A stretch of 38,088 nt of DNA from Blastocladiella britannica (Eukaryota > Blastocladiomycota > Blastocladiomycetes > Blastocladiales > Blastocladiaceae): assembly GCA_025349905.2 (NCBI GenBank), contig MU624632.1, forward strand, positions 1 through 38,088. The letters run 5' to 3'. Shown here in pieces: positions 1 through 38,088 of the stretch. Below the pieces are notes generated by a model, which saw only the letters and a list, made by a program, of their open reading frames with translations, did not search any database and was not told where the DNA came from. Position numbers and translations under genes: made by a program. Within the stretch, counting starts at the first letter, position 1, and every line of letters begins with the position of its first letter.

Positions 1-37
1 CATTGACCATGACAGCGGCCAGATCTTCCGCGTCTGA
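1..37 (+). CDS. C-terminal end of a plus-strand gene (partial)
   Basis: Only the last eleven codons are inside the window. They read IDHDSGQIFRV followed by TGA at 35-37 and then an A-rich tract typical of 3' UTRs here. The codons favour C or G in the third position (GAC, AGC, GGC, CAG, ATC, TTC, CGC, GTC), as in the other genes, which is why I take the stretch as coding. The gene would converge on the ARS2 gene, with 33 bp between the two stop codons. The fragment is too short to assign a family. Confidence 0.4.
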   Translation, partial: IDHDSGQIFRV

Positions 38-70
38 AAAAAAAAAAAATTGAAATAATTAATCGATCGA

Positions 71-2431
71 TTAGTCGTAATCAAGCACAACGTCGTTCTC
101 CACAGGCGCATCCAGGTCATTATAGTACTTGAGGGCCCGCGGGTCTTGTTCGCGCGCGTCCGGCGGCGGCGGACCACCCACCGACCCCGCGTAGTCGCGG
201 GGCGAGTGCGGGCCGTAGCGAGAGCGTGGGTCCGGAAGCGGACCACCGGGACGAGAAGGAATCAAGCCGCCGTTGCTGCGATCTTGTCCGCCGCGGTATT
301 CAGCGCCACCATTGTTCCGGTAGTCGGGCCCAGCGCCGCGCCGGCCGCGCGTGTCCAGGGGCGGCTCGCCCGGGAGTCGGAACGGCATGGTAGCCGAGAA
401 CCCGCCAATGGTGCCCTGGTGGCCGGACGGATCACGCGGCATCAAGTGGTGTGGGTCGAGCAAGAATGCGTTGATGTACTGGTTGTGGCCCACGACCGCG
501 GCGGTCTCGCCCACAATCAGGTCCGCGTGCTTGTTCTTGATGTGCTTGACCACAAACCCGACATCCTTGAACAGCTTCTCGCAGCCCTCGAACATGCACC
601 GGTACCGCCCCTCTTGCTCGCGCTTGGCCCGCTTCTGCATCGTCAAGTCGACCGCCTGCTCGTCCGTCAGCGCGCCCAGCGGCGCCATGTCCACGGGGGT
701 CGTTGGCGGCGTGAACCGCTGCGCGATCTTGGCGTCAAACTTGGCCAGCAACTGGGCGGTGCGCTCCGCGTGGCGTTCGCTGGCGGCGACCGAGGCTCCC
801 GAAAGGGCAGCCGCCGGCGCGGTCGTTGCCACGTCCATGGCATCCGAGACCTCGGCCCCAATCGCCGCCGACTCGTTCGGGTTGGTGCCCATGTCAGTCG
901 GGTTCACTGCCGCTGCTGCGGGGATAGCGCGCGGCTGGCGGCGGTACACAATGTCGCCGCACTTCCACAGCAGCTCCTCGGGGCTCTCGGCCTCCATGCC
1001 CGCCGAGTAGTAGCAGTACAGGTGCACGTTGCGGAGGTACATGATCAGCTTGTCGAGACCCACTTTCCCTGCCGCATCCGGGTATTTTTCCTGCAGCAGC
1101 TCGACGCCCTGGAAACCGTACTCGGCGTCCAGGTGCTGGGCCGCCATCAGCACGCGCTCCCAGTCAATGGCCATGCGCTCCAGCTTGGTGAAGGCGTCTA
1201 CCACGGTCACGCGGCACTTTGGCGGCGGCGACAGCGGGATCGAGACCGTGAGGTTGTACAAGACCTTGGCCTCGGGAGCGGCGCCAGAGGCAGCAGCAGC
1301 GGCGGCGTCCACGTCCATGGAAGCGGTCGAGATTTCGGTGGCAGTGGACAGCGCGGCCGCGGCGGCGGTCTTGGCGGTGGTCAGTTGGTCCTGCACCTCA
1401 CGCACGCGCGCCAAGGCCCCCTCGGCGTCGGCGGGCGAGTTGAAGACCACCCACGCGGTGCGCGGGCCTAGGGCAAAGTGCTGCGACGCGGCATTGTAGT
1501 GGCCCGAGGGTCCCGCGCGGTCGGTGGTGGACGGCACGCGCGGCTCCGAGAGCGTCAGGTACGCAAACCCGGGCAGCGGCTGGAAAAACGCCAGCAGCTC
1601 GAGGCGCTTGACGTGCAGCGGCACCGACTTGATGTGCACGGTGCGCAAGTGCGCGTCGGCGCGGTCAGCAATGAAAGGCGGAAGGGTGCCGACCATGGTG
1701 GCCGGGTCCTCGTCGGGCAGCGCGTCAAGGTCAATGGCGTCGTACTTGCCGGACGGCAGGTCCTGCTCCACAAACTTTTGGTACAGCCTGCGCTTCATTT
1801 CGGCCACAAAAGCGCCGCGCACCGTGGCCTTGAGTTCCGGGTGGTATTTTTCCACCAGCCAGTCCTCGCCCTCATGCGCCAAGAAGAACTTGCGCTGGAA
1901 CCCGCGCACCCACTGCGACTTGTACGCCTCGTACCGCGACATGATCTCCGAGTACTGCTGTGCGTCCTCCTCGCGGTCCTGCGGCCGCTCGCCCAGCTCG
2001 TTGGTGTCGCGCAGCCACTGCGCAAACGTCTTCCAGTCAATCAGGTAGTCAAGCAGCATCGGGTCGGTCGTCAGCACCGATCCGCGTCGCCCACCTCGGC
2101 CGCCGCCGCGGGATGCGCCATTGTCGTCGCCGTACGTCTCGCGGTACGCTGGACGGTCGCGGTCGCGCGGATGGCCACCGCCGCGGTCGTATCCGGGCGA
2201 GCGCGACGAGCGGCGTCCGCGTCCACCTCCGCCTCGGCCTTTTTTACGTTTATTTATCAGTTAATCAGTTCGCTTAAAAATAGCGACCAATACAATACAA
2301 AAAAAATACGAACCGTTGGACAGGTCCGAGTCGTGGCGGCCGCGCGGCGGGCGCTGGGGAATCAGGCTGCGAGCATCGACGCTGAGCTCCTCGTTGGGGC
2401 GCGAACGGCCAAACTCGTCAATGTGTGCCAT
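71..2431 (-). CDS. ARS2/SERRATE-like zinc-finger RNA-processing protein
   Basis: Two exons: 2431-2314 and 2238-71. The 75-nt intron (GTTCGT...AAAAAAG) restores a Gly-Arg-rich frame. The product is about 761 residues. The first ~95 residues are an RGG/RS-like tail; the rest matches the ARS2 plan, with an RRM-like middle and a C2H2 finger near residue 590 (YRCMFEGCEKLFKDVGF, then H-x4-H in VKHIKNKH), the hallmark of ARS2/SERRATE. The C-terminus is Gly/Pro/Arg-rich and ends in DVVLDYD. In known members ARS2 binds the nuclear cap-binding complex and links it to RNA processing or decay; that role is transferred by family. The start ATG is the first Met in the spliced frame. It is divergent from RAD51 with about 600 bp between starts. 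Family call good, detailed role inferred. Confidence 0.88.
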
Positions 2432-3031
2432 GACGGATAGAATCTTTGCATTGTGTGTGGGTTGTTGATTAGTGTTTTTTTTTTGGGTTGTGCTTTCACT
2501 CTCTCTTTCGGTGGGTGGTGTGGCAAGGATAAGAATGGGAGGAGGTAGGTGGAGGGAGTAGAAGCAAGATCAGTAAAGGGTGGGCGAAGAATATGACGGA
2601 CGTGGGTGGGTGTGGTCAGGTCAGTAGAATGAAAAAGAGGAAAAGAGGGACAAGGCAGGGCGAGGGCGAGGACTGAAATATATAAATATATATTCCAGAG
2701 ATCGGGTCGGAGGCGCGGGGAGTGTGTGGGTGTGCAGGCGGTGGGGTGGAGTGGACGAACCTCGAGCACGGTGGTCGGCCGGTTTGGAAGAGCTGATTTC
2801 AAGAAATTTGGCGAATCACAACCATCGATCCTCTGCCCACGTTGAGGACGATCAGGGCCAACCATCCATCCTCGTACTCGCACAGCCATGGACGATGCCA
2901 CGAGTGGGGTAACTCTTGGCGGTTGGATGTATTTTAAATGACTCCTTCCAACATTAAAATACAAATCTCACACTCCAATTGTCTTTTCTCTCTTTCAACG
3001 GCCAACCACAAACTCAAAGTAAAAGAAAAAA
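2432..3031. promoter_or_regulatory. Divergent intergenic region, ARS2-like / RAD51
   Basis: 600 bp between two divergent start codons, without a convincing gene. A TATA-like A/T box lies at about 2677-2694 (core TATAAATATA). On the minus strand the ARS2-side leader is pyrimidine-rich near 2470-2530. The RAD51 side has a CT-rich then A-rich leader at about 2985-3031, giving an A-rich context (AAAAAAATG) at the start codon. I saw no clear cell-cycle element such as an ACGCGT box. Confidence 0.4.
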
Positions 3032-4404
3032 ATGACCTCCCAGCAAATGCAATCGGGCATGACTGGCCACACCATGACTGGTCACACCGGCACCATGGAC
3101 GACGAGTTTGCCTCTCAGCAAATGGCCGGCCCGCTGCCCGTCTCGCGACTTGAGGTATTATAGGCCTCCTCATTTTTCACTGCAAAGTATATGCTCATCG
3201 AGAAAAAAAAATGCGAAATGAATGCAGGGTTTCGGCGGTATTTCGGCCGGAGACATCAAGAAACTGGCCGAGGCCGGATTCCACACCATTGAGGCGGTGG
3301 CCTTTACGCCCAAAAAGGCGCTGATTGAGATCAAGGGTATCTCAGAGGCCAAGGCCGACAAGATTCTTGCCGAGGGTATGTCTTAAATTCTGAATGTTGT
3401 TCAAATGACTCCCAATCTCATGTACAAATTTATGCAGCATCCAAACTGGTCCCCATGGGATTCCGAACCGCAACCGACGTGCACGCTCGCCGATCAGAGC
3501 TCGTGCACTTGACGACGGGTTCAACGGAGCTTGACAAGCTCCTTGGCGGTACCCTTTATTTTCTTCATTTTGCCGTTATAGGAGACTCACATAAGGATGA
3601 TATAGGTGGCATCGAGACTGGCTCCATTACCGAGCTATTTGGTGAATTCCGCACGGGCAAGACCCAGCTCTGCCACACGCTGGCAGTGACGTGCCAGTTG
3701 CCGATCGAAATGGGCGGCGGAGAGGGCAAGTGCATGTACATTGACACCGAGGGCACGTTCCGTCCCGAGCGTTGCCTTGCTGTGGCCGAGCGGTACATCA
3801 CACCTTCTTTATCTCATTGCATGGATTCTGTCTCATTCCGAAAATATCACAGATACAATATGGACGGCAGCGAGGTCTTGGAAAACATCGCCTACGCGCG
3901 CGCATTCAACTCTGACCACCAGTCGGCGCTTTTGATCCAGGCGTCGGCCATGATGGCCGAAAACCGGTATGCCCTGTTGGTGGTGGACAGTTCCACGGCG
4001 CTGTACCGTACCGACTTTTCCGGTCGAGGCGAGCTCTCGGCCCGTCAAATGCACCTGGCGCGGTTCTTGCGTGCGCTATTGCGTCTGGCTGACGAGTTTG
4101 GCGTGGCAGTGGTTATGACCAACCAGGTGGTGGCGCAGGTCGATGGTGGAGCCGCCATGTTCTCGGCCGATCCAAAGAAGCCGATTGGCGGCAACATTAT
4201 GGCGCACGCTTCGACGACGCGTTTGTATTTGCGGAAAGGACGCGGCGAAACGCGTATCTGCAAGGTTTGTTTGTCTCATCCTTCTCGGATCTTTGGCTCC
4301 ATTCTCACGCAGTTTGCAAATAGGTGTACGATAGTCCGTGCCTCCCCGAAGCCGAGGCCATGTTTGCGATTACCGCTGACGGTATCAGCGACGCACAAGA
4401 GTGA
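3032..4404 (+). CDS. RAD51: RAD51 recombinase
   Basis: Six exons: 3032-3154, 3228-3375, 3438-3548, 3606-3792, 3853-4264 and 4324-4404. The introns are 57-73 nt with GT-AG ends, and all phases close to a 353-residue protein; human RAD51 has 339. A Gln/Met/Thr-rich tail of ~40 residues precedes the helix-hairpin-helix DNA-binding region (residues ~42-90). The RecA core has Walker A GEFRTGKT at ~140-147 (Lys146), the ATP-cap region [12 protein letters not shown], Walker B LLVVDS at ~230, and the eukaryotic [11 protein letters not shown] loop-1 segment. The C-terminus reads [11 protein letters not shown]. It forms the nucleoprotein filament that carries out strand exchange in homologous recombination. 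FRPER and the full-length N-terminal domain favour RAD51 over DMC1 or paralogues. Start: first ATG after the A-rich leader; a second Met lies five codons on. Confidence 0.96.
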
Positions 4405-4549
4405 ATATTCTTTTCTTTGTGTTTGAATGAAAATCATTCGATATTTTACATCTTCAGCAAAAAAAAAATTATGGTACACAAAAGCCAGCCAGCCAGCCAG
4501 GATGGGAATCAAAAGGACAAAAGAAAGACAAGAAAAAAAAGAAGATAGC

Positions 4550-5953
4550 CTACACCTCGTGCAAGCATTCGCGCACCACTTGCTCGGCGTCGATCCACTC
4601 TTGCTGGTTCCCAACCGCGGCTCGGATCCAGTGCGGCGCCGCCCACACTTCTTTGATTGGAGCAGTGCGCACATTGACGACATGCTCGAGCAAGAGGAGC
4701 CCCGTGACGCCTGGTGCGGTGCTCGTGGCCCGGATATGGCCTAACAGCCGCTGGATCATCTCGATCTGAACGCTGCGCAGCGTCAGAGCCACACGACGCC
4801 GCAGCGGCATACGTTGGAGCATCGCCGGCCACCGCTCATCGCCATCAGCTGCGGTAAACGGTGTCGGCATGGTCGATTCTGCGGGCGGATTCGCAGGAGG
4901 CGACGGTGGCGGCGACGGAGGCGACGAAGGCAATGGTGCCGCTGATCGCTCGTCTCCTCCCGGTACCGCCGCCAGCATGCCCAGACACAGGTCCGGCGCC
5001 GCACACATGATTTCAAACAGCGCGGCACTGGGCGCGATCCCTGCCAGCCGGTACTCGAGCGCGTCCAGGACCGCCCATTCGCACGCGACCACGTGTGCGG
5101 CATGGACCAGCGGCCGCCGCGCGCTCGCCGCATCCTCGGCGCCGTCGACCCACGGCCCACCACGGTACGCGGCCTCGACAAGCGACTGGATCAGGGACGG
5201 CGCCGGGATCACGTACTCTTCGCCGTACTTGGCCGCAATCACCAAGCACACGGACGCCAAGAGAAACGGCGGCGCCCGGTCCGGAGCAGGAGGGGCGGCA
5301 GTACCCTCTCCACTGCGCCGCGGCCGTTGGTGGTGGTACACGCGAGGATCGTACCGAACAATGGGACCGATAATCTGCGCTGCCAATTCGACCGGCAGTT
5401 GCAGCGAGTGGTTGAGGACCGCCATGACCCGATCGAGGTACTGGATGGCCAAAAACACCGTCTCGGGACAGAACCGGAACGCTTCGTGGCAGGCGTTGGT
5501 CTCGATGAGCCAATGCACGACCAGCAGACGCTTGGAAGACGACCAACGGATCCCGCTGGTGCACGGCGGAGGCGGAGGCTGCGGCTCTGCGATGACCGGA
5601 CGAGGCATGTGTCGTTGATCATGGACATGATGGCCCCCACCTCCCCCCACCCCCACCATGTATTGCTCGGCGGGTCGGCAGGCATGACGCATGCGCGAAG
5701 GGCACCGGTCAGTCGAAAGGGATTGTAGGTCGCGGGCGGCGGCGGTTGCTGAGCACCATCCCCATGGATTGTTGCCCTTGCGCAGGGACACCGATGGCCG
5801 CGGCGAGTCCTGGAAAGGGGAGCGGAGGACGAACGCACGTGCTGCCTTTGCGATGCGCTGCTCGGGCGAATCGGGTGGCTCAATATCACCCCCACTGTCC
5901 GCACGACAGTGCTGCGATGTGTGCGCCACTGCATTTTTTTTTGTTGGATTCAA
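4550..5953 (-). CDS. Cyclin (cyclin-box protein)
   Basis: Single exon, 467 residues. The N-terminal ~125 residues look disordered, with a Gly/His stretch. The cyclin box starts near residue 128: KRLLVVHWLIETN corresponds to the MRAILVDWL helix, PETVFLAIQYLDR to the second helix, and LASVCLVIAAKYGEE to the helix carrying the lysine that contacts the CDK. A ~25-residue Pro/Arg-rich insert (RVYHHQRPRRSG...) separates helices, and a Pro/Ser-rich loop with SPPSPPPSPP lies near residue 345. The end is REC LHEV-like, without a clear second box. It should bind and activate a cyclin-dependent kinase; whether it is G1 (Cln/D-like) or mitotic cannot be decided. It converges on RAD51, 145 bp between stops. 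The start is the first ATG after an in-frame break; the conserved part does not depend on it. Confidence 0.82.
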   Translation of the reverse strand: MNPTKKNAVAHTSQHCRADSGGDIEPPDSPEQRIAKAARAFVLRSPFQDSPRPSVSLRKGNNPWGWCSATAAARDLQSLSTDRCPSRMRHACRPAEQYMVGVGGGGGHHVHDQRHMPRPVIAEPQPPPPPCTSGIRWSSSKRLLVVHWLIETNACHEAFRFCPETVFLAIQYLDRVMAVLNHSLQLPVELAAQIIGPIVRYDPRVYHHQRPRRSGEGTAAPPAPDRAPPFLLASVCLVIAAKYGEEYVIPAPSLIQSLVEAAYRGGPWVDGAEDAASARRPLVHAAHVVACEWAVLDALEYRLAGIAPSAALFEIMCAAPDLCLGMLAAVPGGDERSAAPLPSSPPSPPPSPPANPPAESTMPTPFTAADGDERWPAMLQRMPLRRRVALTLRSVQIEMIQRLLGHIRATSTAPGVTGLLLLEHVVNVRTAPIKEVWAAPHWIRAAVGNQQEWIDAEQVVRECLHEV

Positions 5954-6515
5954 ATGAATGATCTGCTCTCGTGAAGGAAATAGGTTTCGACTCGACTCCT
6001 GGCTATTGGCGACCGACGCTCCAAGAGCGAAGAGCGAAGTACAAAAATGGGGACAAACGTACCAGCAAACGGACTCTCCAGCGCACGAGCAACGATGACA
6101 GCCATAGGCGCCTGCTCACCAAGCGCACATGCACCATCCTTGTGTCCACTTTGTTCGTAGGTAGTTACAGTCGTCAGCATCATTGCAAGGGCATCAATAA
6201 ATGACGATTGTCGTGCAAAGAAAGAGCTCGTCCGTGGCACAACCATTTGTCATGTTTTGTGAGGGCCCGTCCTCCGCATGAAAAAGGAGGAAAAAGAAAA
6301 GAAAATACCCGGTAGAAAAGGTCAACTTGATTTGGGGGCACGACCTTCCCGAATGCGACAGTTTGTGGGCCAGGCACCTTGGCTCCATTTTTTTCATTTT
6401 CAAATTTTTTTTTTCTGCTTGCGCGGCATTTGTCAGGGCCAAGCGCAATTTCGCGGATAATGAGAAGACCTTACCGTGGCCCGAGGACACCAGAAAAAAA
6501 GAAGTGCAAAAAAGT
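5954..6515. other. Intergenic region upstream of the cyclin, downstream of the ankyrin-like gene
   Basis: About 560 bp holding the cyclin promoter and the 3' flank of the ankyrin-like gene. It has several A- or T-rich runs (6275-6300, 6387-6415). Short open frames on both strands lack the codon bias of the neighbours. I recognise no RNA gene or repeat. Confidence 0.4.
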
Positions 6516-6521
6516 TTTATT
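6516..6521 (-). terminator. Poly(A) signal AATAAA of the ankyrin-like gene
   Basis: On the minus strand AATAAA begins 6 nt beyond the TGA of the gene at 6528-9086 and is followed by T-rich sequence. This is the canonical eukaryotic cleavage/polyadenylation hexamer. Confidence 0.5.
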
Positions 6522-6527
6522 CAATAT

Positions 6528-9086
6528 TCAGAGGGTTTGCAAGTACGCAACAATATCGGAATGGCCGGCCTGCAGCGCAGCCTGCTGGACGAGCCCGACG
6601 TCATACTCGGGCTGATCCGCCAGCACGCACTTGACGAGATCGAGATCGCCCGACTGGACGAGAGCGACCATATCCACGCCTGAGCCGCTAAAGAAATGGG
6701 GGACCGAGGAGGCGCTCCGGCAGAGCATGGCCCAGACCATGGTCCACTGGTGCTTGCGCACCGCATACGCGGTCCACAGTACCCCGGCCGTGAGGCGCCA
6801 ATCAAGCTTGTCGTGGAACACTTGCGCCAGCAGTTCAAGCGCTGGCCAGTGGCCGTCGTCGATCAACATGGTGCCCGCCGTGTACACGTCGTTGGGGACA
6901 TATTGGCCATCTGCCGCTAGCTTGACGAGTTCGGGCCGGTTGTTCTCCGCAGCGGCTTGCACCAGCATGTTGATGAGCGACTGCGTCGACCGGTGGTCGA
7001 CCGCGTTGGTTCCAATCCGCTGAAACAGGTGCAGCAGGAACAAGGACGAGTCGGCCTCGAGAGCATGCGCGGCCTCCAGTGCCGACTCGAGTGCCACTTC
7101 CACCGTGGCCGGATCAGCGCAATGGAACGCGGCCGTGGCGTACAGTAGTCCCGCAGTTGGCAGCTGCTCGGGCGCGGCATCCCGCGTCATTTCTCGCAGC
7201 GCCCGGTGAACAGCGGCCATATGTGCGGCGTGCCACCACGGACACAGCGGGTGCGACATGAGCGCACAGAGCACGTTCGATGCTGCCGGCCACACGTCGT
7301 CACGAACCGCCGGCGCCGCGCGCGACCACGAGTGCGCGGCCGAAGCGGCCATCACCAGCGCCCACAAGAGAAACGCCGCAATCGTGGTGTCGGCGAGCGT
7401 GGTGCCGGGGGAATCGAGAGACAGCTCGGCCACCACGCGGGCCACGTCCAGGCGTGTGGCGGCCGTCACCAGAATACGCAACTGCAAGGCAGAGAGAAAT
7501 GCACGCGCGTCCTCGCCCCCAGACAGCGCCAACTGCGTGGCAGTGGCCGACCGCAGGAAATCAGAGTCGGTTTCGTGCGTCGCGCGGAAAAAGAGCTGGC
7601 GGGAAACGTGTTGCAGCGGCACTGGGATCGCGCGGAGGGGTTTCGACGTGCTACGGAGGCGGGCAAAGGTGGATGCATCCGTAAACGCGGCCAGCGACTC
7701 GAAAACAAGCGCAGGAACCAAATGAAATGGAAAGGAGGTGCCGGCGGGCGGTGGGGTGAGGAGAGCGGGGGGCACCGGTGACTGGCGTGACGTGTGTACG
7801 TGGACATCCGCCCAGTCGCCGAGACTTTGATCCATGAGCGCGGGCAGGTGGGCGAGGCTTGCGTGCAGGGGCTCACAGGTGGAGTGGTCGCGGAGCGCCG
7901 ACTTCCACCACCCAAATACGGGGAACCGGTAGTGGGCAGCCAGGTAGCGTGCGGCTTCCCAGTTGCCAGAAGCGAACGCCTCGTCGGTCAGCGAAAACGC
8001 CATCTCGGGACGAACCATGGGTCGCATTGCCCTGTTGACGGCCTCAATGGTCTCGGCGCACCCGGAAGCAATAGCCGCGCTCATGAGACGATTGGTAGCG
8101 ACGAGCGGGTCGCTGATGTGACGGAATTGTGAGCAGGCATCCCGCATTCCTCGGAATGCAAGGTGATTGCCGTCCTCGACCACCATCTCGAGCAGCGGGA
8201 GGAGCTGGTCTGGTTCGACTGGAAAGACGGACCCAGCGTGCTTGCAGAGCCAGATTAAGAGATTGCGGCCATCACCAAGGACGACCTTGCGTAAAAAAGT
8301 GTCCACCGAGAGGTGATTGCGATCCAAGGTCGCGAGGACGCGAGGAACAATCAACTGTGCGACGTTCGGATCGGGATTCATGGCCGCCGCCGAGGCTATG
8401 AGGGCCAAGGTGCGTTCCGCCGTTTCGCCGTCATGGTTGTCGTCCATGGTCATGAATGAGTCACAGAGAATGGCAAGGACCGGGGAACGGCGCTGCAGGG
8501 CACGCGAGACCAGGATCAGGTCCATGGCCGGGAGTGGGGCCAGTGCAAAGATGGCGAGAAGGTTTGACAAGAGGCCGAGATCGCTGCCGCTGTCCTTTTG
8601 CGTCGTTTCCCAAGCGGGGTTGGCGTTGCAGCGGTCGAGGAGCAGCGAAAGGGCGTCGAGGTGGCCGTGGATGGCGGCAACGACGGCCGGCGCGTGCGGG
8701 GGGTCGAGTACCAAGTGGTCGAGGTCGATGGCCGAGTAGATCGTCGAGTGCTCGGTCTCGTCGACCGATATGTCGCCGTCCGAGTTGTTGGCAGGGTTGG
8801 GCTTGAAAAAGTCGGCGGCGGAAATGACAGCGTTGGGCCCCATCAGCGCAAAGGACTCGGTGTACGTCTCGGCGACGCCTTGCATTGGCGTGGTACCGAC
8901 TTCATCATCGTCTCCATCGTCATCCTCCTCGTCGTCGCTTTCAGCTTCATCCTTGTCTTTGCGCGCAAAGGCGTCGGTACGAGCTAATGGGTCTATGAGC
9001 GGGTTGCGGGCCAGGATCTCGCGCACGGCTGCCAGATCGTTGCTCGCGGCGGCGTGCGTAAGGTCGATGAGGGCGCTCTTTCTCAT
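6528..9086 (-). CDS. Ankyrin-repeat-like protein of unknown function
   Basis: A single uninterrupted frame of 852 codons with strong GC3 bias, so a real gene. The N-terminus resembles the first helices of an ankyrin unit (ALIDLTHAAASNDLAAVREIL). Then come an Asp/Glu-rich stretch (~residues 46-65, ESDDEEDDDGDDDE) and further ankyrin-like units (APAVVAAIHGHLDALSLLL; near the C-terminus VQSGDLDLVKCVL and QAGHSDIVAYL). The middle is Ala/Leu-rich helical sequence that I cannot assign. An F-box-like segment may lie near residue 470 (FHLVPALVFESLAAF), but it is weak. Ankyrin stacks are protein-binding scaffolds; no catalytic motif is visible. Its start codon is 41 bp from the divergent F-box/WD40 gene. 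Confidence 0.72.
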   Translation of the reverse strand: MRKSALIDLTHAAASNDLAAVREILARNPLIDPLARTDAFARKDKDEAESDDEEDDDGDDDEVGTTPMQGVAETYTESFALMGPNAVISAADFFKPNPANNSDGDISVDETEHSTIYSAIDLDHLVLDPPHAPAVVAAIHGHLDALSLLLDRCNANPAWETTQKDSGSDLGLLSNLLAIFALAPLPAMDLILVSRALQRRSPVLAILCDSFMTMDDNHDGETAERTLALIASAAAMNPDPNVAQLIVPRVLATLDRNHLSVDTFLRKVVLGDGRNLLIWLCKHAGSVFPVEPDQLLPLLEMVVEDGNHLAFRGMRDACSQFRHISDPLVATNRLMSAAIASGCAETIEAVNRAMRPMVRPEMAFSLTDEAFASGNWEAARYLAAHYRFPVFGWWKSALRDHSTCEPLHASLAHLPALMDQSLGDWADVHVHTSRQSPVPPALLTPPPAGTSFPFHLVPALVFESLAAFTDASTFARLRSTSKPLRAIPVPLQHVSRQLFFRATHETDSDFLRSATATQLALSGGEDARAFLSALQLRILVTAATRLDVARVVAELSLDSPGTTLADTTIAAFLLWALVMAASAAHSWSRAAPAVRDDVWPAASNVLCALMSHPLCPWWHAAHMAAVHRALREMTRDAAPEQLPTAGLLYATAAFHCADPATVEVALESALEAAHALEADSSLFLLHLFQRIGTNAVDHRSTQSLINMLVQAAAENNRPELVKLAADGQYVPNDVYTAGTMLIDDGHWPALELLAQVFHDKLDWRLTAGVLWTAYAVRKHQWTMVWAMLCRSASSVPHFFSGSGVDMVALVQSGDLDLVKCVLADQPEYDVGLVQQAALQAGHSDIVAYLQTL

Positions 9087-9127
9087 CTCTTTCTTTCAGC
9101 ACAGATCAACTGCTCAAAAAAACCAAG
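9087..9127. promoter_or_regulatory. 41-bp gap between two divergent start codons
   Basis: Only 41 bp separate the ATG of the ankyrin-like gene from that of the F-box/WD40 gene. The stretch contains TCTTTCTTTCAG on the plus strand, which looks like a 3' splice site, so the F-box transcript may have a 5'-UTR intron that starts inside the divergent neighbour. No TATA box is visible. Confidence 0.45.
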
Positions 9128-9154
9128 ATGTCGTCGCCGGCCCCGTCTGCCCAA

Positions 9155-9188
<34 letters not shown>

Positions 9189-9625
9189 CAACCTTCTCAC
9201 CGCACCCCGGCACCCCGACCTCCAGCTCGCCGCCGTTGGATGCCATGGACATTCCCGCCCGCACCCCACCGCCGCCGCCACTTGCGTTGCATTCTGACCC
9301 GCACATTCATCACCAGCAAGACTTGCATGCGCTCCTGTCCAGCGCCGTCACAGGCCTGGGATGCTCGGTCCCTGGGAACGACACGAACTCGACTGGTGCC
9401 GCGCTTGCTGCTGCCACAAATGCCCCGACCGCCGCCTTTTCTGCCGCCACCTCGGCCGCGACCCAGCAGACTCTGATGCCGTCGGTCGATGCCATGCTGA
9501 ATCTGGCGGGAAAAATGCCCGAGCACGATGTTGCTGCGCTCCTGGCCCGCCTGCTCTCGTACGACTGTGTCCCATTTATTCAATTGACTGGTCACATCCC
9601 TCACCGATGAAAAACTTCATCTTCC

Positions 9626-9656
<31 letters not shown>

Positions 9657-11235
9657 TATTTAGAGACCTCTCCCCCGACCACCTCACCGCCGTAGTGCGC
9701 GAGGGCCGCCGGCTGCTGCTGCGCGACTTTATCGATCGCCTACCCGTGGAACTCTCGCTGGCCATCTACTCGCGCCTGTCGCTGGAGGAGGGTCTGCGCG
9801 CATCTCAAGTGTCGCGGTCCTGGCACGCCATCTCCACCGCCGGCTCGCTGTGGCGCGACTGGTACCGTGCCCGCCACTGGCGCCTGCAGGACCACGTGGT
9901 CTTAGACCCAGACTATGCACCGGACGCCCGCTTTGGTGGCCCCGATCTGTCCACGGCCCATCTCTTTGACCAATCCATCCCTGATCTGTCTTCGTTCACG
10001 CCTCCGCCGCCTCTCCCTCCGTCTTCGTCAGCTTCGACTTCGGTGGCTCCTATAAAGCGCCCGCGTGCTCCCATTCCCTGGAAGTATCTCTATCGCCAGC
10101 GCCACGTTCTCGACGCCAACGTGCGGCATGGCCATTTCCACTCGACCGAATACCACGGCCACACAGAAGGTGTCTACTGCATTCAGGCCGATGAGACCAA
10201 GCTCGTGTCGGGATCACGCGACGGTATGTCAATTTTAACGTAATTGAGGAAGACGCGACTGATTCTGCGAGTAAACATCAAGACACGGTCCGCATCTGGG
10301 ACCTCAAAACCCGCCAAACAACGCACGTGGTGCGCGGGCACACGGGCTCGGTGCTATGCCTCGAGTACGACAAGCACCAGCTGGTGACGGGCTCGTCCGA
10401 CCGCTCGATCCGGCTGTGGTCGGTGCCCGAGGACCCGCTCGACCCGGCCTCCACCTACACGATGCAGCAGGCGCTCCACGGCCACGTGGACGCGGTGCTC
10501 AACCTGCGCATGGACGCGCCACGGCACCGCATCATCTCGTGCTCCAAGGACAGCTCGATCCGCGTCTGGGACTGGACGACGGGCGTCTGCATTGCCACGC
10601 TCTCGGGCCACTCGGCCGCAGTCAATGCCGTCCAGATCGCCGGCGACACGCTTGTCTCGGCCTCGGGCGACCGCGCCCTGCACGTATGGGATCTTCGTAC
10701 GGTCGGTGGCGGTGCGGTCGTGGGCGACGGCAATTCGCAGTCGTTGCCGCGGACCCAAGCGGTCAAATCGATGGTGGGCCATGCGCGCGGGATTGCCTGC
10801 GTGGCATTTGACGGCACGTATGTTGTTTCAGGATCTAGCGACATGTCGATCCGTGTCTGGGATATTCGCAAGGCGCCGTCCACCGCGCAGCCGCTCCCAG
10901 CACTGGCCAACGCCACGTCGGCCGCGGCCGCAGGCATTGCCGACTCGCCCGCGACGCTGCGGGTCATTACCGGCCACACTGACCTCGTGCGCACGGTTCA
11001 GTTCTCGCATGCCGACAACATGCTGGTCTCGGGATCTTATGACACGTCGGTGCGGCTGTGGGACTTGGCCACAGGGGACCCGATCTCCACCTTGTCCACC
11101 ACTGCGCGGGTCTTTAACGTCCAGTGGATTGCAGGCCGCGTCTTTGTTGCGATGCAGGACAATCACTTGCGCGAGTGGGATTTCCGGGACAGCGTGGACG
11201 TGCGTGGCATGGTGCCGCTTGACCGGAGCGGATGA
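9128..11235 (+). CDS. F-box/WD40-repeat protein (SCF ubiquitin ligase substrate receptor)
   Basis: Three exons: 9128-9558, 9664-10223 and 10283-11235; 647 residues. Intron 1 (105 nt) contains a poly-A run and a (TA)n tract; intron 2 is 59 nt. The N-terminus has polyglutamine (encoded near 9158-9190) and Pro/Ala-rich sequence. The F-box lies at ~166-210 (DFIDRLPVELSLAIYSRLS, then SRSWHAI and LWRDWY). Seven WD40 blades follow from ~285 to the end, each closing with WD or a variant (TVRIWDL, SIRLWSV, SIRVWDW, ALHVWDL, SIRVWDI, SVRLWDL, HLREWDF). By family it joins Skp1 through the F-box and binds substrate, often phospho-degrons, on the propeller. The layout resembles Cdc4/FBXW7 and Met30, but the orthologue cannot be named by eye. 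Confidence 0.92.
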
Positions 11236-11419
11236 GAAAATGAAATGCTAAATATGTTATTTTTCCCCATTTTTCCCATCATTGGATCTGAAAACAATTT
11301 GTGTTTCCCACATGGCTCGCATGTGGAAAGAAAAGCTTCGACTTTTTGAAGACGGCAAAATGCAACGACTTTCCCCCCATTTGTGCCTCCCCTCTTGTTT
11401 TATTTACCACACACACACA

Positions 11420-11477
<58 letters not shown>

Positions 11478-11568
11478 TATACACATATCTCCGGATTTCC
11501 AGCTACATTCCCCCCAGCCAAAGACCAGAATCTGTGTACATACTAGCCATTAACGTAAAAAACAGGCA
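11236..11568. other. Intergenic region with CA microsatellite
   Basis: 333 bp between the F-box/WD40 stop and the TmcB-like start. Apart from the (CA)n tract it has T-rich sequence after the stop (11255-11275) and no gene-like frame. Confidence 0.5.
11408..11474. repeat. (CA)n dinucleotide microsatellite
   Basis: About 67 bp of almost pure CA repeat, interrupted once by TA near 11425. It lies 94 bp before the next gene's start codon, so it could fall in the promoter or 5' UTR. Confidence 0.97.
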
Positions 11569-14500
11569 ATGCCGCCCATGCGCGCCATTTCAGTCTCTCG
11601 GACTGTCGTTGGGAGCGAATCGGTGTATGGCGGCAAGGAGAAATCGAGCACTTCGCCGGTGCGTACAGCGCCGCCGCACGCTCTCCGGATCTCGCGCTGG
11701 GAGCGGTCGCTCTTTAGCATCACGTACTTGGTCTGCCGGGACAATGATCTCCCTCCGCGCGTGACGTGGATATTGACGGTATGTTACTTCCCATTTGTTT
11801 ATCGAGAGAACACGAACACTGAATCAGTTCAACAGGCGCTTGAGGATCTGTTATGGCTGTCATTTGCCTTCAACCCGCGCGTTTTCACCAGCCTGCCTTT
11901 TGGAATCGCTGCAGTCATGGAGCCCGTGCGCGCTTTCATGTCGTACTCTGATTTCGCCATTGTAAATTTTGTTGGTGCGATCAACTTGGATCATTGAACT
12001 CTTTTTGCAGAGAAATTTAACATAAAGTTAACAAAAATAATGGCGCAACAGCTCTCCTCCTCGTCTTCTCGACCGTCTCCATGGTCGCGGCGGTCGGTGT
12101 CTTGCAGCACATTCAGGCCAAGGTTCCGATCCCGCTGCTCCGGATCATGCGCTGGAACATCACGCTCTTGCTCACCACCCTATCGATCCCGGTCGCGTCA
12201 GTGCTTGTCGGTGGGCTCAACTGTGGCTCTTCGGGCCAGTTGACTGAATTCGGCGTCTTGTGCACCGGTGGGCAGCACTTCCCGCTGTTGATTCTCAACA
12301 TTCTTGGCATGCTTGTTTATATTCCACTATTGCTGATTGGCGCGCTCGTTGTGCGTTATTTACCCGTTTTACTATGTGGTGGGCATATACTGATAGTATC
12401 GACATTGGTCAGTTTGTCGAGACCTCTCCCACATCCAAGAGCTCGATCTCGCGCACCCATGGTCGCGTCGATGTCCGAGTCGTGACATACCGGCTTGTAT
12501 TTGTGGTGCTCGATGCGATCGCGCGTAATGGAATCAGCACCACGCTCCTGTGGATGCAAATGGCCGCAATCACGGCAGGTCTCGCGCACCAGTCGTGGAG
12601 CTACATGACGCAACTCCCGTACTACGACTTGAAAACAAACATGTTCCGCGCCGGCATGACTGCAGCGGCAACGGCGGCCATGCTTACGTCGATTGTCGTG
12701 CTCGCGATCTCGGGTGGACCGGCCAATATGGCTGCGTCGGGCACGGGCAGCGCATGGCTCGCTTTGCTCCCGGCCACAGTTGGAGGCTACATTGTCGGCG
12801 CGGCGGGTGCGCGGTGGAACTCGATGCGCCAGGTGGAAAAGGCCATTGCTCTCTGGCACGGCATTTCCAAGGAATCGGCTGCTGGGCCGCCGCTGATACC
12901 GAAATCTGGGCTGCTCGCACCGCCCGTCATTATCCACTCCCACTCGTCTTCATCGGTACCCTCCGAGGGTAGCGGTGTCGCAGCTGATCCCGGACCCACC
13001 AGCAGTCCTTTTACCTCTGGATCCGCATCCCGCAGCCAGACCTCCTCCCCTGCAGCAGCCGAAAAGTTTACGGCCATGTGCAATCGGCGCCGCTCCGAGT
13101 CGGCGGTCAGTGCCAACGCGCCCCTTCTTGAGACCCCTGTAGCAGGAAGCACTGGCGTGGTCTCATCGTCATCGTCGTCCATTTTGTCGTCGCGAGACCG
13201 CGACCACGACCGCGACCGTGCAGTGGCGTCGGTTCCGCAACACCAGTCAGCACGGCCCCACGCTCCAAAACCTGGGTCGAGCGCCGAGCTGCTTGCGGCG
13301 GTGCGCGAGAGTCCCGTACCCCAGATCACGCGCGTCTTTACTTCGCCCGCGCACTTTGAGAACGTCGTCCGCTTTGTCCGCAGCAACCCCGCCCCGCGAC
13401 AGACGGCTCTCGGCCGCGAGCTGCTTGATCGCGGTCTCGTCGAGTTCCCCGACGACCCAATTGTGCTGCTGGTGGTCGTGGCGTATTTCTCCACGTACTA
13501 TGGGCCCGAGGGCACCCGCACTGCCGACGCTCTGATGGCAAGCCTGGGATCGATGCCCAAAGCTGTTCCACTCGACATCAAGTTCTTTGCGTTCTCGCGC
13601 GACCGCGCCGCCCGCGATATGGGCGCCCATGTGCTCGACCGTGCGGCACTTGATAATCTGGAGCGCGATATGCGCAAACACCACTTGCGTGCGCTGTGCA
13701 TGGTTCGTGATGCCTGGGAGCTAATTCGGACCAGCGCCAAACCGCAAGAGGTCTCGGAGGCCGTGGGGAAGCTGGCCGTGCATGCTGCGGGAGCGCGGTC
13801 GGCGTACGCAAAGCTGCTGGAGCGGAACCCGCACGACAAGAACTTGCTGCGGTCGTATGCGCAGTTCTTGACGTTTGTGGAGGCCGACGTTTCCCGTGCG
13901 ACCCAGATTTTGGAGGACGCCGATGCAGGTATTGTCTTTTTTTCTGCCATTATCTTGTACCGTTCTCTCACTCAATGTAATCAATTAGCCGAGTTCAACG
14001 AGTCCCAGGCGGCACACCCCTCCTCCAATCGTACTCCGATCAGCGCGTCACCGATTAGCTCAACAGACGGGTTGGCCATGACCCGCGGGCCGCCAGAGTT
14101 GTTTGGTTCCACGGGTGGCGACGACGTTGACGACAACTTGAGTTCTAGCCCCGATATTGGCGATGTGGACAAGTCGAGGACCAAGCCGGCAGGCTCAGGC
14201 GGGAAACTCGCCTTTTCTCCCGGCGCATTCGAGGCCCCTACCTCCGCAGGCAAAGGAGGACCCATGGTTGGCAACGTAGCTGCCTCTGAGACATCCGGCA
14301 CCTCCATGTCCAAGGTCCATCGGCAAAAACTCCAGCTGCGTGCCGCGGTAACTGAGCGAGTGGTTCAACCGCTGTACGCGACATCAGTCATGTACACGTT
14401 CCTGGCCCTGACCTTTGCCGCTATGACTCTCGGTTTTGTCATTTGCCAGCGACTGTTTACTGCAACGACTTCGGTTATGAACGATGACTTTAGGAGCGCA

Positions 14501-16487
14501 CAGGACGCGCGTAATGACGGCTTAAAAATTGCCGACTCCATTCGCGCACTGGTGTATGCAAATGGGATCCAGAGCCAACCGGCGTTCACGTCCGCCCAGG
14601 CGACCATCGGCTCAATGATCCAGGAGCTTGAAGGCCAGATTATTCCAAAGGTTGCCGCGTGCCTTGCCAACTTGACGACGCCGCCTCCGACGTTCCGCAT
14701 GTACACGGCCCACCTGCTGCCGAACGTGACGGATTATAGCGTGTTGACCCTGTCGGGCCTGGACACGGCCAAGTTGGTTGTGTTGGCAGGAAAGCTGACC
14801 TTGTCGTATCCGTACCGTGCCCTGACGCCTGCTGTCATTGCAACCATTCCTGAACTTCGGGTGTGTTTTACTCTCCTTTCTTTTGCGCTATGCTCTTGGA
14901 CTGACTCGCTCTATTTATCATAGTTTGTGACCGATAACCGTATGCTCCTTTGTTTACTTTTTATTATCATTATTGTTATTTTGACACTGAATATGGCATT
15001 AAAAATACAGTATCGGTCATCCTGCAAGCGCTCAAGTCGCTGCCCGAGACCGGTATCCAGTCCTACTTGCAGCTCATGATAAGCTCCGAGGGGTCCATGA
15101 TCTTCAACCTCGTCTGCACTCTGCTTATCCTGGCCGGGATGTTCTTCTATGTGGATCGCATGGTTCGTTCCGTTGTTTTTACTTTACATAGTGTCAAACT
15201 TGCTTGCTCAATTACGTCTATGAAAATCAGATTCTCCGCAAGTACTTTAAACACGAGTCTGAAATCACGCGGCTCTTGCTTTCGGTTCCACGGTCCGCTG
15301 CATCTCATCTGGTCACGGAGGTGGAGGAGGCGATCGAGTCATTCCGGGAGGTCACTGAGGAGGAGAGTGACACGCTTGCCGGGCTCCAGAGTCCTGCGGC
15401 GCTGCTGACGCGCCCGGATGTAGTTGGAAAGAACCGAGGCGGGCCGCAGTACCGACTGCGCCTTTTTGGCACCGCCGCTCTTTTGATCACGACGGGATTG
15501 ACGATCGGCATGTATGCGCTCACTCTCAGGTGCGCTTAGTGCTTTCTTGACTGCGCTTTTGGCCCTGCATGGCGCTTCAAGCACTTACGCGTTCCCTACC
15601 TCTAGGATGATCAACCTCTCGTCCAGCTTGGTGGTCATGTCCGACTCGGCGAATCAGCGGTTCTATACGTCCGCGATCCAGCTCTACACGCGCGAATTCG
15701 TGAGCCAGGACCCTGCCGTGAGCTTGTGTATGTTATTTTCTCCTATGCGGTTTTATCATAGACCGCCGTGGATTAATTGAAATGGTATTACAGCTGCCAT
15801 TATCAAAAACACCCGCGGACAGCTCTCGGACCTGACGGGGCTGCACCAGAGTCTCGTTGCCGATCCGAACGGCTTGGGCTTACTGCTTCCGGTGCTGACA
15901 GTCTACCCGCGTAACTGCACTAACGTCAGGGAATGTAAGATCACTGAGAACCTCGCCATTGGATTCACCGCTCAGATATGTATATTCTGTTTTTTTCCCC
16001 CGTTACGTTTGCTCACTTCATAAAAACACAGGTGGCAGGTGAGTCCATGAACTCGGAGATTGACCGGTACATTGACGTGACCAGCCAGTTTGTCAACGCG
16101 ATGACGGTTGCCGGATCCAACGCAAGTCTCGTCGGTAGCCCGCTGAATCTGCAGTGGCAACTTCTCATGGCGCTCGGGAACGATATCGTCAGCCGCCTTA
16201 GCAAGGTCAATTTCGCGTTGCTGGCCATCCTCAATAGCTAAGTGGCAGCGGCGGTGACATGGACCACGATCTTGTTTGTCTTGCAGGTCTTGGCGGCGTC
16301 AACGGTGGCTGCGTACTTTGTGGTGCTGGGCCTGGCTCGGATCCGCGCCGAGGGCCGCACGCTCGCGTCCATGCTGTACATGCTGCCCGAGAACTTGCTC
16401 AAGGAGGCGCCGCAGGTCGCCAAGTACCTCGACTCGGGCGGGCTGGTCGTGGATTTGAGCGACAGGCGGTCGGCGGACAGGATCTAG
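11569..16487 (+). CDS. TmcB-like multipass membrane protein with TPR-like repeats
   Basis: Twelve exons: 11569-11778, 11836-11974, 12052-12350, 12413-13928, 13989-14860, 14924-14939, 15011-15162, 15231-15529, 15606-15727, 15794-15979, 16039-16205 and 16287-16487. All phases close; 1392 residues. Several membrane helices fill residues ~115-370 (for example LLILNILGMLVYIPLLLIGA). After a Ser-rich linker, ~480-700 carries helical repeats ending in the signature LLERNPHDKNLLRSYAQFL, which I recognise from the TmcB/TmcC TPR-type domain of Dictyostelium and chytrid proteins. A second membrane half has helices near ~855, then IFNLVCTLLILAGMFFYV, LLITTGLTIGMYAL and a final one, separated by presumed extracellular loops with possible N-glycosylation sites. 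Some relatives carry C-terminal PAS or cyclase domains; this one stops soon after the last helix. A sensory role is a guess. The exon 2/3 and 11/12 junctions are the least certain. Confidence 0.72.
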
Positions 16488-16588
16488 CTGCTTTATATTC
16501 GGAACAACTTTCTCCAATGCACTTTCATTTTGAAATTCATTCATTTTTGAACCTTCATGCACACAAAAAAAAAAAAAAAAGAGACGAC

Positions 16589-17671
16589 CTATGACCGACC
16601 ACTGCCGCCAAAGACCGCCTTGAGCATTGCCATATAAGGGTTGGGGTTGCCCTTGCGTATGGCTGATCGGAGAACAGAAGGTGGGTAATCCTCCCGCGTC
16701 AGCGCAAGCATGATCTTGCAGTCCTCGGGATCCACCCCAGGATTGCGCGCGTAGGTGCTGTACGCCATTACGGCGTCTTGCCGCGTGATGTCGGGACTCA
16801 TGATCGCGAGCGTCAGCCGCATGCGCATGTACTCGGCGACTTCGACAGCCAGAGATCCCGGGTCGTAGCGCACGCCAAGGGAGTTGAACACGGTCTGCAT
16901 TGCCGTCGGATTCGCCACCGAGAGCTGGTCGTTAGTGGACACGGCCATGCGCTTCATATCGGCCAGCGTGAGCCACCCGTCGCCGTCCGAGTCGAACGCC
17001 GAGAATATGCGGTACAGCGGCGCCGCGTACCGCGGGTTCATGTTGTAGTGCTGGTCGATCAGGGACGTCTCGGTCGCGTGCGGGAACGGCCGCCCGATCT
17101 GCTCAATGTAGGATTTCGCGGCTGGAAGCGGCGCGATGCGAGGGACATACGGTGCTGCTGCTGCTGCCACCATTGGTGCTGTTGGTGCCATGGATGGGGC
17201 CGTTGAATTCGAGGAGGGCGGCGCAACGATGCCCCAGGATGGCTGATCTTGAGACTGTGTTGTTGCTGTTGGTGGTGCTTGTGGTGCTGGTGGTGGCACA
17301 CCCAGACTGATCGCGGCCGCTTCCTCTGCAGATGCAGATGCAGTCACTGGTAAATGGGGCTCGGGATGGCTGGCCGTGGCGGCTATGGCATCGGAGGTGC
17401 TCGTGTACGTCAACTGGTACAGCTCGAGTGTTGGCGCAACAGTGGCATTGGTGGTGATCAGGTCCTCGAGCAGGAGAAGCATTTCCCCGCGCTCCTCGTC
17501 GTTTGGGTGCGGCTGTGGCTGCGTCTGCGGCTGTTGCTGCTCTTGTTGTACTTGGACCGGGAGCGCTGACGTCGGTGGAGGAGGGATAAACTGGCGGCAC
17601 CCGCACTCGGGGCAGTACTTGGTGGCAGCCGAGGGCAGGACATGGCCGCACTCGTGGCAGGACAAGGTCAT
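16589..17671 (-). CDS. Zinc-ribbon and EF-hand protein
   Basis: Single exon, 360 residues from the ATG at 17671. The N-terminus is a zinc ribbon, MTLSCHECGHVLPSA then KYCPECGCRQF (C-x2-C...C-x2-C). A disordered Pro/Gln/Ala region follows (~30-200). The C-terminal half contains a canonical EF-hand loop, DSDGDGWLTLAD at ~residue 240, with Asp rather than Glu in position 12, and a helical domain ending in KAVFGGSGRS. Calcium binding is likely for the one clear loop; the function is unknown. An upstream in-frame ATG at 17776 would add 35 residues, but it leaves only 9 bp to the divergent start at 17786, whereas the ATG at 17671 has an A-rich context and begins the conserved ribbon. It converges on the TmcB-like gene, 101 bp between stops. 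Confidence 0.78.
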   Translation of the reverse strand: MTLSCHECGHVLPSAATKYCPECGCRQFIPPPPTSALPVQVQQEQQQPQTQPQPHPNDEERGEMLLLLEDLITTNATVAPTLELYQLTYTSTSDAIAATASHPEPHLPVTASASAEEAAAISLGVPPPAPQAPPTATTQSQDQPSWGIVAPPSSNSTAPSMAPTAPMVAAAAAPYVPRIAPLPAAKSYIEQIGRPFPHATETSLIDQHYNMNPRYAAPLYRIFSAFDSDGDGWLTLADMKRMAVSTNDQLSVANPTAMQTVFNSLGVRYDPGSLAVEVAEYMRMRLTLAIMSPDITRQDAVMAYSTYARNPGVDPEDCKIMLALTREDYPPSVLRSAIRKGNPNPYMAMLKAVFGGSGRS

Positions 17672-17785
17672 TTTTTTGTGTCTTTGCGAGAGACGGTGCA
17701 GCAACACGTTTATATGTTTCACTCTTTCCTTAAATCGTTCCACGCGAGATCCGTCATTCCGCCCACTTGCCGCCATAGAATATAA
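17672..17785. promoter_or_regulatory. Short shared promoter of two divergent genes
   Basis: 114 bp separate the ATGs of the zinc-ribbon/EF-hand gene (minus) and the surface-protein gene (plus). A TATA-like AATATAAAT abuts the plus-strand ATG, which is too close to be a normal TATA box. Both genes presumably share this region. Confidence 0.4.
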
Positions 17786-18879
17786 ATGTCCACCGCCGTC
17801 CGACGACTCGCCGTGGTGCCCCTCGCGCTCGCCGCTTCGAGCAGCATCGTCTTGGCCGTGACGCCCTGCAAGTCCAATGGAGACTGCCCAGCCATGCCTT
17901 TCCCATGTACGCTCCAGTTTTTTATTCTACAGACTGAATACAACAATTGGCGACCAACCGCCGTTACAGTGGGGCAGCTATGCGCCGACGGCCTTTGTAT
18001 CATCCAGAACTGCGTTGCCTGGATGCCCGAGCGCGCATGCTCGACCTTTGGTATTTTATTTGGCTAGTTGTACTGCTTGAGTCTGTTGACTGATACGAAA
18101 AATATATATCAGACCCGTCGAAGCGCTGCCTTGCAGGCGCTTGAATCAAGCGCTCGTCCGTTGGCGGTGCTTGCACTCCTGAAAGCACGCTCCAGCCGTC
18201 AGTTGACAAGTCGTGTGCGGAGGGGCTCCAATGCATCTCGAACCAGTGCATCACGGTGGATATGCCCACGTCGTCCTCGTCGACCTCCTCGTCGTCGACC
18301 ACCACCACCGCCAGCTCCACCAAGAGCACCAGCACCACTGCCAGCAGCAGCACCAGCAGCACCTCCACCCCGACCACGGTCTCCACTGACCCACTTGCGT
18401 CGTCGGCCAGCGACAACACGCTCCTTTACATTCTTGCATTCGCCTGTTTTGCACTCCTGGTAATTGCCCTTGGCTGCTGGGCCCGGCGCCGCCCAAGACG
18501 GATCATCATTACCAGTCCCAAGCCCACTGCCGCTCCCGTTGCTGCGCCTGCGCCAGCACCTGCGCCGCGGCCCGTATCGACGGCACAGTACGGGAGCCCG
18601 ATCGTCGAGCAGGTCGAGTACGTGACGGTTGGCCGAACCGTGATTCCAGAGCCGCCGCAGCCGCAGCCGATCCCAATGCCGCAGCCCATTTTGGGTTATC
18701 CGTCTGCGGCACTTCCTCCTCCGGGAGTGGGCGGCACCGTTCCTGGCGTCATGTCGTTCGCGTTGCCATATGCCGCAACCTCCTCTGGTCCGCAGGAGGT
18801 CGCTGCGGACCCGATGCGCCTTCATTCGACTGTTCCACGCACCGACAGCGACGATTTTGTTCTTCCTGGTGGCCGTTGA
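17786..18879 (+). CDS. Type I membrane surface protein, Cys-rich ectodomain, with an in-frame TGA
   Basis: Model: exons 17786-17906, 17970-18050 and 18113-18879 (introns 63 and 62 nt). An N-terminal signal peptide (residues ~1-24) leads into a Cys-rich ectodomain (CKSNGDCP, LCADGLCIIQNC, ACSTF; later GGACTPE, SCAEGLQCISNQC). A Ser/Thr-rich stalk, a transmembrane helix near 18420-18480 (LLYILAFACFALLVIALG), a basic stop-transfer segment (RRRPRR) and a Pro/Ala-rich cytoplasmic tail follow. It looks like a wall or surface sensor, but no family is recognised. The oddity is a TGA in frame at 18142-18144, between the second and third Cys clusters. Both sides keep reading frame and codon bias, and no canonical splice removes it cleanly. 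It could be a pseudogene, a sequence error, readthrough or an intron I missed. Confidence 0.55.
18137..18153. repeat. Perfect 17-nt palindrome containing the in-frame TGA
   Basis: GCGCTTGAATCAAGCGC: two 8-nt arms around a single A. The TGA of the surface-protein gene sits inside the left arm. A further AAGCGC copy lies at 18121-18126, so alternative pairings are possible. Confidence 0.9.
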
Positions 18880-19372
18880 TTCACTTTACAATTTTCCTCA
18901 GCATTAGACTCTTTGCCAAAATATACTGGTGATACGGGCAAATCGTGTGAAAATTGGGTGCCGATGAGTGGATGCAGGTTCAACGAGCGCGTCAGTGTCC
19001 TTCTTCCCCATCTGGATCCCTCACGGTACCATCACCGTCACCACCACCAAGGACGTGTCGCCCATCCTGTGGGGCTCCCAGTACTGAGCGATCCGCCTGC
19101 TGATACCAAAAATTGCCAATAGTATTGACAGCGAGGCGCGAGCAGACCAGGCTGGATCGGGCCGAGCCCATGATCCGCCCTTGACTTGAAAAAAAATCCA
19201 TTCATGGGACGCCAAGATGACTGAATTTTGTCACCATAAAAAATCGATGAATAATTTGACCTCAATAATCAACTGCCGCCATCGCTCGCTCCTGCTATTA
19301 AGTTGGCCGCGCCGCCCGCTCTCACCAAGCTTGATTTTAAATACCACCACGATCAGATCCATCACAAGAAAC
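18880..19372. other. Intergenic region between the surface-protein gene and MsrB
   Basis: 493 bp containing the orphan exon at 18978-19087, annotated separately. The remainder (19088-19372) is the presumed MsrB promoter, with A/T-rich patches at 19180-19260 and no further gene-like sequence. Confidence 0.4.
18978..19087 (+). pseudogene. Orphan terminal exon of an unidentified gene
   Basis: After a 3' splice-site-like GATGCAG, an open stretch of 35 codons ends in TGA at 19085-19087 and reads STSASVSFFPIWIPHGTI... to ILWGSQY. Nearly every codon ends in C or G (TTC, ATC, ACC, AAG, GAC, GTG, CTG, TAC), the bias seen in the highly expressed CAP gene. Just upstream the frame is closed by a TGA at 18965-18967, so the stretch can only be a spliced-in last exon, yet I find no matching upstream exons. 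It is most simply a relic of a deleted or rearranged gene. An alternative 3' exon for the upstream surface-protein gene is possible. Confidence 0.42.
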
Positions 19373-19888
19373 ATGTCCCAATACCCAGTCCAGAAATCGT
19401 CCGAAGAATGGCGCGCAGTCCTGTCGCGCGAACAGTTCCGAGTGCTCCGCGAAGCCGGCACCGAGCGTCCGGGCACCGGCGAGTACAACAAGCACAAGGA
19501 ACCCGGCGTGTACGCGTGCGCCGCGTGCGATACACCGCTGTACACTTCGTCGACGAAGTTTGATTCCGGCTGCGGATGGCGTATGCATTTTCCTTTTCAG
19601 TTCAATCATATATTGATTTTGATATGACATATAGCGGCCTTCTTTGACGCGATCGACGGCGCGGTCGAGCGTCGCGAGGACAACTCGGGCGGCATGGTTA
19701 GGATCGAAATGTATGCTGTCTCAATTGCTTCTTCTAGCATTGCATTGTACACTCACAATGTACAATAAAGTGTCTGCTCCAAGTGCGGCGGGCACCTCGG
19801 CCACGTCTTCAAGGGCGAGGGATTCAAGACCCCGACCGATGAGCGTCATTGCGTCAATTCCGTGTCACTCGCCTTCAAGTCTCAATAA
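19373..19888 (+). CDS. msrB: Peptide-methionine (R)-S-oxide reductase (MsrB)
   Basis: Three exons: 19373-19580, 19635-19710 and 19771-19888 (introns 54 and 60 nt); 133 residues, normal for MsrB. The SelR fold is complete. Zinc-site cysteines are CAAC near residue 47 and [12 protein letters not shown] near residue 97. The substrate-pocket segment FDSGCGWPAFF spans the first splice junction, and the catalytic cysteine is in RHCVNSVSL near residue 123. It reduces the R-epimer of methionine sulfoxide in oxidised proteins, using thioredoxin-type reductant. No targeting peptide is obvious, so probably cytosolic. It is the cysteine form, not a selenoprotein. The TAA stop overlaps an AATAAA hexamer. 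Confidence 0.95.
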
Positions 19889-19889
19889 A
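19884..19889 (+). terminator. AATAAA poly(A) signal overlapping the MsrB stop codon
   Basis: The hexamer spans the last codon and the TAA stop (CAA TAA A). If it is used, the 3' UTR would be very short. Confidence 0.35.
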
Positions 19890-20584
19890 AAAAATGCGTT
19901 TGTTTCAGAAAAGTATTCATATTGTGCTTATTGTGCGCAGTATGCAAGCGGATGTGGGGCTCCCTAAAATGGCGCCATGCTTGGTCAAAAAGTGGAAGTT
20001 GCTGTGATCCACACTCCTGGCCGACCTTAGCTCCACTATGAAAATGGACCACGGCACCAGTGCGGCCAGCGGTCCAGGCAGGGATTCTAAAGCGAAGCGA
20101 ACGGAACTTGGGTATACCCGAATCGACGACTACACGTGAGGCGCGCCCAGCGCAATTGTTTTGTTTGAAAATACGCCCAGCATCATTTTGGGCAAGCCCA
20201 AGCCACGCCGCCGAAAAAAAAAACCGTGCCCGTCGAAAACACACAAAAAGGCCGGCGTGCCCCCATCCCAAAACTTCTCTTTGAAAACACAACCGCAACT
20301 TGTTATTTCTTGCAGGTCCGCATACAATAACTTTTTATTATTATTCACACTTCAATGTCGACCTTGTAGTCGCCTGCTGGCCCGTCCGCTCTCCCCGGGC
20401 TAGGACGGCGTAGCACGACCTTTGTCGACAATGAAAACACCGTCATAAAACGCCACCTAAATATCCAAATACTCACTCTCGTCCTCTTTCAACATCAACA
20501 GTTAAATAGACGTCTTTCGAGAAGACATATAGATAGCTTTTTTAGCTCCACCCTACCACCACCTCCCACCCACATACACTCACA
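19889..20584. other. Intergenic region upstream of the CAP-protein gene
   Basis: About 700 bp without a convincing gene. The end nearest the CAP gene has TAAATA-type A/T boxes (20457-20466, 20503-20508) and a C/A-rich leader (CACCACCTCCCACC...) before the ATG, as expected for a strong promoter and 5' UTR. Open frames on either strand here lack codon bias. Confidence 0.4.
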
Positions 20585-21988
20585 ATGAAATTCACTCTCG
20601 CCACCGCCGCCGTTGCCGTGCTCGCCGTTGCCGGTTCCGTCGAGGCCAACAAGGCCTACGTGCCCACCACCCCGGCCGGCCCCGCCACCCCCTCCAAGGG
20701 CGGCTACGTCCAGGGCAACGTGCCCGAGGTCATCAAGTACGCTCTCCAGCAGCTGAACGACATTCGTGCCTCCAAGGGTCTCCAGCCCCTGTGCATCAAC
20801 CCCCAGCTCCAGGCGTCGGCGCAGGACCAGTCGAACTGGATGGCCAAGACCGGCGACATGGACCACCGCCCCGACACGTTCGACCGTTTCTCGCAGTACG
20901 GCTACGCCCAGAACGTTGCGCGCGCCGAGAACATTGCCGTCAACATGCCCGGCGTCTCCAAGGGCAACTGCTTCGGCAAGGCCTCGCAGTCGGTGTCGGA
21001 CCTGATGACGTCGGCCGGCTACACCACCGCCTGCGCTTGGTACAACTCCCCCGGCCACTACGCCAACATGATGACCCCCGAGTTCAACCAGGTCGGTATC
21101 GCGTACACCCAGGGCAAGTGGAGCGGTCGTGACTCGTACTACTGGACCCAGGACTTTGGTCGCTCGAACCTTCCCTGCGTGTCGGACAAGTACCAACCCG
21201 CCCCGGCCCCGGCGCCCAAGCCCGCGCCCGCCCCGGCGCCCAAGCCCGTCTACAAGCCTGCGCCCGCCCCCAAGCCGGTGCCCGCCCCCGCCCCCAAGCC
21301 GTACGAGGGCAACAAGGGTGAGGAGACCAAGCCCGTCGCCCCCAAGCCGTACAAGGAGGCCAAGCCCGCTGACGTGCCCGCTCCCGCCGCGTACACCAAG
21401 AAGCCCGTGCCCGTGCCCACGTACGCCGACGCCAAGCCCGCCGATTACGAGGCCGACAAGCCCACCAAGACCACCCCCGCTGCCGGCTACGACGCTGCCT
21501 ACCCGACCGCTCCCGTCGCCCCCAAGGCCAAGAAGTGCAAGAAGTGGGTGAAGGGTGGCAAGAAGTCGTCCGCCGCTGCCTACCCGACCCAGTCGGCCGG
21601 CTACGACGCTGCCCCCAAGGATGTGACCGCCCCCTACGGCACCGAGACCGCTGTCCCCACCGGTACCACCCCGTCCGGCGACTACGGCTACGGCAAGGAC
21701 GCCGCCAAGCCCACTGGCGCGTACCCGGCCTACCCCGGCACCGAGACCGCTGTCCCCACTGGCACCACCCCGTCCGGCGACTACGGCTACGGTAAGGACG
21801 CTGCCAACCCAACTGGCGCGTACCCGGCCTACCCCGGCACCGAGACGGCCGTGCCCACTGGTACCACCCCCGCCGGTGGCTACTCGTACGGTGACGCGCC
21901 CGTGCCCGCCCCCGCCTACGGCAAGAAGGCCGCCGAGGCCGCTGCCCCCGCTGCGTCGCCCGCGTACGCCGGTAACTCGTACTACTGA
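20585..21988 (+). CDS. Secreted CAP/SCP/PR-1 domain protein with repetitive Pro-rich tail
   Basis: Single exon, 467 residues. A signal peptide (residues 1-21) precedes a CAP domain (~45-200): LNDIRASKGLQPL helix, His in MDHRPDTF, a Glu-containing ARAENIAVN segment, and the CAP signature GHYANMMTPEFNQVGI, followed by YYWTQDFGR. The tail is built of APAPKP blocks, Lys/Pro/Ala stretches and three copies of a 33-residue unit. CAP proteins are extracellular; fungal ones bind sterols or lipids or act at the wall, and the Pro/Lys/Tyr tail would suit wall association (inferred). Codon choice is extremely biased to C/G third positions, suggesting high expression. The start gives a canonical signal peptide right after a C/A-rich leader. 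Confidence 0.93.
   Translation: MKFTLATAAVAVLAVAGSVEANKAYVPTTPAGPATPSKGGYVQGNVPEVIKYALQQLNDIRASKGLQPLCINPQLQASAQDQSNWMAKTGDMDHRPDTFDRFSQYGYAQNVARAENIAVNMPGVSKGNCFGKASQSVSDLMTSAGYTTACAWYNSPGHYANMMTPEFNQVGIAYTQGKWSGRDSYYWTQDFGRSNLPCVSDKYQPAPAPAPKPAPAPAPKPVYKPAPAPKPVPAPAPKPYEGNKGEETKPVAPKPYKEAKPADVPAPAAYTKKPVPVPTYADAKPADYEADKPTKTTPAAGYDAAYPTAPVAPKAKKCKKWVKGGKKSSAAAYPTQSAGYDAAPKDVTAPYGTETAVPTGTTPSGDYGYGKDAAKPTGAYPAYPGTETAVPTGTTPSGDYGYGKDAANPTGAYPAYPGTETAVPTGTTPAGGYSYGDAPVPAPAYGKKAAEAAAPAASPAYAGNSYY
21638..21900 (+). repeat. 99-bp tandem repeat inside the CAP gene
   Basis: Copies start at about 21638, 21737 and 21836, exactly 99 bp apart. Each begins GTETAVPTGTTP; the first two continue SGDYGYGKDAA and PTGAYPAYP, while the third diverges to AGGYSYGDAPVP. 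Near-identical DNA in the first two copies points to recent duplication or concerted evolution. Confidence 0.95.
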
Positions 21989-22204
21989 GTAGAGTAGTAG
22001 TGCTGTTTTTGTGTTTTTATTTCGACATTGCAATTATTTTCGCCTCCCTTCAATTCATAATATACAAGGCCCATTCTTTTTTTTTTAACTTGAGGTCTTG
22101 CCCTTAAATGCCATGACACGTATGTAGTGTCTCAATATCAGGTGTATGTTGGACCAAGAACTGGCGGGTGTCGGGTGTCCATGAGGGAAAGTGTAGCGGG
22201 AGTT
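21989..22204. other. 3' flank of the CAP gene
   Basis: A/T-rich 3' UTR-like sequence (T-runs near 22005-22090), then unremarkable DNA up to the transposon end. No gene seen. Confidence 0.4.
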
Positions 22205-22375
22205 GGTGGCGCCACTGTAAACGAGGGGCGCAACCTTTCCTAGGATTCATAAAGGTTTCCTGGGGTTCATAAATATAGTTTCCCAGGGTCCATAACCACC
22301 CTTCCTGGAGTTCATAACACACTTTCCTGGGGTCATAACCACATCCCACCGGCCGACCTCCACCGCCATAACTTA
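22205..22375 (+). repeat. Left terminal inverted repeat with tandem motif
   Basis: Starts GGTGGCGC, then five degenerate copies of TTTCCTGGGGTTCATAA at about 22235, 22255, 22278, 22301 and 22323, 20-25 bp apart, and CCTCCACCGCCATAA at the inner edge. Confidence 0.8.
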
Positions 22376-22989
22376 AATATATTTATTTATTCTGGACGAT
22401 ATTATAACATTCCCAAGCATCTTGAGAATGGTTTAGCCACCCACCGAGCATCCGTGGGCCTTTGCACATCATTTCCTGTCCTTGCACCCGGTGATCAGTG
22501 CCCCGCGTGCATTTCTTCGACTGTAGCCGCTTTTTAAATTTATATTGAATATATTTCACAACCGAGCGGCCCGCTCCTGTGCATTTTCTTTTTTTTGTGA
22601 TCTGTGGCAATCGAGTGAAGCCGATGCTGTGGGACTCGTCCAAGTACCGGCTGTTTTCGGCGGATAATCGCAGCGCAACAATGGAGAATGTCACGCGGCA
22701 CTGGCCTGGCGAATCGGCTGGTTTTACTCCACAGTAGCCATACGACGCGATCGAAAAGGATGGCCAGACAAACCCGAGGCTTGGCAAGAGCAATGGCGCG
22801 AGTGGTCGGTCAGGCATGGGCGGTGCGGATTTTTTGATATGAACAGGCCTGCTGCCACAGGTGCTTTCGTTGCGCGCACGTCGCTGCAGAGGGAATGGCA
22901 TGTGTTTTATTTATGAAAAAGGACACTCTTCTCTTGCACATATAACAAAGCGAGCAGCCCAACAAACTGCTCAATCGCACATCACCACC
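22376..22989. other. Transposon 5' region before the transposase ATG
   Basis: About 600 bp of mostly A/T-rich sequence, presumably transposase promoter and 5' UTR. A 172-codon open frame on the minus strand (22383-22901) has no recognisable domain or codon bias, and I do not call it a gene. Confidence 0.4.
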
Positions 22990-25900
22990 ATGGCCAAGGC
23001 CAAACCGACCAAACTTGCGATGGCCACTGGCATCACCGATACCTCGCAAAAAGCGACTGCCCACGCAAGACTGGGCGTCCGTCAGCGACAGAACGTGCCC
23101 GCCAAGCTCAAGCTTCTCTGGCTCACATCGAAACCGAGTCGACTCCTGCACCTCCTGCCTCCGTCACTGGCCCACTTGCCGGTGGAGCTGCAGGTCGAGA
23201 TCGGTCGGTTCCAGCTCTTATTATCCGATGCCCAGCTGGAATACTACGACAAGAACCAGCTTTACACCAGTGGCACGGTCGATGCGACGTTTGTAAAGAC
23301 GTTCCGGGGTTGCGATCCCCGTCTGCCTGATGGCTACTTTGCGATCGTCCTTGGTATGAATTGGTAGTTTAGATCAGGACCACTTACCCCAATATTCACA
23401 CATGTGTGCTGGAATAGCGCTCGGTGCAATCGCGTCTGCCAGTGCCGCACCTACCCTGGCGCCTGCTGGCCTCGCTCCTGCCAGCGCCCCTCCTGTAGCG
23501 CCTGTCTCTGCTGCTGTTGCTACCACCACTGTCCGTGCACTTAACATGCCAATTGTGCCACCCATTGAAACACTCGAATGCCCTCCTACGGACAAGAACC
23601 GGCTTGTTATCGTCCAGCAAGATCGGGCTACCATTACGGCCGAGAGCACAACTTCGATCAACTTTCAGAATTGCGGCCTCGAGCGGTATACGACACTTGA
23701 AGGCCAGCCCTTGTCCTTTGAGGGTTCTTACATTGCAGATCATGTCGTCGTATTCGAGATGCCACCTCAGGTCGTGCGCTACAGGGCATACCTGGACCAG
23801 GTGGCAGTAGCAACAGATGATCGTGACCGCGACGTCAACCCGCACCACATTCTTGCCTTTGGCCTTCGGCTCTTTGCGTGCGAAGAGGTGCTTTTGGGCC
23901 ACGAGGAGGAGTGTATTCTCAAGAAGGGGCCGTTGGTCGATCCGGTGGTGCTTTTCAGTGCCACGTACAAGTGCCCTGGTTTCGTCGACCACTGTACCAT
24001 CCGCAACGGGTTTGTCCATGACTTTGATGGGTACCGGGACTCGGTAGATGAGAAACACCGCAGAAACGGCAAGTCGGGGACGAGGAGGGATGATCATTAT
24101 TATTGCAACACCATGTGCGACACTCAGGTCAAGGTATTGTACTTTTTTCACTATTTGTATTCCTTTGTGTTTCCTCACGTTCTCATGGACCAGTTCATTG
24201 TGCTCCGCCACCACTTCACGCCGATGGCTCATGATACGTCCATTATGCAAGCAACGAGCTGTCTTGTCGTGTTTAACAAAGGAGAACCCCATGGGTTTAA
24301 GGCCGGCAGTCATCAGATTGGCGATTCTCCTGCATTGGTTGCTACACGCCGAATGGCTGTTGTTGCACCTGGTGGTAAGCGTGCTGAGCTTGAAAACTGT
24401 ATGTTATTCATCAGTCTTACCTTCCCTTGGCTCTATCTCACACTTGTTTTGTCCTTGTAGCACTTGCCATCACTGCGCATGCTGTTGGTGCTCCCCCACC
24501 CAACCATAGCAGCAAGTCGACTCTGGCTGCATTCACTCTTGCAAAAAAGCGTGGAGGCAAAACAATCGCGCCTGCATATAGCGAACTCGTTCCTGTGCCA
24601 ACTGCCATCGTGGGTCCGATCGCATTGGATGAGCAAGTTGCCGACTACTTGGTTTCCAAGGATGTGCTTGGTCTTGTCAGCCACATGGACCGCGAAAAGG
24701 GTACCTTTATCCTGATTGACCCCTTCCAGGCAGCGTTCATTGCACGCAATTCGGCCAAATCGGTCGTGGGCATGGACTCCTGTCATCGGCACAAGTGCAC
24801 TGGCGAGCGGCCACTGACCGTCCTTGCGATTCGCCGCCCTGGGGACCTGTACGTTTCTCCTCGTTTCTCTTTTTTCATCTCCATGACAGATGGTTGCTCT
24901 TGTCTTCCAGTCGGTCCATTCCTGTTGCAGTTATGCTCTCCCCACAGATCAACACGGAGACATACACAATGTTTTGCAAATGGTCAAGCAGTCTGCTTGG
25001 CGCCTGGTTACAACTGCCATCACGAGCCAGCTCCCAATTGACTACTTTGGTGATGGCCAGACTGCAAAGGTGTGTATACTTTAGTTTGTGGGTCTCGAGT
25101 TAGCATTTTCCCACTGACAACACGATTTATGCCCAGCTCTTTGAGGTCGGCAAGCGAGTGAAGGTTGGCTCGCATCTGACGGAAGAAGAAACGCACGCGA
25201 TTGTTCTGGAAGGTACACACTCTTTTCCTCGTATTTTATTTTCATCCTGTGCTCAATTTGGTGTGAAATAGTACTTGGGGTCGGTGATCCGTTTTCACCA
25301 ATGGTATTCACGATTGACAAGGCTCCAGCTGAGCGTGCAGCGATCCGGGCAGGTATGATCTCCTTTTTCGCTCTCTTGCCACCACACAAATACCACTACT
25401 GACCCACTAGCTGATCAATCCAAGTGTTTGGTGAAAAGCAGCCCATCAAATTGTGCGAGTTCCATGTAGCACAGGCGCTTCTTCGCTGGTTCAAAGGGGT
25501 CGTTCCCCCAGAGGTGGCCCAGGCAATCAGTTTCGACTTTCGGTGCACATTTGTTTCGCGCACATACACCGAATTTGCAGCAGCACACACAACGTTCGTC
25601 AATGCGGTTTCGGCAAGGATTTCCTCAGGGAGTGTGCGGATGAAAGTCCTCAAGTACTTCCAAGTGAACTGGTTTTCAAAGACCTGGCTTCGTACGCTCT
25701 TGATCGAATTATTTGACCTCATGCACTTGAGTCTCACTTTTCTTTTCTTTGCAGCATACCTCCTTGATGCTGGCATGCCTGAGTCCCTCCCGCGCAACGA
25801 TTTCGGCACCAACAACATGCTCGAGACGCTCTTCCGTGCGTTTGACACCATGATTCTTCGGTATGGACTTTTTTTTTTTTTTTTTTTTTTTTTGGCAAGT

Positions 25901-28853
25901 TATAGATCCGCATGAATTGATTCATTCCTTCACTCCCAATGTAGTAACACGGTGAATCGCCATGTCATTGGACTCCTCGAAAAGCTCGTGGTGGACTGGA
26001 TCCCGCACTATGTTGCAGTGATCAAAGCTGGGCCATCGCCCTATCTAGGTCGCGAGCAGACACGGCGGTGGCGCGCATTAGCTCGTGGTGCTGAGGTCCT
26101 TGCGCACAAAGTCAGCACCAGCCTTGGCTCGCAAGACGCCTATGTTGTTCCGCGGTCACCATCGACACTGACCAAATTTGTGCGTGTCGATTTCTTGACT
26201 CCGCCACCAAGGTGCAGCTGCAGCGACTTTGAACTATTTGGCCGCACTTGTGAGCATATCCTGGCGGTAGCAATGTGGAGCACGTCAGGCAGCAAACCAC
26301 CGGCCCCTGGCTCCAATGACGAGCTCTCAGAGTGGACACAGCAGGCCTTTGCTGTTGAAACTCGTGCTGCTGCTGCTGACAATGGTGCCGACAACATAGA
26401 CGACGATGGTGGCGCTGGCACTGGCGGCGTGGATGGTGACGGCGGCCCTGGCGCTGGTGACATGGATGACGATGGCGCCAGCAACATCGACATTCCAAGC
26501 TGGGCCGCCTGCGTTGAGTTGCATATCACACCCGAGGAGCACGGAACTGACACACTGGAAGCGCCTGTCACGCCGACCAAGTCTCGCACCCCTGGCCCAG
26601 CTGCAGCAACGAAAAGCACTCGACGTGGTCGAATCGAGGGTACATCAGCCATCCAATCGGCACCAGCGTGCAAGCGCAACCGCCACCACATAACTCCAAC
26701 GCCGACGGCTGCAAGGACGCCAACTGTACAAACGGCGGCCAAACACCAAGCACGGAAGCATCTGGATCAGCCCGGCCCGCCCATCGATTTGAGCAGCGAC
26801 ACAGATTTCGATATCATTGCGCCTGCTTCACCAGGGCCTCAGCGCAAGCGACTGCGTGTTGCACCTCCGATTCTTGAGCACTTTGGCTACAAGTTCCACC
26901 TGGTATACGACTCCGTCATCCGCAATACCATCTGGTCGCCATACCGCGTAGACCCTGCCAAGGATGCACCAGTCGATCCAGACGTGGCCAACAACCCCCA
27001 GTACATTCCACTTTCGCACCGGCAGGTCAAGATTCGTGGGCCGACCAACTTCGCATGCCTCAACGTGGACCAATTGCCATGCTTTTCGTCGGCAAATACC
27101 AATGGGTGCCAAGTTCATTATCGCAACGCGTGTGCAGTCAATGCTGTGGCAATGGCGCTCACACATGTGCTGCCTTCCGAGCCACATCTCAAAGTGGATC
27201 GCCCGTACCTGACTGACGCGCCGGTAGCTCAACCGCTTTTTCCATTTTTGTCACCAGATCATGTGGAGTCGTACTCTGGCCACGGCGGATTCATCATTGG
27301 ATTTGGAGCGCTCCAGTGCATGGTCAACGACGTCAACGACGACGTGAGGTGGGGCCTTGGACCGTTACTTGTGGCCAACATGCTCGCGATCGCGAACCGT
27401 GAGTACGGTGAGGATTTCTTTGGCAGTTCTGACAAGGTATGATTTTTTTTTTAAATATTATTTTCCTTCATTTATTGGCTCACGGTTAATTTAATTCAAC
27501 AGAATCCATCTGCTGCACTGGTCGAGCTTTGGGCAAAGCGGCTTGTAGAACGTGTGGCAGCCGCAGCCAAGCAGCCAGTCCCAAAGCCACCTGTCATTGA
27601 GGTACCCGAGCAACTGGAGCTGACCCCGCCTGTCATTCAGACCTTCGATTGGCGAGCCGATGTGCCACGCATGCTTACGGTTCTTGCATCAAGAGTGGAC
27701 GCAGAGCGCGAAATTCTGGACGATGTCCGGACTCTTTTCACGTTCGTGATGATTGGCACCTCGACTGGTTGTTCGAACCCGCAATGTCAGCCCAAGGGCA
27801 ACTGGAACCACGACACACAGGCCTGAGCGTTTCAACTTTCCGGATGTCCAGTCTGGAATCCCGTGTGGACGTTGAAGCCGACACTTTCCAGGCCTTGAAT
27901 TATTTGGGCACTGGGGCGCGCCACGACTCGTACTACCGTGCTCCCACGAAATGCCCTTTCAGATGCGCAGTGTGCAGTCCTGCCCCAGTCAGATTGTCGG
28001 ACTCTGACACTGACGGTGGCGGCATTGAGGGCACAAAGCGGTTGACCCGGACGGCCACTGCTCGGCTTGAATGCGAGGCGCCTGCTGCCGCCCCTGCCCG
28101 CGTTGCTGGCATTGTTGCTGCCGAGACGCTCCTTGTACTTGGCGCCCCGCCACCATCATCACCACTGCCACCAGCACTTCCTTGCGACTGCATTAGCTGG
28201 CCAGAGACCATGTGCGTTTACTCTTGCCCATTTTATTCTCTTTTATGGCCTGCCGCCAACTCCACCATTTATATCTCATGTTTTTCGATGACACGACAGG
28301 CGATCGGCATGCCCTAAAGACGACCCGCACATTTGTAATGGCCGTCGCAATTTCTGTGTCAAATGGGACAAGGTCCCCATGTTTCTCCGCGTGGAAATCT
28401 ACTGGGACAAATTTCAGCCAACTCTCTCGGCTGGGTTCAGCGCCGAAGGGTACGTCGTCCTATATGAGCGCCTTCATGAGTGGCTGGGCATTTGGCTGAC
28501 TCGAGGTCGTCGTAGGTTTCGGTTCTTCCCAGTGGCAATATTTTGGATTTCCAAAAAAAAACCTCCCGCCCTCATTGCGGCACTACGTGACCACCTTTCG
28601 CCGGTGCAAGAACAAGCAATTCCTGGCCAAAGGTGACGACGGCTTCTCTCGGTCTTGGTTCGCCAGCGACGACACGATGGTCGACCTGCGCAAGAATATC
28701 AAGATCCCCGCTGATTATCCTGAGTCGTCTCCCGTTCTGGAGCTCGATGCAGAGAAGTTCATGCGAGACGTCTTTGTCAAGGGCCGATTCCCGGTGGGCA
28801 TGGTACCGCGTGAAATCTGGTATGCCGTCGAGAAGACAACCACGAGCCGGTAG
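22990..28853 (+). CDS. MULE transposase-SWIM-USP-like deubiquitinase fusion, with frame breaks
   Basis: Exons: 22990-23353, 23418-24133, 24194-24398, 24461-24848, 24911-25069, 25137-25212, 25272-25352, 25425-25691, 25755-25860, 25945-27436, 27503 to ~27757 or beyond, a block ending at 28211, 28300-28449 and 28516-28853. The N-terminal half has Cys/His clusters that may bind DNA (YKCPGFVDHC; YYCNTMC with HH). MULE DDE core: VVGMDSCHRHK (first Asp), PVAVMLSPQINTETYTMF, VFTIDKAPAERAAI (second Asp), then LCEFHVAQALLRW. SWIM zinc finger CSCSDFELFGRTCEH is at 26213-26257. The same exon has a SUMO-interacting-like PIDLSSDTD (~26780) and a USP Cys box, RNACAVNAVAMAL (Cys codon 27131-27133). Further on are CPFRCAVC, KVPMFLRVEIYW and a His box, RHYVTTFR then SWFASDD (His codon 28581-28583). 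The frame breaks near 24978 and 28553; 27757-27826 is ambiguous. Family calls are strong; activity is uncertain. Confidence 0.8.
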
Positions 28854-29187
28854 CGGGTTTGGTAGTTGAATATAATTATGTGTGCACTATAATAATGGCG
28901 AAAAAATCAGGGTAAAAGGGTTCAGCCGGTTCGGGCATGGCATGATCGCGGACAAAAAGGAGCCCGGACAGGTTTGGCAAGGGCTAGAAAACAATGGGGT
29001 TGTTGATCCAGAGAAAGTTAGCACGGCCAGGCGCCGGGAACGCCATAGCGGTGCTGGCGGTCGCGGTATAACGAAAATAATACTGTAGTGGGGCCGCGCG
29101 GCCAGTGGTGGTGAAGAACGGCAGGGTGGACAAGTGTTGTTGGCACTGACGGTATGAACGTCACCCGGACAGGGCCGTCGGCTCGAT
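28854..29187. other. Transposon 3' region after the transposase stop
   Basis: About 330 bp between the transposase TAG and the right inverted repeat, G-rich near 29090-29160. No gene or poly(A) hexamer is obvious. Confidence 0.4.
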
Positions 29188-29412
29188 ATTTTATGGCGGT
29201 GGTGGTGGCGGGCGACGAATATAGCAATGGCGGGGTGCCAGGCCGGGTAGGATGATGAGCCCTGGGGAAGGCCGATGGCCCCCAGGAAAGTCGAGAAGTG
29301 CACTATTATGAGTCCTGGTAAAGTGAGTTTATGAGTCCTGGGATGGAGGTTATGAACCTCAGGAAACGGTTTTGAGTCCCAGGAAAGGAATTTTCCGTAA
29401 ACGAGCGCCACC
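29188..29412 (-). repeat. Right terminal inverted repeat with tandem motif
   Basis: Read on the minus strand it starts GGTGGCGC, then about six degenerate TTTCCTGGGGTTCATAA-type copies (CTTTCCTGGGACTCAAAA, GTTTCCTGAGGTTCATAA, ATCCCAGGACTCATAA and others) down to about 29255, and CCACCACCGCCATAA at 29190-29205. It mirrors the left repeat. Confidence 0.8.
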
Positions 29413-29437
29413 CAAAATACTTTCCCCACATTTTGAA

Positions 29438-31350
29438 ATGTCAAACAATATTGCAGAGCTACTGCCCGAGCTCCTGACCGCCACGCGCCCGCTCCGGCCG
29501 CTCCTTGCCGCCGCCGCCGTCGCCGCCCTGCTGGCCCACTTTTACGTGCGCCATGTACTCCTGCCGGCGCCACTGCGTGGTCTGCCGTACCTAGGTCCGC
29601 CAACCATCTTACGCCTGGCGGCGGCGCGCATGCCGTACCTCGATTTCTTCAAGGCACAGATGGACGCACTGCAGCGCATGGCGGTCCAGTTGGGCGCCAT
29701 CGCCAACGCGACCGACACCCCGGCCGCGTGGTGCACTTGGGTGTTTGGGTCGCACATTGTCATGATTGCCAACCCAGAGGACGCGCGCGCGGCCGTGGTC
29801 GGGTCCGAGGAGTCGTTGCCGCTGCGCCGCGTCACCTGGGGCGAGCTGGGACTGAAGACGCATGAGGCGCTCATGGGCAATAGCCTCGTGACCACTATGT
29901 ATCGCTAACTCTATTGGGTTGGACACGGACACAGTGACTGACTGGTATTGTAACAGGGGAGTACCGTGGAAAAAGCACCATGGGGTCCTGCTGCCATCGT
30001 TCCGGCGCGGGTTCCCAGCCGATCTGTTTGCGCCGCCGTCGCGACAGCTGCTGGCGCACTTTGACGCGCACGCGGTCGCCGGATCGACCGTGGACGTCGA
30101 CGACTACATGCAGCGGCTGACTCTGGACGCGCTGTCCGGGATCCTGTTTGCGTCGTCGTTCGATGCCATCAACAAGCCCAACTCGCACATGCTGACGCTG
30201 TACAACGACGTGCGTGCGTTCCTGTTTCATCCCGTGTACACGGCTCTGGGCACCCTGGCCGCGTACACGCCCGCGGGTCGCCGCGCCCGGGCCAAGGTCC
30301 ACGCGTTTAGCCAGTGCCTCAAGGATCTCGTGACGGAGCGCGCGGCCGAAATGCAGGAGCGCCGCAAGAACGGGACCGAGGCACCGGTGGATGGACGCGA
30401 CTTGCTCGAGCGCATGATCGAGGCGTCCGAGGCGGGGCTCATGTCGGACGAGGAGATTCGGTCCAACATGGTCGGCTTCTTTGTTGCGGTATCGTATCTT
30501 TTTTCGTTTTTTTGCTTGGTTTCCATGACCTCATCCTTGGAAAAAATATACATTAGGGACACGATACCACTGCAACGACCCTCACGTACGCCATTTACAT
30601 GCTCGGGTACCACAAGGACATCCAAGACAAGGCGCGTGCGGAGGCTCTGGCTTTGATGGGCACCAGATCCGTGGATGTGTCCAACGCCCAGGGCGCCGAG
30701 CATGCCATTTACCCGACCAACGACCAGGCTAACAAATTGACATATCTGACGATGGTCATCAAGTACGTTTGCCCTTTCCCTTTTTCGTGAATGTGTAACT
30801 GACAGCCAAAACCAGAGAGACGATGCGGCTGTTCCCAGCCGTGAACGCGCTCCCGTTCCGACGGGCATCGCGCGACGTGAAGCTTTCGACGGGCCATGTG
30901 ATCCCGCGCGGCACCGTGGTGTCGATCCACATTTTGGCCATGCAGCGCGCCAAGCAGTTTTACGGCGAGGATGCTGACACGTTCCGTCCCGAGCGGTGGG
31001 CCAAGCCGGCGACGGCAGCGACCGCCAGCCAGGCAACGGCAATAGCAGCGGACGAGGAGGACGAGCAGTTGACGGCGGCCACCGAAGGCACCGCGGTCCC
31101 ACTATCGGCGTCGGCCAACGGTTACATGTGGATGCCGTTCTCGGCTGGGCCGCACGCGTGCATTGGCCAGCAATTTTCGATCACGGAGCAGCGCGTGTTG
31201 CTAGCCATGATGCTGGCGCGGTACGAGTGGGATATTATGGGAGACGAGCATGCCCTGGCGGGGAAGCCGCTGAGTCGGCGCGGCATGTTGCTTCACCCCG
31301 AGGGAATTCATGTTGTGTTTCGCCGTCGCGGGGCCGCGCGTGAGGAGTAA
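29438..31350 (+). CDS. Cytochrome P450 monooxygenase
   Basis: Four exons: 29438-29898, 29957-30488, 30557-30762 and 30816-31350 (introns 58, 68 and 53 nt); 577 residues. An N-terminal membrane anchor (~residues 18-42) indicates a microsomal protein. Helix C is VPWKKHHGVLLPSF; the oxygen-binding I-helix motif AGHDTT spans the second splice junction; the K-helix ExxR is ETMR; PERF-type segment TFRPERW; the heme loop FSAGPHACIGQQF has the cysteine thiolate ligand (codon near 31158). An acidic insert (ADEEDEQLTAATEG) lies between PERW and the heme loop. The substrate is unknown; I cannot assign a CYP family. The ATG is only 25 bp from the end of the upstream transposon, so the original promoter is displaced or replaced. 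A b5-reductase gene follows 67 bp downstream. Confidence 0.94.
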
Positions 31351-31417
31351 GCAGTTTTGATTCATTTCTCTCTTTCGTTTCTTACTATTGCAATCCAATA
31401 CATTCAGTCAGTCAGTC

Positions 31418-32903
31418 ATGTTCTCTCGTATCCGCGTACGTTGTCGTCCTTGTTGTTTTTATTGACTGTGTCATTGTATAGTGAACTGATCTTGATGGGT
31501 TGATACAGCCCGCCATTGCTCGCGTCCGCCAATTCTCGTCGCAGGTCGGCGGCTCCTCGGGTACGAGTCCCGCTCTGATCGGCGCTGGCCTTGTTGGTAT
31601 TGGTACCGTATCTACATTTTTTTCTTCACCTGTGGGCAGCGAACTCGATGGTCGCCGGGGTCGATCGCCTTGTGGATTGGTAAAAAGAGGTCCCCCTTCC
31701 CCTCCCAGGGTTGGTTGGGTTTGGTTGTTGACAAAGCGCCTTTTATCGCGCCATCTTCATCTTGGACTACTCATAAACGCGATACGCGATCCTCCCTCCA
31801 TTCACACACTCACACAACGAAAAATAACACATAATTACACATAGGTGCCATTGCTTACTACGCCATGAACGCGTCCTCTTCAACCCCCGCTGCTGCTGCT
31901 GTCGCGGTCGCAGATCTTCCCCCGGCGCTGTCCCCCGCCGAGTTCCGCGCATTCAAGCTGGCGGCGGTTGAGCCCATCTCGCACAACACCGCTCGGTTCC
32001 GGTTTGCGCTGCCGCACAAGGACCAGACGATCGGCATGCCCACCACGTCGTTTGTGCTCACCAAGTTCACGCCCGAGGGCGCCGCCGAGCCCGTGGTGCG
32101 CCCTTACACCCCGACGTCCACGGACGACGTGCGCGGCCATTTTGATCTGGTCATCAAGCAGTACCCGGACGGCAAGATGTCCAAGCACATTTTCAGTCTT
32201 AAGGTATTTTGTCCTCTTATTTTTGTATGGAATCAATTGCTCAAAAAAAATGCTATTGATATAGGTCGGCGACTCGCTCGAGGTCAAGGGCCCGCTGCCC
32301 AAGTACCCCCTTGCCGCGAACCAGCACAAGGAGATTGGCATGATTGCCGGCGGCACTGGCCTGACCCCAATGCTCCAGGTACCTTTCTCTTTTTCACGTT
32401 TCCTTTCTTGACCGCAATCTTCCTCCCCGCAGCTAACTTGATAAAAAATGAATATAGGTTGTCAACAAGCTGCTCCGCGACCCGACTGACACCACCAAGC
32501 TCACGCTTCTGTTTGCGAACGTGTCCGAGTCGGACATTTTGCTCAAGGCCGATCTGGACGCGCTGGCGGCCAAGCACGGCGACCGGTTCAAGGTGCACTA
32601 CGTGATTGACAAGGCCGAGAATGCGGCCGCGTGGACCGGCGAAGTCGGCCACATCAACAAGGACTTAATCAAGAAGTACATTCCCAGTCCCTCGGCGGAC
32701 AACGTCAAGGTGTTTGTGTGCGGTCCTCGTACGTACACGTTTTCAACTTGTTTCTTTGGTTCAGACTGATCCCCCTTTATGTTGATATAGCCGGTATGAT
32801 GAAGGCGATTTCGGGATCCAAGGCCCCCGACTTTTCGCAGGGCGAGCTCGACGGCGTGCTCAAGGATCTGGGCTACAACAAGGACCAGGTGTTCAAGGTG
32901 TAA
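31418..32903 (+). CDS. NADH-cytochrome b5 reductase, mitochondrial/membrane type (Mcr1-like)
   Basis: Six exons: 31418-31435, 31509-31602, 31845-32203, 32265-32378, 32458-32728 and 32791-32903; 322 residues. Exon 1 is only 18 nt; intron 2 is the longest here (242 nt), the others are 61-79. A basic N-terminus ([13 protein letters not shown]) followed by a hydrophobic segment ([19 protein letters not shown]) matches the signal anchor of fungal Mcr1. FAD-binding motif RPYTPTS is followed by [23 protein letters not shown]-binding motifs are [11 protein letters not shown] and CGPPGMM. It moves electrons from NADH through FAD to cytochrome b5, feeding desaturases, sterol synthesis and P450s. It is tandem with the P450. 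Confidence 0.94.
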
Positions 32904-32962
32904 TATCAAAATATATACATTGCTTGCTTGCTTGTTTTCTGTGTGCTGCGAATCGTGGACGA

Positions 32963-35384
32963 TCAGCTCGAAACGCGCATTGTCCCTTCTGAACTGGGCA
33001 GCAGTTGGGAGGGAGCACTGACGCGTGGTCGTTTGCGCTTGTTTTCCCCTATAAAATCGAAATGGAGTCAGTGAAACCAAACGAAAGGAAGCGGATAACG
33101 CACAAAGAGCAAGCTCGTCCCGATCCGCGACCGCCAGCTCGTCCGGCACACGGCCGTCCCACCCGTCCTCGCCGACCATATCGCCGCCGCCCCACAAAGT
33201 CTCCTGCGTTCCTCCTCCAACTGACCCCTCCTCCAGTGAAGTTCCCAGCATCAGGTCCCACGATCCCGACACCGCAACGGCCTCGGCGCCGCGGTCGCGG
33301 TGGTCGGCGGCGGCGGTGGCGCGGGCTAGCGACGCGCACATCACGCGCGCCATGGCCCCGGACTCGTCGGCAGCCGCTAGCCGCGCCAAGTACCCGACCA
33401 GCGACGCCACTTTCCCCGGATGGCCCGCGCCAGGCCCCGCTGGACGGGCCGTATCGTCCACCACCACCGATGCTGCCGCTGTTGTTGGTGCGGCTGATCG
33501 CTTGGGCGACGGTGGACCTGTGCCGGTGGATGACGGCGCTGTGGTTGAAGTGGTCGATTTGGCGGTTGTTGTCGTCGCGGCAGTCGTCGCTGAGCGTGCT
33601 GACGCACTGCCCGATGAGGAGCCCTTGGCGTCCGCGGCGGCTTTGGCGGCACGGGCTCGCGCGGCGGCTGTCACGCGCCCGGTGGCGGCGGGAGTGCTTG
33701 AACCGCCGGCCTCTCCTCCTGGCGTTGCGGCAGCAGCCCCCGTCCGCGCCGACGGCGCGACCGAGCGGCGGGTTCGTTTCGGGCGCGGTGCCGGCACCGC
33801 CGCCGCGGGTACAGTCGCTGCTACCGTTGGGGTCGCTGCTGCTGCTGGCGTCGGTGTTGCTGAATTTGGCAGAGGAGCTGTGGCAGCGGGTGCAGGACCC
33901 GCCGCCGCCGCCGCCGCCGCCGCCGCAGAAGGAGCAGTAGCAGGTGCTGACGCCGCCGCCGCACCACCGCCGCCGCCGCCGGCCTTGGCAATAACCACGC
34001 GCTGCCGCCACTCGGCCAGCAACGGTTCGGGCAACAACAATTCCACTTGGGCCGGTGGCATGCCCGCGGCAGCTGCTCGGGTCCGCATCTCCTCGCACTG
34101 GGCGATGGTGAGGGACATGGCGTTGCGCATGCGCGTGTTGGCGGCCTCGCGGTCGGCGGTGCCCGGGTCCAGGGTCGTCGCCAGCCGAATCGCGGCCAAG
34201 AGCTCCTCGCGGGTCTCGGCCACCTGGTCAAAGAGCGCCAGCAGTTGCGGTGGGACGGTACGCGTGCCGCCGCTGCCCGCGGCCACCGCCGCCACTAGCG
34301 CGGCCTTGACCACGGGCGCCGCGTCCGAGACCAGCCGCGACAATTCGCGCACCAGTTCCAACGGCGGCCGGGTCGCCACGGCAACCGGTGGCGGCGGCGG
34401 CGACCGGGACGTTGCGAGCACTTGTTGCTGAGCACCCAGAGGAGGAGCGAGTGCCGCTACCCCTGATGCCGCGGGGGCAGAGACCGCGGTCGAACCGGTC
34501 GTAGCAGCAGCAGCGGCAGCAGCGGCCGCCGCCTGTGCATTCCGGATCTGGAGCATGGCCAGCTGGATAGCGCGGAACCGCGCCGAAAGCCGCGCGAGCT
34601 CCTGCTCCAGCCGCGCACGCTGGGCAGCGTCCGCGGTGGCCGGCAGCGCCGTTTGCAGCTGCTGGATCGTGCCATGGGTGTTGGCGAGCTCCTGTTGCAG
34701 CCACAGGTACCGGGACTGCGCCGTGGCATTAGGGTCGGCAAGCGAGTGCAGTTGCTGGATTACGATCCGGAGCTGGGCCAGGATCGCCGGGTCGCGCATG
34801 AATGCGGCGATTTCGGGGTTCGCGGCCGCCGCGGCGGCAATGGGCGTCAGAGCCGATCCACCCGCCATCGGAGGAGCCGTCGTCGTCGTGGCGGCAGCGT
34901 CATTGGGCACGCTTTGCTGTTGTTGCTGCTGTTGTTGCTGTTGTTGCATCTGCATCTGGCGGTGCTGCTGCTGCTGCTGCAATTGGTACTGGAGCTGGAG
35001 CTGTTGCTGCTGCTGCTGTTGCTGCAGTTGAAACTGGTGCTGCTGTTGGAGGAGCAACTGCTGCTGTTGCTGCTGTTGTTGTTGCTGTTGTTGCTGTTGT
35101 TGGAGCATTAGAAGCTGTTGCTGTTGCTGCTGCTGTTGATGATGCTGCTGCTGCTGCATCTGGAGCTGTGCGCGCTGTGCATTCTGGCGGACAGTGACAA
35201 GACCATTCTCCAGAGCGGTGCGGTAGGCTTCCAGGGTTGGGGCGCGGTCGTAGCTGCCGGACTCGATCGTGGCGGCAAAGTCGGGAACGCGCGCTTGGAC
35301 GTTGGCGGGCATGAACTGCGCCAGCTGTACGCGCAAAGTGGCACGGTATTGCTCGCGCTGGGCGTCGCTAATGGGTGGGGGCAT
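32963..35384 (-). CDS. Glutamine-rich protein, possibly Mediator subunit 15-like
   Basis: Two exons: 35384-33104 and 33048-32963 (intron 55 nt, GTGCGT...TTTATAG); 788 residues. The N-terminal ~75 residues are a helical domain (QREQYRATLRVQLAQF, VQARVPDFAATIE, APTLEAYRTALENGL) that resembles the KIX-type domain of Med15/Gal11, though this is a visual impression. Long polyglutamine follows (encoded at about 34915-35160), then a helical middle and Ala/Thr/Ser-rich sequence with a basic RPKRTRRS. The spliced end, WENKRKRPR..., may be a nuclear signal. This composition fits a transcriptional coactivator. Upstream frame without the ATG is 5' UTR. The stop lies 59 bp from that of the b5-reductase gene. 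Confidence 0.7.
34915..35160. repeat. CAG/CTG trinucleotide tract encoding polyglutamine
   Basis: Interrupted runs of CTG/TTG on the plus strand (CAG/CAA on the coding minus strand) across ~250 bp. The CAG/CAA mixture suggests selection for Gln at protein level. A shorter (CA)n tract lies in the nearby spacer at about 35899-35920. Confidence 0.9.
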
Positions 35385-36042
35385 TACAAACCAATTTTTT
35401 TGACTGACTTTTTTGAATTTGATCCGAAAGAGAGAGAGAGGTGATTGATTTTTGATCCGACCAGGATGATGAGCCTGCTGGACGAGGCAAGGATACCACG
35501 GAGACTGCCGCCCATTCCTGTCCCCGGACGCACACCAAATCAAGAAGATCACGTTGACGACGAAGATCGGGGCGGCTGGACCATACTTATTCGAATAGAT
35601 TTTTGTTTTCAACTCCACGTCTCCAAGAGAGGCAAAGAGAGAGACGTGAGACGCCATATCACGCCCCTGTGGGCACTTCTAACCAATCAACTGATCCTCC
35701 TCCTCCAATATCTTCTGTTCTGCTTGTTCCCGTCGAGTTTTGATGTTTCAACGCACATCCAGCCAGTGAGGGGAATCCAATAGCGTTGTACACCTACCAT
35801 GTTTTCACATTACACCTGCTTTGGATTGGCAGCACGAGAGTGAGAGAAGGTTTTCACGATTTCACACGCGATTTTGACCGGCTGAGAAGTGCGCGCCACG
35901 CACACACACACACACACAGTCTGTTCGCTAGTTTTCTCTTTCCTCACCTCCATCCAAACCACCCAAAAAAAAAAAAAATTTCTTTTAAAAGAATTCAAGA
36001 CCAACCGTAAAAAAAAAGCCAAAAGAACGAAATAAAACACAC
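35385..36042. promoter_or_regulatory. Divergent intergenic region, Q-rich gene / Edc1-like gene
   Basis: 658 bp between divergent start codons. It holds a GA-rich tract (35428-35441), a short CA repeat (35899-35920), A-rich leader sequence just before the plus-strand ATG (35966-36036) and T-rich sequence before the minus-strand ATG (35396-35413). No gene is convincing. Confidence 0.4.
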
Positions 36043-36483
36043 ATGCGCTCCTCCTCTACGACCCGCTCGTCCACCGCGCTCCGTGCCCATTCTCCGGCTA
36101 CCCCAGCACCAGCACCGCCATCTGCGACCGCCCGTGCCGCCGCCGCCCCTCCATCATCATCCTCCTCTGCCCGTTCCAATTCCAATGGCAGCAGCAACAA
36201 CAGCAAATCTCGGGCGGCGTCGATGAAAAAGGAGGTGACGACCACCACCACCCCATCAGCAGCAGCACCCGGGCAGTCCCGCTCGTCCCGGCGTCGTCGC
36301 TCCCCAAAATCGTCCAGCAGCAACTCCTCCAAACCGGCCCCTGCTATCGTCTCTGCCGTCCGCGGCTACGAATCGGACCCCACGGCCACGGCCACAACTT
36401 TGACGTCATCGTCATTGGGTGTGAGTGTGAGTGTGGTCCCCGCCGGCAAGGCGCGCCAAGCAGCGCAACTGCACCAGCTTGTG

Positions 36484-36521
<38 letters not shown>

Positions 36522-38061
36522 GCAACAGCAACGCTCTGGAAGCACGAGCGATGGTGGGACTGGCAGTGGTGCCCGCCGTGGTGGTAAGGGCAAGAAGCCG
36601 CCGTCATCATCATCGATCGCGTCCGCGGCCGTGTGCGTGTATATTTTCATTCTTTTTGACTGGTTTCCATGAAAAGAAGCTTACGAGCGAGGAGTGGCCC
36701 CCTCTATCAGTGTGACCACGGCGGTCCCTGTAACTGGAAGTCGTACCCGCCGCGCCTCGTTACCTCCCAATGCCGGAGCTGTTGCCGTCGTCACCCCGCT
36801 GACGCCGCCTCACAATGCCGCCGCCGCCGCTGCTGCTGCGCGTGGCCGGACTGGCGCCGCTACTGCCCCACCCAAGCCAATCTTTACCTCGTACGCGGCC
36901 GTCGCTCCCGCCGCCACCGCCACGACCCCGTCGCGCACGGCCACCACCGCCAACGGTACCGCCACCACTAACAGCACCAGGAAGGCCGGAGCCTACGCCG
37001 GCGCCACTTTCCAAGACTCGCCGGCTCCCGATGCCCTTCCGGCCCCGGCGTTCTTTGGCTTTGCCCACGACCATGGCCGCGACTCGGAGCATGACGAAGA
37101 CGACGATTCTTTCCAGCACAACCACCACAGCTGGCCCATGTCTCCGACCGCCCACAAGAACAGCAGCAGCAGCACTACCGCCGACCGCACCCTGGGCTCC
37201 GGTACCAAGAGCAGCGACAGCGACGGCACCGACAGCGACAGCAACAGCCGCGAGGACCACCTCCTGGACGAGCTCGCGGACCCCGCTGCCGGAGGTACTG
37301 TCGTGACTGCGGCGCGCGGGTCTCTTCTCTCGCTGCTCAAGTCGGCGGGGATGCCCGTGCGCCCTGCCAGCGCCGGTGGGCTCCAGACCCCGGCCGCCTC
37401 TTCGCCACTTCTGGGCCAGTCGCGGACCGGACCGGGTTCGCCGGCGCACTCGGGTTCCCTGGCGGTTCCCATGACCGGATCGCACAATGGCGGCGGTGGG
37501 ATGGTCCCGCCGACCATGACGCCCTTTTCGGCGCCCATCCCGTCCTACATGCTCCACCACCCGCACCCGCAGCAGCCGCCGACCCCGCCGCATCTTGCCG
37601 GCGGCGCTGGCCCAGTGCCCATGTTCTTTGCTCCGCACCCGCCGGTCTGGCCCGGGATGCCGACTGGCCCCTCCCCCATGTACGGCCACCCCCACCACCC
37701 CCAGCACTACCAAATGTCGCCTGGCGCGCACCCTGCTAGCCTGCCCACAGCAGTACCGCCCAACATGTTCGGCATGTGGCCCGCGCCGCCGGTTGCTACT
37801 GCTGCTTCGATGGCGGCGGCGCCTAGTGTGCCTCTGCGAGGCTCGTTTACTACCGACCCGATGTTCGGGGCGCCGGCCGCCACCTCCTCTCCCGCAGCGG
37901 CCACTGTAGATCGCTCGCGCGCGTCGGCGCTGGCGCAGGACTTGCGCTCGTTGCTCCGTCTTCCGCAGTCGTCTGCGTCGTCGAGCCCTTCCGCTTCTTT
38001 GGCCGCACCGATGTCCAGCCCTGGCGGCCTTGCCTCGCCTGCCGCGACCGTGTCGTCGTAA
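36043..38061 (+). CDS. Disordered protein with Edc1/PNRC-type decapping-activator motif
   Basis: Two exons, 36043-36583 and 36680-38061 (or 36677), about 640 residues. The donor GTAAGG at 36584 gives the right phase; a donor near 36631 would make an intron shorter than any other here. The protein is almost wholly low-complexity: Ser/Thr/Arg-rich, a basic RRRRSPK, polyglutamine (36484-36534), then Ser/Asp and Pro/His/Met-rich stretches. One segment stands out: YAGATFQDSPAPDALPAPAFF (encoded near 36991-37053). YAG-x-x-F followed by a short Pro-rich LPxP motif is the signature of Edc1/PNRC decapping activators, in which YAGxxF stimulates Dcp2 and the Pro-rich part binds the Dcp1 EVH1 domain. Short helices (LLSLLKSAG, ALAQDLRSLLRL) may be further docking motifs. 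A cytoplasmic P-body role is inferred from the motif only. Confidence 0.65.
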
Positions 38062-38088
38062 TATTCCTTTTTCAATTTTTTTTTTTTT

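Follow-up and report, generated by a model that had tools for sequence, protein, structure and literature searches.

The element at positions 22226 to 29396 of the window (the whole stretch of 38,088 nucleotides of Blastocladiella britannica DNA analysed here) is probably a degenerate Mutator-type transposon in which one protein joins a DDE transposase, a SWIM zinc finger and a C-terminal USP-like cysteine deubiquitinase. The Mutator type, and the physical fusion of the transposase to the C-terminal domain, are supported at the sequence level by the target-site duplication (TSD), the terminal inverted repeats (TIRs), the SWIM finger, the DDE motifs and a second and a third copy elsewhere in the genome. 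For the C-terminal domain, a candidate deubiquitinase, we use the term USP-like and do not file it as peptidase C19, because the matches listed to E 10 included neither Pfam UCH (PF00443) nor UCH_1 for the window copy or the second copy, in searches where the HMMER filters drop most matches above E ~0.1.

The element and its gene

The element is 7171 bp long, ends in inverted repeats and is flanked by an exact target duplication of 9 bp; the TIR-bounded structure described in the first-pass annotation was recovered with both its repeats and this duplication (Table 1). Its ends are of the MULE kind: the TIRs measure ~110 bp here and 110 bp (109 of 110 identical) in a copy on contig C16, and the target duplications, 9 bp here (GTAAACGAG) and 11 bp, or 9 bp, in C16 (CCGGTATTTGT), fit the usual Mutator range of 8-11 bp, mostly 9, given in the table of PMC6446971. 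A DNA search of the genome with the C16 TIRs matched only the two C16 ends, and one with the window TIR matched only the window's left end; since the latter query misses its own right end, such a search overlooks diverged TIRs. The right TSD copy lies 32 bp upstream of the ATG at 29438 of a neighbouring gene, whose first ORF (29438-29908) gave no Pfam match and which continues with a cytochrome P450 exon (PF00067, E 6.3e-12, ORF 29892-30653).

One gene of 13 exons, which we placed by hand, encodes a protein of ~1680 aa, and the gene model confirms the start, the stop and the large exon that had been annotated for 22990..28853. The protein runs from a Cys/His-rich N-terminus through the DDE core, SWIM finger and linker to a C-terminal region with the Cys and His boxes, and its two terminal regions are conserved. 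Exon 10 is open throughout (ORF 25916-27442, 508 aa) and carries NACAVNAVAMAL ~290 aa downstream of the SWIM finger in the same frame, as expected from the earlier statement that finger and Cys box share an exon. Judged by MULE transposases, GMDSCHRHK holds the likely first D of the DDE triad; D, D, C-x2-H and E motifs occur in this order in the window and C16 models. Three Pfam families had been named for comparison. The SWIM family (PF04434) matched the window copy at E 1.1e-6 (28.5 bits against a cut-off of 19.6) and C16 at E 4.5e-5, but MULE (PF10551) gave a weak match in C16 (E 0.0061, 17.4 bits, below the cut-off of 27.6) and none in single window exons or in the six-frame genome, and UCH gave none. 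An NCBIfam search with five exon pieces returned no significant match. The window copy has three frame changes, in exons 5, 11 and 13, and therefore no longer encodes an unbroken protein; it is probably a dead pseudogene, unless these changes are assembly errors.

Table 1. Features of the element and its gene, in positions of the window.
Feature	Position	Strand	Remarks
TSD, left copy GTAAACGAG	22217-22225	.	exact 9-mer also at 29397-29405, directly outside TIRs
Left TIR	22226-22332	+	~110 bp, ~20-bp internal repeats; inverted-repeat search, local alignment 22234-22332
Exon 1	22990-23353	+	start codon 22990; gene model
Exon 2	23418-24133	+	conserved N-terminal domain; 38% identical to C16, E 2.3e-35
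Exon 3	24194-24398	+	end of N-terminal domain; gene model, C16 comparison
Exon 4	24461-24848	+	start of DDE core; GMDSCHRHK; likely first D codon 24775-24777
Exon 5	24911-25069	+	DDE core; frame break near 24966-24971 (three frames vs C16)
Exons 6, 7	25137-25212, 25272-25352	+	likely second D in FTIDKAPAERAAI; gene model, C16 comparison
Exon 8	25425-25691	+	LCEFHVAQAL (C-x2-H); gene model, C16 comparison
Exon 9	25755-25860	+	TNNMLETLFRAFDTMIL, likely catalytic E; gene model, C16 comparison
Exon 10	25945-27436	+	SWIM finger, linker, Cys-box part of protease-like domain; one open frame
SWIM zinc finger (CSCS...CEH)	26183-26272	+	PF04434 E 1.1e-6
Cys box VHYRNACAVNAVAMALTHVL	27113-27172	+	candidate catalytic Cys codon 27131-27133; kept in C16, chosen by box scan
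Exon 11	27503-28211	+	frame break near 27826; gene model, C16 comparison
Q-D-A-like box	27650-27709	+	exon 11; box scan
CSNPQC	27770-27787	+	exon 11; C16 comparison
Second Cys cluster	27952-27975	+	exon 11; C16 comparison
Exon 12, GRRNFCVKWDKVPMFLRVEIYW	28300-28449	+	gene model, comparison of copies
Exon 13	28516-28853	+	His box; stop codon 28851-28853; frame break in A9 run 28553-28561
His box LRHYVTTFR...WFASDD	His codon 28581-28583; WFASDD 28656-28673	+	exon 13
Right TIR	29280-29396	-	inverted-repeat search and alignment
TSD, right copy GTAAACGAG	29397-29405	.	9-mer identical to left copy

Copies in the same genome

Contig C16 carries a second element with the same gene, which we modelled by hand with the window copy as guide. 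Exon matches range from E 8.6e-45 to 2.5e-14, and C16 keeps the entire domain order and most intron places: of the 11 introns between exons 2 and 13, 9 are modelled at corresponding places with GT-AG ends, intron 10/11 is in place without a GT donor, and intron 11/12 is positioned differently in the two models. The breaks in C16 are the one missing splice donor and one TAG in the linker, between the SWIM finger and the Cys box, which lie in one exon there too. A third element, C208, is internally deleted and keeps the His box, with a stop between the two parts of the box. The candidate catalytic Cys is kept in both copies that hold it, and the His and Asp-Asp in all three.

Outside the linker and insert the window copy and C16 are 39-64% identical. 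At codon positions 1/2/3 they differ by 0.47/0.33/0.60 in the Cys part, 0.43/0.26/0.74 in the Q-D-A part, 0.39/0.31/0.57 in the C-terminal part, 0.36/0.26/0.53 in the DDE core and 0.48/0.46/0.64 in the linker. The search for further copies that the first-pass annotation had proposed returned, in this genome, the same fusion, and transposase and protease as separate genes were not seen in the two copies that hold the region. Because C16 keeps the order and most intron places and C208 the His box, the second copy suggests that the fusion is old, ancestral and maintained, and not a splice guess. In scans of viral and prokaryote contigs some stretches matched the patterns and none encoded a relative.

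Identity of the C-terminal domain

The Cys box fits the N-x-C-x-x-N/D pattern of USP (peptidase C19) in both copies that hold it (NACAVN and NACAVD), and the His box, HY with a later W..(D/N)D, fits USP in all three (HYVTTFR...WFASDD in the window, HYMCTFR...WFITDD in C16, HYTCTFR...WFASDD in C208). The Q-x-D-x-x-E box, which in USPs stands between the Cys box and the finger, is fitted by C16 (WQADVSELL), while WRADVPRML in the window is without the Q and E. The Cys clusters C-x4-C and C-x3-C-x2-C are kept in both copies and are not the plain CxxC pairs of a USP finger.

Profile methods fall short of USP. The element is absent among the 27 PF00443 and 12 PF13423 matches of the genome, and an HMM of the host USPs gave E 0.06 for C16 and no match for the window copy. 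With hhalign the Cys box aligned onto the USP Cys box at a probability of 2.1% (P 0.022) and WQADVSELL onto the Q-D-A box at P 0.53, neither of them significant. A PDB profile search gave one match, at E 0.21, which is not a protease, and single-sequence AlphaFold models of two pieces had pLDDT of 40.4 and 34.8, too low for a fold. These shortfalls would also arise if the domain were papain-like but belonged to a different class of cysteine protease (OTU, VTD, an undescribed one, or MINDY, compared through Pfam only), with the fusion and its use unchanged, a reading that we consider unlikely. It draws on the WG.GP.LVANM stretch, which we take to resemble an OTU feature. Precedent also favours it, with OTU in MuDR-6_HM, Ginger and Helitrons and VTD in Helitrons, as the relevant passages of PMC6446971, PMC2836005 and PMC9741609 report. 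Against it, OTU (PF02338) gave no Pfam match at E up to 10 and there is no D-x-x-C at the Cys (YRNAC/YSNAC); the element is absent among the two OTU matches of the genome, and at one host locus that does match OTU the Cys stands in DDNSC. Ulp1 (peptidase C48) needs the order His, Asp, Cys, whereas here the Cys box precedes the His box, and gave no Pfam match, and the Asp-x-His of VTD, as defined in the passage of PMC9741609, is replaced by LRH and LQH. Moreover, a Q-D-A-like box ahead of the Cys pairs and W..DD after the His are USP features. The USP identity put forward in the first-pass annotation is supported by the ordered motifs and by the lack of OTU, Ulp1 and VTD signatures, and draws no support from Pfam, from hhalign at a significant level or from structure.

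The order of the boxes was scored by a box scan with six profiles cut by script from the USP loci of this genome, each box having 5 to 11 rows (one row of the HY profile, from locus L028, is probably from a wrong frame). The two-copy alignment scored 12.4, compared with -4.8 for the rest of the protein and -29.0 when reversed; 2000 column shuffles gave a mean of -25.1 (best -5.0) and 1000 block shuffles a mean of -17.7 (best 5.1). Host USP loci, most of which also built the profiles, scored far higher in 13 of 15 cases (58.9 to 204.7), the other two reaching -0.5 and 11.3. The PxxL...RF and YxL boxes, two of the six, had negative scores and were placed at unlikely spots; VPRILRV and FRFVPVAIFW are candidates for them by eye only. 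An earlier scan with hand-typed host boxes, which had faults, chose the same four boxes (0/400 and 0/200 shuffles equalled or beat the observed score; 0/1500 and 0/700 in its six-box version). With these boxes single full-length copies scored 24.5 and 16.3, below the highest value among 300 shuffles of each (25.8 and 31.0), and OTU and Ulp1 loci reached up to 10.1. Decoys scored up to 36.9, more than either copy; these 144 stretches were unsorted and took in the window together with the frames of the element.

That single-sequence scores stay within shuffles, that no library match is significant and that the Cys pairs could hold zinc for other reasons would suit a conserved piece of transposase that binds DNA or zinc and has no protease activity, the boxes being coincidental. 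We regard this as improbable, given that the ordered boxes (Cys, Q-D-A-like, HY and W..DD) in the two-copy alignment beat 3000 of 3000 shuffles and that the candidate triad residues are kept in every copy holding them. Two separate genes joined by a wrong gene model are very improbable, despite the hand-placed exons, the one differing intron place and the missing C16 donor, as finger and Cys box share one open frame in the window and, apart from the linker TAG, in C16, all lies inside one TSD-flanked element, and in C208 the deletion leaves DDE exon 9 fused to the exon with the His box.

Known fusions and a proposed role

The first-pass annotation named MULEs with Ulp1-type proteases, as in Kaonashi, and also OTU fusions. 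Both are in print. Mutator elements with Ulp1 (C48) domains occur in hydra, lancelet and plants according to the passage of PMC2836005 on them; they share with the present element the pairing of a MULE with a protease that acts on a ubiquitin-like modifier, but have the His before the Cys. The cnidarian MULE group MuDR-6_HM carries a deubiquitinase-class domain as well, which is OTU, with no zinc finger in its entry in the table of PMC6446971, where ours is USP-like. Closest in protease class is Trichomonas XP_001314237.1, a Transposase_11 with Peptidase C19, hence not Mutator, which we compared by its description in PMC2836005. Helitrons with VTD domains, one of them shown to be active (passage of PMC9741609), Helitrons with OTU, and Ginger1 with OTU or Ulp1 (passage of PMC2836005) likewise join deubiquitinase-class domains to transposon proteins, but with other transposase and protease classes, VTD using Asp-x-His. 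We found no report of a MULE with a USP domain. The claim of novelty therefore holds in part: new would be the USP-like domain in a MULE, while OTU, Ulp1 and VTD fusions, and C19 in another superfamily, are already in print.

In our proposal the C-terminal region would adopt a papain-like USP fold that includes a zinc-binding finger, and would cut ubiquitin off proteins close to the transposase. Most likely this would free the transposase, or the complex it works in, of ubiquitin and so spare the large protein from the proteasome; the second likeliest targets would be chromatin or repair factors where the element excises and inserts. With somewhat less assurance than for the overall reading of the element as a MULE with a USP-like domain, we favour the view that a separate MULE lineage captured and rebuilt a USP-type deubiquitinase and kept it fused while its copies drifted, deubiquitination being a working part of the transposition cycle, convergent with OTU, Ulp1 and VTD. 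Proteases that act on ubiquitin or ubiquitin-like modifiers (OTU, Ulp1, VTD, C19) have been taken up separately by several unrelated transposons. A MULE lineage with a USP-like domain would extend this list, with the protease here inside the transposase polypeptide itself. The recurrence points to hosts that keep transposition proteins in check through ubiquitin, and to transposons that respond by stripping it off. The rebuilding of the USP, as we picture it, comprises the long insert after the finger and the C-x4-C and C-x3-C-x2-C clusters.

The element and its relatives

The genome searched comprised 15.26 Mb in 624 contigs, the window being its contig C93. Inverted repeats in the window are adjoined on both sides by GTAAACGAG, the sole 9-mer common to the two flanks (60 and 65 bases compared), and together these delimit an element of 7171 bp with a single gene. 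We modeled this gene with 13 exons, from splice signals and comparison with the second copy, giving a product of 1681 aa when frame breaks are read as X. The reading frame breaks at three places, close to 24966-24971 in exon 5, close to 27826 in exon 11 and within an A9 run at 28553-28561 in exon 13, so the window copy is probably dead, or else the assembly is faulty at these breaks.

Coordinates of the window element and its relatives on contigs C16, C208 and C265 (L011 and L061, stretches of C208 and C265 with their own numbering)
Feature	Position	Strand	Description
Window element	22226-29396		
Window inverted repeats	22234-22343 and 29324-29388		
Window TIRs	22226-22332 and 29280-29396		
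Window flanks	22217-22225 and 29397-29405		GTAAACGAG
Window gene	22990-28853	+	
C16 copy	29057-23371	minus	exons 2 to 13; same order, N-terminus to His box
C16 TIRs	22940-23054 and 30159-30271		
C208 relative	C208 10739-12221; L011 6739-8192		internally deleted; DDE exon 9 joined directly to His-box exon
C265 scrap	L061 4297-4431, end of C265		45 aa; DDE core of fourth relative

The first-pass annotation had proposed a MULE transposase fused to a protease-like domain and had suggested other copies in this genome as a check; the fusion, its conservation and the retention of the candidate residues are all observed. Our copy search used protein searches in which the best candidates alone were scored, so that copy counts are lower bounds. 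The C16 copy keeps the domain order; the C208 and C265 relatives are partial, the C208 deletion having taken out the SWIM finger and the Cys box, and stops are present there too. Between exon 2 and exon 13, nine of 11 introns are at corresponding places with GT-AG borders in the window and C16 models, a tenth has no GT donor in the C16 model, and the remaining one is placed differently. The C16 linker contains one TAG. Since its TIRs are identical at 109 of 110 places and CCGGTATTTGT stands at both flanks, transposition of the C16 copy is probably more recent than that of the window copy. The TIRs of both consist of ~20 bp repeats whose unit differs, the proteins being homologous.

The SWIM finger was clear in a Pfam search of the window protein, and the Pfam MULE match of the DDE core was weak (C16, E 0.0061, under the cut-off). 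The core does contain, in order, DSCHRHK, FTIDK, LCEFH..QAL and TNNMLETLF, which we take to be the DDE-core motifs of the MULE family. The N-terminal domain of ~300 aa (window 23418-24398; C16 exons 2-3), with conserved Cys/His, Y.CPG.V.HC, YC, MC and HFT, had no Pfam match and is possibly a DNA-binding domain of the WRKY-GCM1/FLYWCH type.

Identity of the C-terminal domain

Identity between the window and C16 proteins is 39% in the N-terminal domain, 53% from DDE to SWIM, 64% in SWIM, 33% in the insert after the finger, 30% in the linker, 42% in the Cys part, 50% in the Q-D-A part and 53% in the C-terminal part. The protease-like parts, like the transposase, seem to have been under selection on the protein, since codon position 3 is more divergent than position 2 in all eight parts, the contrast being smallest in the linker.

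Both C-terminal domains contain NACAV, C-x4-C, C-x3-C-x2-C, HY and SRSWF-x2-DDT. Library searches gave the domain no name and the element was absent from the genome's matches of PF00443 (27), PF13423 (12), OTU (2) and C48 (5), and we therefore asked whether USP boxes, extracted by script from 15 of the 20 host USP loci (Cys, 5 rows; Q-D-A, 11; PxxL, 8; YxL, 10; HY, 10; W..DD, 8), occur in order in the window-C16 alignment. The best path placed the Cys box on NACAV, Q-D-A on WQADVSELL/WRADVPRML, HY on LQHY/LRHY and W..DD on WFITDD/WFASDD, and its score of 12.4 was matched by none of 2000 column shuffles and none of 1000 block shuffles. On this ordered match we consider the domain a good candidate for a USP-like deubiquitinase, as the first-pass annotation had supposed, but that identity is only partly upheld: PxxL and YxL scored negatively in the two-copy alignment, 13 of the 15 host loci scored 58.9 to 204.7, hhalign and plain HMMs against USP were non-significant, and single-sequence box scores of the copies did not exceed the best shuffles. 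Another papain-like class, which the shortfall in these comparisons would allow and the ordered boxes speak against, appears unlikely. Structure prediction on two pieces of the domain gave no usable fold. The signatures of OTU, Ulp1 and VTD themselves argue against these three classes.

Proposed function and precedents

We propose that the candidate USP-like domain would cleave ubiquitin, most likely shielding the transposase complex from the proteasome. Such protection has also been proposed for Helitron VTDs, one of which was shown to be an active enzyme (PMC9741609), and roles in repair after transposition have been proposed for such domains (PMC2836005). A C19 domain has already been recorded in a transposase, the Trichomonas Transposase_11-C19 protein named in PMC2836005; a Mutator transposase with USP/C19 was not found in the openly licensed literature (looser matches judged on those listed). 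The MULE group table of PMC6446971, with groups numbered to 50, places OTU in one group and SET in another and has no USP, and 'ubiquitin', 'peptidase' and 'protease' are absent from the main text. This silence is weak evidence, because Ulp1, too, goes unmentioned in that text although Ulp1-bearing Mutator elements have been published.

Insertion sites

The window element lies 32 bp upstream of the ATG at 29438 (29397-29438) of a gene with a cytochrome P450 match in its next exon, and an EcKL/APH-like kinase gene has its ATG 62 bp downstream of the C16 element (2867-2940 of L004, a stretch of C16 with its own numbering). Mutator elements usually insert near the 5' ends of genes, and both elements are directly upstream of start codons.
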